Assembly (NCBI GenBank): GCA_003214355.1
Contig: QCLS01000002.1
Coordinates: 124,001-188,000, forward strand
DNA length: 64,000 nucleotides
Direction: 5' to 3'
From: Prochlorococcus sp. AG-418-C09
Lineage (GTDB): Bacteria; Cyanobacteriota; Cyanobacteriia; PCC-6307; Cyanobiaceae
This document shows positions 1 to 64,000 of the stretch, in pieces. Every line of letters starts with the position of its first letter. Within the stretch, counting starts at the first letter, position 1. The notes below the pieces were generated by a model, which was given only the letters and a program-made list of their open reading frames with translations, did not search any database and was not told the origin of the DNA. The translations under genes and the position numbers were made by a program.

Positions 1-396
1 ACCGCTACATGAGACAACTAGTCCAAATTCTAGTTCGGAACTTATAGCAAGAGTCATCGCAGCTCCTTGAGAAAAGCCTAACAAAACTGTTTGATGAAGA
101 GCTATGCTGTTCTTCGACAATTGATTTAGTGTACTTATTAATTTCTCCACCTCATTTGTCGCCTGTTGCCAATTCGCCGGAAATAAATCATACCATTGTC
201 TTCCGATATTATCAGACCTTGTTATTGGGGCTCTGAGAGAAATAACTTGAAAGTCTAGAGGTAAGTCTTTTATTATTGCATCTCCAAGCGGTAAAAGATC
301 ATGAAAATCTGCTCCCCAACCATGCAATAAAATAATTCTATAGTTAGCTGTTTGAGAGCCAATCGAAACATATTCGTGATGCTTAGTGAATTTCAT
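1..396 (-). CDS. alpha/beta-hydrolase, carboxylesterase/phospholipase type (3' end beyond window)
   Basis: This is the first 132 codons of a gene read on the minus strand; its remainder lies beyond position 1. The protein begins MKFTKHHEYV. It has a strand followed by LLHGWGAD, the HG oxyanion-hole turn of alpha/beta hydrolases, and later LLGFSQGAAM, a GxSxG nucleophile elbow with GFSQG as in the carboxylesterase/phospholipase (YpfH-like) family. The catalytic Asp and His would be in the missing part. It probably hydrolyses small carboxylic esters in the cytosol; the substrate is unknown. The ATG at 396 is the natural start, only 32 bp from the divergent purH, so the two promoters share a very short region. 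Confidence 0.75.
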   Translation of the reverse strand, partial: MKFTKHHEYVSIGSQTANYRIILLHGWGADFHDLLPLGDAIIKDLPLDFQVISLRAPITRSDNIGRQWYDLFPANWQQATNEVEKLISTLNQLSKNSIALHQTVLLGFSQGAAMTLAISSELEFGLVVSCSG

Positions 397-428
397 GTTT
401 ATATTCTTAAGTAACTAAAAAATTTTTA

Positions 429-1982
429 ATGTCTCCTTTAGCCTTAATTAGTGTTTCAGATAAAACAAACATTATTCCATTAGCAAAATTTCTAGTTGAT
501 AAATTATCCTATACGATCCTATCAAGTGGAGGAACAGCTAAATATTTAATTGATGCAGGAATTCCTGTTAAGCGAGTGTCCGATTTTACAGGTTTCCCTG
601 AAATCCTTGAAGGTCGAGTCAAAACTCTGCATCCTAAAATCCATGGAGGGATACTTGCTAAAAGATCTAGCCACAAACACCTAAATGATATAGAAACAAA
701 CAAAATTAAACTAATAGACATTGTAGTTGTAAATTTATATCCATTCCAGCAAAAGGTCTCAGAAAATTGTTCTTGGGAAGAGGGGATTGAAAATATTGAT
801 ATAGGAGGACCTTCTATGATTCGATCTGCTGCAAAGAATCACAATGATGTTTCAATATTAGTTAATCATAAACAATATAATCAGTTCATTGAGATGCTTA
901 GCGAGGGTAGTTTGAATAAAGCTTATAAAACAAAGTTGGCTTTAGAGGCTTTTCAGCATACTGCACTTTATGATGCAGCAATATCAAATTGGATAAGTAA
1001 AGAAAAAAATATAAGTCGGGGAATTCATTTTGATCCGTTTCCATTAATTAAAACATTGAGGTATGGAGAGAATCCCCACCAACAAGCTAAATGGTATGGG
1101 AGTAAGGTATTTGGCTGGAATGCTGCAAAGCAACTTCAAGGAAAGGATTTAAGCTATAACAATTTACTAGATTTAGAATCTGCTCTATCTACAGTTTTAG
1201 AATTTGGATATGAAAATTGCATGGGATCAAAAGAAATCCCTAATGCTGCAATAATTTTAAAACATAACAACCCATGTGGAGCTGCAATTGGTACTTCGAT
1301 TACTGATGCTTTTCAAAAAGCCTTGAAATGTGATTCATTAAGTGCTTTCGGTGGAATAGTAGCTTTCAATAAAGCTGTGGATTCTGACACTGCTAAGTTA
1401 CTTTGTAATATATTTCTCGAATGTGTTGTTGCGCCTTCTTTTCATAAAGATGCTTTAGAAATACTTGAGACAAAGAAGAATCTTAGACTTTTGAAGCTAA
1501 GTAAAGAATTAATAGATTCAAGTAATAAAGAACTATGCAAATCCATTATGGGGGGGGTTTTAGTACAAGATAATGATAATAAAGAGGACAACCCTGACCA
1601 ATGGGATATAGTCACAAGATCAAAACCCAATGAAGAAGAGATTAAGGATCTTAAATTTTCATGGAAAATATGCAAGCATGTAAAATCAAATGCAATTGTT
1701 ATTGCTAAAGGGGAAAAAACTCTAGGGATTGGTGCAGGCCAAATGAATAGAGTAGGTGCTGCAAAAATAGCTTTGGAAGCTGCAAAAGATTCTTGTAAGG
1801 GTGCGGTTTTAGCTAGTGATGGATTCTTTCCTTTTGCTGATACAATTGAACTTGCTAATAAATATGGAATTAAAGCTATAATCCAACCTGGAGGTAGTTT
1901 AAGAGATCAAGAATCTATTGATATGTGCGACCTGAAAGGTATATCAATGATGTTAACTAAAAAAAGGCACTTTCTACATTAA
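429..1982 (+). CDS. purH: bifunctional AICAR transformylase/IMP cyclohydrolase PurH
   Basis: PurH carries out the last two steps of purine synthesis: formylation of AICAR by 10-formyl-tetrahydrofolate, then ring closure to IMP. The 517 residues match the usual length. The N-terminal methylglyoxal-synthase-like cyclohydrolase domain contains KTLHPKIHGGIL at residues 65-76. The transformylase domain contains the KHNNPCGAA motif near residue 280, whose Lys and His are catalytic in the family. The C-terminus has GAGQMNRVGAAKIA and ASDGFFPFADTIE, both typical. The gene lies between a divergent esterase and a convergent DoxX gene whose stop is 1 nt away. An eight-G run at 1550-1557 is unusual in such AT-rich DNA but the frame is intact through it. 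Confidence 0.97.
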   Translation: MSPLALISVSDKTNIIPLAKFLVDKLSYTILSSGGTAKYLIDAGIPVKRVSDFTGFPEILEGRVKTLHPKIHGGILAKRSSHKHLNDIETNKIKLIDIVVVNLYPFQQKVSENCSWEEGIENIDIGGPSMIRSAAKNHNDVSILVNHKQYNQFIEMLSEGSLNKAYKTKLALEAFQHTALYDAAISNWISKEKNISRGIHFDPFPLIKTLRYGENPHQQAKWYGSKVFGWNAAKQLQGKDLSYNNLLDLESALSTVLEFGYENCMGSKEIPNAAIILKHNNPCGAAIGTSITDAFQKALKCDSLSAFGGIVAFNKAVDSDTAKLLCNIFLECVVAPSFHKDALEILETKKNLRLLKLSKELIDSSNKELCKSIMGGVLVQDNDNKEDNPDQWDIVTRSKPNEEEIKDLKFSWKICKHVKSNAIVIAKGEKTLGIGAGQMNRVGAAKIALEAAKDSCKGAVLASDGFFPFADTIELANKYGIKAIIQPGGSLRDQESIDMCDLKGISMMLTKKRHFLH

Positions 1983-1983
1983 A

Positions 1984-2562
1984 CTAACTAGACTTTGGAT
2001 AATAAGTTATTTTATTAGTTCTTCTTAGTAGAGCTAATCTTCCAGGTCCGGCACATAAGAAATATAAAGAAATCGCACCATAAATAAATGATAATTCAAA
2101 TGCATAATTATGACTTTCTACCACAGCGAGTGGGAAACCCTCTAAGCCAGTATCCAAAATATGAAAATAAACAGCAAACGCCATTGTTGAAAATAATCCT
2201 AATGCCGATAGTCTTGAAAAAACACCTAAAGCCAACCCTAGGGGACAAACTAATTGTGTTATTGCGGCCCCAAATGTCCAAATCACAGGATCTCCAGGTA
2301 AAAATGGAAAGTATTTTCCTACAACAAATTCTGCGAAACCTTGTGGATCCTGAAGTTTCTCAAGGCCATGATGAACCATCAACAGACTAAACCCTATTCT
2401 TAAAACAAAAATTGATAATTCTCCCAATATGTTCACATCAGGATTAGAAGAAGGGTTGGCTACTACCACTTCAACTTTCTGGGGAGCTTTAGAAGTATTC
2501 ATTTGAGCTGTTTGTTTTGGGTCACTGGATGTTTTGTCTTCCATATTACTTTTTATTTTCAT
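1984..2562 (-). CDS. DoxX family membrane protein
   Basis: This 192-residue protein has a polar N-terminus of about 45 residues followed by four hydrophobic segments. The first reads LRIGFSLLMVHHGLEKL, the N-terminal signature of DoxX proteins, with the family's membrane His and the following G-L-E-K. DoxX proteins are small four-helix inner-membrane proteins linked to redox or quinone processes in several bacteria, but the biochemical role here is unknown. An alternative start is the Met at residue 7 (position 2544), since MKIKSN and MEDKTS are equally plausible. It converges on purH with a single-base gap, so transcription of the two genes must overlap or terminate inside coding sequence. 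Confidence 0.85.
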   Translation of the reverse strand: MKIKSNMEDKTSSDPKQTAQMNTSKAPQKVEVVVANPSSNPDVNILGELSIFVLRIGFSLLMVHHGLEKLQDPQGFAEFVVGKYFPFLPGDPVIWTFGAAITQLVCPLGLALGVFSRLSALGLFSTMAFAVYFHILDTGLEGFPLAVVESHNYAFELSFIYGAISLYFLCAGPGRLALLRRTNKITYYPKSS

Positions 2563-2632
2563 TATTCTAAATAAAAAAGTATATCTTTAGGAAATTTAAA
2601 ATATATATTCAAAAAACGATATTAAAATTTAT

Positions 2633-3829
2633 CTAATTTGCAATTTCTATCAACTTCTCTATAACATCAGCAACAACTTTGTCTGGAGTTGAGGCCCCTG
2701 AAGTTATTCCTACGTTAATGTTTCCTCTTGGCAAGAAATTTAGTTTCTCCTCAAGTTCTGCACCAAGAGGTTTATGAAGTATTGAGTTATTCTCAACTGA
2801 AATTCGGTCAGGTGTATCTATATGGAAAGACTCAATTTTCTTGCTTATTGCTATTTCCTGGAGATGTGTCGTATTAGATGAATTAAAGCCTCCAATAACC
2901 ACTAAGATGTCCAAATCTTCATCTACTAAGGAGAACATTGCATCTTGTCTTTCTTCAGTAGCATCACAAATAGTGTTAAATGCTAAAAAATGATCATTCA
3001 AATTCTCTGGTCCATATTTCTGTAACATAGTTTTCTCAAACACTTTACCTATTTCTTCAGTCTCACTTTTTAGCATGGTAGTCTGATTGGCCACACCTAC
3101 TCTTTCTAAATCTGAATCAGGATCAAAACCATTAGAAAATGCTTTTGCAAATTTTGTAAGAAATTCATTCCGATTACCATTTCCTAAAATATAATCAGCT
3201 ACGTAATTTGCTTCCTCAAGATCGAGTATTACAAGATACTTTCCCGCAAATGAACTTGTTGCTAATGTTTCTTCATGTTTAAATTTTCCATGAATAATAG
3301 ATGTAAAAACATGCTTCTTATGCTTCTCAACAGTATGCCAGACTTTTGAAACCCAAGGACAAGTGGTATCTATAATGTGGCAACCTTTTTCATGGAGTAA
3401 TTTCATCTCCTGAACTGTTGCACCAAAAGCAGGAAGAATAACTACGTCACCATCAGAAACTGATGAGAAATCTTTGATCCCATTTTTTGCAGAAATGAAC
3501 TTAACATCCATTTTTCTTAAATGGTCATTTACTGAGGGATTATGAATTATTTCGTTAGTTATCCAAATATTTTCTTTTGGATAATGTCTTCTTGTTTCAT
3601 ATGCCATAGCCACAGCTCTCTCTACTCCCCAGCAAAAACCAAAGGCTTGAGCAAGCTTAATATTCAATCTACCTTTTTTAAAACTGAACCCATTATCTCT
3701 AATTGACGATATTAAATTACTTTGATAAGCCTTTTCTAAGGCTTGAGCACGTTTAGTTGGAGAGTCAAAACCTCTTCTGTTATACCTATCAGAATGATGA
3801 AGTGACCTTCTAAATGCTTGTGTGTCCAT
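2633..3829 (-). CDS. ispH: 4-hydroxy-3-methylbut-2-enyl diphosphate reductase IspH
   Basis: IspH is the last enzyme of the MEP isoprenoid pathway, reducing HMBPP to IPP and DMAPP with an iron-sulfur cluster; the products feed carotenoids, phytyl chains and quinones. The 398-residue protein is the long cyanobacterial/plastid form, with an N-terminal extension of about 55 residues before the core (the E. coli enzyme has about 316). The three cluster-ligand cysteines are visible: Cys66 in [11 protein letters not shown], Cys157 in [10 protein letters not shown] and Cys288 in [11 protein letters not shown]. The family's HEE motif occurs as [10 protein letters not shown]. The start at 3829 follows a terminator for the upstream amt1, so ispH probably has its own promoter in 3830-3870. 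Confidence 0.97.
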
Positions 3830-3869
3830 ATTAATAAGATACTACATAATTTAAATTTATATAAAAACA

Positions 3870-3898
3870 AAAAAAAACCTGACATAAGTCAGGTTTTT
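3870..3898 (-). terminator. rho-independent terminator of amt1
   Basis: Read on the minus strand, a perfect 11-bp stem (AAAAACCTGAC / GTCAGGTTTTT) encloses the 4-nt loop TTAT and runs into a T tract. It starts about 20 nt after the amt1 stop, so it should end the highly expressed amt1 transcript before ispH. The A tract on the other side would allow weaker termination in the opposite direction, but no plus-strand gene ends here. Confidence 0.85.
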
Positions 3899-3917
3899 AA
3901 TTTGATAAAAGTTTAGT

Positions 3918-5408
3918 TTATTTTGCAGATGCAAAGTCAGGATAAGCTTCCATTCCATGTTCTCCAATATCTAAACCTTGAGTCTCCTCTTCTTCAGATA
4001 CACGGATACCTCCGAATAATCCTCCAATGATAGACCATGCAACCCAGCATGTTACTACTGTCCAGATAGCATAAGCACCTGCTCCTAAAGCTTGGACGAG
4101 AAACTGATTAAGCCCTCCTCCATTCAATAAGCCAATACCTGCTGGACCTGGATCCATTCCATCAACACCCCAGAGACCAATAACAACTGTTCCCCAAACT
4201 CCACATACTCCGTGAACTGAGAAAGCACCTACTGGATCATCAATTTCTGCAGCATCTAAAGCAGCTACTGCGAAAACAACGATGACTCCACCAACGGCAC
4301 CTGCAAGCCAAGACCCTGCAAAAGTCATGTTTCCACAACCAGCAGTAATACTTACTAATCCAGCAAGAATACCATTAATAATCATGGTTAAGTCTGGCTT
4401 ACCAGAGGTTAATGTTGATAGAACAGTGGCTGCAATTGCACCACCTGCGGCTGCAAGAGTTGTTGTTACAGCTACAAATGCTACATATTCGTCCATGGCA
4501 AGCTCGGAACCTGGGTTGAAGCCATACCAACCAATCCAAAGGATCAAAGCACCAAGTGTGGCGATAGCCATACTATGTCCAGGCATTGCTTGCGCTTTAC
4601 CATCAACATACTTACCGATTCTTGGTCCAAGAAGCATAGCACCAACTAGTCCAGCCCAGCCTCCGACTGAGTGCACAATTGATGATCCAGCAAAATCAAT
4701 GAATCCTAATTCGGCTAACCAACCGCCATTCCACTGCCAGCTTCCTGATATTGGATAAATAATACCGGAAAGAACAATAGCAAAAATGACAAATTCTCCG
4801 AACTTAACTCTTTCAGCAACTAATCCAGAAACGATTGTTGCAGCAGTTCCAGCAAATGCGGCTTGGAAAAGAAAATCAACTGATGGTACTAAACAACCAG
4901 TATCTCCTGCAGCTGCGCACTCAAACGCACCAGATGGATCAGCATCAAAGAATAATCCGCCGAAATATAAAAATCCTCCTGCTATTGAATCTCCATACAT
5001 TAATGAATATCCAATAAACCAATATGCAGTTACAGCTAAAGCAAAAACAAAAAGGTTTTTAGCAAGAATGTTTACAGCGTTTTTAGATCTACACATGCCT
5101 GCCTCTACCATGGCAAAGCCTGCGTTCATAAAAATCACAAGAATAGTAGCTATGAACAACCAAAGGTTGTCAGCTAAGAAAGTCGCAGCCTGAGGACCAG
5201 TTAAGTCTCCGAGACCAGGACCAGCCTTTGCAGCAAAAGTAAAAATACTTAAACCAAAAAGAGCTAATGGGACTGTGGCTAGCCAAATCAAAGATTGATT
5301 TGTCCTAAAACCACGTATGCTGCGCAGGAGTAGCATAGGACCTTCAAGAAGACTTACTTCCTGAAGATTCTTCCTACGTCCTGGCCGCGAATGCAAAGCA
5401 GTGGTCAT
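3918..5408 (-). CDS. amt1: ammonium transporter Amt1
   Basis: This is an Amt/MEP/Rh ammonium channel that brings NH4+/NH3 across the cytoplasmic membrane. The 496 residues begin with a short basic N-terminus, then a hydrophobic segment ending AKAGPGLG that could be a signal or extra helix, followed by about eleven membrane helices. Family signatures are visible: NAGFAMVEAGMCR, the Asp-containing DFAGSSIVHSVGG segment, GWYGFNPGS, and HGVCGVWGT with one of the twin pore histidines. The long non-coding region upstream (5409-5583) carries a consensus NtcA box and a strong terminator follows, as expected for a single-gene, nitrogen-controlled unit. In Prochlorococcus amt1 is known to be strongly expressed. 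Confidence 0.97.
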   Translation of the reverse strand: MTTALHSRPGRRKNLQEVSLLEGPMLLLRSIRGFRTNQSLIWLATVPLALFGLSIFTFAAKAGPGLGDLTGPQAATFLADNLWLFIATILVIFMNAGFAMVEAGMCRSKNAVNILAKNLFVFALAVTAYWFIGYSLMYGDSIAGGFLYFGGLFFDADPSGAFECAAAGDTGCLVPSVDFLFQAAFAGTAATIVSGLVAERVKFGEFVIFAIVLSGIIYPISGSWQWNGGWLAELGFIDFAGSSIVHSVGGWAGLVGAMLLGPRIGKYVDGKAQAMPGHSMAIATLGALILWIGWYGFNPGSELAMDEYVAFVAVTTTLAAAGGAIAATVLSTLTSGKPDLTMIINGILAGLVSITAGCGNMTFAGSWLAGAVGGVIVVFAVAALDAAEIDDPVGAFSVHGVCGVWGTVVIGLWGVDGMDPGPAGIGLLNGGGLNQFLVQALGAGAYAIWTVVTCWVAWSIIGGLFGGIRVSEEEETQGLDIGEHGMEAYPDFASAK

Positions 5409-5492
5409 AAAAAAATTTTAATTGACAAAAAAAACAGGATCATTCTGTTTCCTTTCATCTATAATTTTGAACAAAAAATATATCAATGTCTA

Positions 5493-5506
5493 GTAGCCGT
5501 TGCTAC
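5493..5506 (-). promoter_or_regulatory. NtcA-binding box upstream of amt1
   Basis: The sequence GTAGCAACGGCTAC (minus strand) matches the NtcA consensus GTA-N8-TAC exactly. It lies 85-98 nt upstream of the amt1 start. The best -10-like hexamer downstream, TATAGA, begins 29 nt after the box, longer than the 22-23 nt of classical class-II NtcA promoters, so the exact activation geometry is uncertain. The box itself is seen directly; its function is inferred from the nitrogen-related target and from ntcA being in the same window. Confidence 0.75.
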
Positions 5507-5583
5507 CAAACAGGTAGATCCACATAAATCAGGTTTGAAAAAACTCTAGTTTCGGAAAATTAAGTAACAATTGACATATGTAT

Positions 5584-6330
5584 TTATTCTGATATCAGAG
5601 CTCTGAATCCTTCCCAGGATATCTGATCTCTTTCGAATCTAAAGCAGCAGGGTATTACATCTAATCCAGAATTAAGAGATTCCCTGAAAAGCTTTCCATA
5701 GAAGGGATCTGCATCATCTCCAGTGCGAAAATAGTCTGCATCATTTCTAGTTATACAAGGTATCAAAACCCCTTTTGATTCAGGCATAATTTCAATAAGT
5801 TCTTTTAGATGTTTTTGACCTCTTGTTGTTACTGTATCTGGGAAAAGGGCAATATTTTCTTTTATCCAAGTTGTATTTTTTACTTCTACGTAAATAAGCC
5901 TTTTATCAGGATTTGAAGATTTTGGTGTCAAAAGAAGATCAATTCTGCTTTTTCTTTGTTTTCCATAAACAACTTCTGATTTCAATGATTCTATTTCACC
6001 AAAATGAGAGATCAAAAAATTCTCTTCAATTATTTTCCTTATTAATTTATTTGAAAAAAGAGTGTTAATACCAACCCAAACTGTTTGATTGTAGACATTA
6101 TCTACAGCAACCTGTTCCCAAGTCCAGGAAAGTTTTCTTTTTAAAGAAGAAGATTTACTAACTCTAACTCTTGTCTTATCTGAAATAAGACCTTTCATCG
6201 GTCCAGTATTTGGGCAATGCGCAGTAATCATTTGACCATCATCTAAGAGAATATCTGCAAGAAATCTTTTATACCTTTTAATCAACATGCCTTCTTTTAA
6301 TGGAGGAAAGTTAAAAATTACCTTTGACAT
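5584..6330 (-). CDS. sfsA: SfsA family DNA-binding/nuclease-like protein
   Basis: The 248-residue protein matches SfsA, first described as a sugar fermentation stimulation protein in E. coli. The N-terminal OB-like part contains [12 protein letters not shown] and [11 protein letters not shown]. The C-terminal half looks like a restriction-endonuclease-type fold, with RIDLLL followed by YVEVKNTTW, i.e. a D-(E/x)-K nuclease-like motif. The real function in cyanobacteria is unsettled; nucleic-acid binding or cleavage is an inference from the fold. It lies head-to-head with murJ, with about 70 bp between the starts, and its stop is at the upstream edge of the amt1 regulatory region. Confidence 0.9.
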
Positions 6331-6401
6331 TTCTGAAAAGATCTAAGAAATCAAATATAATTTAAATTAAAGATTTTGAGAATAATCGACAAACAATATT
6401 A

Positions 6402-8003
6402 ATGAATTCCTTTCTGAAGAATAATTTTATTTCAATCTCATTTGGTACATCACTGAGTAAGTTAATTGGATTAATTAGACAAATATTTATAGCCGCTGCA
6501 TTTGGAGTTGGGTTAACTTATGACGCATTCAATTATGCTTATATTATCCCAGGTTTTTTTATCATTATAATTAGTGGAATTAATGGGCCTTTGCACAATG
6601 CAATAGTAGCCATAGTAACACCACTAAAGGCAAATAAGGCTGGATTAGTTTTATCAAGAGTAAGCATAAAGTTAACTTTAGTTTTCTCATTAATTGCTTT
6701 AATAATCTATGCCAAGGCAACTTATCTGATTGGGATTATTGGACCAGATTTAAATTTGGAGACAAAATTATCAGCTATTCGTCAATTAAAGATAATTGCT
6801 CCATGCATACCACTTTCAGCCTTTATTGGATTAAGTTTTGGAGCTCTAAACTCCAGAAATAAATTTTTAATATCTAGCTTAAGCCCCTCAATAGTAAGTT
6901 TTTCAATAATACTTTTCATAACACTGAATTGGGTTTTTAACCTAGAAAATAAATTTGAAAGCGGTTTTCTTGGAACAAACCTACTTGCTTTGGCTACTTT
7001 GATTGGAACTTTTCTACAATTCGTTATTCAATTAATTGAAACTTACAGGATTGATATATTAAGGTTCAACAGAGAATTATTTAAATTTAGTAAAGAAGAA
7101 AAAAGAATTTTTAAATTAATAATTCCTACAACCCTCTCTTCAGGAGTAGGACAAATAAATGTTTTTGTTGACATGTTTTTTGTATCAAGTTTCCCTGGTG
7201 CGGCTTCTTCATTAGCATATGGAAATCTTCTTATTCAAGCTCCATTGGGTATTCTTTCTAATTCTTTGATCTTGCCATTACTGCCTAAGTTGTCATATTT
7301 AATCAATAAAGAAGCCTATATAGAATTTAAAAAAGCTTTAATCAAAGGCATTGAATATTGTTTCTTAACAACTTTCTTTTTATCAGGCTTTTTTATCTTG
7401 TTCAACAAGCATATTGTTGAGCTGATTTTTCAAAGAGGGGCTTTTAATTATGAAGCTTCATTATCAGTAGAAAAAATATTAATTGCTTATGCAATTGGAA
7501 TCCCTTTCTATTTATTTAGGGACTTAATTGTTAGGTCTTACTATATTTTAGAAAAAACAAAACTACCTTTAAAATTATCTTGTGCAGGCATAGTGCTTAA
7601 TGTTTTCTTTGATTGGGCTCTATTAGGTGGCCCAATCAAAGATGGATTAAAATTATTTTCTTTCAACTATGGTGTCATAGGAGTTGTACTTTCATCAGGA
7701 GTAGTGAATTTTATTATTTCTATAGTATTGTTAATAAAATTCAAGGCAAAAAAAACCCTTTTACCCCTCTATTACTTAGGAAAAAAATTAATATTAATTT
7801 TTATAAGTTGTTTAATATCTACTATTATTTGTCAATTCATATTTACAATCATCTTTCAATTTAGTAAGGGCACATCCTATAGTTCATTGAACTTATTCGT
7901 TGGATTTCCTATTTATTTATTAGTTTATTTCTTAATTACCAAGATCTTAAAAGTTAATAATATTGAATTAAAAAGTCTATTTAGTTCGAATTCATTTAAA
8001 TGA
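6402..8003 (+). CDS. murJ: lipid II flippase MurJ (MviN)
   Basis: MurJ moves lipid II across the cytoplasmic membrane for peptidoglycan synthesis. The 533 residues form about 14 hydrophobic helices with the family's N-terminal pattern SLSKLIGLIRQIFIAAAFG (Arg in the first helix pair) and a later FQRGAFN segment that is a strong MurJ signature. The length is typical. The gene diverges from sfsA. Its last 12 nt overlap the 3' end of the minus-strand DUF3181 gene, so the two transcripts are convergent. Confidence 0.95.
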   Translation: MNSFLKNNFISISFGTSLSKLIGLIRQIFIAAAFGVGLTYDAFNYAYIIPGFFIIIISGINGPLHNAIVAIVTPLKANKAGLVLSRVSIKLTLVFSLIALIIYAKATYLIGIIGPDLNLETKLSAIRQLKIIAPCIPLSAFIGLSFGALNSRNKFLISSLSPSIVSFSIILFITLNWVFNLENKFESGFLGTNLLALATLIGTFLQFVIQLIETYRIDILRFNRELFKFSKEEKRIFKLIIPTTLSSGVGQINVFVDMFFVSSFPGAASSLAYGNLLIQAPLGILSNSLILPLLPKLSYLINKEAYIEFKKALIKGIEYCFLTTFFLSGFFILFNKHIVELIFQRGAFNYEASLSVEKILIAYAIGIPFYLFRDLIVRSYYILEKTKLPLKLSCAGIVLNVFFDWALLGGPIKDGLKLFSFNYGVIGVVLSSGVVNFIISIVLLIKFKAKKTLLPLYYLGKKLILIFISCLISTIICQFIFTIIFQFSKGTSYSSLNLFVGFPIYLLVYFLITKILKVNNIELKSLFSSNSFK

Positions 8004-8279
8004 TTCAATTATGTTTGCTAAATCATTAATTTGAGCTCGAGTGATTAAACTTGATAAAGGAATATTTTTGTTTCCATCGCTAATTTTTACAGATAATCCT
8101 TCCAAGCTTAATCTTGCAGCCTCTTGACTATCGTTATCTATATTGCTTAGACATTCTATTGCAAGTTTTCTTGCTAAACCTGCATCGCCAAGATACAAAT
8201 TCCAGTTTTCAATTTTTATGTAAATTTGATCTCCAATTAATTGTTCAAGATCACTGATAGTTGCGTCATTAAATCCCAT
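7992..8279 (-). CDS. small conserved cyanobacterial protein, DUF3181-like
   Basis: This 95-residue acidic protein begins MGFNDATISDLEQLIGDQIYIKIENW and contains LYLGDAGLARKLA. The pattern agrees with my memory of the cyanobacterial DUF3181 family, though I could not search to confirm it. No membrane segment, signal peptide or catalytic motif is visible. It overlaps the murJ 3' end by 12 nt and is followed 15 nt away (upstream on its own strand) by another small gene, so the two may be co-transcribed. Function unknown. Confidence 0.7.
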   Translation of the reverse strand: MGFNDATISDLEQLIGDQIYIKIENWNLYLGDAGLARKLAIECLSNIDNDSQEAARLSLEGLSVKISDGNKNIPLSSLITRAQINDLANIIESFK

Positions 8280-8294
8280 AGATTCTTTTGATAA

Positions 8295-8531
8295 TTATGT
8301 TTTTTGAGGTTTCTTTACTATCACATAACTTAGATGAGCTGAGAGGACGATTGCCCAAGATACAGCAAAGAAATTAAAAAAGACTAAAGGGTGTTTTATC
8401 TCCTTGAAAAGCCACATTCCACTAACTAAAGCAGTAAAGACCATACAGTGAATTATAAAATTCACTATTCTGGAAAAATGTTTGTAGATAGGATCATCTA
8501 ATTTACCATTTCCATACCATTTGATAGGCAT
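8295..8531 (-). CDS. small two-helix membrane protein, function unknown
   Basis: The 78-residue protein starts MPIKWYGNGKLDDPIYKHFS and has two hydrophobic segments (about residues 22-42 and 48-70) separated by the short polar turn FKEIKHP, ending in the basic tail VKKPQKT. This looks like a two-pass membrane hairpin protein. The start ATG is clear and the gene is the first of a two-gene minus-strand unit with the DUF3181-like gene. I do not recognise the family; a cyanobacteria-specific thylakoid or plasma-membrane protein is a guess. Confidence 0.65.
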   Translation of the reverse strand: MPIKWYGNGKLDDPIYKHFSRIVNFIIHCMVFTALVSGMWLFKEIKHPLVFFNFFAVSWAIVLSAHLSYVIVKKPQKT

Positions 8532-8618
8532 ATGAAGAACTTGTTTTGTTAATAATATCTAGTTTAACTGAAATCTAGTTGACTAAGAGGCACCGCAACA
8601 GAGATATTACATTAATAT

Positions 8619-8692
8619 GCGCCTGTAGCTCAGTGGATTAGAGCATCTGACTACGGATCAGAGTGTCGGGAGTTCGAATCTCTCCAGGCGCG
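8619..8692 (+). tRNA. tRNA-Arg (anticodon ACG)
   Basis: A full cloverleaf can be drawn: acceptor stem GCGCCTG with CAGGCGC, D arm GCTC...GAGC, anticodon stem TCTGA/TCAGA around loop CTACGGA, and T arm GGGAG-TTCGAAT-CTCTC. The anticodon ACG (8653-8655) is the Arg CGN reader whose first base is normally edited to inosine. CCA is not encoded at the 3' end; the discriminator base is G. It stands alone between a minus-strand small gene and glyA. Confidence 0.97.
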
Positions 8693-8773
8693 TTCAGAAC
8701 TAGTATGAAATATTCTTTTTATATTCTTCCACGAAAAATCTATTATATTTAGTTCAACAATCTATTAAAGCGA

Positions 8774-10042
8774 ATGAGTTTCCTCAACAAACTTAATGAA
8801 AGCGACCCAATAATTTCAAAACTTATTGATTCAGAAAAGAATCGTCAGCAAACTCACCTTGAGTTAATCGCAAGTGAAAATTTTGCTTCATTAGCAGTTA
8901 TGGAAGCTCAAGGTTCCGTACTTACAAATAAATACGCTGAAGGATTACCTCAAAAGAGATACTATGGCGGTTGTGAATTTGTTGATCAAATAGAAGAACT
9001 CGCTATTGATAGGGCAAAACAATTATTTGGTGCAGAATGGGCAAATGTTCAACCACATAGTGGTGCACAAGCGAATTCAGCAGTTTTTCTGAGCTTACTA
9101 AATCCTGGTGATTCCATAATGGGGATGGATCTCTCTCACGGTGGTCATTTAACTCATGGTTCTCCTGTAAACATGAGCGGTAAATGGTTTAATGCATATC
9201 ATTATGGAGTTGATAAAGACAGCAATCTCTTAGACTTCAATAAGATTAGAGATGAAGCTATAGAAAAAAAGCCAAAACTTATTATTTGTGGATATTCCGC
9301 TTATCCAAGAAAGATAGATTTTAAAGCATTTAGAGAAATTGCAGATGAGGTAGGAGCGTTTCTTATGGCTGATATTGCTCATATTGCTGGTTTAGTAGCA
9401 AGTAAGCTTCACCCTAATCCCATCCCATACTGTGATGTTGTTACTACGACCACTCATAAAACATTGAGAGGCCCAAGAGGCGGTTTAATATTATGTAACG
9501 ATAAAGATTTAGGGAAGAAATTTGATAAATCTGTTTTTCCTGGAACTCAAGGTGGTCCTTTAGAGCATGTTATTGCGGCAAAAGCGGTAGCTTTTGGAGA
9601 GGCCCTTCAACCTAACTTTGTTAATTACTCCAAACAAATCATAAAGAATGCAAAAGTTTTAGCATCTACTCTAATAAGCAGGGGTGTAAATGTCGTTAGC
9701 GGTGGGACTGATAATCATATTGTTCTTTTAGATTTAAGAAGTATAAAAATGACAGGGAAAGTAGCAGATTTACTTGTAAGTGAAATTAACATAACCGCTA
9801 ACAAAAACACTGTACCTTTTGATCCTGAATCCCCATTCGTGACAAGTGGATTAAGACTAGGAACAGCCGCCTTAACAACTAGGGGTTTTAATACAGATGC
9901 TTTTATTGAAATCGGAGAAATAATTTCTGATAGATTACTTAATCCTAATGACTTATCAATTGAAAAATCATGCAAAGAGAGAGTTCTAAATTTATGTAAT
10001 AAATTCCCACTATATGAAGAACAACTTGAACCATCAATTTAA
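8774..10042 (+). CDS. glyA: serine hydroxymethyltransferase GlyA
   Basis: GlyA is a PLP enzyme that interconverts serine and glycine, loading one-carbon units onto tetrahydrofolate. The 422 residues are of usual length. The PLP-lysine signature [16 protein letters not shown] is present, with Lys in [10 protein letters not shown]. Other conserved elements are ASENFAS near residue 35, NKYAEG and [10 protein letters not shown], and [11 protein letters not shown] before the PLP lysine. The gene starts a plus-strand run: the cinA start lies inside its last codons, then leuC and leuD follow closely. The products supply formyl-folate for PurH earlier in the window. Confidence 0.97.
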
Positions 10043-11312
10043 TCAAAAAAGAGACCACAATGTTGAGATCCTATCTATTGGAACAGAGCTATTACTCGGC
10101 AACATAATTAACACAAACTCTCAATGGATAGCAGAAGAATTATCTCTTTTGGGCATTAATCATTATCAACAAACTACTATTGGCGATAACCTCAATAGAA
10201 TTTGTGAAGTCATAAAAGAAAGTTCATCAAGATGCAATTTATTAATTACCACAGGTGGATTAGGTCCTACGCCTGATGATTTAACTACACAGGCAGTTGC
10301 TTCTGCATTTGATGCAGATTTGTTAGAGAGAGAATATTTATGGGATGAAATAGTAATGAAACTATCAAATAAAACCTCTAATATCAATATTTCCAGTTTA
10401 AAAAAACAGTGTATGTTTCCTAAGGATGCTGAAATTATTAATAATCCCAGAGGTACTGCCCCTGGAATGATTTGGCAACCTAAAAAAGGTTTTACAATTA
10501 TGACTTTTCCAGGTGTGCCTAGTGAATTAAAAGAAATGTGGAATGAGACTGCACAAAAATATATAAAGAAAAACTTTTCAGACTCAAGTATATTTTTTTC
10601 GAATACCATCAAATTTACTGGTATTGGAGAATCATCTTTATCAGAAAGGATTGTTCATCTCTTGAAATCAGAGAATCCGACCGTTGCACCATATGCAAAT
10701 TTAGGTGAGGTTAAGCTAAGAATCACAGCAAAGGCAAAAAATAAACTCGAGGCTCAGAAAATAATTAGACCAGTGAAAGATAAGTTAAAACAAGAATTTC
10801 CCACACAAATTTTTGGAGAGAATGGCGATACCTTAGCGTCTGTAATAGTTGGTGAATTGATTAGAAGAAAGCAATCTATAGTTTTTGCTGAGTCATGTAC
10901 GGGTGGATTACTATCTTCCACAATCACCTCAATACCTGGTAGTTCTGCAGTATTCAATGGTAGTGTTGTTGCCTACAGTAATGCTATTAAAAACAGCCTA
11001 TTGAATGTATCAATGGATCTTCTTGATAAATATGGAGCAGTATCTGATCAAGTAGTAGAAGCTATGGCTATTGGTGCCAAGAGAAATTTAAATGCTAATT
11101 GGGCGATTGCCACTAGTGGTATTGCGGGACCCAGCGGAGCTACCAAAGAGAAGCCCGTTGGACTAATTCATTTTGCAATTGCTGGCCCAGACAAAACTTA
11201 TAAATTCAAGAAAAAATATAATTCCATCAGAAATAGAAACGAAATTCAGAGACTAAGTGTAAATGACTGTTTAAACAATATAAGATTAATCTTATTATCA
11301 ACAAAGTACTAA
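10014..11312 (+). CDS. cinA: CinA-like protein / NMN amidohydrolase domain
   Basis: This is a two-domain CinA protein of 432 residues. The N-terminal MoaB/MogA-like domain starts at [14 protein letters not shown] and contains [13 protein letters not shown]. The C-terminal PncC domain, known for nicotinamide-mononucleotide deamidase activity, contains [24 protein letters not shown] and [10 protein letters not shown]. The combination is the standard CinA architecture, tied to pyridine-nucleotide salvage and, by name only, to competence. The chosen ATG lies 29 nt inside glyA; the conserved domain begins only about 16 residues later and no other ATG precedes it, so translation is probably coupled to glyA. 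An in-frame TTG at 10026 is an alternative. Confidence 0.93.
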
Positions 11313-11322
11313 AAGTTTTCAA

Positions 11323-12732
11323 TTGAGTAAAGACACCTTATTTGATAAAGTTTGGGATTTGCATAAAGTTGCAGATCTTCCTGGTGGCTCTTCTCAGATT
11401 CTTATCGGATTACATCTAATACATGAAGTCACTAGTCCGCAAGCATTTGGAGCTTTGAGAGATAAGAATTTAAGAGTTAGATTTCCCTCTAGAACTGTTG
11501 CGACTGTAGATCATATTGTTCCTACGGACAATCAAAGTAGGCCTTTTAAGGATAATCTTGCAGAACAAATGATTGATACTTTGGAGAAAAATTGCCAATA
11601 CAATCAAATCAAGTTTTTTAATATAGGTAGCGGTAATCAAGGAATTGTTCATGTTGTAGCGCCAGAGCTTGGCCTCACACAACCAGGTATGACAATAGCT
11701 TGTGGTGATTCACATACATCTACTCATGGCGCTTTTGGGTCTATAGCCTTCGGGATTGGGACCAGTCAAGTAAGAGATGTACTTGCTAGCCAGACTTTAA
11801 TAATGAACAAACTTAAAGTTAGAAAGATACTATGCAAAGAAAAGTTATCAGCAGGTGTTTTTGCAAAAGATTTAGTTCTTCATATCATTAACAAACTAGG
11901 AGTAAAAGCTGGAGTTGGTTTTGCATATGAATTTACTGGACCAGCAGTAAGTGCTTTATCTATGGAAGAAAGAATGACAATATGCAATATGTCTATCGAA
12001 GGGGGAGCAAGATGTGGTTATGTAAATCCTGACGCAAAAACATTTAATTACATTAAAGGGAAAGAATTTGCGCCATCTGAAGAAAACTGGAGTAAAGCAG
12101 TTAATTGGTGGAAAAGTTTAGTGAGTGATGATAAAGCCGTTTATGATGACTTAATTGAAATCGACGCATCAAAAGTTGAACCTACTGTGACATGGGGGAT
12201 AACACCAGGTCAAAGCATTGGCATTAATGAGAGGATTCCAGAATTGAGCGATATTGACAATGCTGATAAGTCCATAGCAGGAGAGGCTTATGAATACATG
12301 GGATTCAATCCCGGTCAAAAAATAAAAGGAATCCCAATTGATGTCTGTTTTATTGGTAGCTGTACAAACGGTAGGCTTAGTGATTTACAAATAGCCGCAA
12401 AAATAGTGAGGCATAATAAAGTTGCACCAAACATAAAGGCTTTTGTTGTCCCTGGTTCAGAGAAGGTCGCAAAAGAGGCAAAAAGTGAAGGTCTTGATAA
12501 AATCTTCAAAGAATCTGGATTCCAATGGAGAGAGCCTGGATGTTCAATGTGTTTAGCAATGAACTCTGATAAGTTAATAGGAGACCAAATCAGTGCTAGT
12601 TCAAGCAATAGAAATTTTAAAGGTAGGCAAGGATCACCAAATGGAAGAACCCTATTAATGAGCCCTGCGATGGTTGCTGCTGCTGCAATTACAGGGAAAG
12701 TAAGTGATGCGAGAGAATTCCTAAAACAATGA
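11323..12732 (+). CDS. leuC: 3-isopropylmalate dehydratase large subunit LeuC
   Basis: With LeuD, LeuC isomerises 2-isopropylmalate to 3-isopropylmalate in leucine synthesis through a [4Fe-4S] cluster. The 469 residues are of usual length. Cluster ligands are visible as [13 protein letters not shown] and the CxxC in [11 protein letters not shown]. The aconitase-family motifs VDHIVPTD and [13 protein letters not shown] are also present. The start is a TTG at 11323 ([12 protein letters not shown]), chosen because the family N-terminus [10 protein letters not shown] follows directly. It lies 10 nt after cinA and overlaps leuD by 4 nt (ATGA), a coupled arrangement for the two subunits. Confidence 0.97.
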
Positions 12733-13337
12733 AATTTAATCTTAATTTACCTAAAGGACCAATAGAAAGAATACAAGGAAAATGTATATCATTGATTGGC
12801 GATGATATAGATACGGATAGAATAATACCTGCTAGATTTCTTAAATGTGTTGATTTTAATTCTCTAGGAGATTCGGTTTTTGCAGATGATAGAAACAACA
12901 GCAATATTGTGCATCCCTTTGACTTAGAAAAGAATCAAGAGGCATCTATATTAATTGTTAATAGTAATTTTGGATGTGGTTCGAGCAGAGAGCATGCCCC
13001 TCAAGCATTGATGAGATGGGGTATTAGAGCAATTATTGGAGAAAGTTTTGCTGAAATCTTTTACAGCAACTGTATAGCTATCGGCATTCCATGTTTTACT
13101 CTAACAAAGGATTCAGTTAAGCATATTCAAGATAAATCTCAGAATTATGATTTATTTTTTGAAATTAATATTCAGAAAGCATTGGCAAAAAATAGTGAGT
13201 TTACATTATCACTAAATTTAAAAGAATCTTCAAGGCAAATGTTCCTAAATGGCGAATGGGATGCCACTACCACCTTACTAAATAATATAGAACTCATTAA
13301 AGAGAAAATTGATCAATTACCTTATGTAAATTTTTAA
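12729..13337 (+). CDS. leuD: 3-isopropylmalate dehydratase small subunit LeuD
   Basis: LeuD is the swivel-domain partner of LeuC. The 202 residues include the substrate-binding loop [15 protein letters not shown] and [14 protein letters not shown], both diagnostic, and the early [15 protein letters not shown] segment. The start codon overlaps the leuC stop by 4 nt, so stoichiometric translation is likely. The gene closes the glyA-cinA-leuC-leuD run; the next 200 bp (13338-13539) are non-coding, with no clear terminator hairpin that I can see. Confidence 0.96.
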
Positions 13338-13539
13338 CAAACTGTGTTGAATTATATAAAGTAAAAATATAATTAATAATTTGACTGGTTATTTAAATAT
13401 TTTAGGTGGAAATTATTAGGTGTATTGATTACCAGTAAATATTTTGGATAATGACTTCAATCCACATTAATCAAAGATGTTCAAGACAAAACCATTTTTG
13501 AAAATTAACAATCTTTTCTTTCAGCTTAATAATTTTTTA

Positions 13540-13668
13540 TTAATCTTGTGGACTTTCTAAATCTTTTCTATTAGGTGTTCTTGTTGGGTCACTAGCTAAA
13601 AAGCCAAATAGAAAGATGCCAACAAAGAAGAAAACAATAGTGTAAACGGAAATTTTAAGTGCAAGCAT
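13540..13668 (-). CDS. psbI: photosystem II reaction center protein I (PsbI)
   Basis: This 42-residue, single-helix thylakoid protein associates with D1 in the photosystem II core. It reads [15 protein letters not shown], then [18 protein letters not shown]; the SDPTR-P-RKDLE tail is the PsbI signature. The open frame extends 29 codons further upstream to 13755, but PsbI always begins at the M-L-x-L-K segment, so the ATG at 13666-13668 is taken as the start. It precedes (on the plus map) psbN and psbH, making a small PSII cluster. psbI and psbN are on the same strand with 132 bp between them. Confidence 0.93.
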
Positions 13669-13800
13669 GAGATTTGATAATTGCTGAACAGAATTTATTT
13701 TATTAAATTTATATTTAATTGAAGGGAAAAAGGGAGTTTTCTTTATTTTTGGCAAATTTTGAAATACTTTCGTTCATAGAAATATCTCAAGAAGTGCATA

Positions 13801-13953
13801 CTAATCATCATGATCATCCCAAGGATCAGTTAACTTTGCGGATCTAGGACCGAATGCTGTCCACAATCCAAATCCAGTTAAAGCAAGAAGAATTGCTAAT
13901 AAAGTAACAGCTACTGAAACTGCTGGATCTGGGGCTGATGATAAAGTTTGCAT
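13801..13953 (-). CDS. psbN: PsbN protein
   Basis: This 50-residue protein is encoded on the strand opposite psbH, the arrangement known from cyanobacteria and chloroplasts. It has an N-terminal helix (VAVTLLAILLALTGFGLW) followed by TAFGPRSAKLTDPWDDHDD, matching the PsbN TAFGPPS-x-x-L-x-DPF-x-x-H-E-D tail. PsbN is not a stable PSII subunit; in plants it helps assemble the reaction center. The start ATG (13951-13953) is 83 bp from psbH, so the two promoters share that gap. It is short enough to be missed by automated gene finders. Confidence 0.93.
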   Translation of the reverse strand: MQTLSSAPDPAVSVAVTLLAILLALTGFGLWTAFGPRSAKLTDPWDDHDD

Positions 13954-14036
13954 CAATTTTGATAGGTTTGTAAACAATTTATGTATAACATCTAATACAA
14001 TAGCGAAATAATATTGAATTTAGGTACTTTTTTACT

Positions 14037-14237
14037 ATGGGACAAAAAACTGCACTAGGGAGTTTGCTCAAAGCTATTGGTAATTCTGGCCAAGGGAAAG
14101 TTGTTCCAGGCTGGGGAGCTGTTCCAGTTATGACGATAATAGGTTTATTCCTCTTGGTATTTCTTGTTATTCTGCTACAGATTTATAATCAATCTCTTCT
14201 TTTACAAGGTTTTTCTGTCGACTGGAGCGGCAATTAA
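14037..14237 (+). CDS. psbH: photosystem II 10-kDa phosphoprotein homologue PsbH
   Basis: PsbH is a one-helix thylakoid protein needed for PSII stability and bicarbonate/QB-site function. The 66 residues read [14 protein letters not shown], then [12 protein letters not shown], a hydrophobic helix, and [15 protein letters not shown]. The PGWG-(T/A)-P-x-M and N-x-S-x-x-L motifs are diagnostic. It diverges from psbN, and pth follows after 128 bp of non-coding sequence. Confidence 0.96.
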
Positions 14238-14365
14238 AGGTATTTGAAGAATTAACAAACTAAAGGATAAGACATCCAAATGATGTGTGAAATTTTGTTG
14301 GGAATTAATATTTTCATATAATTATTGAGTATGCTGAATTGTTAGTTTTCTGAACTAGTACATTT

Positions 14366-14968
14366 ATGTCTAGATCTAATGAAAAATTTATTATTGGTTT
14401 AGGCAACCCTGGTGAACAATACATAACCAGTAGGCACAATATTGGATTTATGTTAATGCAAGAAATATCCAACAAATATCAAATCAAGTTTACATCTAAA
14501 AATAAGCTTAAAAGCTTTTATTCTGAATATTCGTCAGAAAATATTCTATATAGATTATTTATGCCAAATACTTATATGAATAATAGTGGTGATGCTATAA
14601 GGGCAATATTAGATTGGTACAAAATAGATATATGTCAGCTGCTAATAATTGTTGATGATATGGATATTCCTTTAGGGAAAATCAGATGTAGAAAGAAGGG
14701 AGGTTCTGGAGGGCATAATGGCTTAAAAAGTATTATTAAACAATTAGGCTCAGAGAATTTTTGGAGAATCAGAATTGGTATCGGAAAACCGACTAATTTG
14801 AACAATAACAAAAATTTAAATACGATCTCTCATGTACTTGGTAATTTAAGAAACGAAGAAAAACTTATTTTAAAAAATATAAATGCAAAGATTATTGAAT
14901 CCATTGAAAAATTGGATGACTATAATGAAGACAAAATAATTTGCGAATTAAATTCGTTTATTCCTTGA
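14366..14968 (+). CDS. pth: peptidyl-tRNA hydrolase
   Basis: Pth frees tRNAs from prematurely released peptidyl-tRNA. The 200 residues contain the family signatures IIGLGNPGEQYITSRHNIGF, with the Asn and catalytic His (HN), FMPNTYMNNSG, and IVDDMDIPLGKIRCRKKG followed by SGGHNGLKSI. All expected catalytic residues (Asn in GNPG, His in RHNIG, Asp in VDDMD) are present. The downstream DUF3146 gene starts 6 nt after the stop, so the two are probably one transcription unit. The synteny with psbH upstream is typical of marine picocyanobacteria. Confidence 0.96.
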   Translation: MSRSNEKFIIGLGNPGEQYITSRHNIGFMLMQEISNKYQIKFTSKNKLKSFYSEYSSENILYRLFMPNTYMNNSGDAIRAILDWYKIDICQLLIIVDDMDIPLGKIRCRKKGGSGGHNGLKSIIKQLGSENFWRIRIGIGKPTNLNNNKNLNTISHVLGNLRNEEKLILKNINAKIIESIEKLDDYNEDKIICELNSFIP

Positions 14969-14974
14969 AAATAA

Positions 14975-15232
14975 ATGAAATCAAAGCCTCAAACCAAAGC
15001 CTATGTATTAGTAAAAGAATATAACTTTTCAAAAAAAGAACTGAAAGGCGAAGTTGAAGCCAGTCAATTTAAATGGAAGTTCACATGGTCATTTGGCAGA
15101 GATAAATTATTTGTTGAACCCCCTTTAGGAAGAGCTTTAATTGAAGATTCATTGCTAAAATTCCTTTTAAGAAAAGATTATGAATTAGAATCGGGCAATG
15201 ATTATGTTTTTACTATTTCCGCCAAGTTTTAG
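14975..15232 (+). CDS. DUF3146-like small protein
   Basis: The 85-residue protein begins MKSKPQTKAYVLVKEYNFSK and contains QFKWKFTWSFGRDKLFVEPPLGRALIEDSL-like segments (FTWSFGRDKL, EPPLGRALIEDSL). The pattern fits the cyanobacterial DUF3146 family as I remember it. No catalytic motif is evident; alternating hydrophobic residues suggest a small beta-rich domain. It follows pth by 6 nt and its last 20 nt overlap the minus-strand RNase H-fold gene. Function unknown. Confidence 0.7.
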   Translation: MKSKPQTKAYVLVKEYNFSKKELKGEVEASQFKWKFTWSFGRDKLFVEPPLGRALIEDSLLKFLLRKDYELESGNDYVFTISAKF

Positions 15233-15647
15233 TATCTATTTTTTTGCAAAAATTATATTTAAATTCTGAATATTTTTCTAATATTACTAAAGCAGAAATC
15301 GCATCTAAATTTAGGTTACTTATAAGAATTCCTTTAGGCAAAATTCTTTTTATTCCCCTCGCAGGGAATATTTCAAAATATCTTTCCCTTGCTAGTAAGG
15401 TTGAGTTACTCTCATCAACAATAAATAACTCTTTGGTCAGAAAACCAAATTGCTTGATATAGATATCACTTGTAGTTCCATTTCCGATAATAACACTCAA
15501 ATCTGAATATTCATTCTGGGCCTGTCGAACATACTTAATGAGAAACCTACTTTCAATAACTAAGGCTTTACAAACTTCTCTCTTGGCAGTATCTGCCACG
15601 ACTAATCCACATTTACATTTACCAGGATCAATTGCCAACAACATCAT
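15213..15647 (-). CDS. RNase H-fold (YqgF/RuvX-like) protein
   Basis: The 144-residue protein starts MMLLAIDPGKCKCGLVVAD, the DPG-x-x-x-x-G motif of RuvC/YqgF-type RNase H folds, with the first acidic residue in IDPG. A second acidic position occurs in VDESNSTLLARERY and a third in LNLDAISALVILEKY. That is the expected order D-E-D for this superfamily. It is distinct from the canonical pre-16S rRNA nuclease YqgF and looks like a cyanobacterial side branch. It may act on structured nucleic acid; the substrate is unknown. The DUF3084 gene ends 3 nt upstream of its start, so the two minus-strand genes are likely an operon. Confidence 0.7.
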   Translation of the reverse strand: MMLLAIDPGKCKCGLVVADTAKREVCKALVIESRFLIKYVRQAQNEYSDLSVIIGNGTTSDIYIKQFGFLTKELFIVDESNSTLLARERYFEIFPARGIKRILPKGILISNLNLDAISALVILEKYSEFKYNFCKKIDTKTWRK

Positions 15648-15650
15648 TGT

Positions 15651-16595
15651 CTAGGGATCGATCTGTGTAAAGGTGATTTCAACTACTATTTTTTGAGCGG
15701 TCTTACTCCTTCTAAGTGAAACAGCCTCAAGATAAATATCTTGATCTTGATTCTTATTGAGAAATTCCTGTAATTCCCTTAACGAATCATTCACTATTAT
15801 TTCATCGACTAATGATCCTCTACTTTTTGCCTCAGCTAAAGTTGAACCCAATAATAAACTAATTTTATTATTAATTTCTTTATTAATAAAATCATCCGAA
15901 GATATAATAATTTTTGATATCGTCTCTCCTTTAGTTACTATGACCTTATTTTCTGTTAACTCGGGAAAAGCATATACATAGCTTTCCCCCTTGAGAACGT
16001 TGCCTCCGGATTTTATGTTTATTACCCAATCTCCCCCTTCGCTTAATGTTTTCTTCAATTCATCAATATGATCTTTTCTGAAACGCAGCAAATCTATTTG
16101 TTCTTCTGAATTAGGTTGAACAATATTCTGTGTTATCAAATTTGCATTTCTAATTATATTTTCAATAACGAGATCTAAATTCTCTTTGTCCGCATTTATC
16201 TCATATATCATGAGTGATTGTCCACTCCTCAGTACAACTTGACCACTTCTTAGTGCAAGAAAATCTCTTTCAAGACGTTGGATTTCATTTTCAAGTTCTG
16301 CGCGTTCTTCTTTTAAAGGAATCAATTCCTGTCTACTTTCTTGTAATTTCCTCTGCAAGTCTCCCAACCTAAAAAGACCAACTCTTAATTGCCTATTAAC
16401 CAAGATCATTAAACTAAGTGAAGAGGCACTTATTAAACTGCCAGTAATAATCGTTATTAATATAGCAGTGCGTTTTGGTCTTAATTTAAAGATACTAAAT
16501 CTTGCTTTACCAATTTTAGTCCCTAATAAATCACCAAAGGTTGATATTAAGCCTCCGAGTAATAAGAGAAAAATAATTAAAAGCCAACCAGACAC
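15651..16595 (-). CDS. DUF3084 family membrane-anchored coiled-coil protein
   Basis: The 314-residue protein opens with one membrane helix (WLLIIFLLLLGGLISTFGD) followed by GTKIGKARFSIFKLRPK and a second helix, TAILITIITGSLISASSLSL. It then has a coiled-coil stretch (about residues 75-115, LQRKLQESRQELIPLKEERA) and a soluble C-terminal domain. This architecture and the G-D-x-x-G-x-x-x-G-K-x-R start match the cyanobacterial DUF3084 family. Role unknown; an envelope-anchored scaffold is plausible. It is co-directional with, and probably co-transcribed with, the RNase H-fold gene downstream; ntcA lies 50 bp upstream on the same strand. Confidence 0.8.
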   Translation of the reverse strand: MSGWLLIIFLLLLGGLISTFGDLLGTKIGKARFSIFKLRPKRTAILITIITGSLISASSLSLMILVNRQLRVGLFRLGDLQRKLQESRQELIPLKEERAELENEIQRLERDFLALRSGQVVLRSGQSLMIYEINADKENLDLVIENIIRNANLITQNIVQPNSEEQIDLLRFRKDHIDELKKTLSEGGDWVINIKSGGNVLKGESYVYAFPELTENKVIVTKGETISKIIISSDDFINKEINNKISLLLGSTLAEAKSRGSLVDEIIVNDSLRELQEFLNKNQDQDIYLEAVSLRRSKTAQKIVVEITFTQIDP

Positions 16596-16645
16596 AATAT
16601 TTAAGTTTTATCTTTCCCCCATAATAATGAATTAGTAATTATGGT

Positions 16646-17380
16646 TCAATTAAATCTTTTTGCTAAAGCTATTGGATCATAAACTGTAATCTTTTTTCTT
16701 TCTATATTAAGTAAACCAGAATCTTTAAGATCTCCCAGAAGCCTTGTTATTGTGACCCTAGTTGAACCAATCGCTTCCGCAATGGCTTGATGAGAAAGCC
16801 TTAAATCAATCGTAATTCCTTTTTCACTCGCAACTCCAAAGTCTCTACACAAAACCATAAGAAAACTTACAAGCCTAGATGACATATCTCGATGTGTAAG
16901 AGTCTCTATCATGGTTTCAGTCTGCAAAATCCTGCTAGAAAGTCCTTGTAAAAGCAATAAACCAACTGATGCATCAGCCTCAATAGCTCTTAAAACAGAA
17001 TTGGCTGGTGCTGTAATCATTTCCACTCTTGTAAATGCAATTGAATGATAAAATCTGTCAGACTTATGGCCAGTCAAGAGTGATAAAACCCCAAAAAGAC
17101 TATTCTCTCTTAAAAGTGCCACAGTAATTTCTTCCCCTGACTCATAAACTCTTGACAATCTAACTGCTCCTCTTCGAATCAAATAAACTCTCTCAGCAGG
17201 ATCGCCTGGAAAGAAAATAGTTTTTGACCTTTCAACCATTTCTGTACTAGCCCCTTCCAAACCCTTAATAACTTCCATCAAAGTTCTATTTATTGGGAAA
17301 CGCTCTCCAACTGTATTTATTGAGTTTTTTCCTCTTTGTTGTGGATTTAAGCGACTAAAACCACTGGAAGCGGGGACCAT
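16646..17380 (-). CDS. ntcA: global nitrogen regulator NtcA
   Basis: NtcA is the CRP/FNR-family activator of cyanobacterial nitrogen-assimilation genes, sensing 2-oxoglutarate with help from PipX. The 244-residue protein has a cyclic-nucleotide-binding-like barrel ([41 protein letters not shown]), a dimerisation helix (about residues 135-165), and a C-terminal helix-turn-helix with [20 protein letters not shown] as recognition region. This last segment is the NtcA signature. A near-consensus NtcA box with correctly spaced -10 lies directly upstream, suggesting autoregulation. amt1, a classical target, lies 11 kb away with an exact box. Confidence 0.98.
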
Positions 17381-17401
17381 AATTTTTCTGAATATAAAAA
17401 A

Positions 17402-17443
17402 AAGTTAAAGAGGAAGGTAGAAATTTCTTGTATCAACAGTAAC
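17402..17443 (-). promoter_or_regulatory. ntcA promoter with near-consensus NtcA box
   Basis: On the minus strand, GTTACTGTTGATAC (17443 to 17430) differs from GTA-N8-TAC at one base. Exactly 22 nt after it comes TAACTT (17407 to 17402), which fits the TAN3T -10 element. Box, 22-nt spacing and -10 together reproduce the classical NtcA-activated promoter layout. Transcription would begin roughly 15 nt before the ntcA ATG at 17380. The same box is also upstream of the divergent BtuR-like gene. Confidence 0.7.
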
Positions 17444-17557
17444 CATTTTAGCTTTTTGTATATAAAATTTATTTTTTTAAGTAAAATTACACTATATGCA
17501 GTGTCCTTGAAACCAAATTATACTTTATTTAGTTCACCAACGAATGTTAAAAAATTA

Positions 17558-18145
17558 ATGGTATTAAGTTCGACCCAAGGATATTCAAATAGTCCTAAAA
17601 AGATTAAAGAAATTAATAATGTAAATTCAAAATACAATAATATCAAGGTAATTAGGCATAATGGACAAATACAAATTTATCAGTCAGCCTACAGAGGTTG
17701 TTTCTCAAATATTATTAGAGATTCCCTGAGAAATGCTGCCCTTGGAAGAAAAGTTCTTTTAGCACAAATCATGAAAGGAGGGGTAAAACAAGGAATACAT
17801 AATCCTATTCATCTTTGTGGAAATCTCCTTTGGGTAAGACCCTCGAATTCTTATGATCTATTTCACAAATATGAAATAGAAAAGGACGAGTTAATTTCGA
17901 ATTCGATCAGAGAATCTATCATTGAGGTATGGGAATTCTGTAAAAAACAATTATTATCAGGAGAACAAGATCAGATTATTTTAGATGAAATTTTTATGGC
18001 AGTTGAATTAGGAATTATAAAAGAGAATGATTTGATTTCAACACTTGAAAACAGATTTATCTCGGGAGATGTAATCCTTACTGGTACAACCATTCCAAAA
18101 GAATTACTTCTAATGGCAGATCAAGTTACAGAACTTCGCTCATAA
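17558..18145 (+). CDS. BtuR/CobO-type ATP:corrinoid adenosyltransferase homologue lacking the P-loop
   Basis: The C-terminal half matches BtuR/CobA ATP:corrinoid adenosyltransferases: KVLLAQIMKGG in place of RVGVVQFIKG, DQIILDEIFMAVELGII with the Walker-B-like Asp-Glu, and DVILTGTTIPKELLLMADQVTEL near the end. Where active enzymes carry the G-x-G-K-(S/T)-T nucleotide-binding loop, this protein has YQSAYRGCFSNIIRDS (about residues 41-56), with no glycine-rich loop or P-loop Lys. It is therefore probably not a working adenosyltransferase. I take the ATG at 17558; the frame stays open back to a TTG at 17456, but that stretch overlaps the ntcA promoter. dcd starts 4 nt after its stop. Confidence 0.75.
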   Translation: MVLSSTQGYSNSPKKIKEINNVNSKYNNIKVIRHNGQIQIYQSAYRGCFSNIIRDSLRNAALGRKVLLAQIMKGGVKQGIHNPIHLCGNLLWVRPSNSYDLFHKYEIEKDELISNSIRESIIEVWEFCKKQLLSGEQDQIILDEIFMAVELGIIKENDLISTLENRFISGDVILTGTTIPKELLLMADQVTELRS

Positions 18146-18149
18146 CATT

Positions 18150-18746
18150 ATGCTAAAAAATGACATTTGGATTAATGCTAATGCTGAGAAAGGAATGCTT
18201 AATCCTTTCCAGCCAAAATTAATAAGACATCTAGATCCGGAAAAAAAGAACAAGAATTCAGTTTTAAGTTTCGGATGCTCATCTTATGGATATGACTTAA
18301 GACTCTCATCTAATGAGTTTCTAATTTTTAGGCATGTTCCTGGAACCGTAATGAATCCAAAAAGATTCAACCCTGATAATCTAGAAAAAACGCCATTAAA
18401 TAAAGATGATGATGGAGAATATTTTATTTTACCTGCCCATTCATATGGATTAGGTGTAGCACTTGAGAGAATGAAAGTGCCTGAAAATATAACAGTTATT
18501 TGTCTTGGGAAAAGCACTTACGCAAGGTTAGGTATTATTGTGAATACAACTCCTGCTGAAGCGGGATGGGAAGGTCATCTTACATTAGAATTTAGTAATA
18601 GTTCTGGTGCAGATTGTCGCATATATGCAAATGAAGGAATATGCCAATTACTTTTCTTCGAAGGGGATCCTTGTGCAACTACTTATCAAGATAGAAAAGG
18701 GAAATATCAAAATCAGCCTGAAAAAGTAACTCTAGCAAAGATTTAA
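18150..18746 (+). CDS. dcd: dCTP deaminase
   Basis: Dcd converts dCTP to dUTP, which after hydrolysis gives dUMP for thymidylate synthesis. The 198-residue protein carries the family core: SFGCSSYGYDLRLS, GKSTYARLGIIVNTT, then PAEAGWEGHLTLEFSN, where the Glu in AEAGWEG is the expected catalytic residue. The dUTPase-like trimer fold is implied. It starts 4 nt after the BtuR-like gene and 1 nt separates its stop from thyX, so dcd and thyX are surely co-transcribed and act in the same pathway. Confidence 0.95.
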   Translation: MLKNDIWINANAEKGMLNPFQPKLIRHLDPEKKNKNSVLSFGCSSYGYDLRLSSNEFLIFRHVPGTVMNPKRFNPDNLEKTPLNKDDDGEYFILPAHSYGLGVALERMKVPENITVICLGKSTYARLGIIVNTTPAEAGWEGHLTLEFSNSSGADCRIYANEGICQLLFFEGDPCATTYQDRKGKYQNQPEKVTLAKI

Positions 18747-18747
18747 C

Positions 18748-19380
18748 ATGGCTAATGTTTCTTTAATATCTATAACTCCAGATGCTGAAAAAATAATGGC
18801 ATATGTCGCACGTGTGAGTAATCCTAAGAATCAAAATAATGAAGATTTTTCTAAACTACTAGGCTATTGCATAAAGAATGAACATTGGAGTGTTTTCGAA
18901 CAATCATTTATGACAATTCAAATTGAAACAAATAGAGGTATTGCGGCACAAATCCTCAGGCATAGATCTTTTACCTTTCAAGAGTTCTCGCAAAGATATG
19001 CAGATAGCTCCCAATTAGGTGAGATTCCTATACCAGAATTAAGAAGACAAGACCTAAAAAATAGGCAGAATTCTATTTCAGACCTACCAGAATCAATAAA
19101 GAAAAAATATGAAAATAAAATTGCAGAACATTTTAAACTCTCATCAAAACTATATGAAGAGATGCTAGAAGAAGGAATTGCAAAAGAATGTGCCAGGTTT
19201 ATATTACCTCTGGCAACTCCCACAAGAATTTATATGTCTGGATCGTGTAGATCATGGATTCATTACATAAAACTTAGATCTGCAAATGGGACACAAGAAG
19301 AGCATAAAAGAATTGCCATCAAGTGCCAGTTTTTATTTAAAGAAAATTTTCCAATAGTTTCACAAGCTTTAAGTTGGTAA
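18748..19380 (+). CDS. thyX: flavin-dependent thymidylate synthase ThyX
   Basis: ThyX methylates dUMP to dTMP using methylene-tetrahydrofolate and FAD, replacing ThyA. The 210-residue protein has the ThyX motif at residues 71-83 (RHRSFTFQEFSQR), matching RHR-x7-8-S-x-R. The C-terminal YMSGSCRSWIHYIKLRS with HKRIA is also typical. It follows dcd by one base, so dCTP-derived dUMP is made and used by neighbouring genes. Methylene-folate would come from GlyA, also in this window. It converges on txlA with a 2-nt gap. Confidence 0.96.
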   Translation: MANVSLISITPDAEKIMAYVARVSNPKNQNNEDFSKLLGYCIKNEHWSVFEQSFMTIQIETNRGIAAQILRHRSFTFQEFSQRYADSSQLGEIPIPELRRQDLKNRQNSISDLPESIKKKYENKIAEHFKLSSKLYEEMLEEGIAKECARFILPLATPTRIYMSGSCRSWIHYIKLRSANGTQEEHKRIAIKCQFLFKENFPIVSQALSW

Positions 19381-19382
19381 AA

Positions 19383-19928
19383 TCATCCATGACTTCTTGG
19401 ACTGATCTGGAAATTATTATTCTTCTTTATACCTACGAATTCTGAAATTTGATAATCTTTTGGTGTAATATCATTATTGACTAGATCAGTTAATGATTCT
19501 TTAATTAGGTTTTCTTGTTGAACTCCCACCAAAGTTAAAACTAAATTTGCATCTGAATCAAATAGATCTAATTGTGGTATCCCATTAACATTAAATTCCT
19601 GAATATATTTACCCCATTTAGGATTATCTACGTTTAAAAAAACAAAATTTATATCATCACCATATTGTTGTTTAATTTCATCTATTTTTGGAGCCATTTC
19701 TTTACAAACTTCGCACCATTCGGCGTAATACTCTAAGAAAGTAGGTTTCTTGTTAGTAAAGGCAATTTCAGGATCCATACTTATATTTCCTAAATTCCTT
19801 AATATTAGGGTTGATTTAAAAAAAGTATTTTTAAAAAAAAGAATCAGTAATACAAAAGAAAAGGTTAACAAGATCAACAAAATCTTTTGTATTTGTGGAG
19901 TAAATCTTATTTGACCTTCAGGTTGCAT
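19383..19928 (-). CDS. txlA: membrane-anchored thioredoxin-like protein (TxlA/HCF164 type)
   Basis: The 181-residue protein has a single N-terminal membrane helix (about residues 14-32, ILLILLTFSFVLLILFF) and then a thioredoxin domain with active site WCEVC at residues 71-75 and the conserved cis-proline region NVNGIPQLDLFD. That layout matches TxlA, the cyanobacterial homologue of chloroplast HCF164, which passes reducing power across the thylakoid membrane to cytochrome maturation. Here the thioredoxin domain is expected on the non-cytosolic side. It converges on thyX; about 115 bp separate its start from the divergent glmM. Confidence 0.85.
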   Translation of the reverse strand: MQPEGQIRFTPQIQKILLILLTFSFVLLILFFKNTFFKSTLILRNLGNISMDPEIAFTNKKPTFLEYYAEWCEVCKEMAPKIDEIKQQYGDDINFVFLNVDNPKWGKYIQEFNVNGIPQLDLFDSDANLVLTLVGVQQENLIKESLTDLVNNDITPKDYQISEFVGIKKNNNFQISPRSHG

Positions 19929-20044
19929 TTTTATCTATTGTTTATTTTATTTTATATGTAAAATCAACAATTATTCTTAAAATATCTTTTGAATACTGTT
20001 AGCATAATATTAATAATTGATGATTCTTATAATAATCCCATAGT

Positions 20045-21400
20045 ATGCAAACTATATTCGGTACTGATGGAATTAGAGGAAAATATAACAAGGAAATAAC
20101 TTATTCATTGGCCTGTAAGATAGGCTTTGCCTTTGGAAAGAGTCTGAAATCAAAAGGTCCTATTTTAATTGGTAGAGATACAAGAATGAGTGGTCAGTCG
20201 TTGATGGATGGCTTAATAAAAGGAATTAATGCAGCGAATCAAGAAGCAATAGATGTTGGAATTTGCCCTACACCAGCTATTCCATGCCTTGTAAAAGAAT
20301 TATGTCTTAGTGGAGGAATAATGATCTCTGCGAGTCATAATCCTCCCGAATATAACGGAATAAAATTATTTGATATGAATGGGGAAAAGATTAAAAGACA
20401 ACAAGAAAATATTCTTGAAAAGAATATAAAACAAATTAATGATGAATATTTCTTAGGGAATATTTCCATACAATATGATCAAAAACTTGAATTACTTGAA
20501 ATCTACGAACAAACACTGCTTAAATCAATAGGTGCTAATGATCTAAATGGATTAAAAATAGTCTTAGACACTTGTCATGGTTCTGCAACGTCTTGTGCTG
20601 AGAAAATATTTAAAAGGTTAGGAGCAAAAACTTTTGTCATAAATGATATCCCAGATGGATCAAAAATTAATGTCAATTGCGGATCCACTTTTCTAAAGCC
20701 ACTGAAAAAAGCTATTGACGAATATCAAGCAGATATGGGTTTTAGTTTTGATGGTGATGCAGATAGAGTAATTGGGGTAGACTCCTTTGGAAATGTTATG
20801 GATGGAGACCACATCCTTTTTCTTTGGGGAAGAGAGTTATTAGGGGAAAATAAATTATCGAACAAGCTCTTAATATCAACTGTTATGGCTAACTTAGGAT
20901 TTGAAAAAGCATGGAATAATCTTGGAGGGATTTTATTTAGGACAGAAGTAGGAGATAAATTCATTTACAAGGAGCTCTCAAGACAAAAGGCTCAACTAGG
21001 GGGAGAGCAGTCAGGTCACATATTATCAAATATCAACAACTATTCTGGTGATGGAATTTTAACCGCACTTCAAATCTCAAATTATTGCAAAATGAAGCAA
21101 ATTAATCTCAATCAATGGCTTAATACCAGTTTCTCTCCTTATCCACAGAAATTAACTAATCTCCCTTTACCATTCAAAATAAAAACATTAAATTCATCAT
21201 TAAAACGTTCGATTGATCTAATTATTAATCAGACATTAGATAAAACTTTAGATCATTGCAGGATTTTTGTGAGACCAAGTGGAACTGAACCCTTTTTGAG
21301 GATTCTAGTAGAAGCAGAACATGAAGACTTAGTAAAAGAATACTCGAACATAATGAAAGATGAACTAGAAGAAGTCATTAGAAATAGATTTAATTATTAA
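20045..21400 (+). CDS. glmM: phosphoglucosamine mutase GlmM
   Basis: GlmM converts glucosamine-6-phosphate to glucosamine-1-phosphate for UDP-GlcNAc, feeding peptidoglycan and LPS. The 451-residue protein contains all alpha-D-phosphohexomutase loops: the phosphoserine loop MISASHNPPEYNGIK, the metal loop SFDGDADRVIG, the sugar loop GGEQSGHIL and the phosphate loop VRPSGTEPFLR. It starts FGTDGIRG, diagnostic of GlmM rather than PMM/PGM. Its last 11 nt overlap the 3' end of the convergent trmB. Confidence 0.96.
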   Translation: MQTIFGTDGIRGKYNKEITYSLACKIGFAFGKSLKSKGPILIGRDTRMSGQSLMDGLIKGINAANQEAIDVGICPTPAIPCLVKELCLSGGIMISASHNPPEYNGIKLFDMNGEKIKRQQENILEKNIKQINDEYFLGNISIQYDQKLELLEIYEQTLLKSIGANDLNGLKIVLDTCHGSATSCAEKIFKRLGAKTFVINDIPDGSKINVNCGSTFLKPLKKAIDEYQADMGFSFDGDADRVIGVDSFGNVMDGDHILFLWGRELLGENKLSNKLLISTVMANLGFEKAWNNLGGILFRTEVGDKFIYKELSRQKAQLGGEQSGHILSNINNYSGDGILTALQISNYCKMKQINLNQWLNTSFSPYPQKLTNLPLPFKIKTLNSSLKRSIDLIINQTLDKTLDHCRIFVRPSGTEPFLRILVEAEHEDLVKEYSNIMKDELEEVIRNRFNY

Positions 21401-22019
21401 ATTTTTTCCTGTAGATTTGGTTATATATAGAAAGGTTCTTAGAAATAGCATAAAGTTCTCTCTCTGTTTTTATGTTCTGTGGGTTATGTGTATTTTCAGA
21501 TCCATTATTATATTTTTCAAAGATGCATGAACCTAATATTACTGAATTCATATACTCAAAAAGTTGATTTACATCACTTTTAATAAAAAGGAGAGCATCG
21601 TTTGTCATTATCTTAGAAACTCGATCAAGAAGCTCAGGCTGTAAAACCCTTCTTTTATGATGCTTCTTTTTAAACCAAGGATCTGGGAAATTAAACGAAA
21701 CACTATTAACTAAACTATTTGGAAATTTATCAACACTTTCTTTGATTGCATAATCTGCATTTCCATAAAAAAAAGACAAATTCTCTAAATCAGAATACTT
21801 CAATTTTAATTGGGCGTTTAAAACTAATTTTTCTCTAATTTCAATTCCTAAATAATTCCAATTTTGATTTTGATTTGCTAGTTCAAATAACAAATTACCC
21901 GAAGCGCAACCTATATCAATATGAAGAGGAAGATGAGGATTCTTAAATAAATGGTCTAACGGAGGTATTGGCTCTAAGACTTTAAAATGATTACTAAGAG
22001 GATTTACGTGTTGTCTCAT
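21390..22019 (-). CDS. trmB: tRNA (guanine-N7-)-methyltransferase TrmB
   Basis: TrmB makes m7G46 in tRNA variable loops from S-adenosylmethionine. The 209 residues contain the SAM motif HIDIGCASGNLLFELA, the following acidic residue in YLGIEIREKLV, and the conserved catalytic region NFPDPWFKKKHHKRRV, which is highly specific for TrmB. The length is normal. It converges on glmM with an 11-nt overlap; 285 bp of non-coding sequence separate its start from the next plus-strand gene. Confidence 0.95.
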   Translation of the reverse strand: MRQHVNPLSNHFKVLEPIPPLDHLFKNPHLPLHIDIGCASGNLLFELANQNQNWNYLGIEIREKLVLNAQLKLKYSDLENLSFFYGNADYAIKESVDKFPNSLVNSVSFNFPDPWFKKKHHKRRVLQPELLDRVSKIMTNDALLFIKSDVNQLFEYMNSVILGSCIFEKYNNGSENTHNPQNIKTERELYAISKNLSIYNQIYRKKFNN

Positions 22020-22304
22020 TGATTGTCAGATTTCTATGTAGTAAAAGGACAGCAACAACTTTCAAAGAAAAATTGAATTTCAATTGAAATAACCTAACAT
22101 CCAATATATTAATTGTTCAAATTATACTTGTTATTAAAAGCAAAAATTAATTAATTCAGGATTCGAGAAGATGCGTTATCTAAACTTCTTGATTTTTACA
22201 TTATATATATTCAAAAGTAATTTAATTTTCATAATTATAATAAACATACCTGGAGATATTTCTTAGTGAGGTTTAATATTTAAATGTATTAAAAAGAAAA
22301 AGTT

Positions 22305-22928
22305 TTGAATTCTGCCGATCAAATTTCAATTTGGGTTTCATTTCAATTATCAGCAATTTTCTTTGTTGGAATACCCACAACCTTATTTATTTGGGCAATT
22401 AAAAAAAGAAATAAGGCTATCAAAAAGTTATTAATAAGTTACTGGAAAATTGCTATATTGTTTTTTATAAGTCTAGTATTATTAATTGGTAAACTGAGCT
22501 TTGGATTATTAATAACTAATTTAGCAATACTTCTTATGACAATTTCTGTTTGGTTTTGGAATGATATTAATAGCGAACTAAAAGAATATAAAATTTGGCA
22601 TCCACTTTCAACAGTCACAAAAATATGGCGATGGGCTCTTACCTTTACATCAATCAATTTTATTATAAGAAGTTTCAACAATCAAAACTGCTTTTTAAGT
22701 ATTAATTCTGAAGATTGTTTGAATTGGCTTGAACCATCAAAAAAACTATATTCCCTTTTTAAAAATCTTTTTAACTTCCTTTTTGGTGCCAATTTCTCTG
22801 AACCAATAGCCCTATTTCTTGGATTATTTGCTTTATTAATTTATACTCTTGGATTATTACAGTGGTTCTTAATTAAATTACCGAAGAACGGAAGAAATTC
22901 CTCTTTCTCAAACGATGATGAATTTTAA
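22305..22928 (+). CDS. DUF3177-like membrane protein
   Basis: This 207-residue protein has about five hydrophobic segments, including IWVSFQLSAIFFVGIPTTLF at the start and LFLGLFALLIYTLGLLQWFL near the end, with a central region KEYKIWHPLSTVTKIWRWAL. I believe this is the cyanobacterial DUF3177 family; its function is unknown. The start is a TTG at 22305 (MNSADQISIW), chosen because the family N-terminus follows immediately and no ATG precedes it. Its last codons overlap the next gene by 14 nt, implying co-translation. The 285 bp upstream contain its promoter and one weak 31-codon ORF. Confidence 0.75.
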   Translation: MNSADQISIWVSFQLSAIFFVGIPTTLFIWAIKKRNKAIKKLLISYWKIAILFFISLVLLIGKLSFGLLITNLAILLMTISVWFWNDINSELKEYKIWHPLSTVTKIWRWALTFTSINFIIRSFNNQNCFLSINSEDCLNWLEPSKKLYSLFKNLFNFLFGANFSEPIALFLGLFALLIYTLGLLQWFLIKLPKNGRNSSFSNDDEF

Positions 22929-23220
22929 TTTAATTCATGATTTAGAGTTTATTAGCTTAAGGCACCCCCAAAGAATATTAAAGATTATTGGTTTCATAAA
23001 AAAGTCTCATAATAAAGAGTATCTAGAAATAATTATTTTTAAAGGATTTAGTAGCTCTACAACTCATGCGATAGAAACAGACCCAGAGAAGGATCTATTA
23101 AAAGGATCATGCTTCTTCGTTAGTTGCCAACTACTTGCAGCTCCAATTTCCAAGGAAAATAATATTATTAGGGAGGAAAAAAATATAGAACTTTTTAAAA
23201 AAGATCAGAATTGGATATGA
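22915..23220 (+). CDS. small conserved protein of unknown function (DUF7734-like)
   Basis: The 101-residue protein contains YLEIIIFKGFSSSTTHAIETDP, with the FKGFSSS-x-TH core that I associate with a small cyanobacterial/plastid family (possibly DUF7734). A beta-rich domain is likely. Met1-Met2 give two adjacent possible starts (22915 and 22918). It overlaps the upstream membrane protein by 14 nt, so they share a transcript, and converges on ileS 13 nt away. No enzymatic motif is visible. Confidence 0.65.
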   Translation: MMNFNLIHDLEFISLRHPQRILKIIGFIKKSHNKEYLEIIIFKGFSSSTTHAIETDPEKDLLKGSCFFVSCQLLAAPISKENNIIREEKNIELFKKDQNWI

Positions 23221-23233
23221 ATTTGAGAACAAA

Positions 23234-26110
23234 TCAACTAATAACTTTCGCGCATCTTTTACAAAGCCTAGTATTTTCAGCACCATTTAAAATATCTGTC
23301 TGGTAATGCCAGCATCTATCACACTTACAACCTTTGGCCTTGAAAATTTGTATCTTGCCTAAATTACTTTCTTCTGTGTAAAGTGAATCTTCAAAAAGAT
23401 TATCTACAATTTCAAATTCAGAGACAATTAGCCAATCACGAAAAATATCAACATCTTTATTGCCTTTTTGGATAAGCCATTCAAGAGAATCTCGAACTTC
23501 TTGATTTTGTGGAATAAACATGACTCCAGCCTCTAATGCAGCGCCTATCTTCTGTTGAGTTCTACATCCTTCAATTGCTTTATTAACATCAACTCTGAGC
23601 TTACGTAACATATTAATATGGGAGTCCAAATGTTGATTTTTCCAGGAATTAATAATTTGAGGCCAACCTCTAAGAAATACAGACTTTTCTTTTGTTTTAT
23701 AGGGGATATTCTGCCATATGTCTTCAGCCATATGACAAAGAACAGGGGAAATAACAACAGCTAGATTTTCAACTATTAATGAAAGAACAAACTGACAGGA
23801 TTTTCTTCTAAAATCGTTAGCACGACTTACATATAATCTATCTTTGGCTATGTCCAAATAAAAATTAGATAAATCAACCACGCAGAAAGTTTGTAATATT
23901 TGAAAAAACTTTGAAAACTCATAATTCTCATATGCTGATGTCACTTCCTCTAACACTTCCATCAGTCGGTGCAACATCCATTGATCAAGAAGAGGAAGAG
24001 TTTTTACATCTATATCATTTTTGCTTGGTTCATAATCATGGATATTTCCTAGTAAATACCTTGCAGTATTTCTCACCTTTCTATAAACATCAGATAGTTG
24101 CTTTAAGATATTATTCCCAATCGGAACGTCAACAGAATAATCAACAGAGCTTACCCAAAGCCTCAGAACATCGGCACCATAAGCAGGATTCAATTTTTGG
24201 TTGGATCCACCTTTTATTATTATATTTGGGTCAACTACGTTACCAATTGATTTACTCATTTTCCTACCATTTTCATCAAGAGCAAATCCATGAGTTAAGA
24301 CCTTTCTATAAGGTGGTTTATTATTAACTGCAACTGAAGTTAAAAGAGAAGACTGAAACCAACCTCTATGTTGATCAGAACCCTCAAGATAAAGATCTGC
24401 CGGATATTCTAATTCTTCTCTAAGCTCGCATACAGCTGCCCAGCTAGATCCAGAGTCAAACCAAACATCCATGGTATCTAATCCCTTTTCCCATAATTCA
24501 CATTCGCTATGATATTGCTTTGGTAATAAGTCTTTAACTTCCCACTTCCACCAGATATCTGCCCCATGTTCCTTGAATAAATTCTGTATGTGTTTGATAG
24601 TTTCAATATTAATTAACACTTGTTCTGAATTTTTCCTATAAAAAACAGGAATTGGAACACCCCAAGATCTTTGTCTTGAGATACACCAATCACCCCTTCC
24701 ATTCACCATGGAATATATTCTCTTTTTACCAGTTTTAGGCATCCACTCAACTTTATCAATTGCATTTAAAGCTGATGACCTAAAACCCTCTACCGAAGCA
24801 AACCATTGTTTAGTCGCCCTAAATATTGTTGGTTTTTTTGTTCGCCAATCATAAGGATATCTATGATTATAACTTTCTTTAAAAATCAATAAATTATTTT
24901 CTTCCAAATAATTGATTATTTTTTCATTTGCATCTTTCAAAACATTTAATCCTTCGAAAGGCTTCGCTTCACTATTTAAAAACCCCCGTTCATCGACAAC
25001 ACAAGTAATTGGTAAATTATATTTTTTCCCAACATTAAAGTCATCAACACCATGCCCTGGGGCGGTATGAACCAAGCCTGTTCCTGATTCAGTGGTTATG
25101 TAGTCACCACCTAGAACAACATTACAAACTTTACTTTTTATTGGATGATAATATTGAATACCTTCTAAATCGGAACCTTTAATTTGACATAATATTTCAA
25201 AAGTCTTATCAAATTTCTTTGAAAGCAAACCTAATAATTCCTTAGCAACAATATATTGATTCTTTAAGTGATCAGAAACCAAAGAATATTCTACCTTAGG
25301 ATTAACTGCTACCGCTTCATTTGCAGGCAATGTCCAAGGGGTAGTAGTCCAAATAACAATAGAAAATTCATTACCCTTTTTGAAGTTTTCTTTTAACTTT
25401 GAAGATCCTGATTCATCAATTCTTAAGACTTTTAAAGATACATATATACTTTTCGAGAAATGATCGTCAGGATATTCTAGTTCTGCTTCCGCAAGAGCCG
25501 TCCTAGAGCTGGGGCTCCAATGAACTGGCTTTAAGCCTCTATATATATACCCATTTAAAAACATCTCACCAAAGACTCCTATTTGAGCAGATTCATAATC
25601 TTTCATAAGAGTTAAATAAGGATTATCCCAGTCTCCCCAAACACCCCACCTTTTAAATCCTTCTTTCTGATTATCTATTTGTTTAAGAGCATATGACTTG
25701 GCTTTTTTTCGTAAAGAAAGCGGGTCGAGATTCTTTCTCTCTTCAGATTTTAGATTTTGTATGACTTTTAATTCTATTGGCAATCCATGGCAATCCCAGC
25801 CTGGCACATAACTAACTTTAAACCCCCTTAGTATTTTGTATTTATTAATAATGTCTTTTAGTACTTTATTTAAAGCATGTCCCATGTGCAGGGCACCGTT
25901 TGCATAAGGGGGACCATCATGCAGTGTGAAGATTTGGCCCGAATTATTAGATCCTAATTTCATATTAATTTCATTCTTGACCCAAAACTCTTGTATCTCA
26001 GGCTCCTTCAAGACTGAATTAGCTCTCATTGAGAATTCGGTTTTAAGTAAATTAAGAGTATCTTTATATGAGAATTTCTGATTCTTGTTTTTGTGATTAT
26101 CTTGTTTCAT
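23234..26110 (-). CDS. ileS: isoleucyl-tRNA synthetase
   Basis: IleS charges tRNA-Ile. The 958-residue class-I enzyme has the HIGH-box variant HMGH at residues 75-78 and KMSKS at 617-621. The editing (CP1) domain carries [16 protein letters not shown] and the anticodon-binding domain follows. The C-terminal zinc finger is intact: CKCDRCWHY with CKRCAKVIS at the very end. The length is close to the bacterial average. The Ycf66-like gene lies 38 bp upstream on the same strand, so these two may share transcription. Confidence 0.98.
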
Positions 26111-26148
26111 ATGGAGTAAAAAATTTATTATTTTTCAATTTTTTTGAT

Positions 26149-26685
26149 TTAAGCTAAATTTTCTTCAGAATCTATTATATCTTCTTCAGTTTGATTTTTA
26201 ACTTTTAATGTTAGTTTGGAATTAATTAGCGGTTGTTCAGAATCAATTGAGGTGTGATTGTTATCATTGCCTCTTACCCACTTCTTCTTCTTAGAAGATT
26301 TTTTCTGAACACTTATATCTTCATTCTTTCTGGAAAACATGCTATTCCACCAGAAATTTAAAGTATCTTTGAAGATATAGGTTATTTTTAAATATTCAGA
26401 TGGGGTTTTAAATTTATTTTTTTCATTATCAGAAAGTTGATTCCACCTATTCAAAAAGATTTCAAAGACAAAAAACAAAAACAAAAAAGTCAAGACAATT
26501 AAAAAAATTAAATCTGAATGGCTAATGAAATTCCTTTCAAGTAGTATGTAAATACCTAAAAATAATCCAAGACCTCCTTTTATCAAGTCTCTAGATCTTC
26601 CTAGTTCGATAAAAAAGACAGGCACAGATAAAAAAATAATTGCTAAAGAAATATATAAAATGCCTAAGGAAATTATCAAATTCAC
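26149..26685 (-). CDS. Ycf66-like membrane protein
   Basis: The 178-residue protein has three hydrophobic stretches in the first 80 residues, with SRDLIKGGLGLFLGIYILLERN between the first two, followed by a charged tail (KKSSKKKKWVRGND) and an acidic C-terminus. The D-x-x-x-G-x-x-G-x-x-x-G pattern and position upstream of ileS recall the Ycf66 family of cyanobacteria and plastids, but the match is from memory and not certain. It would be a membrane protein with a long cytosolic tail. Function unknown. Confidence 0.55.
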   Translation of the reverse strand: MNLIISLGILYISLAIIFLSVPVFFIELGRSRDLIKGGLGLFLGIYILLERNFISHSDLIFLIVLTFLFLFFVFEIFLNRWNQLSDNEKNKFKTPSEYLKITYIFKDTLNFWWNSMFSRKNEDISVQKKSSKKKKWVRGNDNNHTSIDSEQPLINSKLTLKVKNQTEEDIIDSEENLA

Positions 26686-26773
26686 CTTTGAAAACGTAAT
26701 AAATCAATTATACAAATAATTCAACAAAAAATACTCTCAGCAAAAAATACCCTTAGATTCAGTTAATAATTTA

Positions 26774-26855
26774 TGCGGTCGGGGAGACTTGAACTCCCAC
26801 ACCCGAAGATACGAGTACCTAAAACTCGCGCGTCTACCAATTCCGCCACGACCGC
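26774..26855 (-). tRNA. tRNA-Leu (anticodon UAG)
   Basis: The minus-strand sequence folds with acceptor stem GCGGTCG...CGACCGC, D arm GGCGGAATTGGTAGACGC, anticodon stem CGAGT/ACTCG around loop TTTAGGT (anticodon TAG), the extra long variable arm of class-II tRNAs (CGTATCTTCGGGTG), and T arm GGGAG-TTCAAGT-CTCCC. The 82-nt length and long variable arm agree with tRNA-Leu. CCA is not encoded; the discriminator is A. It stands alone between the Ycf66-like gene and crtR. Confidence 0.96.
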
Positions 26856-27077
26856 AATTAATAAGATTTTAATTGAGCGAAGTATATTTAAAAAAAAATA
26901 TTAATACAGAGCTAAAATTTGATACATTAGGAACTTGTCCTGTTAACAATATCTTTACTACTAATAAAGATTGAAACAAGAAAATAAATATTGTTTGCCT
27001 AAAATTAATGATTCAAATGAAGCAAAAATTTTTGTTATATTAATCTTAGATTAATATTAAAAATTACTAATTCAGGC

Positions 27078-28085
27078 ATCGTCAATAAAGAAAATAAACA
27101 AACTTCTCTTTCCAGTTTAACTTGGCAAAAGGAGCTAAAAAAATATGTTGATCCCCCAAGTTTTTGGAATCCAACATTAGGTCTGTTTTTTGGCGGATAT
27201 TTTTTAGCTTTCATAAGTATTTGGCATTGGTATAAAGGGGATTGGCCACTGCCGTTATTAGTTGGTACGGCTTTCTTAGCTCTTCATATTGAAGGAACAG
27301 TAATTCATGATGCCTGTCATAAAGCAGCACACCCAGTTCCTTGGATCAATCAACTGATGGGACATGGATCTGCAATACTTTTAGGTTTTAGTTTTCCTGT
27401 CTTTACAAGGGTACATCTCCAGCATCACATACATGTTAATGACCCTAAAAATGATCCGGACCATATTGTCAGCACATTTGGCCCAATATGGTTAATTGCT
27501 CCTCGATTCTTTTATCATGAGATATTCTTCTTTCAAAGAAAACTTTGGAGAAGATACGAACTTATGCAATGGGGAATTGAAAGATCAATTTTCATAACGA
27601 TTATATTGGCAGGTATTAAATTTGATTTTATGAATTTAATCTACAACTTATGGTTTGGACCAGCACTTATGGTAGGAGTAACATTAGGAATATTTTTTGA
27701 CTATTTACCACATAGGCCATTTCGTTCAAGAAATAAATGGTTAAATGCCAGGGTATACCCAAGCAAGTTTATGAATATATTGATAATGGGCCAAAATTAT
27801 CATCTCATTCATCATTTATGGCCTTCTATCCCATGGTTTGAATATAAAATTGCCTATGAGAAAACAAAACCTTTATTAGAAAAGAAAGGTTCCCCCCAAA
27901 GAGTAGGCATTTTCGAAACGAAAGAAGATACTTATAATTTTATTTATGATTTATTAGTAGGAGTAAGGAGCCACAAAAAATACAGAGGTAAGTTAAGAAG
28001 AATAATCAATTTATATCCAGGCAAAAAATCAAGGAAATTCTTTTTAAATTTAATAAATAAAACTTATATAGGCGGCACCAAATAA
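27078..28085 (+). CDS. crtR: beta-carotene hydroxylase CrtR; no ATG/GTG/TTG start available
   Basis: CrtR hydroxylates beta-carotene (or deoxy-carotenoids) toward zeaxanthin, a main photoprotective pigment of this group, in the membrane. Three histidine motifs of the di-iron fatty-acid-desaturase-like family are visible: HDACHKAAH, HLQHHIH and NYHLIHH. The N-terminal WQKELKKYVDPPSFWNPTLG is family-conserved and lies upstream of the first in-frame ATG (27357), so the protein must start earlier. The frame is open from 27021, yet no in-frame ATG, GTG or TTG occurs before 27357. I place the start at ATC 27078 (encoding IVNKENKQTS...); ATT 27063 is an alternative. The start is uncertain, the gene is not. 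Confidence 0.9.
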   Translation: MVNKENKQTSLSSLTWQKELKKYVDPPSFWNPTLGLFFGGYFLAFISIWHWYKGDWPLPLLVGTAFLALHIEGTVIHDACHKAAHPVPWINQLMGHGSAILLGFSFPVFTRVHLQHHIHVNDPKNDPDHIVSTFGPIWLIAPRFFYHEIFFFQRKLWRRYELMQWGIERSIFITIILAGIKFDFMNLIYNLWFGPALMVGVTLGIFFDYLPHRPFRSRNKWLNARVYPSKFMNILIMGQNYHLIHHLWPSIPWFEYKIAYEKTKPLLEKKGSPQRVGIFETKEDTYNFIYDLLVGVRSHKKYRGKLRRIINLYPGKKSRKFFLNLINKTYIGGTK

Positions 28086-28086
28086 A

Positions 28087-28380
28087 TTAATCCTTTAATA
28101 TTTTGGGGACTTTAAAAAAGTTTTCCTCTCTTGATGGAGCTAAATCAAGAATTTCGTCTTTATTTTCGCAATCTTTTTTTATATCATCTCTCGTCACATT
28201 GATTACTTCAATTGCTCTGGTTGTACATGGAATTTCATCAGTGTTTATTTTGTCTAGTTGATTGATATAGTCTAAAATTTTTTCTAATTGAACAGCATGA
28301 TATTCAGTTTCTTCTTCGTTAAGATCAATTCTCGCTAAATCCGCCACTTTTTTTACTTGTTCTTTAGAAATTCTAATCAT
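28087..28380 (-). CDS. gatC: Asp/Glu-tRNA(Asn/Gln) amidotransferase subunit C
   Basis: GatC is the small subunit of the GatCAB complex that amidates misacylated Glu-tRNA-Gln (and Asp-tRNA-Asn). The 97 residues contain VKKVADLARIDLNEEE, LDYINQLDKINTDE, and near the end TRDDIKKDCENKDEIL-type sequence ending APSREENFFKVPKI. The last part, the A-P-x-x-x-x-x-x-F-x-V-P-x-I tail, is a GatC signature. gatA and gatB are elsewhere. It converges on crtR with a 1-nt gap; 170 bp of AT-rich sequence separate it from the divergent glycosylase. Confidence 0.95.
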   Translation of the reverse strand: MIRISKEQVKKVADLARIDLNEEETEYHAVQLEKILDYINQLDKINTDEIPCTTRAIEVINVTRDDIKKDCENKDEILDLAPSREENFFKVPKILKD

Positions 28381-28553
28381 ACGTATATTTAAAAGATTAA
28401 TTAATTAAATTATAGTGAATGAATTACGTTTAATACTATAAAGCGGTGATTTAATTTTTTTAAGTAAATTTAATAGTTCTTCTTTTTTATTTTTTTATTT
28501 AATAAAAACTAGACTTAAGTCTCATTAGCGTTAAAAATAAAGTTAGCTAATTT

Positions 28554-29162
28554 ATTAAAATAACTAAGAAAATTCTTGAAAAAAAGTTTTTTAATCGTCA
28601 CTCAAATCTTGTTGCACCTGATTTAATAGGCTGCCAATTAATAAGATTTTTTGACGATAAAGTTGCTGTCAAAGGTATTATCGTTGAAACAGAGGCCTAT
28701 TCTCAAGAAGAGGCTTCTTGTCATGGGCATAATAGAAAGACACAAAGCAATAGTCCTATTTTTGGCGAACCTGGTACTATATATATTTACAAGTCATATG
28801 GTTTACATTATTGCTTAAATCTTGTCACAGACAATATTGGTTTTGCTAGTGGAGTTTTAATAAGATCAGTTGAGATGGAATATCAAGATGAAAGATCCGC
28901 TTCAGGGCCTGGGCTTGTAGCTAGAAGTTTGCAATTAGATTTAAAATTTAATTCCCTTAGAATTTACTCTAATAAATACTTAAAAATATATGATTGCGGA
29001 ATTAAATTCAATGATAAAGAGATAGTAAATACCAGAAGGATTGGAATCACAAAAGCCTCGGACTTAAAGTGGAGATGGTACCTAAAAAGAAGCAGATCCA
29101 TTAGTAAAAGACAAAAGGGGGACAAAAAACCTCGTAAAGAAATTTCTTCTAAACACAATTAA
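28554..29162 (+). CDS. 3-methyladenine DNA glycosylase (AAG/MPG family); start codon unclear
   Basis: The protein removes alkylated purines from DNA in base excision repair. Family motifs are clear: [35 protein letters not shown] with the catalytic Glu, [19 protein letters not shown], and SGVLIRSVE followed by [11 protein letters not shown]. The first ATG in frame is 28875, far inside the domain. The conserved N-terminus begins near 28585 but no ATG, GTG or TTG precedes it in frame; the frame opens at 28551. I give ATT 28554; ATT 28572 is possible. Alternatively a TTG at 28576 would be in frame if the A7 run at 28579-28585 were A8, i.e. a frameshift or sequence error. pyrB starts 10 nt after its stop. 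Confidence 0.85.
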
Positions 29163-29172
29163 AAAGAAATCA

Positions 29173-30204
29173 ATGAAGATTTGGCCTCATAAACATATCC
29201 TAACTCTCTCAGATTTTTCACAGGATGATTATCTAAGAGTAATAAATTTGGCTAACAGATTTAGTTTACTTATTAACACTGGAGAAAAAAAAGCCGATTT
29301 GCTTAAAGGATCTTTAGTAACCTCAATTTTCTTCGAGGCTAGCACTAGAACAAGAAATAGTTTTGAGCTAGCAGCCAAAAGACTATCTGCAGAGGTCCTA
29401 AGTTTCTCCCCCTCATCAAGTTCCCTTACAAAGGGAGAAACTTTTCTAGATACTGCTTTAACTTATTCTGCGATAGGATCAGATATTCTAGTTGTAAGAC
29501 ATTCATCAAGTGATGTTCCTTTTGAAATTTCAAAAAGATTAGATTTAAAAAATGCCAAAACTTCAGTATTAAATGCTGGAGATGGACTTCATAGTCATCC
29601 AAGTCAAGGTCTCCTTGACTTATATACTCTGACTAAGTTTTTTTCAGAGGTAAATACAGATCCAAATATTTTAAAGGGAAAAGAAATTCTTATTCTTGGA
29701 GATGTAATTCATTCAAGAGTAGCTAGATCGGACATGTGGGCTTTAACTGCTTTTGGTGCAAATATCATTTTATGTGGCCCTGAGGAATTAGTCACAAATG
29801 AACTTGAGAATTTTGTAAAAAAAACCAACTCTGCACAAAAAAAAGATCCAATACAAAATCGTGGTTCCATAAGTATCTCAAGATCCTTAGAGGATTCTAT
29901 AAAAAATGCTGATGGAATAATCGTATTGAGGTTACAAAAAGAAAGAATGGCACAGAATCTTCTTAACTGTATTAAATCATATAGTAATCAGTTTTGTTTA
30001 ACCCCAGAAAAATTAAATCTAAATCAAAAAAATATTCCAATACTACACCCAGGACCAATCAACAGAGGGGTTGAAATTAGTAGTTTGGTAGTTGATTCTT
30101 ATCAAAACTGTCTTATAGAAAGTCAGGTATCTAATGGAGTCCCTATTAGAATGGCACTTCTATACCTTTTAAGTGAATATCAAGGAAATCTTAAAGCAAT
30201 TTAA
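29173..30204 (+). CDS. pyrB: aspartate carbamoyltransferase catalytic subunit
   Basis: PyrB condenses carbamoyl phosphate with aspartate, the committed step of pyrimidine synthesis. The 343 residues include the carbamoyl-phosphate loop [14 protein letters not shown], the LTKGET segment, [13 protein letters not shown], and the C-terminal [13 protein letters not shown]. All are typical of bacterial ATCase. No regulatory PyrI is seen, as usual in cyanobacteria. The start ATG is 10 nt after the glycosylase stop. pyrD, a later enzyme of the pathway, lies at 62.4 kb. Its end overlaps the convergent ycf20-like gene by 14 nt. Confidence 0.97.
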
Positions 30205-30532
30205 TCGCTTCTGTAAAAAAGCCATAATATAGTCCATATCTTAAAAAATCAGTAAATAGTACAAATATCCTCTTTGTTTTATCAAGTATAATTAGCCTTC
30301 TAAAATTAATTAAAATCTCAATGAAAAATAATGATATCAATGCTGCGACAGGATCCATCAATGCCAAAACATCGCTTATTAATCCTACTGAACTTCCAAA
30401 GAAATTCCCTAATAAGAATAGAATTAAGGCCAAAGAATATTTGCGCCATGGGTTAATAGCCCATTTATTTAAGCTATCAAAATTGTCAATGACCTTAATT
30501 TGAAAGTTAGTTTTTTGCGGCTTAATAACCAT
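30191..30532 (-). CDS. Ycf20-like (DUF565) membrane protein
   Basis: The 113-residue protein has [24 protein letters not shown], a second hydrophobic stretch ([14 protein letters not shown]) and a C-terminal [16 protein letters not shown]. The N-P-W-R-x-x-S-L-x-L-I-x-L-L-x-G-x-x-x-G-S start and the L-x-Y-G-x-F-x-E-A-x-K-L end match the Ycf20/DUF565 family of cyanobacteria and plastids, linked in plants and algae to photoprotective quenching by genetics. Overlaps pyrB by 14 nt, convergently. A 66-residue gene is 10 nt upstream on the same strand. Confidence 0.8.
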
Positions 30533-30542
30533 TAATTTATTT

Positions 30543-30743
30543 TTAACCTAATTCAGTATTTGTTTTTATCTTAGTATTACCCTCTAACAACTCCAATAGG
30601 GCCTCCATTTGTGCAAGAACTCCTCTTAACTCTCCGGGTTCAGGAAAAAATCCATCTTCATTTATTCCTTGATGCATTTCTCTTAATTCTTGTCTTAAAT
30701 AACGCAGATGACTTACAACCTGCTCCCTTTTTGTTTGAGACAT
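30543..30743 (-). CDS. small conserved protein of unknown function
   Basis: The 66-residue protein MSQTKREQVVSHLRYLRQEL continues with REMHQGINEDGFFPEPGELRG and VLAQMEALLELLEG. It is highly charged and helical, possibly a helical hairpin. I recognise no domain. Gene spacing (10 nt to the Ycf20-like gene) suggests a shared transcript. The start ATG is preceded by an AT-rich region of about 150 bp that also serves the divergent DUF2555-like gene. Confidence 0.65.
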   Translation of the reverse strand: MSQTKREQVVSHLRYLRQELREMHQGINEDGFFPEPGELRGVLAQMEALLELLEGNTKIKTNTELG

Positions 30744-30890
30744 TTTTTTTCATTAATTAGATATATATTAAATAAATTATTATTAATAACATTTTTTTTA
30801 ATAATTTTTGAATATTTTTATTTTTCACTCTAAAGACTTCAATAAAGTAAAATTGCAATTATCTAAATTATTATTACTTTATGACCAAAG

Positions 30891-31121
30891 ATGGAAGACA
30901 TGAATAACATTCCTCAAATAAAGATAAGTGAAAAATTAGTGAGCTCATTTAATGAGGACATGACTTCCAAGCTTGCACAAAGGCTGGAGGAAGATAATTA
31001 CCCTTCACCATTTGATGCACTAAAAGATTGGCATTTATTAAGAGCACTTGCAATTAACAGGCCCGAATTAACTAGTGAATATATTCACCTTTTAGATCAG
31101 GAACAATTTGATGAAGATTAA
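30891..31121 (+). CDS. DUF2555-like small protein
   Basis: The 76-residue protein contains LAQRLEEDNYPSPFDALKDW, HLLRALAINRPELTSEYIHLL, the compact pattern I associate with cyanobacterial DUF2555. The second Met (MEDMNN, codon 4) is another possible start. It is acidic, without membrane segments. The coaBC start lies inside its last 14 nt, so both are translated from one message. Function unknown. Confidence 0.75.
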   Translation: MEDMNNIPQIKISEKLVSSFNEDMTSKLAQRLEEDNYPSPFDALKDWHLLRALAINRPELTSEYIHLLDQEQFDED

Positions 31122-32364
31122 TAATACAAAAAAAATAAAACTATTATTACTTGTTAGCGGAAGTATAGCCTCAGTCAGAATACCTTTGCTAATAAGTCAG
31201 TTAATTAAAGAGAATTATGAGGTTAAATGTGTCTTAACACAAAATGCCCAGCGATTAATTCAACCACTTTCAATCTCTATTTTATCCAGGAACAATTGCT
31301 ATCTTGAAGAAGACCAATGGCTTCAAAATCAAAGTAGTCCCTTACATATAAACTTGTCTAATTGGGCAGATATAATAATTATGGCCCCTTTAACTGCAAC
31401 AACATTATCTAAGTGGGTTTGTGGGAATGCCGAGGGTCTTATTCCAAGTATTTTAATAGCGAATAATAAGCCGGTTATTGTTGCCCCTGCTATGAATGTG
31501 ACTATGTGGAAGAATGACTTTGTGCAGAAAAATTATAAAATTTTAAGAAATTTAGAGAATGTCCTTGTCATAAATCCCACTGAAGGAATTTTGGCTTGTG
31601 ACCAATTTGGAATTGGAAAATTACCTTCAAATGACTTAATAATTTTAGCTTTAAAATTTGTTATTTCACAAAACGGTAATTTCCACTTAAATGATCTAGC
31701 GAACAAAACTTTTCTAGTCACTGGAGGAGCAACCATTGAAGATATAGATCCGGCTAGAAAGATTACTAATAAAAGTTCAGGAATGATGAGTCTACTTTTA
31801 GCTCAAGTCGCAAATTTCCGGGGAGCAAAAGTAAAATACATTCATGGAAATTTAGAGTTAAATGATAACCTTCTAGATGGTATGGATTCACAAAAGATCA
31901 ATACTGGAAATGAACTTAATGAATTAATAAAAAAAGAAGTAGCTAAATATGATTATTTTCTTATGAATGCAGCAGTAACGGATATAAGATTCAAGCAATC
32001 AATTCCATCGAAAATCCCAAAAAATAATCTTCATAAACATTTTTCCAATCATATGGAACTTGTCCCTGATATTCTAAGTGAAATAAATAAAATAAAAAAA
32101 AGTAATCAGGTTTTTATTGGCTTTTGTGCCTATACAGGAAATCTGAAAGATTTAAGATTGATTATTCAAGATAAATTTAATATAAAAGGATGTGACTTTA
32201 TTTTTGCTAACCCAATTGATATAGAAGGTCAAGGATTTGGTCTATATTCTGAAAATGAAGGATGGCTTTTTTCCAATACTGGGACTGAGAAACATTTAGA
32301 AAAGACTTTAAAGATAAATTTAGCCAATGAATTAATCAATCAAATTATTTCATTTGATAAATAA
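31108..32364 (+). CDS. coaBC: phosphopantothenoylcysteine decarboxylase/phosphopantothenate-cysteine ligase CoaBC
   Basis: CoaBC performs two middle steps of coenzyme A synthesis. The N-terminal flavoprotein decarboxylase domain (residues 1-190) has LLVSGSIASVRIPLL, APLTATTLSKWVCG and APAMNVTMWKN, the N-M motif carrying the catalytic Asn. The C-terminal ligase domain carries LVTGGATIEDIDPARKITN and MNAAVTDIRF. FMN and CTP are the expected cofactors. The 418-residue length is normal. The ATG overlaps the DUF2555-like gene. A 227-bp gap follows before psbO. Confidence 0.95.
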   Translation: MMKINNTKKIKLLLLVSGSIASVRIPLLISQLIKENYEVKCVLTQNAQRLIQPLSISILSRNNCYLEEDQWLQNQSSPLHINLSNWADIIIMAPLTATTLSKWVCGNAEGLIPSILIANNKPVIVAPAMNVTMWKNDFVQKNYKILRNLENVLVINPTEGILACDQFGIGKLPSNDLIILALKFVISQNGNFHLNDLANKTFLVTGGATIEDIDPARKITNKSSGMMSLLLAQVANFRGAKVKYIHGNLELNDNLLDGMDSQKINTGNELNELIKKEVAKYDYFLMNAAVTDIRFKQSIPSKIPKNNLHKHFSNHMELVPDILSEINKIKKSNQVFIGFCAYTGNLKDLRLIIQDKFNIKGCDFIFANPIDIEGQGFGLYSENEGWLFSNTGTEKHLEKTLKINLANELINQIISFDK

Positions 32365-32493
32365 ACCGAAATTTTAACATTTGTATTTTTTTGTAATTTT
32401 AATTACGAAAAACACTGGGATAGCTTATTTTTAGCGTAATATAAATCAAGTTTTTAACACAACTAAAAGCTACGGGTTGTTTCGAGGCTAAAA

Positions 32494-32589
32494 ATGACCA
32501 ACAATTATGCTTCTTACCAATGTAATATCCGTACTGAAACATTAAAGGTAATTTTTACCAGCAGACTCAGAACTTTACTGAAATTTTAA
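32494..32589 (+). CDS. 31-codon leader ORF before psbO (putative)
   Basis: An ATG at 32494 opens a 31-residue frame (MTNNYASYQCNIRTETLKVI then FTSRLRTLLKF) that stops at 32589, two bases before the psbO ATG. A GAGG Shine-Dalgarno-like element (32484-32487) lies 6 nt upstream, whereas psbO itself has no purine-rich site within the leader's 3' end. This could be a translated leader peptide coupled to psbO, or chance. The peptide is basic, with one Cys; I recognise no family. Treat as a candidate. Confidence 0.4.
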   Translation: MTNNYASYQCNIRTETLKVIFTSRLRTLLKF

Positions 32590-32591
32590 TT

Positions 32592-33386
32592 ATGAGAATT
32601 CGTTCTTTTTTGGCCATTATCATCACATTTTGTATAACATTTGCCATTGTGCCATGGAAAACATATGCTTTTTCCGAAAGAGGCAATGCTCAATTTACAG
32701 ATGTAGTTAATACGGGTAAAGCTAATGATTGTCCCTCATTAGATTCTTCACTTACAGGTGCAATTTCACTAGGAAATGGTGATTCTTTAAAAGGAATATG
32801 CATGCATCCAACCGAAGTTTATGTAAAAGTTCCAGGAACTAAGCGTCAAAAAGCAGAATTTGTGGCATCAAAAATTATTAGTCCTAGAAACAATACAACA
32901 GTTACAGAAGTATATGGAGATGTTAACTCTGGGACATTCGTTGAGAAAGGGGGTATAGATTTTCAACTTATTACCGTTCTAACTCCAGGTGGATTAGAAG
33001 TACCATTTGCTTTTTCAGCAAAAGATCTAACTGCTGATTTACCCTCGTCAATCGAAACTGGTACAGAAATAAGTGGCTCAACCTTTACCCCAAATTACAG
33101 GACTGGAGATTTTCTTGATCCTAAAGCAAGAGCAGCATTTACTGGAGTTGATTATGCTCAAGGTCTAGTTGCTTTAGGAGGAGATGATGAAGAGTTGTCT
33201 AGAGAAAATATCAAACAAGATGTTAATGGAGCTGGTGTAATTAAACTATCCATCACAAATGTTGATAGTGATACTGACGAGTTTGCAGGAACATTCGAAG
33301 CAATTCAGCCATCTGATACAGATATGGGCTCCAAAGATCCATTAGATGTAAAAATAGTTGGTGAATTGTACGGAAGAAAAGCTTAA
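32592..33386 (+). CDS. psbO: photosystem II manganese-stabilising protein PsbO
   Basis: PsbO is the 33-kDa extrinsic subunit that stabilises the oxygen-evolving Mn4CaO5 cluster on the lumen side. The 264-residue precursor has a signal peptide (MRIRSFLAIIITFCITFAIV..., cleavage after TYA, residue 26). The mature part has LTGAISLGNG, CMHPTEVYVK, GGIDFQLITVLTPGGLEVPF and the FLDPKARAAFTGVDYAQGLV region. Two cysteines (in NDCPSL and GICMHP) fit the usual disulfide. It lies in a monocistronic unit: a 31-codon leader precedes it and a strong terminator follows within 15 nt of its stop. Confidence 0.97.
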   Translation: MRIRSFLAIIITFCITFAIVPWKTYAFSERGNAQFTDVVNTGKANDCPSLDSSLTGAISLGNGDSLKGICMHPTEVYVKVPGTKRQKAEFVASKIISPRNNTTVTEVYGDVNSGTFVEKGGIDFQLITVLTPGGLEVPFAFSAKDLTADLPSSIETGTEISGSTFTPNYRTGDFLDPKARAAFTGVDYAQGLVALGGDDEELSRENIKQDVNGAGVIKLSITNVDSDTDEFAGTFEAIQPSDTDMGSKDPLDVKIVGELYGRKA

Positions 33387-33400
33387 ATCTACAAATTTTT

Positions 33401-33428
33401 AAAAAGAGGGATAAAAACCCTCTTTTTT
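33401..33428 (+). terminator. rho-independent terminator of psbO
   Basis: A 10-bp stem (AAAAAGAGGG / CCCTCTTTTT) with the 7-nt loop ATAAAAA ends in a T tract. It starts 15 nt after the psbO stop and precedes sat, separating the abundant psbO message from sat. Confidence 0.85.
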
Positions 33429-33455
33429 ATTAAATAAAATAATTCAAGAGAACTA

Positions 33456-34631
33456 ATGACTATAAAAGATAAATTTCTGCGGGACAACAATGGGCACATT
33501 CAACCATATGGTGGACAACTTAAGAATCTTCAGGTTAAAGAAGAATCTCATAAGGAATCACTAATAAAGCTGGCATCACATGAACATAAATGTAGCGAGA
33601 GGAATGCATGTGATATAGAACTTCTAATAGTTGGTGCTTTTTCACCTTTAGAAGGTTTTATGAATGAAAAAGACTATTATTCAGTAATAAAAAACCATAG
33701 AGATATAAGAGGATTATTGTTTGGATTACCAATAGTATTAGATACAGATAACGAAGAAATACAAATAGGTGATAAAGTTCTCCTTAATTATAAGGATCAG
33801 AAACTAGCCTTACTTGATGTTCAGTCTAAATGGGAGCCAGATAAATCTGCCGAGGGAAAACTCTGCTACGGAACTAATTCATTAGATCATCCAGCAGTAA
33901 AAATGATATTCCATGAAAGAGGTAGATTCTATTTGGGAGGAAAACTGTATGGATTTGAGTTGCCAGAAAGAGAATTTCCATGTCAAACTCCAGCCCAGGT
34001 AAGAAAATCTTTACCATCAAATTGTGATGTTGTAGCATTTCAATGTAGAAATCCTATTCACAGGGCCCACTATGAATTATTTACTAATGCTTTAAAATCT
34101 AAAAACGTATCTGAAAACTCAGTTGTATTAGTTCACCCAACATGTGGACCAACTCAGCTTGATGACATTCCTGGAAAGATACGTTACTTGACATACAAAA
34201 GGCTTTCAGAAGAGCTGACTAATAAAAAGATTAGATGGGCCTTCTTGCCCTACTCAATGCATATGGCCGGACCCAGAGAAGCATTACAGCATATGATTAT
34301 TAGAAGGAATTATGGTTGCACTCACTTCATAATTGGAAGAGATATGGCTGGTTGCAAATCATCATCTACTGGTGAGGACTTTTATGGACCTTATGATGCA
34401 CAAAATTTCGCTGAGAAATGCACTAGTGAATTAGGTATGCAGATAGTACCATCTAAAAACCTGGTTTTCACTAAAGAGAAAGGCTATATAACTGCAGAAG
34501 AGGCAAATGAAAACGAATATCAAATAATGAAATTAAGTGGTACTGAATTCAGAAGAAAACTAAGAAATGGAGAACCAATTCCAGAATGGTTCGCATTTAA
34601 AAGTGTAGTGGATGTACTAAGAGAGTCTTAA
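33456..34631 (+). CDS. sat: sulfate adenylyltransferase (ATP sulfurylase)
   Basis: Sat makes adenosine-5'-phosphosulfate from sulfate and ATP, the first step of sulfate assimilation. The 391-residue protein has an N-terminal PUA-like domain (VGAFSPLEGFMNEKDY) and the catalytic domain with QCRNPIHRAHYELF (the R-N-P-x-H-R-A-H motif), VHPTCGPTQLDDIP and GRDMAGCKSSSTGEDFYG. It ends without an APS-kinase domain. The start ATG is 27 nt after the psbO terminator. An AT-only stretch of about 50 bp separates it from ftsH. Confidence 0.96.
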   Translation: MTIKDKFLRDNNGHIQPYGGQLKNLQVKEESHKESLIKLASHEHKCSERNACDIELLIVGAFSPLEGFMNEKDYYSVIKNHRDIRGLLFGLPIVLDTDNEEIQIGDKVLLNYKDQKLALLDVQSKWEPDKSAEGKLCYGTNSLDHPAVKMIFHERGRFYLGGKLYGFELPEREFPCQTPAQVRKSLPSNCDVVAFQCRNPIHRAHYELFTNALKSKNVSENSVVLVHPTCGPTQLDDIPGKIRYLTYKRLSEELTNKKIRWAFLPYSMHMAGPREALQHMIIRRNYGCTHFIIGRDMAGCKSSSTGEDFYGPYDAQNFAEKCTSELGMQIVPSKNLVFTKEKGYITAEEANENEYQIMKLSGTEFRRKLRNGEPIPEWFAFKSVVDVLRES

Positions 34632-34680
34632 TATTGAATTATTCTTATTAATATATAATTATTAAAAAAAATTTTTTATT

Positions 34681-36534
34681 GTGAACAAACGCTGGAGAAA
34701 CGTCGGACTTTATGTTCTTGCAGTTATTACTGTAATCTTCATAGCTACCTCATTATTTGATAAACCCAATAATGAAAGTGCTACCAAAACTTTAAGATAT
34801 AGTGACTTTATTGAAGCTGTACAAGACAGAGAAGTTAGCCGTGTTTTAATATCACCAGATAATGGTACTGCTCAAGTCGTTGAGAATGATGGCAGTCGAT
34901 CAATAGTTAATCTCCCGCCTGATAAAGATTTAATCAATATATTAAATGAGAATGATGTTGATATTGCAGTTCAGCCTACAAGGATTTCTAATCCATGGCA
35001 GCAGGCTATTAGTAGCTTGATATTTCCTTTTATATTAATTGGAGGCTTATTTTTCTTGTTCAGAAGAGCTCAAAGTGGCTCTGGCGGTGGCGGTAATCCA
35101 GCAATGAACTTTGGTAAAAGCAAAGCAAGACTTCAGATGGAACCATCTACTAATGTTACATTCACTGATGTTGCAGGTGTTGAAGGTGCCAAATTAGAAT
35201 TAACTGAAGTAGTTGATTTCCTTAAGAGTCCTGACAGATTTACAGCAGTTGGAGCCAAAATACCCAAAGGAGTTCTCTTAGTTGGACCTCCTGGAACTGG
35301 CAAAACTCTTTTAGCAAAAGCTGTAGCAGGCGAAGCCGGAGTACCCTTCTTCTCAATTTCTGGCTCTGAGTTTGTTGAAATGTTTGTAGGAGTGGGTGCA
35401 AGCAGAGTTAGAGATCTTTTTGAACAAGCTAAAAAAAATGCTCCTTGTATTGTTTTTATTGACGAAATAGATGCTGTTGGACGTCAAAGAGGTGCAGGTT
35501 TAGGAGGAGGTAATGATGAAAGGGAGCAAACTCTAAATCAACTTCTGACTGAAATGGACGGATTTGAAGGCAATTCAGGAATAATTATTGTTGCGGCGAC
35601 TAACAGACCCGATGTATTAGATTCCGCTCTAATGAGGCCAGGCAGATTTGATAGGCAAGTTACAGTTGACAGGCCAGATTATGCAGGCAGATTACAAATC
35701 TTAAATGTTCATGCAAAGGGTAAAACACTCTCAAAGGATGTTGATCTGGATAAAGTCGCAAGAAGAACTCCAGGTTTTACTGGAGCAGATCTTGCTAATT
35801 TGTTAAATGAAGCTGCAATATTAGCCGCCAGAAGAGAATTAGATAAAGTGAGTAATGATGAAGTTGGAGACGCTATAGAGAGGGTTATGGCTGGTCCTGA
35901 AAAGAAAGACAGAGTAATGAGCGAAAAGAGGAAAGAATTAGTCGCTTATCATGAAGCGGGACATGCATTAGTTGGCGCCCTTATGCCAGATTATGATCCA
36001 GTAGCAAAAGTTTCCATTATTCCCAGAGGTCAAGCTGGTGGACTAACCTTTTTTACTCCTAGCGAAGAGAGAATGGAATCTGGTCTATATTCAAGATCCT
36101 ATTTACAAAATCAAATGGCCGTTGCATTAGGAGGTAGAGTTGCTGAAGAAATAGTTTATGGTGAAGAGGAGGTTACAACTGGAGCTTCTAATGATCTGCA
36201 GCAAGTCGCTAATGTTGCTAGACAAATGATTACTAAATTTGGAATGAGTGACAAAATAGGGCCCGTTGCTCTTGGTCGTTCTCAAGGGGGGATGTTTCTT
36301 GGAAGAGATATCGCATCAGAAAGAGACTTCTCTGAAGATACAGCTGCAACTATTGATTCGGAAGTATCAGATTTAATTGATTCTGCTTATAAAAGAGCAA
36401 CAAAAGTATTGACTGAAAACAGAAAAGTATTAGATACAATGGCCCAAATGCTAATTGAAAGAGAGACTATAGATTCTGAAGACATACAGGATTTAATTAA
36501 TAGCTCAGAGGTAAAAGTTGCAAATTATATCTAG
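34681..36534 (+). CDS. ftsH: FtsH membrane AAA+ zinc protease
   Basis: FtsH is a membrane-bound AAA+ metalloprotease; in cyanobacteria FtsH complexes remove photodamaged D1 during PSII repair. The 617-residue protein has two N-terminal membrane helices ([19 protein letters not shown] and the later [19 protein letters not shown]), the AAA+ domain with Walker A GPPGTGKT at about residue 202 and Walker [11 protein letters not shown], an SRH region ([19 protein letters not shown]) and the zinc site HEAGH at 424-428. The start is GTG at 34681. Which of the several cyanobacterial FtsH paralogues it is cannot be settled here. The downstream Eda-like gene overlaps it by 17 nt. Confidence 0.96.
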
Positions 36535-37192
36535 ATTTGATAACCCTTTTTTAGAAAAAATTAATAATTTCAAGCAATCCTTAGCCAGGCAACCAATAAT
36601 CTTGTTAGTAAGACCAAGTGAGAATGTATATTTAGAAGAAAATAGTAGAAAAAAATTCGAAGAAGAAATTAAAGAAATAACTAGTAAAGGTTTATTAAAC
36701 CTTGAAATACCATGGGAAAGCAGGGAAAGTTGGTTAGATCTAATGACAGGTTTGAAATCTAAATTTCCACATATAAATTTAGGCTCTGCTTCAGTAAAAA
36801 ATAAAAAATCAATTGATGATTCAAAAAAGGTTGGATTGAATTTTTCTATGATGAAATTCTGGCAAAAAGATCTTTTTATATATTCAAAGAAAAACGAATA
36901 TTTACTAATCCCAGGTCTAAACCAACTTAATCAAATTGAAGAAGCTTATTCATATAACTGCAGGATAATAAAAATATATCCTGTTAACAGTAAGGATAAT
37001 TCGCTAAACACTAGTGATTTTAAAAATATTTCCTTTATTGCTGCAGGAGGTATATGCATTTCTGATCTAAATAAATTTATAAAGCTAGATTATCAAGGGA
37101 TAGTGATAGGTAAGAGAGGTTACGATGGACAAATATTTGATGAAAAAATAACTAAATGGTTAAAATGTAACGCCAGCAATGAAAAAAATTAA
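36518..37192 (+). CDS. KDPG/KHG aldolase-like (Eda-like) protein
   Basis: The 224-residue protein resembles Eda TIM-barrel aldolases: [15 protein letters not shown] at the start, [10 protein letters not shown] with the Glu of the family, [16 protein letters not shown] in place of the usual P-G-V-x-T-P-x-E, IIKIYPVN with the Schiff-base Lys position, and [16 protein letters not shown] for the phosphate site. Several usually invariant residues differ, so activity is uncertain. The start is a TTG 17 nt inside the ftsH 3' end. It overlaps the convergent aroC by 4 nt. Marine picocyanobacteria are reported to use Entner-Doudoroff enzymes, which would give an aldolase a place, but this divergent protein may act on another substrate. 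Confidence 0.7.
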
Positions 37193-38283
37193 TTAATAAT
37201 TTTACATTGTGCATAATTGCGCAGAACATGATCAGCAAGAACCAAAGCTGCCATAGCATCAACCATAGGAACTGCCCTTGGCAATACACATGGATCATGT
37301 CTACCTTTAGCTTGCATATAGACTTCTTGCCCATCAGATCTAACTGTTTTTTGCTCTTTTCTGATAGTTGCTGTGGGCTTAAAAGCAATTCTCATTCTAA
37401 TTGTCTCACCGTTACTTATGCCTCCTTGGATTCCTCCAGAATTATTAGATGAGGTTTTTAATTTACTTGGATCCTTAGATTTAATAAATGGATCATTATG
37501 CTCACTACCCGTTAAATAAGTTCCAGCGAATCCCGAGCCAATTTCAAAACCTTTAGTTGCAGGAAGAGACATCATAGCTTTGGCTAAATCAGCTTCAAGC
37601 TTGTCAAACACGGGCATCCCTAATCCAGCAGGAACATTTCTAACCATGCATTCAATGACTCCCCCACAAGAATCGCCATCTTGTTGCAGTTCCTTTATTC
37701 TGTCAACCATTTTCTGAGCTATTCTTTCATCAGGGCATCGAACTATATTTGAATCGATTTTCTGTAAGGTAATTTCAGAAGAATTTATACTTGCATCTAT
37801 GTTATGTATCCTTTGAACCCAAGATAAAATTTCAATATTATGCAACTTTCTTAATAACTGTTTTGCAACTGAGCCTGCAGCTACCCTACCAATAGTTTCT
37901 CTTGCTGAGGCTCTTCCACCACCAGAATCAGCTTGAATTCCATACTTTAAATGATATGTTCCATCTGCATGTGATGGTCTAAATACTTTTTCCAAATTAT
38001 TATAGTCAGCAGGTACTTGGTCTTTATTCCTTACAATCATTGCTATGGGAGTACCAAGCGTCATATCTCCTTTTAAACCACTTAATATTTCTATCCTGTC
38101 TGCTTCGTTTCTTGGAGTAGTTATATTACTTTGACCAGGTCTTCTTCTATTTAACTCTTTCTGAATTAAATCAACATCTATTTTTAATTTTGGCGGGCAT
38201 CCATCTAAAATTACTCCGACTGCCCCACCATGAGATTCTCCAAATGTACTAACTCTAAAGATCTTACCAAAGGTGCTAGTCAT
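37189..38283 (-). CDS. aroC: chorismate synthase
   Basis: AroC makes chorismate from EPSP with reduced FMN, closing the shikimate pathway to aromatic amino acids and quinones. The 364-residue protein carries the three family signatures: [16 protein letters not shown], with the conserved His; [18 protein letters not shown]; and [20 protein letters not shown]-type sequence with [17 protein letters not shown] near the C-terminus. The length is normal. It converges on the Eda-like gene with a 4-nt overlap; upstream lies the psbA terminator (38337-38367). Confidence 0.97.
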
Positions 38284-38336
38284 AAAATATCAACAGGTAT
38301 TAAGTTTATTATATGAAATCCAAGGTAATAAAACAC

Positions 38337-38367
38337 AAAAAAAAGACCCCCCGAAGGAGATCTTTTT
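38337..38367 (-). terminator. rho-independent terminator of psbA with UUCG tetraloop
   Basis: On the minus strand a 12-bp stem (with two G-U pairs) closes on a C(UUCG)G tetraloop and is followed by an eight-T run. It lies 19 nt after the psbA stop. The UUCG loop is exceptionally stable and suits a very abundant message. Confidence 0.9.
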
Positions 38368-38385
38368 ATTTAATAAAACTTACGT

Positions 38386-39468
38386 TTAACCAATAGCAGG
38401 TGCTGTTAGAGCTACAGATGTAGACTCAGCAGCTGCAAGGTCAAGTGGGAAGTTGTGAGCATTACGCTCGTGCATTACTTCCATACCTAAGTTAGCTCTG
38501 TTAAGAACGTCACCCCATGTAGGAACAATCTTACCGTTTGCATCAACAACTGATTGGTTGAAGTTGAAACCGTTAAGGTTGAATGCCATTGTGCAAATAC
38601 CCATTGAAGTTAACCATACGCAAACAACTGGGAATACAGCTAGGAAGAAGTGAAGACTTCTGCTGTTGTTGAAACTTGCATATTGGAAGATCAAACGACC
38701 GAAGTAGCCATGAGCTGCAACGATGTTGTATGTCTCTTCTTCTTGTCCAAACTTATAACCATAGTTCTGAGATTCTGTCTCAGTTGTTTCTCTAATTAGA
38801 GATGAAGTTACAAGTGAACCATGCATAGCTGAGAATAATGATCCTCCAAACATTCCAGCAACACCAGCCATATGGAATGGGTGCATAAGAATATTGTGCT
38901 CTGCCTGGAAAACAAACATGAAGTTAAATGTTCCGGAAATTCCTAAAGGCATTCCGTCAGAGAATGAACCTTGACCGAATGGGTATACAAGGAAAACTGC
39001 GAAAGCTGCAGATACTGGTGCAGAGTATGCAACACAGATCCAAGGACGCATACCTAAACGGTATGAAAGCTCCCACTGACGTCCCATGTATGCTGAGATA
39101 CCGATTAGGAAGTGGAAAATTACAAGTTGGTAAGGGCCACCATTGTATAGCCACTCATCTACAGTCGCTGCTTCCCAAATTGGGTAGAAGTGAAGACCAA
39201 TAGCATTTGAAGAAGGAACAACTGCACCTGAGATGATGTTGTTTCCGTATAGGAATGAACCAGCAACTGGCTCTCTGATTCCGTCAATGTCTACTGGTGG
39301 TGCTGCGATAAATGCAACAATGAAGCAAGCCGCTGCTGTAAGTAAGCATGGAATCATTAATACTCCAAACCAACCAACATAAATTCTGTTGTTAGTTGAT
39401 GTTACCCACTCACAGAACTGTGGCCAACCCTTTAACAGCGATGAACGCTGCTGCTGAATAGTTGTCAT
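38386..39468 (-). CDS. psbA: photosystem II D1 protein PsbA
   Basis: D1 is the light-damaged core subunit carrying QB, the redox Tyr and most Mn-cluster ligands. The 360-residue protein shows five membrane helices and motifs [40 protein letters not shown], and [19 protein letters not shown]. The last gives the CtpA cleavage site (LDLA|A). The frame is open for 20 more codons upstream (to 39528), but D1 always begins MTT-x-x-Q-Q-R, so the ATG at 39466-39468 is the start. A hairpin sits in the 5' leader and a strong terminator follows. Codon use is more conservative (GC-richer) than in neighbours, as expected for a very highly expressed gene. Confidence 0.98.
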
Positions 39469-39483
39469 GAGTTCGTAAGGTAT

Positions 39484-39497
39484 GCCTAAAAATAGGC
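39484..39497 (-). promoter_or_regulatory. hairpin in psbA 5' leader
   Basis: Minus-strand GCCTA-TTTT-TAGGC forms a 5-bp stem and 4-nt loop 16-29 nt upstream of the psbA ATG. No Shine-Dalgarno is visible between it and the ATG. It may protect or gate the psbA leader; this is inference only. Confidence 0.4.
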
Positions 39498-39651
39498 GTG
39501 TAAAAAAAGCAGGAAAATACCCGCTCATATGACTTTAGTCCAAAATGTTCAAAAATGTGTAAAAAAATTACTAAATTAGTTTAAATTTACGAATTTTTTT
39601 AAACAAAGATATGCGATGATTTAACATTTCCTTAATGATTGAGGTTATTCA

Positions 39652-39786
39652 GTGGTTTTACTGGAATGGTTACTGAACGGTGAGAGGTCAAAAGAAATAG
39701 TTCCATTAGACTCAGCAAAGAGTAGGAGACTGGAATTAGAAGCTATTGGTGCAGTAATTTATTGGAGTGAAAGAATTAAATTTTAA
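39652..39786 (+). CDS. 44-residue protein divergent from psbA, function unknown
   Basis: A GTG at 39652 opens a 44-residue frame reading MVLLEWLLNGERSKEIVPLD, then SAKSRRLELEAIGAVIYWSE and RIKF. Charged and hydrophobic residues are mixed as in real proteins (amphipathic helix, then IGAVIYWSERI) rather than the Lys/Asn/Ile-rich look of chance frames in this genome. It is divergent from psbA, with 183 bp between the starts, and is too short for many gene finders. I recognise no family. It may be a conserved picocyanobacterial small protein. Confidence 0.5.
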   Translation: MVLLEWLLNGERSKEIVPLDSAKSRRLELEAIGAVIYWSERIKF

Positions 39787-39929
39787 AACCTAATTACTAT
39801 TCATTCATAATAAATTTGGAAAAGAAAGCATAACCCTTGCTTATATAAAACATTAATTCTTCAAATATAAGTTTTACCTGAAACTGAAGATATTTAAGTG
39901 AATTAAGAAAATTGTTATATTTGATTTTC

Positions 39930-40826
39930 TTACAAAAGAAAAGAATTGAACCAACTTTTAGGGATATTCATTGTTTCCTTTTTTGTAAAACTCATAGCAA
40001 TATTCTTTTCTTGATAGGCAGCCTCTCCAATGAAAACAGGATATACCTTGTGAGATTCATTATATGTAATAGTTTTACCTTCAATGTCTAGAAAAAGTGG
40101 ATCTCCCTTTTGAATGATCTTCCAATCCATATTTACCCTCATCGGATGAATAATGGCATTTATTTTCTTATCTTCATCTCTTGGATAGTCAATACTCTTT
40201 TGATGAACAAAAAATGTAATTTCTGATGATGAATTAAATCTAATATTTTCAGCATTAAATTCAGTGTTTTGAAGAAATTCCAAAATAATCAAGAAATTTT
40301 CTACTATTTTAGGATCATAATAATTCTGAGCTACTGGTCCTATCTCGATGACAAGGCCACATGGCCAAGCCTCTACTAAAAAACCAGTTTGATTAATATC
40401 CTTTTCATGTAGATATATTGGTAAGCCAAACTTATTTTGTAAAATTGATGCCAAGCAAAAATCAGCTTCCCTCCTTCCATACATAACGATACTTGTTCCC
40501 ATAGATGATGTAGTTGTATGCAAATCTATGGCGATATTGCATGGCATTAATCCATTAATCCCATATTTTTCAACTAAAAATTTAGCCCTTTTAAATTCAT
40601 ATAGATTTTCATTGGGATCTTTAACCTTTTTACTAAAAGATCTATTTAAATCAATATCTACATATCTAAGGCCTTTACTAATTGCAGATGGATTACCTTT
40701 AACAAAACTGAGATTATTAACTTCCAAATTGGAATTGTTAGACTTTGTAAATTTATCAACTGCCCAAATAGGATTTATTTCATTTCCATGTGTTCCTGAT
40801 ACTATTAATATTTTCTTAGAAGACAT
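39930..40826 (-). CDS. aspartoacylase/AspA-family zinc deacylase
   Basis: The protein belongs to the AstE/AspA zinc-carboxypeptidase family. From Met at 40826 it reads MSSKKILIVSGTHGNEINPI, containing the H-x-x-E zinc motif, then VDIDLNRSF and AIDLHTTTSSMGTS with a further zinc His. Family members deacylate N-acetylaspartate or N-acyl amino acids; marine cyanobacterial annotations call it aspartoacylase, but the substrate is unproven. The frame is open 39 codons further upstream (to 40943), inside the divergent GST gene; the conserved core begins only at MSSKKIL, so the shorter start is chosen (298 residues). Confidence 0.85.
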   Translation of the reverse strand: MSSKKILIVSGTHGNEINPIWAVDKFTKSNNSNLEVNNLSFVKGNPSAISKGLRYVDIDLNRSFSKKVKDPNENLYEFKRAKFLVEKYGINGLMPCNIAIDLHTTTSSMGTSIVMYGRREADFCLASILQNKFGLPIYLHEKDINQTGFLVEAWPCGLVIEIGPVAQNYYDPKIVENFLIILEFLQNTEFNAENIRFNSSSEITFFVHQKSIDYPRDEDKKINAIIHPMRVNMDWKIIQKGDPLFLDIEGKTITYNESHKVYPVFIGEAAYQEKNIAMSFTKKETMNIPKSWFNSFLL

Positions 40827-40851
40827 TTTTAAAAGTTTCTCCACAAGATTT

Positions 40852-41820
40852 ATGAAACCTAATAAATACAGTATCTTCTTTGCCAGAACATTCTGGTTAT
40901 GGATCTGGACAAAGTTGATGGATGGGTTCGCGCCATCTGACATAAATGGAAACTACAAAAGGCCAAATGGTTTAGTTTTAGATGAAACATTTCATTATGA
41001 TTCTAACTCAGAATCAAATCTATTCCTTTTAGTTGGAGAAGCTTGTCCATGGTGTCATAGAACATTACTTTTGCATAAAATAAATAATTTATCTGATAAG
41101 GTAAAAATTATTTTCCTGAAACCTGATATTGATCGGGGAAGATGGGTATTTCAAGAAAAGTTTTATAATAAAGGATCCTTAGAAGAAATATATAGAAATT
41201 CGACAAATAATATGACTTTAGGCTTAAGAGAAACACTTCCAATTCTAATAAGTTCTCAAAAAGACAGCTTTAGGATCTTATCTAATGAGAGTTCTGGGAT
41301 TCTGGCCTTTTTCAGTAAAATAAGTAATGAAAGGGAATCAAAAGAACTTTCAGTTAATAAATCTAATGAATCTATTATAAATATGATTGATAAAAAGATT
41401 AATAACGGAGTTTATAAATGCGGATTTGCCAGAAGCCAAAAAGCTTATCAAATAGCAAGCAAAGATTTATTTGATGCACTTATTTATATTGAAAATAAAC
41501 TAGAAATAAGCAAAGGGCCATGGCTATCTGGGAATCAAATATCTATCTTAGATATTTATTTATTCCCCACTTTAATTCGATGGGAATTAATTTATAGCAA
41601 ACTTTTCAAATGTACGGAGAAGGAAATTTCAGAATTTAAAAACATACTGAAATGGAGATTAAATTTCTTTAATTTAAAAGGAGTAGATGAAACTTGCTTT
41701 GAAAAAACATGGTCTGAAGATTACTTCAAAGCACTTTTTCCTCTAAATCCCAATCAAATAGTGCCTATTCAAGATTCATTAAAAAATATCCTAAGAAAAA
41801 ATAAGACGTTAATAGAATAA
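40852..41820 (+). CDS. glutathione S-transferase, glutathionyl-hydroquinone reductase type
   Basis: The 322-residue protein contains LLVGEACPWCHRTLLLHKI, with CPWC as in xi-class GSTs (glutathionyl-hydroquinone reductases). It has a thioredoxin-like N-terminal domain and a helical C-terminal domain with GPWLSGNQISILDIYLFPTL. The start at 40852 (MKPNKYSIFF, then ARTFWLWIWTKLMDGFAPS) gives the picocyanobacterial N-terminus; a downstream ATG (MDGFAPS) is another possibility, while the frame also extends upstream antisense to the aspartoacylase. It probably reduces glutathionyl-quinones or related adducts. It lies head-to-head with the aspartoacylase, 25 bp apart. Confidence 0.85.
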   Translation: MKPNKYSIFFARTFWLWIWTKLMDGFAPSDINGNYKRPNGLVLDETFHYDSNSESNLFLLVGEACPWCHRTLLLHKINNLSDKVKIIFLKPDIDRGRWVFQEKFYNKGSLEEIYRNSTNNMTLGLRETLPILISSQKDSFRILSNESSGILAFFSKISNERESKELSVNKSNESIINMIDKKINNGVYKCGFARSQKAYQIASKDLFDALIYIENKLEISKGPWLSGNQISILDIYLFPTLIRWELIYSKLFKCTEKEISEFKNILKWRLNFFNLKGVDETCFEKTWSEDYFKALFPLNPNQIVPIQDSLKNILRKNKTLIE

Positions 41821-41937
41821 AAATATTTAAAATTATCTTAAATAAATTAGTAAATAAAATTAATTCAGCTCATAAAGGATGCAAATTACTCACAAATTAA
41901 GTATGGTGATAATGTCTACTAATTCAGTAAGAAGCAA

Positions 41938-42156
41938 ATGAAATCCATTGATGAACACATCAAAAAAGATCAATCGGAAATCGAATCTGCTAAAGCAGAG
42001 GGAAATCTTCCAAAGGTCAGACATCTCACAGAAGAATTAAAAGAACTTGAAGAATACAAAGATCATCACCCAGAGGACAAGCATGATCCAAATGCACTTG
42101 AATTGTTTTGTGATGCCAATCCTGATGAACCAGAATGCCTAGTATATGACGATTAG
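41938..42156 (+). CDS. cp12: Calvin-cycle regulator CP12
   Basis: CP12 is a small, largely disordered protein that clamps GAPDH and phosphoribulokinase in the dark. The 72 residues are mostly charged, with EELKELEEYKDHHPEDK in the middle and the diagnostic C-terminus ELFCDANPDEPECLVYDD, with Cys58 and Cys67. The N-terminal Cys pair of plant CP12 is absent, so only the GAPDH-binding half is redox-switchable, as in many cyanobacteria. The upstream region has the -10-like GATAAT and a purine-rich stretch (AAGAAGC) just before the ATG. A strong terminator follows 24 nt after its stop. Confidence 0.93.
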   Translation: MKSIDEHIKKDQSEIESAKAEGNLPKVRHLTEELKELEEYKDHHPEDKHDPNALELFCDANPDEPECLVYDD

Positions 42157-42180
42157 ATTTCTAAGTTATATTTAATTTAT

Positions 42181-42209
42181 AAAAATGGGCTTTGAGCCCA
42201 TTTTTTTTT
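42181..42209. terminator. bidirectional terminator between cp12 and a convergent small gene
   Basis: An 11-bp stem (AAAAATGGGCT / AGCCCATTTTT) with a 3-nt loop is followed by a T run on the plus strand and preceded by an A run, so it can end both cp12 (plus) and the convergent 65-codon gene (minus). Confidence 0.85.
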
Positions 42210-42407
42210 CTAATAATCCATATTGAAGTCAGATGGACTCCCTGTTAAAGAGCATACTACTGATTCTTCATTCTTCATCTCTTTAACTTCTACTATTGGC
42301 CTACCCATCTTTTTTAAAACCTCAATATCTTGGATAGTTTGACATCGAGCAATAATTTTTCCGTTTTCATCAAAACAACTGTAAAAATTCATGATTTTAA
42401 AAGGCAT
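42210..42407 (-). CDS. small conserved protein of unknown function
   Basis: The 65-residue protein MPFKIMNFYSCFDENGKIIA continues RCQTIQDIEVLKKMGRPIV, then EVKEMKNEES. A start at Met6 (MNFYSC) is equally likely. The pattern looks like a small alpha/beta domain, conserved in style, but I recognise no family. The stop abuts the cp12 terminator. The obgE gene is 70 bp downstream on the plus map but transcribed in the same direction, upstream of it. Confidence 0.6.
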   Translation of the reverse strand: MPFKIMNFYSCFDENGKIIARCQTIQDIEVLKKMGRPIVEVKEMKNEESVVCSLTGSPSDFNMDY

Positions 42408-42477
42408 TATTTTATTTATGACTAAATTCTATTTGTAAAGCAAGTAAATGTATCCAAGAGAATTTTTTTATTGCTAT

Positions 42478-43461
42478 TTAGAGTACCTTCCAAACCTCAG
42501 ACAGAAGATGAGAGAGTCCTTTTCGCAAAGATGAAGAAATAACTAAAACTTTGTTTCCGGATATCTTTCTTAACTTTACTGTAATTTTTTTTAGAAAAGT
42601 TTCATCTACGAGTTCCATTTTAGTTAACACAATAATCCTATGTTTATCGATTAATCCATTTCCGTATTTATTTAATTCATCCACAATAGTCAAATAATCA
42701 CTGATGGGGTCTTCAGCTATTGCTTCAATTAAATGGACTAAAATCCTTGTCCTTTCTATATGTCTTAAAAACTCATGTCCTAAACCAACGCCTTCAGCTG
42801 CTCCTGAAATCAAACCAGGTATATCAGCAAATAAGCAGCCATTCCCATCCGATCTTTTAACCACTCCAAGATTAGGAATTAGAGTAGTAAATGGATAATT
42901 TGCAATCTTTGGGCGTGCAGAGGATAAAACTGAAATTAATGTACTTTTGCCAGCATTTGGTAATCCAATGATTCCTACTTCTGCTATTAATTTAAGTTCA
43001 AGCTTTATTTCCCAAACTTCGCCTTCTTTACCATCTGTAGAAAATTCTGGTGCTCTATTCTGATTGCTCAGAAAATGTGAATTACCAAGTCCGCCTCTAC
43101 CACCATTTGCAATAACAACAGTTTGTTTGTCGTTTATTAGATCTCCTAAAATAATTCCCGTTTTCAAATCACTAATTTCTGTCCCACAAGGCACTTTCAC
43201 TATTCTGTCTTCTCCATAAGCTCCATTTCTTTTATTAGGCCCACCTTTAGTACCATCCTTTGCGAATATTTCTCTATTAAATTTAAAATCTAAAAGAGTC
43301 TGCAAATTGTTATCAGCTTGAAAAATTATTGAACCTCCTCTTCCTCCATTTCCTCCTGATGGGCCACCTGCTGGAACAAATTTCTCCCTTCTAAAAGCGA
43401 CTATTCCATCTCCTCCTCTTCCTCCTCTTACAATTACTTGAGCTTGGTCGATAAAATGCAC
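42478..43461 (-). CDS. obgE: Obg-family GTPase ObgE/CgtA
   Basis: ObgE is an essential GTPase for 50S ribosome assembly and stress response. The 327 residues have the glycine-rich Obg fold at the N-terminus ([46 protein letters not shown]) then the G domain: [11 protein letters not shown] (G1), [11 protein letters not shown] (G2), [14 protein letters not shown] (G3) and LTKMELVD (G4). It has no C-terminal OCT domain, as in many cyanobacteria. mutS2 lies 45 bp upstream on the same strand. Confidence 0.96.
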
Positions 43462-43506
43462 TTTAGGATATTAAATTAATAGGAAAATAATATTGTAATT
43501 TCATTA

Positions 43507-45918
43507 TTATTTAATCCATACAATACTGCAACCAGGACCTCCCTCAGAAGAAGAGGCATCTTCTATATTTTGAACATAATCTAATTGAGACAACCATAAT
43601 TTTAGGCCCTTTTTCAGTTTACCTGTTCCAATACCATGAATAATCCATAGAGGGCCATGAAACTTTCTAATTTTTTCCGCAATAATAATTTCTGCTTCAT
43701 GAACCCTTAAACCTCTCACATCAATAGTATTCTTAGATGTTCTTATTTTTGAATAAGAATAATCTTCTTTAATAGAATTAATTTGAACTCGAGATTTGCC
43801 TGAGATAGGCTTTTCACCATTAATTCCCTCAATTTCAGATACATTAAGAATGCTTGTAAAATTTCCGCATTTAACTTTAAAAGACAATCCTTTTTCATAA
43901 CAATCTATTATTTTTCCATTGCTGTTAAGACTTTTTATTTTTACAAAATCACCTATTTGAGGACACCATGAACTAATTTCCTGAACTTCACCATTCTGAT
44001 TAAAATCTTTTTCAATCTGTTTCAATCTCATCCCTATTCTTCTAGCATCTTCACCTTTAGCATTCTTATCTCTTAATTTTTTAATTAAATCAACCACTTC
44101 TAATTTCGCCTGATTAATAGTTCTTGTTAATTTTTCTCTTTCCTTTGCCTGATACTTTTTCGCATTCAATTTCTGATATTCATAATTCTTTTTCAAATCC
44201 TCGTAAAGAATCTCTGTCCTTGCAATAAGCTCAGCGGCTTTTTCCGCAGAGTCTTGTTGTTTAATTTTCTGTTTTTCTAGACCTTTAATAATTAAATTAA
44301 TATTCTCAATTTCTTTAGGCTGCAAATATTTTTGAGCTTCATTTAAAATCTTTTCACTAATTCCAATTCTTTTTGAGATGGATAGCGCATTGCTTCTTCC
44401 TGGTATACCCCAATTAAGTGTATATTTTGGTTGAAGAGTTTGTTCATCAAAATTGACAGAGACATTTTCAAAACGTTTATCTTTATATTTTTGGACTTTT
44501 ATCTCTCCATAGTGAGTGGTAGCAATAGTTAAATCTGACTTATCAGCAAACTCATTTAAAAAGGCAATTGCCAATGCTGTCCCCTCAACAGGATCAGTAC
44601 CAGAACCTATTTCATCTAAAAGTACTAGTGATAAGCCTTTTTTAGAATCCAATGCCTGTAGTATATTTTTTATTCTATAAATATGGCCACTGAAAGTTGA
44701 TAATTCACCTTCCAATGACTGTTCATCTCCAATATCAACAAAAATATTCGGGAAAAAAGATATTTTAGGAGTTGAGGAAGATGGGACATATAATCCTGAT
44801 CTTGACATTAATGTTGCAATACCCAATCCTTTCAAGGCAGCTGTTTTCCCCCCAGTATTAGGTCCTGTGATTGCTATCACTTTAGTATCTCTGTTGATAT
44901 AAAAATCAATCGGAATAGGTTCTTTGCCACCCTTATGCTTGCTCTCCCATATCAGAAATGGATGTACAAAACCCTCAATGTTGATATTGATATGTCTTTC
45001 TAATTGAGGAGGATGACCCTGAATAAAATTTGAATACCTTGAACGAGTTACAGCATTTTCTAATCTTAAAAGAACATCAAATTTAGTCATTAGGCTTTCT
45101 CTATTATCTGCAACATCTTTAGACAATTTCTTTAGCAATCTAAATTCCTCTTTTAATATTTTTGCTTTTAAAGAAGCAATCTTATTTCCTTTTGCTACTA
45201 CGGTATCAGGTTCAAAAAAAACAGTATTACCTGAAGATGAGGAATCATGTATTATTCCTTTAAATTTATCAATATAATTAATTTTTATCGCCAAGACAGG
45301 TCTACCAAATCTGTCTCCAATTATTGAATCCTGAATATAATTTGCGTTAGTTTGGATAAATTTATCTAGAATTAATTTCCTTTGATTTCTCAGTAGATTT
45401 AATTGGCCCCTAAGTTCAGATAGCTTTTCGCTGGCTTTGTCTGATACTTTTCCATTTGATTCAATACAATTATTCAAAAGTTTTTCTAGATTTTTGTGAT
45501 CTACAAGCCTTTCCAAAAGTAATGAAAGATTTGGTCTCAATTCCCTGTTGAATATAATTTTCTTCAATAAACGAGAACAAGATAATGTCTGTGAAATCTC
45601 TAAGAGATCATTGGAGTTTATTACTCCACCTTTAAAGCAAACATCAATTTTATCTTTAATATCATGAAAACCATTAAAGCTGATTTGTATGTTCGCCTGA
45701 AACTCTAGATTATAAATCTCAATAGTTTCTCTTAATAATTCTAAGGATTCATCAATAGTTTGAGGCACCTCAAAATCAGTTATTGATTTTCTCCCTATAG
45801 AAGTAGAAGAGAATGTTGAGATTTGTTCTTTCAATACATGCCATTCTAATAATTCTAAGGATTCTGCCCGTAATAATTTGAATAGAGCATTATTATCAAT
45901 TTTATCAACCTCTAACAT
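43507..45918 (-). CDS. mutS2: MutS2 endonuclease/recombination-suppressing ATPase
   Basis: MutS2 lacks the mismatch-recognition domain of MutS1 and is known to act on branched DNA or collided ribosomes. The 803 residues show the MutS-type core with Walker A ITGPNTGGKTAALKGLG and Walker B LVLLDEIGSGTDP, a coiled-coil arm (KQQDSAEKAAELIARTE region) and a C-terminal Smr nuclease domain with DVRGLRVHEAE and IIHGIGTGKLKKGL. The order is normal. VOC and hemB genes lie upstream on the same strand with 12- and 53-bp gaps. Confidence 0.95.
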   Translation of the reverse strand: MLEVDKIDNNALFKLLRAESLELLEWHVLKEQISTFSSTSIGRKSITDFEVPQTIDESLELLRETIEIYNLEFQANIQISFNGFHDIKDKIDVCFKGGVINSNDLLEISQTLSCSRLLKKIIFNRELRPNLSLLLERLVDHKNLEKLLNNCIESNGKVSDKASEKLSELRGQLNLLRNQRKLILDKFIQTNANYIQDSIIGDRFGRPVLAIKINYIDKFKGIIHDSSSSGNTVFFEPDTVVAKGNKIASLKAKILKEEFRLLKKLSKDVADNRESLMTKFDVLLRLENAVTRSRYSNFIQGHPPQLERHININIEGFVHPFLIWESKHKGGKEPIPIDFYINRDTKVIAITGPNTGGKTAALKGLGIATLMSRSGLYVPSSSTPKISFFPNIFVDIGDEQSLEGELSTFSGHIYRIKNILQALDSKKGLSLVLLDEIGSGTDPVEGTALAIAFLNEFADKSDLTIATTHYGEIKVQKYKDKRFENVSVNFDEQTLQPKYTLNWGIPGRSNALSISKRIGISEKILNEAQKYLQPKEIENINLIIKGLEKQKIKQQDSAEKAAELIARTEILYEDLKKNYEYQKLNAKKYQAKEREKLTRTINQAKLEVVDLIKKLRDKNAKGEDARRIGMRLKQIEKDFNQNGEVQEISSWCPQIGDFVKIKSLNSNGKIIDCYEKGLSFKVKCGNFTSILNVSEIEGINGEKPISGKSRVQINSIKEDYSYSKIRTSKNTIDVRGLRVHEAEIIIAEKIRKFHGPLWIIHGIGTGKLKKGLKLWLSQLDYVQNIEDASSSEGGPGCSIVWIK

Positions 45919-45930
45919 ATATCAAATAAT

Positions 45931-46323
45931 TCAAACATTTGATTGGATACCTCCTTTAGGCATATAAAGCATTTCAAGCCAATTTCCTTCTGTATCCATC
46001 ATATAAAACGAGGCAGTTCCATCTCGATGTTCATGAATAGGGCCGACATTTATGCCTGAATCTTTTAAATCGTTATAGATATCTTGAACATCTTTCTTAT
46101 CATCAAAATGAAATGCGAAATGAGGTCCTGCAGCTTTATACTTTGGCCCAAGCAATGCTAAACCATCTTTACATGGACTCGTTTCAAAATAGCACCAATC
46201 TTCGGCATCCCATATCAACTTCATACCTAAGGACCTATAAAACGCTTTCGCCCTCTCTAAGTCTTTAACCTTCAATGCAATGTGTCCAATTCTATTGACA
46301 CCTTTTGAATTATTTAAAGCCAA
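45931..46323 (-). CDS. VOC (glyoxalase/bleomycin-resistance) superfamily protein
   Basis: The 130-residue protein is a single-domain VOC protein: NRIGHIALKVKDLERAKAFY with a metal-ligand His, FETSPCKDGLALLG, GPHFAFHFDDKKDVQD and YMMDTEGNWLEMLYMP with a terminal metal Glu. Metal ligands H and E are in place, so a metal-dependent lyase, isomerase or dioxygenase activity is possible; the substrate is unknown. Lactoylglutathione-lyase annotation would be a guess. It lies between hemB and mutS2 on one strand. Confidence 0.85.
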   Translation of the reverse strand: MALNNSKGVNRIGHIALKVKDLERAKAFYRSLGMKLIWDAEDWCYFETSPCKDGLALLGPKYKAAGPHFAFHFDDKKDVQDIYNDLKDSGINVGPIHEHRDGTASFYMMDTEGNWLEMLYMPKGGIQSNV

Positions 46324-46376
46324 AACTTTATAAATGGAATTAATTTAAGAATAAACAAAAAAAAGTAATTTAGTAT

Positions 46377-47378
46377 CTATTTTTCTTTTAGCCATCTTGC
46401 GGCCTCACACGCATGGTAAGTGAGTATTAATTTTGCTCCTGCTCTCTTAAAACTGAGTAAAGTCTCAAGAACAACATCTTTTTCGTCAATCCATCCTTGC
46501 ATAGATGCTGCTTTTATCATTGAATATTCGCCACTTACATTGTAAGCAGCTATTGGTTTATTAGAAAAAGAACTTAGTTTATTTATAATATCTAAATAAG
46601 CTAAGCCAGGTTTTACCATTAAAACATCTGCACCTTCATATTGATCAAGGGCAGCTTCTATTACGGCTTCCTTTGAGTTTGCTGGATCCATCTGATAAGT
46701 AGATTTATTATCTGGTATTAATTTTTTGTTGTTTTTTCTTGGCGCAGAGTCTAAAGCTGTTCTAAATGGACCATAGTAAGCAGAAGCATATTTAGCGGTA
46801 TAACTTATTATCCCAATATCTGTAAATCCTTCATGATCTAATGAATTTCTTATAGCACTAACCCTACCATCCATCATGTCACTTGGACCGATAAAATCAG
46901 CCCCAGCTCTGGCTTGAGTTAATGCTTGTTTTTTTAATAAATCAATTGTTTCATCATTTAAGATAATTCCATTTTCATCAACTAAACCATCGTGTCCATC
47001 ACAAGAATAGGGATCTAATGCTACATCAGTCATTATTGCCATTTCAGGTATTTCTTGTTTTAACTTTATTATCGTCTTTGGTATCAAACCAGCCTCATTG
47101 AAACATTCAGCACCATCTTCTGTTTTTAGATCATCATCAATCTTTGGGAAAAGAACTATACATCTTATTCCTAGTTCCCATGCTCTAAGAACCTCTTCAA
47201 TTAAACCATCAATATTCCACCTAAATATTCCAGGCATAGCAGAAATCTCTTCCTTATAATCTTTTTCATGAATAAATAATGGGTAAATAAAATCTTCCGG
47301 GCTTACTTTATTTTCTCTAACCATTTGTCTAATAGCTTCTGCTCTTCTAAGTCTTCTTGGTCGTAGAATTAAATCCAT
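46377..47378 (-). CDS. hemB: delta-aminolevulinic acid dehydratase HemB
   Basis: HemB condenses two 5-aminolevulinates to porphobilinogen, feeding heme and chlorophyll. The 333 residues contain the two active-site lysines in SYTAKYASAYYGPF and DVLMVKPGLAYLDI, and the VALDPYSCDGHDGLVDE segment typical of the Mg-type plant/cyanobacterial branch rather than the Zn-cysteine cluster type. The length is typical. It starts the minus-strand run hemB-VOC-mutS2-obgE and lies divergent from the bicarbonate-uptake operon, with 219 bp between. Confidence 0.96.
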   Translation of the reverse strand: MDLILRPRRLRRAEAIRQMVRENKVSPEDFIYPLFIHEKDYKEEISAMPGIFRWNIDGLIEEVLRAWELGIRCIVLFPKIDDDLKTEDGAECFNEAGLIPKTIIKLKQEIPEMAIMTDVALDPYSCDGHDGLVDENGIILNDETIDLLKKQALTQARAGADFIGPSDMMDGRVSAIRNSLDHEGFTDIGIISYTAKYASAYYGPFRTALDSAPRKNNKKLIPDNKSTYQMDPANSKEAVIEAALDQYEGADVLMVKPGLAYLDIINKLSSFSNKPIAAYNVSGEYSMIKAASMQGWIDEKDVVLETLLSFKRAGAKLILTYHACEAARWLKEK

Positions 47379-47597
47379 TAGTAATAATATTTAGGTTTTA
47401 AATTTGTTTAAATAACTTTGAAAATAAATTTGAAGCTATTTTTTTATAATTGTATAACTTACATATATTAGTATTCAAATTGCTATTTTTTTGAGGAAAA
47501 TTAACCAAATCGATCTTAATATTTTTCAAATTTCTAACAAAAAGTGGACATAACAAGATAGGATTCTTGAGTTAAAGCAATCTAGAGGAGAATTTAC

Positions 47598-49271
47598 TTG
47601 AAATTAATTCATGGATTTCATTTAAAAAACATTAGAGGAGATATCCTTGGAGGTCTTACTGCAGCCGTTGTTGCATTACCACTTGCTCTTGCATTTGGTG
47701 AAACAGCCTTGGGAGATGGTGGAGCAATATATGGTCTTTATGGTGCAGTAATAGTTGGTTTCTTAGCCGCACTATTTGGTGGTACCCCTTCACAAGTTAG
47801 TGGGCCGACAGGTCCAATGAGTGTTACGGTAGCTGTTTTAGTTATAGCTATCTTGCAGAGGGAATCTGTGGCGAGTTTACCCGCAGAGCAAATAGTTCCA
47901 CTAATTATGGGTGCAGTAATAGTAGGAGGATTGTTTCAAATATTATTTGGATTACTAAAGCTTGGAAAATATATAACCTTAGTACCATACTCAGTAGTTT
48001 CAGGCTTCATGTCGGGTATTGGTTTTATTATTATTGCTACTCAACTTGGACCACTTTTAGGGATTCAAACAGAAAAAGGTGTTTTAAATGGTTTAATTTC
48101 ATTATTCCAGAATTTTGAACCCTTCACTCCTGCGGTCATTATCTCAATAATGACAATGGTGATAGTATTCATAGCTCCAAGAAAAATAACTCAGTGGGTT
48201 CCATCTCCCCTACTAGCCTTACTAATTGTTACTCCCTTGTCCGTAGTGCTATTTAATGATGATAAATTAACGGCAAAAGGTTTAGATGTCGTAGCCAGAA
48301 TTGGTCAAATACCTGAGGGTGGGCTTCAATTCTCTCTTCCGGAATTTAAATATCAGGCACTAATCATCTCTGGTGGATTACAATTAGCAGTATTAGGAGC
48401 TATTGACTCACTTTTAACCTCTCTGGTGGCTGATAATATAACTCAAACAAGACATGATTCAAATAGAGAACTAATCGGACAAGGGATTGGGAATGCTGTA
48501 GGTGGTTTCTTTGGAGGATTACCCGGTGCTGGAGCAACAATGAGAACTGTAATCAATGTTAAATCTGGCGGGAGTACACCGATATCTGGGATGACTCATT
48601 CAATTGTTCTTCTAGTTGTTCTTGTAGCTGCTGGCCCACTTGCTTCGCAAATCCCTAAAGCTCTCCTAGCTGGAATTTTAATAAAAGTCGGCTTAGATAT
48701 TATTGACTGGAGATTCTTATTAAGAGCCCATAAATTATCATTAAAAACTGCAGCAGTCATGTATGGAGTACTAATAATGACTGTTTTCTGGAATTTAATT
48801 TGGGCAGTTTTAGTGGGTGTCTTTGTAGCAAATATGTTAACCATCGACTCAATCACAGAGACTCAATTAGAAGGAATGGATGAAGACAATCCAATAAACA
48901 AAAGTAATCTAAACAATACACAATTACCAACTGAAGAAAAAGCTCTATTAGATAGTTGTAAAGGGGAAGTAATGCTATTTAGATTAAAAGGCCCACTAAG
49001 TTTTGGAGCAGCTAAGGGTATCGCAGAGCGCATGATGCTTATTAAAAAATATAAAGTTCTCATCCTTGATATTACAGACGTGCCACGACTAGGAGTTACT
49101 GCATCATTAGCCATTGAGGATATGATGATGGAAGCTAAAAACAATAATAGATTGGCTTTTGTAGCAGGAGCAAATGAAAAAGTTAAAGAAAGATTATCCA
49201 AGTTCGGAGTAGAAGGAATTATTGAATCTAGAAAAGAAGCATTAGAATTAGCACTCAAAGAATTAAGTTAA
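47598..49271 (+). CDS. SulP-family bicarbonate transporter, BicA-like
   Basis: The protein is a SulP transporter with about 12 membrane segments (GDILGGLTAAVVALPLALAF at the start, GGTPSQVSGPTGPMSVTVAV) and a C-terminal STAS domain (LFRLKGPLSFGAAKGIAERM). BicA is the cyanobacterial Na+-dependent HCO3- SulP transporter; this 557-residue protein matches that kind and is co-directional with sbtA, 6 nt downstream. Bicarbonate is inferred as substrate from that linkage; sulfate cannot be excluded. The start is a TTG at 47598 with a strong Shine-Dalgarno AGAGGAG 7 nt upstream, which decides it. Confidence 0.88.
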   Translation: MKLIHGFHLKNIRGDILGGLTAAVVALPLALAFGETALGDGGAIYGLYGAVIVGFLAALFGGTPSQVSGPTGPMSVTVAVLVIAILQRESVASLPAEQIVPLIMGAVIVGGLFQILFGLLKLGKYITLVPYSVVSGFMSGIGFIIIATQLGPLLGIQTEKGVLNGLISLFQNFEPFTPAVIISIMTMVIVFIAPRKITQWVPSPLLALLIVTPLSVVLFNDDKLTAKGLDVVARIGQIPEGGLQFSLPEFKYQALIISGGLQLAVLGAIDSLLTSLVADNITQTRHDSNRELIGQGIGNAVGGFFGGLPGAGATMRTVINVKSGGSTPISGMTHSIVLLVVLVAAGPLASQIPKALLAGILIKVGLDIIDWRFLLRAHKLSLKTAAVMYGVLIMTVFWNLIWAVLVGVFVANMLTIDSITETQLEGMDEDNPINKSNLNNTQLPTEEKALLDSCKGEVMLFRLKGPLSFGAAKGIAERMMLIKKYKVLILDITDVPRLGVTASLAIEDMMMEAKNNNRLAFVAGANEKVKERLSKFGVEGIIESRKEALELALKELS

Positions 49272-49277
49272 ACACTT

Positions 49278-50270
49278 ATGGAGTTGAATCCTTTATTTTC
49301 AAACATATTTGCACCTCCAGTACTGTTTTTTTTAATTGGAGTCATAGCTGTATTTACTAAATCTGATTTAGAAATACCTGCCCCACTTCCTAAATTATTT
49401 TCACTTTATTTATTACTTGCGATAGGTTTCAAAGGAGGTATTGAAATTCAAGAAAGTGGTATTTTAAACAATCAAGTTTTACTTACTTTAGGTGCAGCAA
49501 TTTTAATGTCATTGATAATTCCTCTAATAGGATTTTTTGTTCTAAGAATTAAGTTTAATGTCTTTAACTCTGCTGCAATTGCAGCAGCATACGGATCTAT
49601 CAGTGCTGTAACTTTTATATCTGCAGAAAGCTTTTTAACAAGTCAAGGTTATCAATTTGATGGCTATATGGTTGGAGCTTTGGCATTAATGGAATCGCCA
49701 GCTATTATTGTAGGCCTCTTATTAGTTAAATTTGCTGCTCCAAAGGACCGACCTAATTCAAGGAAACTTCACTTCAGATCAATCCTCCATGAATCATTTC
49801 TTAATGGTTCTGTTTTTTTACTATTGGGTAGTTTAGTTATAGGGTTTTTAACTTCTTCCTTTGGTACTGAAGCTGCAATTGAAAAAATGAAGCCATTTAC
49901 ACACTCATTATTTTATGGTGCAGAGTGTTTCTTCTTACTAGATATGGGAATTGTTGCAGCACAAAGACTACCTAGTTTAAAAAAAGCAGGATCCTTTCTT
50001 ATAGGATTTGCCATATTCATGCCTATCTTTAATGCTTTCATGGGTGTATTGGTTGCAAGATTTTTATCTCTTGATTCTGGTAATGCTCTTTTATTTGTGG
50101 TTTTATGTGCAAGTGCATCATATCTAGCAGTTCCTGCTGCGATGAGAATGACGGTACCTGAAGCTAGATCCAGTTACTACATCTCAACAACGCTTGGGCT
50201 CACATTCCCATTCAACATAGTTCTAGGAATACCCTTATATATGAGTCTTGTAAACAAAATTATCCCTTAG
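49278..50270 (+). CDS. sbtA: sodium-dependent bicarbonate transporter SbtA
   Basis: SbtA is a high-affinity Na+/HCO3- symporter of the plasma membrane. The 330-residue protein has about ten helices in two inverted repeats: APPVLFFLIGVIAVFTKSDL near the start, AIAAAYGSISAVTFI, and LFVVLCASASYLAVPAAMRM in the second half. These AYGSISAVTF and ASASYLAVPAA segments form the bicarbonate/Na+ site in the family. Genes flank it tightly: 6 nt after the SulP gene and 7 nt before the PII-like SbtB, so one operon is very likely. Confidence 0.93.
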   Translation: MELNPLFSNIFAPPVLFFLIGVIAVFTKSDLEIPAPLPKLFSLYLLLAIGFKGGIEIQESGILNNQVLLTLGAAILMSLIIPLIGFFVLRIKFNVFNSAAIAAAYGSISAVTFISAESFLTSQGYQFDGYMVGALALMESPAIIVGLLLVKFAAPKDRPNSRKLHFRSILHESFLNGSVFLLLGSLVIGFLTSSFGTEAAIEKMKPFTHSLFYGAECFFLLDMGIVAAQRLPSLKKAGSFLIGFAIFMPIFNAFMGVLVARFLSLDSGNALLFVVLCASASYLAVPAAMRMTVPEARSSYYISTTLGLTFPFNIVLGIPLYMSLVNKIIP

Positions 50271-50277
50271 CTAAATC

Positions 50278-50559
50278 ATGAAAAGATTAGACCTTATTTT
50301 CAGTGAGAGAGAATTAGATGCAATACTTATTACACTTGAAAAAGTCAACGTTCCTGGTTATACAGTTATGAAACATGCTACGGGTAGAGGACCAGAACGT
50401 GTTGTAACTGAAGATGACGAATTTACAGGCCTTGGAGCAAATGCTCATGTAATAGTTTTCTGTGAACAAGAATTGATTGATAAAATGAGGGATGATATAC
50501 GATCAGTACTTAGTTACTACGGGGGAGTTGCATACATTTCAGAAGCGACCCCATTATGA
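50278..50559 (+). CDS. sbtB: PII-like SbtB, regulator of SbtA
   Basis: The 93-residue protein has a PII-like fold: MKRLDLIFSERELDAILITL, then VPGYTVMKHATGRGPERVV, a flexible T-loop-like stretch, and ANAHVIVFCEQELIDKMRDD plus VLSYYGGVAYISEATPL. SbtB binds adenine nucleotides (cAMP, AMP, ADP, ATP) and blocks SbtA when they are at certain levels. It ends after SEATPL, without the Cys-containing C-terminal loop of longer SbtB proteins. It lies 7 nt after sbtA. Confidence 0.88.
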   Translation: MKRLDLIFSERELDAILITLEKVNVPGYTVMKHATGRGPERVVTEDDEFTGLGANAHVIVFCEQELIDKMRDDIRSVLSYYGGVAYISEATPL

Positions 50560-50574
50560 ATCTTTAAAGATGAT

Positions 50575-51531
50575 TTAGGAGTGAATCCAATCCACTCTGA
50601 TGTTCTTTCTACTGTTTAAATATCTATCAATTGACATAGCGGCTATGCATCCATCCGAAGCTGCAACTACAGCCTGTTTAAAAGGTGTATTCCTAATATC
50701 CCCAATGGCCCAAACACCATCAGAATTAGTTGACATAAAATCATCAACTATTACACCTCCATCCTCTTTTAAGGCAATTTGATCTCCCAAGAAATCAGTA
50801 ATTGGTTTAGATCCACTCATATAAACAAAAACACCATCTAAAGATAGATTTATTGGCTCTTCATTTTTTTTATTTTTGATAATAACTCCATTAACACCCA
50901 TCTCATTGCCTGAGATTTCTAACAATCTTGTCCTACTCCAGTGTTTTATATTAGACAACTCCATTAATTCTGAAGCTTCATGATTATCAGATTTAGGATC
51001 GCTTGATGTTATCCAATGAACTGTAGATGCAAATTTTGTGAGTACTGTCGCTTCTTCAATCGCTTCTTTATTTACTCCAACAACTGCGACTTCTCTCCCC
51101 CTATAGAAAGCACCATCACAGGTAGCACAGTAACTTACACCTTTACCTAAAAAATCAGCTTCTCCTTTGAATGATGCAGGTCTCCCCATCGCTCCACTCG
51201 CTAAAACTAATGCTTTTGCCTTAAAGTTACCTTCTGGTGTATAAACTGTTTTCCAATCTTGACCTACATCGATTCCAAAGACTTGAGCTCTCTTATAGTC
51301 GGTCCCATATTCCACAGCCTGATCTCTCATTAGATCTAGAAGTTTCTCACCGCTAATATCAACTGGAACTCCTGGATAGTTAGCTATCTGATGAGTAATA
51401 GCTAAGGCCCCGACTGAAGGATTCTTATCTAAGATAACAGTTTTTAAATTGGCTCTGGAAGCATAAAGAGCGCATGTACAGCCTGCAGGACCTCCACCAA
51501 TAATTGCAACATCATATTCAAAAGTTTCCAA
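50575..51531 (-). CDS. trxB: thioredoxin reductase-like NAD(P)/FAD oxidoreductase
   Basis: The 318-residue flavoenzyme has VAIIGGGPAGCTCALYASRA (FAD site) near the start, SYCATCDGAFYRG with the CxxC active-site cysteines, EVAVVGVNKEAIEEA for the NAD(P) site and GVWAIGDIRN with GD near the C-terminus. This is the low-molecular-weight thioredoxin-reductase architecture. The NAD(P) motif reads VVGVNKE rather than the usual G-x-G-x-x-A, so the pyridine-nucleotide partner is uncertain. It converges on sbtB with a 15-nt gap. Confidence 0.85.
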   Translation of the reverse strand: METFEYDVAIIGGGPAGCTCALYASRANLKTVILDKNPSVGALAITHQIANYPGVPVDISGEKLLDLMRDQAVEYGTDYKRAQVFGIDVGQDWKTVYTPEGNFKAKALVLASGAMGRPASFKGEADFLGKGVSYCATCDGAFYRGREVAVVGVNKEAIEEATVLTKFASTVHWITSSDPKSDNHEASELMELSNIKHWSRTRLLEISGNEMGVNGVIIKNKKNEEPINLSLDGVFVYMSGSKPITDFLGDQIALKEDGGVIVDDFMSTNSDGVWAIGDIRNTPFKQAVVAASDGCIAAMSIDRYLNSRKNIRVDWIHS

Positions 51532-51833
51532 TTTAATAAAGCTCCATTTAATTAACTGGCTGAGTTTGAGTTTAGAAAAGTCCTTAGCAGTTTTTCTAAC
51601 TAAAAATATAATTATAAATTAGAAGAAAAAAGCAATAATGGGTCAATATAGAAACAAACATACATAGGTGAGCTAATATTAAAAGTCTTTTTGTAATAAA
51701 TTCTTATTTAGAGTAAGTATTCTAAAAATGCAATATGAATTTCAGAAGTTTACTAGTTGAGTAATTTATTTAGTACTCAATTTGTTCTATTATTAAATTA
51801 ACTATGTTCTAATCCCAGTTAATAATTGTTTTA
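51532..51833. other. intergenic region between trxB and a coiled-coil gene
   Basis: About 300 bp with no supportable gene. It must hold the divergent promoters. A short inverted repeat TTGAGTA...TACTCAA (51757-51780, 10-nt spacer) lies about 55 nt before the downstream start. No tRNA, terminator or operator consensus was recognised. Confidence 0.5.
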
Positions 51834-52145
51834 ATGACAAATTCAGATTATTTAATCAAAGCAGCTGTCAAAAAATTAAGCGAAAAACTTAACCAGGCTT
51901 TGATTGAGAAAGTAGAAGAAGCGAGCTCAGCAGCTCAAGAAGTTCCTACTTTATTAAAGAAAGAATTTGAAATACTGATTGATGAAATATTTCAAGAAGC
52001 AAAGAAAATGGAAAAAGATGATAATACTGAAAACAACATTGAAACCCAAATCAACCAAATTAAAACCCCCTTACAAAAATGCGATCAGAAAGTAAAAGAA
52101 ATTAATTTGCAATTAGAAAAATTAAATAAAAAGTTAAAGAATTAA
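51834..52145 (+). CDS. small coiled-coil protein, function unknown
   Basis: The 103-residue protein MTNSDYLIKAAVKKLSEKLN contains VEEASSAAQEVPTLLKKEFE and a helical, charged C-terminus with heptads (DQKVKEINLQLEKLNKKLK). It resembles small cyanobacterial/plastid proteins of the DUF6825 kind in its first part, but that is uncertain. No enzyme motif. It precedes the AarF/UbiB kinase gene by 17 nt and is probably co-transcribed with it. Confidence 0.6.
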   Translation: MTNSDYLIKAAVKKLSEKLNQALIEKVEEASSAAQEVPTLLKKEFEILIDEIFQEAKKMEKDDNTENNIETQINQIKTPLQKCDQKVKEINLQLEKLNKKLKN

Positions 52146-52162
52146 AGAATCAAATTTAAGTA

Positions 52163-53830
52163 ATGCCCATAACTAATTTATACAGTTTTGTAAAAAGATT
52201 ACAAAGAAGTTTAATCATATGGAAGACTCTGTTTACTCTCCTTATCTTTTTATGGTGCGATAATGTTTTCTTAAAATTCTTTCCTAAGGATTCTTCCAAA
52301 ATAGTTAGAAATCAGGAGAAAAGAGCAAAATGGTTTACCAATGAATTAATCAACCTTGGTTCGGCTTTTATCAAAATTGGACAATTACTTTCTGCAAGAC
52401 CTGACTTAATTCCAAAAGAATGGATTAAAGAATTAACAAAATTACAAGATGATGTTCCGCAATTCTCTTTTAAAGAAGTTGAATCAATTATAAAAGATGA
52501 ATTAAATACAAGTTTCTCCAAAATAGATTTATTAGAACGAAAACCTATTGGTTCTGCATCATTAGCGCAAGTACATAAAGCTTTCTTAACGGATGGCAAG
52601 GAGGTTGTTTTTAAGGTTCAAAGACCTAATTTAAGAGATTTATTTATTACTGATTTAGCCATCATGCAGCAGATAGCATTTTTTATGCAAAAAAATAAAA
52701 GTTGGAGTAGAGGTCGAAATTGGGTTGAAATTGCTAAAGAATGCAGAAAGGTTCTTTTACGTGAGTTAGATTTTAATTGCGAGGCTCAATATGCTGCAAG
52801 ATTCAGGCAACAATTTCTTGATGATGAAAAAATTAAGATTCCAGAAGTTATATGGGATATGAGTACTGAAAAAGTTCTTTGCCTAAGTTACATAGAAGGG
52901 ACAAAAATAAGTAACATAAATGAATTAAAAGCAAGAAATATTGATTTAGCCAAAATAGCTGAGATTGGAGCAATTAGCTACCTAAAACAACTTGTAGATT
53001 TTGGATTCTTCCATGCAGATCCTCATCCTGGAAACTTAGCAGTATCAGACAAAGGTGAGTTAATATTTTATGATTTTGGGATGATGGGTAGCATTTCAAA
53101 TAATTTGCAAAGCAGTCTAGGATCTATGGTAAAGTCAGCTGCGATTAGAGATGCTTCTTCTCTTGTCACGCAACTGCAAGATGCTGGGTTAATCTCAAGA
53201 GAAATAGACATTGGTCCTGTCAGAAGATTGGTAAGGTTAATGTTAAAAGAAGCACTAACCCCTCCATTCAGTTCTAATATAATAGAAAAATTATCCGGAG
53301 ATTTATATGAACTTGTTTATGAAACTCCATTTCAACTTCCAGTTGACTTGATTTTCGTAATGAGAGCTTTATCGACTTTTGAAGGAGTTGGTAGAATCCT
53401 AGATCCAAACTTTAATCTTGTTTCAATCACAAAACCTTATCTAATTTCACTTATGTCTTCTAACAATCAAAGTCCTAATGATTTAATTAACCAACTTGGC
53501 AGACAAGTTGGGGAATTAGGTTCCAAAGCTGTTGGGATTCCAAAAAGAATCGATGATAGTTTAGAAAGATTAGAACAAGGTGATTTACAGTTACAAATAC
53601 GAATGGGTGAATCCGATAGACAATTCAAAAGAATGTTTACTGCACAAAAATCATTAGGTCATTCAATTCTAATGGGAAGCCTTTTTATTACTTCGGCTTT
53701 ACTTGTAAGTAACAATAAATCAACTTTTGCTATTTTCCCCTTAATTTTTGCAACTCCAATAGGTTTTGACTGGATCAACTGTCAATTAAAAATGAGGAAA
53801 GGATCAAGATTAGAAAAACTAAAACAATAA
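52163..53830 (+). CDS. ABC1/AarF/UbiB family atypical kinase
   Basis: The 555-residue protein has the ABC1K signature LGSAFIKIGQLLSARPDLIP (KxGQ motif), then the Ala-rich loop PIGSASLAQVHKAFL, VVFKVQRPN with the ATP Lys, and HADPHPGNL followed by FYDFGMMG (catalytic Asp residues). Hydrophobic segments at the C-terminus (SILMGSLFITSALLV) suggest membrane association. Family members are linked to quinone, tocopherol or lipid homeostasis; substrate here unknown. It follows a small gene by 17 nt and converges on eno with a 1-nt gap. Confidence 0.92.
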   Translation: MPITNLYSFVKRLQRSLIIWKTLFTLLIFLWCDNVFLKFFPKDSSKIVRNQEKRAKWFTNELINLGSAFIKIGQLLSARPDLIPKEWIKELTKLQDDVPQFSFKEVESIIKDELNTSFSKIDLLERKPIGSASLAQVHKAFLTDGKEVVFKVQRPNLRDLFITDLAIMQQIAFFMQKNKSWSRGRNWVEIAKECRKVLLRELDFNCEAQYAARFRQQFLDDEKIKIPEVIWDMSTEKVLCLSYIEGTKISNINELKARNIDLAKIAEIGAISYLKQLVDFGFFHADPHPGNLAVSDKGELIFYDFGMMGSISNNLQSSLGSMVKSAAIRDASSLVTQLQDAGLISREIDIGPVRRLVRLMLKEALTPPFSSNIIEKLSGDLYELVYETPFQLPVDLIFVMRALSTFEGVGRILDPNFNLVSITKPYLISLMSSNNQSPNDLINQLGRQVGELGSKAVGIPKRIDDSLERLEQGDLQLQIRMGESDRQFKRMFTAQKSLGHSILMGSLFITSALLVSNNKSTFAIFPLIFATPIGFDWINCQLKMRKGSRLEKLKQ

Positions 53831-53831
53831 C

Positions 53832-55449
<1,618 letters not shown>

Positions 55450-58188
55450 ATGAGAGGAACACTTTCAACTAAGCCAGAGCTATTTAGTGATCTATCCTGG
55501 AATCTTCTTCTTTTAGGAGAAGAAACTGCTAAAAAATGGGGTCACAATGAATTTAATAGTGAACATGTGATTCACACATTGTTTTCTTCAAGAGTATTTG
55601 CCGATTTTATTGATAAGTTATCTATTGACGAAAATATTGTTTTAGACATAACAGAAGATTTCCTAGAAGAAAATCCTGAAATTGAATCAGATACTTTTAC
55701 TATTGGGGAAGAGCTGGAAGTCCTACTTGATAATGCTAATCATATAAAAATTCAATGGGGTTCTAATTTAATTGAAATCCCCCATCTTCTTATTGCAATT
55801 GCGAGAGATGAAAGACTGGGGTATTACGTCTTTGAAGAAGGGAATTTATCAATAGAAAAATTAGAGTCTGAATTAAAATTCCATCCAAATCTAATTTCCA
55901 GAAATAATTATTTATCAATAACTAAACCATCTTCCGAAAAGGAAATCATATCTAATAGCTCCATAGATAATGCAATCATTAAAGATCCTATTGAGGGCAC
56001 AAATAATAATTTAGATGCTGAAAGAGGTATTACAAAACTTCAAATTATAAGCGAAAAAGAAACTGATTCAGCCCTATTGAGATATGGGAAAGACCTTACA
56101 AAGATTGCTGAAAAGGGATTCCTTGATCCCGTAATTGGTAGGGAAACAGAAATCAATAATTTAATGCGTGTTCTCTCCAGAAGAAATAAAAATAATCCGA
56201 TACTTATTGGTAACCCAGGAGTAGGAAAAACAGCCATTATTGAATTACTAGCTCAACTTATAGTTCAAAATAAAGTTCCCCAATCACTTAAAGATTTAGA
56301 AATTATTGCATTAGACATTGGATCGCTTGTTTCTGGAACAAAATACAGAGGCCAACTAGAAGAGAGAATGAAATCCGTTTTAGATGAGTTAAAAATATCC
56401 GAGCGAGGAATTATTTTATTTATCGATGAGATTCATACCATAATTAATTCAGACAGATCATCAACTGATATAAGTAGTATCTTAAAACCTCTTTTGACCG
56501 AAAATAGTCTCAGATGTATTGGCATTACCACACCAGATCTTTTTCGTGAAAATATTGAAAAGGATGCAGCACTAAATCGCTGTTTTCAATCTATATTTGT
56601 TAATGAACCTTCAGTGGAACTAAGTGCAAAGATAATTAATGGAATTAAAAGAAAATATGAAATTCACCATGGAATCAAAATTTCAGAAGATGCGGTGGAT
56701 TTTGCAGCTAAACTTTCAAATAGATATATCAGTGATAAATGTCTGCCTGATAAAGCTATAGATCTAATAGATGAGGCTGCAGCTCAATTAAAAATAGAAT
56801 CCAGTTCAAAGCCTGAATTAATATTGAACTTAGAAAAAGACTTAAATCTTATCGATCAGAATTTAAGTGCAATTAACAAAAATGAAGTTGAACTTAATGA
56901 GAATTTACTAGATGAAAAAGAAAAGTTATTAGAGAAGATAAATTTGAGAAATACTCAATGGGAAGAGGAGCGAGAGATACTTAATGAGCTCGGATCCCTC
57001 TTAGTTGAGGAAGATAAATTAATTAAATTTATAGAAAATATTACTAATAAAGATCTTGAAAGCAAAGATATAGAGCAATATAAATATGATTTAGTGGAAC
57101 TAGAGAGAGATATTAAAGAATTAGAAAACGGCTTAGAAGAAAAAGTATTAATTAAATATAAGGTAGAACCAGATGATATTGCTGATGTAGTCGCAAAAAT
57201 AACTGGAATTCCCGTTTCAAAGGTTGTTTCTAATGAAAGGAATAAGCTTTTAAATTTAGAAAAAGAAATTAGTCAAAAGGTTATTGGACAGGATCAGGCA
57301 ATTACTGCAATTTCAGCAGCCATAAGAAGAGCAAGAACAGGAATGAAAAACCCTAAGAAGCCTATTGGATCATTCTTATTTATAGGGCCAACAGGCGTAG
57401 GTAAGACTGAATTAGCTAAATCATTAGCCTCATCATTATTTGATGAAGAGGAGGCGATTCTAAGATTAGATATGAGTGAATATATGGAAAGGAATGCAGT
57501 AGCTAGATTGTTAGGAGCCCCTCCAGGATATGTAGGATATGAAGAAGGGGGGCAATTAACTGAAGCAATCAGAAGAAAACCATATTCAGTAATTCTTTTA
57601 GATGAGATAGAAAAAGCCCATAATGAAGTTTTTAATATTTTACTTCAGGTTCTTGATGAAGGACGCTTAACCGATTCTCAAGGGAGCACGATTGACTTCA
57701 AAAACACAGTCATAATAATGACTAGTAATTTAGCTGGAAAAGCAATCCTGGAAAATGCAAAAAAATTAAAAAATCAAAATGAAAAAACTGATTTATTGAG
57801 TCAAACTTTAGATGAGACTATAAATAATTCATTATCGACAATTTTCAGGCCTGAATTCTTAAACAGGATTGATGAGGTTATCAAATTTGAACCATTATCT
57901 AAAGAACAACTTCAGACGATTATTTTACTTCAAGTTGAAGAATTGAAGAAATTATTACTAGAGCAAGATATTGAAATTAAGATTGACAAGAAAGTGATTT
58001 CAAAAATAGCTAATGACGCATATCAACCGGAATATGGCGCGAGACCTTTAAGTAGAGAACTTAGAAGACAAATAGAAAACCCTCTGGCATCAAAACTTTT
58101 AGAAAGCGACTTCACAAATAAAAAAAGTATTTCAATAAAGATCCATCCAACGAAAAAAGATATGATTATTTTCACTCCTAGCTCATAA
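55450..58188 (+). CDS. clpB2: ClpB2-type AAA+ chaperone
   Basis: The protein (912 residues from ATG 55450; an upstream TTG at 55444 adds two) is a two-ring Hsp100 disaggregase. It has a Clp-N-like N-terminus, D1 ATPase with Walker A GNPGVGKTA (about residue 252) and Walker B IILFIDEIH, a middle coiled coil (about 440-560), and D2 with GPTGVGKTE (about 645), pore loop GYVGYEEGG and LLDEIEKAH. D1 pore loop is KYRG. D1 deviates: the arginine-finger region reads ALNRCFQ (Arg377, Cys378) where typical ClpB has a double Arg, and the Walker-B-side GAG is absent. secE follows 59 bp downstream. Confidence 0.9.
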   Translation: MRGTLSTKPELFSDLSWNLLLLGEETAKKWGHNEFNSEHVIHTLFSSRVFADFIDKLSIDENIVLDITEDFLEENPEIESDTFTIGEELEVLLDNANHIKIQWGSNLIEIPHLLIAIARDERLGYYVFEEGNLSIEKLESELKFHPNLISRNNYLSITKPSSEKEIISNSSIDNAIIKDPIEGTNNNLDAERGITKLQIISEKETDSALLRYGKDLTKIAEKGFLDPVIGRETEINNLMRVLSRRNKNNPILIGNPGVGKTAIIELLAQLIVQNKVPQSLKDLEIIALDIGSLVSGTKYRGQLEERMKSVLDELKISERGIILFIDEIHTIINSDRSSTDISSILKPLLTENSLRCIGITTPDLFRENIEKDAALNRCFQSIFVNEPSVELSAKIINGIKRKYEIHHGIKISEDAVDFAAKLSNRYISDKCLPDKAIDLIDEAAAQLKIESSSKPELILNLEKDLNLIDQNLSAINKNEVELNENLLDEKEKLLEKINLRNTQWEEEREILNELGSLLVEEDKLIKFIENITNKDLESKDIEQYKYDLVELERDIKELENGLEEKVLIKYKVEPDDIADVVAKITGIPVSKVVSNERNKLLNLEKEISQKVIGQDQAITAISAAIRRARTGMKNPKKPIGSFLFIGPTGVGKTELAKSLASSLFDEEEAILRLDMSEYMERNAVARLLGAPPGYVGYEEGGQLTEAIRRKPYSVILLDEIEKAHNEVFNILLQVLDEGRLTDSQGSTIDFKNTVIIMTSNLAGKAILENAKKLKNQNEKTDLLSQTLDETINNSLSTIFRPEFLNRIDEVIKFEPLSKEQLQTIILLQVEELKKLLLEQDIEIKIDKKVISKIANDAYQPEYGARPLSRELRRQIENPLASKLLESDFTNKKSISIKIHPTKKDMIIFTPSS

Positions 58189-58247
58189 GTTAACTGATAA
58201 GTTAAGATATTATTTAACATAAGTTTTTTAGTTTTAAACCTAATTTT

Positions 58248-58496
58248 GTGACTAGTCCAACTACTAACAAAGAACCATTAAATGATAGCTCCTCTGAAAA
58301 TGAGGCCGCTAACAAAAACAAGAATTTTCTGGCGTCAACATATGATGAGCTTAAACTTGTTGTATGGCCAAATAAGCAGCAATTGTTTAGTGAATCAGTA
58401 GCTGTCATAATAATGGTAACTTTCTCGGCTGCATCAATAGCCTCAATCAGTAGATTTTATGAATGGGCCGCTAAACAAATTTTCCAATTAAACTAA
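58248..58496 (+). CDS. secE: preprotein translocase subunit SecE
   Basis: SecE clamps SecY in the Sec translocon. The 82-residue protein has a polar N-terminus, the conserved amphipathic stretch STYDELKLVVWPNKQQLFSE, then one membrane helix (VAVIIMVTFSAASIASISRF). The K-x-V-x-W-P motif is the SecE signature. The start is a GTG at 58248 (MTSPTTNKEP). It leads the secE-nusG-rplK-rplA-rplJ-rplL cluster, the classical bacterial order, and ends about 65 nt before nusG. Confidence 0.93.
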   Translation: MTSPTTNKEPLNDSSSENEAANKNKNFLASTYDELKLVVWPNKQQLFSESVAVIIMVTFSAASIASISRFYEWAAKQIFQLN

Positions 58497-58560
58497 TTTT
58501 TTTAAATAAGCATTATGCACTTCAATATTCAATTAAATCCATTTTTTAGTAAGTATTAAA

Positions 58561-59172
58561 ATGATTCCCGATTTAACAACCAATGCAAATACTCCCAAGG
58601 CCAATACCAGCGTGGCTAGATGGTATGCGATACAAGTTGCTTCAAGCTGTGAAAACAAAGTCAAAGCTACACTTGAACAAAGAGCTGTTACTTTAGGAGT
58701 TAACAATAGGATATTAGAAATTGAAATACCTCAAACTCCAGGTATAAAACTTAAAAAAGATGGGAGTAGGCAATCTACTGAAGAGAAAGTATTTCCTGGA
58801 TACGTGCTAGTGAGAATGATTCTAGATGAAGACACAATGATGGCCGTAAAAAGCACCCCTAACGTGATAAATTTTGTTGGAGCGGAAGACGGTAGAGGAA
58901 CCGGGAGGTCAAGAGGCCATATAAAACCAAGACCTTTATCAAGGCAAGAAGTTAACAGAATATTTAAGAGAGCAGCAGAAAAGAAAGCTGTTGTAAAATT
59001 AGATATTGAAGAAAAAGACCGTATCATTGTTACGAGTGGTCCTTTTAAAGATTTCCAAGGTGAAGTAATTGAAGTTTCAGGAGAAAGAAACAAATTAAAA
59101 GCTTTACTATCTATATTTGGGCGCGAAACTCCTGTAGAATTGGAATTCTCTCAAATCAGCAAACAAAACTAA
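58561..59172 (+). CDS. nusG: transcription elongation/antitermination factor NusG
   Basis: NusG couples RNA polymerase to ribosomes and Rho. The 203-residue protein has the NGN domain (ARWYAIQVASSCENKVKATL, KVFPGYVLVRMILDED, NVINFVGAEDG) and a C-terminal KOW domain (GPFKDFQGEVIEVSGERNK). The start ATG is clear at 58561. It sits in its normal place between secE and rplK. Confidence 0.97.
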   Translation: MIPDLTTNANTPKANTSVARWYAIQVASSCENKVKATLEQRAVTLGVNNRILEIEIPQTPGIKLKKDGSRQSTEEKVFPGYVLVRMILDEDTMMAVKSTPNVINFVGAEDGRGTGRSRGHIKPRPLSRQEVNRIFKRAAEKKAVVKLDIEEKDRIIVTSGPFKDFQGEVIEVSGERNKLKALLSIFGRETPVELEFSQISKQN

Positions 59173-59235
59173 TTTCAATCACTGATAAGTTGATTTTGTT
59201 AACTGAAACACTTTTAAATTAAACTCGCAAAACTA

Positions 59236-59661
59236 ATGGCAAAGAAAATTGTTGCAGTAATTAAACTCGCACTACAAGCTGGAAAAGCTAATCCTGCACC
59301 TCCTGTTGGTCCAGCGTTAGGTCAACATGGTGTAAATATCATGGCATTCTGTAAAGAATATAATGCCAGAACTCAAGATAAAGCTGGATTTGTGATCCCT
59401 GTTGAGATTTCTGTCTTTGAAGATCGCAGTTTCACCTTTATCACTAAAACCCCTCCAGCTTCAATACTTATAACCAAGGCCGCAGGAATAGAAAAAGGTT
59501 CAGGAGAATCATCTCATGGATCTGTAGGCAAAATAAGTAAATCTCAACTTGAAGAAATAGCCAAAACGAAGCTTCCTGATTTAAACTGTACAAGTATTGA
59601 ATCTGCAATGAAAGTTATTGAGGGAACTGCACGTAATATGGGAGTCTCGATAGCTGATTAA
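59236..59661 (+). CDS. rplK: 50S ribosomal protein L11
   Basis: L11 binds the GTPase-associated region of 23S rRNA. The 141 residues read [20 protein letters not shown], then [20 protein letters not shown], the universal L11 start. The Pro-rich [15 protein letters not shown] and the C-terminal [10 protein letters not shown] complete it. It starts 63 nt after nusG and rplA follows after 65 nt. Confidence 0.98.
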
Positions 59662-59726
59662 ATTCAATAAAAAACTAACTCAAAATTACAAGGGGAGGTT
59701 TCAAACCGTTAGAACCCTATCTAAAT

Positions 59727-60434
59727 ATGAAAAAACCATCTAAAAGAATGGCGACTCTCTCTAAAAAGATTGAAGATCGTATCTATTCTCCTCAAGAAGC
59801 CCTAGAAATTGTCAAAGAAAATGCAATAGCTAAATTCGATGAAACTATAGAAGCTCATATTAGATTAGGAATCGATCCTAAATATACCGATCAACAACTA
59901 AGAACAACGGTTAGTCTCCCAAACGGTACTGGTCAAACTATAAAGATCGCTGTAATCACAAGTGGTGAAAACGTTTCCAAAGCTAAAGCAGCTGGAGCAG
60001 ATCTCTTTGGAGAAGAAGATCTAGTAGAAAGCATTAACAAAGGAAATATGGATTTTGACCTTCTTATTGCAACACCAGATATGATGCCTAAAGTTGCTAA
60101 GTTAGGGCGTGTATTAGGTCCAAGAGGTTTGATGCCAAATCCAAAGGCAGGGACAGTAACAAATGATATTTCGAGTGCAATTAAAGAATTTAAAGCTGGA
60201 AAACTAGAATTTAGAGCAGATAAAGCAGGGATAGTTCATGTAAGATTTGGGAAAGCAAGTTTTTCATCTAATGAATTATTTGAAAATCTTAAAACCTTAC
60301 AAGAGTCTATTGATAAAAATAAACCCAGTGGATCAAAAGGTAAATATTGGAAAACTCTATATATCACGTCTACAATGGGTCCCTCAGTACAAGTTGATGT
60401 CAGTTCTTTACAAGACTATCAACCAGAAAGTTAA
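59727..60434 (+). CDS. rplA: 50S ribosomal protein L1
   Basis: L1 forms the mobile L1 stalk of the ribosome. The 235-residue protein has the signature [20 protein letters not shown] and the [18 protein letters not shown]-terminal motif. The ATG at 59727 gives [14 protein letters not shown]; a second Met (MATLSKK, residue 8) is an alternative. The L10 leader region follows before rplJ. Confidence 0.97.
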
Positions 60435-60464
60435 CTTACTGTAGTACAATATAAAAGCATTGAA

Positions 60465-60600
60465 TACGGCCAAAGAAAGTAGGTTGATTTAGAATCTCTA
60501 AATTGTTAATTCCTACCGAGGTTACGTTTAAAATTTTTTCCATTTGGATCTAATATAAGCGGCCTCTTTAAATAAGAACTTTGCCGCATTTCCCGCTCTT
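60465..60600 (+). ncRNA. ribosomal protein L10 leader RNA (rplJL autoregulatory)
   Basis: The 190-nt space between rplA and rplJ carries the bacterial L10-leader pattern. GTAGG (60479-60483) pairs with CCTAC (60512-60516), a perfect 7-bp stem lies inside (60487-60493 with 60497-60503), and the conserved CCGAGG (60516-60521) follows. Further down GCGGC/GCCGC (60559-60563 with 60583-60587) can form a second hairpin before rplJ. L10(L12)4 binding to such leaders represses rplJ-rplL in known bacteria. A -10-like TATAAA (60450-60455) may start this transcript. Confidence 0.75.
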
Positions 60601-60625
60601 CCTCAATTACGATCCAAAAAAACTA

Positions 60626-61153
60626 ATGGGCCGAACACTAGAGAATAAGCAACAGATCGTTCAAGAGATAAAATCTCTTCTTAACGAATCGGAAATGGCT
60701 GTAGTTCTTGATTATAAAGGTTTATCCATAAAAGAAATGTCTGATTTGCGGACACGTTTGCAATCTAACAATGGCATTTGTAAGGTTACAAAAAATTCAT
60801 TAATGCGAAGAGCTATTAATGGAGAAGGTAACTGGACTGGTCTTGAATCTTTATTAACCGGAACTAATGCTTTTGTTTTAATAAAAGAAGATGTTGGTAG
60901 CGCAGTCAAAGCTATACAGTCTTTTCAAAAAGAGACAAAGAAATCCGAAACAAAAGGTGCTTTATATGAAGGAAAACTTCTAAGCGAATCTGAAATAAAA
61001 GAGATCGCTAATCTTCCATCTAAAGAAGTACTCATGGCAAAAATAGCTGGTGCACTTAATGGTATAGCCACTAAGATTGCAATTAGTGTCAACGAAGTCC
61101 CTTCTGGACTAGCTAGATCACTCAAGCAACATTCTGAGAGTTCAGAATCTTAA
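60626..61153 (+). CDS. rplJ: 50S ribosomal protein L10
   Basis: L10 anchors L7/L12 dimers to the ribosome stalk. The 175-residue protein begins [20 protein letters not shown] and contains [20 protein letters not shown], the family N-terminal signature, with a helical C-terminus for L12 binding. The frame is open 15 codons further upstream into the leader RNA, but MGRTLENK is the conserved start, so the ATG at 60626 is used. rplL starts 28 nt after its stop. Confidence 0.97.
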
Positions 61154-61181
61154 CAAATCTCACTTTTATCCAATTAAGACA

Positions 61182-61577
61182 ATGTCTGTAAAAACTGAAG
61201 AAATCCTTGAATCATTAAAATCTCTATCACTTCTAGAGGCTTCTGAGCTTGTCAAACAAATTGAAGAGGCTTTTGGAGTATCTGCTGCTGCTTCTGCAGG
61301 AGTAGTAATGGCTGCACCAGGAGCTGGTGGCGGTGACGGAGATAGTGCTGCATCTGAAGAAAAAACTGAATTTGATGTAGTTCTTGAAAGTTTTGATGCT
61401 GCTGCAAAAATTAAAGTTCTTAAAGTTGTTAGAAACGCAACTGGTCTTGGATTAGGTGACGCAAAAGCTCTTGTTGAATCCGCTCCTAAGACTGTCAAAG
61501 AGGGAATTGCAAAAGAAGAAGCCGAAGCTCTTAAAAAAGAGATTGAAGAAGCTGGTGGGAAAGTTACACTGAAATAA
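61182..61577 (+). CDS. rplL: 50S ribosomal protein L7/L12
   Basis: L12 is the multi-copy stalk protein recruiting translation factors. The 131-residue protein has the N-terminal dimerisation helices ([20 protein letters not shown]), an Ala/Gly-rich hinge ([17 protein letters not shown]) and the C-terminal domain with [20 protein letters not shown]. All are as expected. It closes the ribosomal cluster; rnhA follows after 48 nt. Confidence 0.98.
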
Positions 61578-61625
61578 GAAATCAAAAATTTTCAGACTTT
61601 GAACTAATTTCGGCTATTAATAACC

Positions 61626-62360
61626 ATGATTAGCAAAGAAGATATTGCAATAGAGGCCGCTACAGATGGAGCCTGTAGCGGTAATCCCGGTAATGGAGGG
61701 TGGGGTGGACTAATAGTATTCGAAGACGGAAGTAGATTAGAAATTGGTGGATCAGAAAAGAATACAACCAATAATCGAATGGAGCTTACTGCGGCAATTA
61801 AGATCATTGAAAAGCTTAGGAATTTTAAGCTTAAAAAAGATTTTAAATTACGCACAGATAGCAAATATGTCATAGAGGGATATACAAACTGGATTAGAAA
61901 CTGGAAAAAGAATGGCTGGAAATCTAGTAGTGGGAAAATGATTCTTAATCAAGATTTATGGATCACAATTGATGAATTAAGAATTGCAGGCTTAAGTATG
62001 GAATTTGTTAAAGGTCATAGCGGTGACCCTTTAAACGAAAGAGCAGATCTAATTGCTACAAACTTTAGTAAAGGAATTGCTACTAAGCTAATACAACACA
62101 ATAATAAAAATACATTTGAAAGTACTAATATTGCTCCACCGCAAATTCAAAGCTTATACACTCGCATAGAGTTATTAGAAAAATTTAAAGAAAAACAATT
62201 TCTCTTGAAGTCAAATGAATTGAGCGAACTGCTCGATCTTCAAGATTGCGATCCAATAAATAATAATGAAAAATTTAATTGGCGTAATTGGCAATTCATT
62301 CCAGTTGATCAGAAATATTGGAAAATAGTTGAGAAACAAAAGGATCAAAATGTTTCATGA
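61626..62360 (+). CDS. rnhA: ribonuclease HI with a C-terminal extension
   Basis: RNase HI cuts the RNA of RNA-DNA hybrids. Residues 1-150 carry the fold: [18 protein letters not shown] (first catalytic Asp), [10 protein letters not shown] (Glu), [16 protein letters not shown] (Asp) and [12 protein letters not shown] (Asp). The protein is 244 residues, so about 90 extra residues follow, including [19 protein letters not shown] and [16 protein letters not shown], a part absent from E. coli RNase HI. That extension is probably a separate domain of unknown role. The start of pyrD overlaps its stop by 4 nt. Confidence 0.92.
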
Positions 62361-63526
62361 ATAACGAATTTTTCTCATTTGCAAAAATATATGAGAATTT
62401 ATTCAACCCAATCTTGAAAAATGATAATGGGGTTGATGCTGAAAGTCTGACTAATTTTTCTTTGAAATTACTATCTTACTGTTCTAAAAGGAGAGATTGG
62501 CCATTAATTTCGAATGTATTTGAAAGTATTAAAGAAGATTTATGCATAAAAGATAAGAGATTAAATCAAGAAATTTGCGGTATTCATTTTATTAATCCAC
62601 TAGGACTAGCTGCTGGTTTTGATAAAAACGGAATTGCTGCAAATACATGGCAAGATTTTGGTTTTGGCTTTTCTGAAGTTGGGACAATTACCAAATTTTC
62701 ACAACCAGGCAATCCAAAGCCAAGACTATTTAGGCTTGCAAAAGAACAAGCGGCATTAAATAGAATGGGTTTTAATAATGATGGAGCTGATGCATTATTG
62801 AGAAATTTAAAAAGCCAAAATATATATAAATATCAAAAAGAAAAGAAGATATGTACTGGAATTAATTTTGGTAAGTCCCAAAAAACCCCTTTAGAAGAAG
62901 CTAAAGAAGACTATATTTATTCCATGAAATTACTTCTTCCTTATTGTAATTATGCAGTTATCAATGTAAGTTCACCAAATACAAAAGATCTTAGAAAACT
63001 TCAAGATCCAGGCCTTTTAAGAGAATTAATAAGAGAAATAAAAGTTATTTCAAAATTTACTCCATTGTTTGTAAAAATTGCTCCAGATTTAAGTTTTAAA
63101 GAAATTGACGAAATCTGTCAACTAATTAATGACGAAAAAGTTGATGGGATTATCGCTACAAATACTAGCTTAGATCGGCTTGGACTTGAAGAGAGAGTTT
63201 TACCAGAAAGCGGACTAAAACTGTCAGATGAAAGAGGTGGTTTAAGTGGAAAACCTTTGCAATTTAAAGCCAATAAAATATTAAATCATATTCATAAACT
63301 AGACAAAGACATTGTGCTGATTGGGGTTGGAGGTATTGATTCTCCAAAGGCAGCTTGGGAAAGGATCTGCTCAGGTGCATCATTAATACAAATATATACA
63401 GGATGGATTTACAAAGGGCCAAATTTAGTTCCTGATATATTACAAGGTATATTGAATCAATTAGATTTGCATGGCATTACTAATGTAAGAGACGCAGTTG
63501 GCTCAGGATTAGAGTGGAAAGAATAA
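62357..63526 (+). CDS. pyrD: dihydroorotate dehydrogenase (quinone), class 2
   Basis: PyrD oxidises dihydroorotate to orotate, donating to membrane quinones. The 389-residue protein has an N-terminal amphipathic extension for membrane contact, then [45 protein letters not shown], and [15 protein letters not shown] with the class-2 Ser in the SSPNT loop; later [11 protein letters not shown] and [15 protein letters not shown] bind FMN. It overlaps rnhA by 4 nt (ATGA), so they are co-translated. A 52-bp gap leads to the CobC-like gene. Confidence 0.96.
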
Positions 63527-63578
63527 AAAACGCAAATTAGAAATTTAATATAAGATAATTAATAAATGATTTAAATTA

Positions 63579-64000
63579 TTGAAAGAATTAAACCTAATTC
63601 ATGGTGGTAACGTCTATGAGCATGCTAAGAAATTAAAAATTCATCCGTCCAAAATAATTGATTCAAGTGCATCTTTAGTTCCGTTCGCCCCTCCAAATTT
63701 TTTAAAAAAGTCATTAAATTCAGTAATAGAATCTGAAAGCTTTCGATATTATCCAGAGAGAGATTTAGATGATTTAAGAGAAATAATTGCTGACTTTCAT
63801 GAAGTAAATCCTGAAAATATAATGCCAGGTAATGGAGCCTCAGAGTTAATAACTTGGGCAGGTTACGAGGCTTCTAAATCCGGAAGGAGCTGCTTACCCA
63901 CCCCAGGATTTGTTGATTACGAAAGATCACTAAAATGTTGGAATGCAACATACATTTTGCATGAATTACCGAAGACATGGAACTCGAATTATCCTCAGGA
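63579..64000 (+). CDS. HisC/CobC-like class-I aminotransferase (5' part only)
   Basis: The visible 140 codons begin at a TTG (63579): MKELNLIHGGNVYEHAKKLK, with IIDSSASLVPFAPPNFLK, FRYYPERDLDDLREIIADFH and NIMPGNGASELITWAGYEA. The HGGN start, YPERDLDDLR and the G-N-G-A-S-E-L PLP-phosphate site match L-threonine-O-3-phosphate decarboxylase (CobC/CobD) and histidinol-phosphate aminotransferase relatives; the HGGN start favours the cobalamin type. The PLP lysine would lie beyond the window. A BtuR-like gene is also present in this window. Confidence 0.75.
   Translation, partial: MKELNLIHGGNVYEHAKKLKIHPSKIIDSSASLVPFAPPNFLKKSLNSVIESESFRYYPERDLDDLREIIADFHEVNPENIMPGNGASELITWAGYEASKSGRSCLPTPGFVDYERSLKCWNATYILHELPKTWNSNYPQ

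Follow-up and report, generated by a model that had tools for sequence, protein, structure and literature searches.

The pcnB gene of Escherichia coli has a near-cognate start codon and is opposed by initiation factor IF3. According to PMC5472188, IF3 represses non-canonical starts, those of infC and sigR included; infC begins with ATT in E. coli and with ATC in Streptomyces, and Streptomyces sigR begins with GTC, a non-canonical codon that limits expression via IF3 and is reported to have been misannotated. The crtR gene of Prochlorococcus sp. AG-418-C09, located in the 64,000 nt stretch of DNA analysed here (the window), appears to resemble infC in carrying a near-cognate start, AUU or, in some relatives, AUC, that would be opposed by IF3. 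The two genes differ in that infC is autoregulated whereas crtR specifies a pigment enzyme. In the window's genus, moreover, infC starts with ATG in 29 of 30 loci, unlike its E. coli and Streptomyces counterparts. Streptomyces sigR differs from crtR in both codon and gene, and its start has been proven experimentally whereas that of crtR is proposed from sequence. In other genera of the family the gene is the same but nearly always carries an in-frame ATG.

Prochlorococcus ranks with the most abundant photosynthetic organisms and owes its zeaxanthin to crtR. The evidence below makes it very likely that crtR is translated from a near-cognate AUU at nt 27063–27065; IF3-restrained initiation at this codon would then be expected to keep a low ceiling on the hydroxylase.

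Probable start site of crtR in the window and the genus

The features relevant to crtR are as follows.

27063..28085, + strand: proposed coding sequence of crtR, beta-carotene hydroxylase (340 codons plus TAA, ATT start), compared with 109 other distinct sequences of the genus
27063..27065, + strand: proposed start codon ATT (AUU); ATT or ATC in 110 of 110 genus sequences, whereas 44 of 46 loci from other genera have ATG at the equivalent position
27306..27332, + strand: first His box, HDACHKAAH, which would be lost were translation to begin at ATG 27357
27036..27041, + strand: TATATT, a conserved -10-like box 21 nt 5' of the ATT, forming a promoter-like match with TTCAAA (27012–27017)
27047..27062, + strand: putative short leader of about 12–16 nt, placed solely from where the -10-like box lies

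The crtR frame is open on the + strand from nt 27021 to 28085 (354 codons), directly following a TGA (27018–27020), and its first in-frame ATG, GTG or TTG is the ATG at 27357, codon 113. A codon scan thus confirmed an earlier note on this DNA, which had described the frame as open from 27021 with no canonical start ahead of 27357. The note had also warned that automated annotation would shorten the protein and drop its first His box; this would hold for a gene finder limited to ATG, GTG and TTG, as the box lies 5' of ATG 27357. The 112 codons without a canonical start represent the maximum among 56 non-overlapping open frames of the window, each of at least 100 codons; the runner-up has 108, and the median is 6 codons ahead of the first ATG, GTG or TTG. 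Given the in-frame codon frequencies of the window, the chance of 112 successive codons lacking all three is about 0.02 per gene, and that for the 34 codons up to a conserved W is about 0.3, so that, in a single genome, the observation is only mildly improbable; what gives it weight is its conservation among relatives. The product matches the NCBIfam model NF045688 with 474.2 bits (E 1.3e-142), which is 0.8 bit below the curated cut-off of 475, and also matches Pfam FA_desaturase. The NF045688 match, which begins at residue 23 of the ATT-started protein, and the desaturase-type His box HDACHKAAH together mark it as a CrtR.

A protein search detected crtR in 171 of 200 genomes of the genus. The genus set comprised 30 loci from this search, the best 80 of 362 loci in a genome collection and 24 loci from a family search; with the window counted once, these made 133 rows and 110 distinct sequences of 460 nt. 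The codon aligned with 27063–27065 is ATT in 103 of the 110 and ATC in the other seven, never ATA or ATG, and its first two bases are invariant. The window crtR has no ATG, GTG or TTG ahead of its conserved N-terminus, and its relatives keep ATT or ATC at one site. Each of 23 other well-conserved Ile codons of crtR has at least one ATA among the genus sequences; the absence of ATA at the start site may be taken as a limited signal, and a weak one because the genus sequences are related. An in-frame stop occurs one codon upstream of the site in six sequences and two codons upstream in a further 20, which leaves no start further upstream in these 26 of the 110. The length between the site and the PPSFWNP anchor differs in three of 110, by four whole codons, and the TATATT box, present in all 110, ends 21 nt (106 sequences) or 22 nt (four sequences) before the ATT or ATC. 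The conserved codon, the spacing of the box, the upstream stops and the whole-codon length changes all argue for a start at ATT/ATC. In one locus (L048) the search pattern admitted a second candidate codon four codons downstream, and the first one was used.

These results support the proposal of the earlier note that crtR has a rare start codon and, of the two codons it named, favour ATT 27063. The other, ATC 27078, was rejected since the aligned codon is not conserved in the genus, with base counts indicating mostly AGT or AAT. The note had further supposed that relatives may have ATG at the start; this fails within the genus, where ATG is absent from the 27063 site in all 110 sequences, and holds in other genera.

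The codon directly 5' of the site is ACG in 80 of the 110 sequences, ACA in 17, ATG in five and ACT in four, with AAA (the window), CCG, TCG and GCA once each. Since ACG is a known weak start codon, it could in principle initiate there, and this preceding codon, or either of the two, might be the true start; the ATG found at the position in five sequences points the same way. The idea is nevertheless improbable, as 30 of the 110 sequences, the window included, have no ACG there and 25 have AAA, ACA, ACT, CCG, TCG or GCA, against an invariant ATT/ATC in the next codon. A codon that varies in this manner is not the genus-wide start, although the five strains with ATG before ATT probably do use that ATG. 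A canonical codon 5' of the conserved N-terminus was found in 10 of 112 genus rows (three of them window copies): five are these same cases of ATG directly 5' of ATT, and in the other five the codon lies 47 or more codons ahead of the anchor, on the 5' side of the TATATT box.

The TATATT box also bears on the proposal that ribosomes enter upstream, at a mini-ORF in a different frame (ATG 27008 or ATG 27017), and arrive in the crtR frame through coupling, re-initiation or frameshifting. Short ORFs beginning with ATG were seen by eye upstream of crtR, both in the window and in a good many relatives. However, they sit above the conserved box and vary among relatives, and the spacing from box to ATT is off by 1 nt in four of the 110 sequences; frameshifting from an upstream mini-ORF was rejected on the first two grounds, and the proposal as a whole is very unlikely. 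A scan for sigma-70-like promoters returned two sites, with 1.8 expected from shuffled sequences, and as this is no excess it is conservation alone that argues for a promoter at this position. No Shine–Dalgarno motif was seen by eye in the short crtR leader of the window. For Prochlorococcus MED4, PMC5607370 suggests that leaderless mRNAs or ribosomal protein S1 may be what initiation depends on.

Translation could also begin at ATG 27357, the first in-frame canonical codon, with the frame upstream of it left untranslated or with a short isoform as the only product. This was examined by comparing 68 codons (27153–27356, starting at the first P of PPSFWNP) between the window and the 109 other sequences, using pooled pairwise counts, which are not independent events. 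Differences at codon positions 1, 2 and 3 numbered 754, 432 and 3172, and the changed codons were synonymous in 2769 cases and nonsynonymous in 689. This excess of third-position and synonymous change argues that the stretch is translated. In the 12 nt 5' of the ATT, the pooled pairwise counts for the same phases were 234, 323 and 111, and the third-position excess is absent. With its upstream codons evolving as coding sequence, the first His box located upstream and the CrtR model matching from so early in the ATT-started protein, ATG 27357 was rejected as the start, and there is only a very slight chance that it serves as such. Least probable of all, to the point of being negligible, is an error of sequencing, assembly or strain whereby a true ATG was lost in the window record, as the earlier note had considered: the genome is a draft of 32 contigs, but the relatives refute this by carrying ATT or ATC in all 110 distinct sequences, from many assemblies and including the named strains MIT 9401 and MIT 9302.

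crtR in other genera and ancestry of the start codon

A search of the family matched crtR in 285 of 300 genomes. Forty-six loci from 34 other genera were compared, six from this search and 40 picked to spread over genera, a set that stops short of the family's most remote members. The proteins show about 71–80% identity to that of the window, and 44 of the 46 loci have an in-frame ATG 26–33 codons before the anchor residue. The start-site context in sister genera is often GCA ATG ACN, as against GCA ATT ACT AAC in one genus locus (L004), AAA ATT ACT AAT in the window and, for the greater part of the genus, ACG ATT TCA. Given ATT/ATC in the genus and ATG at the corresponding place elsewhere, it is most likely that ATT/ATC arose directly from an ATG in the genus ancestor and that the descendants kept the change; the two codons were matched by inspection of short, variable N-termini.

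In a tree of the 110 genus sequences, rooted at its midpoint and with 47 of its 107 inner branches drawn open, the early branches, which include the window, L004 and HNLC-type sequences, all carry ATT or ATC. The five cases of ATG before ATT require at least three changes on this tree, with starred branches forcing one, and 119 of 500 shuffles gave values as low; a single or a repeated origin would both fit.

The two exceptions among the 46 loci are L157 and L176. In L157, from another genus (genome G202), the crtR frame has no ATG and the nearest in-frame canonical codon is TTG; the place of the former ATG, now apparently ATA, is out of frame with crtR. A second genome of the same genus (L349) has kept the ATG. 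In L176 (also L350; genome G251), the upstream ATG is cut off by a frameshift in a C homopolymer close behind the crtR N-terminus, which represents either an assembly error or a real homopolymer change.

Proposed initiation at AUU and its possible consequences

Under this proposal, initiator tRNA would read the AUU at 27063–27065 as formyl-Met. Its pairing would involve bases 1 and 2 of the codon and leave base 3 unpaired, so that initiation would be weak and restrained by IF3. PMC10158994 reports that IF3 tolerates only Watson–Crick pairs at the first two bases, with weak third-base pairs excluded. The start codon would then set a low ceiling on synthesis of the hydroxylase, and a shortage of IF3 relative to 30S subunits would be expected to raise it. 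Reduced crtR expression from such a start, as suggested in the earlier note, is plausible. A relaxed IF3 was rejected as the cause, the IF3 of the window's genome being without obvious loss, which does not by itself prove normal discrimination; it looks ordinary, with residues 19–182 aligning with 5lmn_X and residues 17–181 with 8jsg_A. In PMC3441193, crtR mRNA of Prochlorococcus PCC 9511 is described as surging at 9 am and then declining, and that of Synechococcus WH7803 as tracking irradiance.

No report of a non-canonical start for crtR or in Prochlorococcus was present among the literature matches listed, whose scope excludes subscription papers and genome annotations. If true, the genus-wide AUU of crtR would be a rare natural near-cognate start, long kept, outside infC, pcnB and sigR. 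The AUU strains, the AUC strains, the five strains with AUG before AUU and the sister genera with AUG would offer a natural series for studies of IF3-dependent initiation.

Other genes that appear to lack canonical starts in the same genome

A further gene of the window appears to lack a canonical start, and two others, recF and a SpoU-family methylase gene, stood out in 343 kb of contig C1 of the same genome (320 open frames, each 100 codons or longer), where they were picked by eye among 18 listed frames.

28551..29162, + strand: open frame of mpg (methylpurine-DNA glycosylase; Pfam PF02245), with no ATG, GTG or TTG before its conserved N-terminus
L226:16173-17264 (contig C1 263170-264264, - strand; also L231): recF, in which a conserved ATT replaces ATG
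L214:15474-16361 (contig C1 34471-35361, - strand; also L290): SpoU-family methylase gene, with ATA seven codons before ITSK

The first canonical codon of mpg in the window is codon 109, and its start is likely to be the ATA at 28560–28562, with an ATA near this place in most relatives of the genus. A canonical in-frame codon ahead of the conserved FFxRHS motif is present in 11 of the 94 distinct loci compared in the genus; ATA is the sole near-cognate AUN codon ahead of the motif in 82 of the 94, and the first AUN codon comes one codon past a stop in 70. The recF product scores 283.1 bits with TIGR00611 (cut-off 172), model position 1 falling at residue 7. Its putative start site reads ATT in all 32 genus loci examined; in 27 loci from other genera the site reads ATT 25 times and ATC and ATG once each. 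When stops are disregarded, a canonical codon falls within the interval from six before to eight after the anchor in nine of the 59 recF loci, and in two of these nine it lies at or beside the ATT.

The methylase matches PF00588, with an MRM3-like substrate-binding domain that begins at residue 24; no NCBIfam model scored above its cut-off, and the protein is named at the SpoU-family level only. In a comparison that left out L348, all 31 genus loci share an ATA at a single position, and one of them has a canonical codon within 14 codons upstream. The case for an AUN start is weaker than for the other genes because 20 of 27 loci in other genera have such a canonical codon, mostly TTG.

About four of the 376 sampled frames of this one genome look AUN-started. 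The infC gene was rejected as a further member, as it starts with ATG in 29 of 30 genus loci (L183–L212, L186 being the window's genome), the remaining one (L207) having no readable start; autoregulation of IF3 through AUU, of the E. coli type, thus appears to be absent from the genus. A broader idea, possible but on balance doubtful, is that AUU, AUC and AUA starts are a standing device in marine picocyanobacteria, selected on crtR, mpg, recF, the methylase and perhaps others as low-output starts that respond jointly to IF3, with infC escaping via AUG. Gene finders limited to ATG, GTG and TTG would shorten crtR, recF and mpg in these genomes. In several sister genera the methylase gene has an ATT or ATC behind GAGG, and most of these also have a TTG, GTG or ATG nearby.
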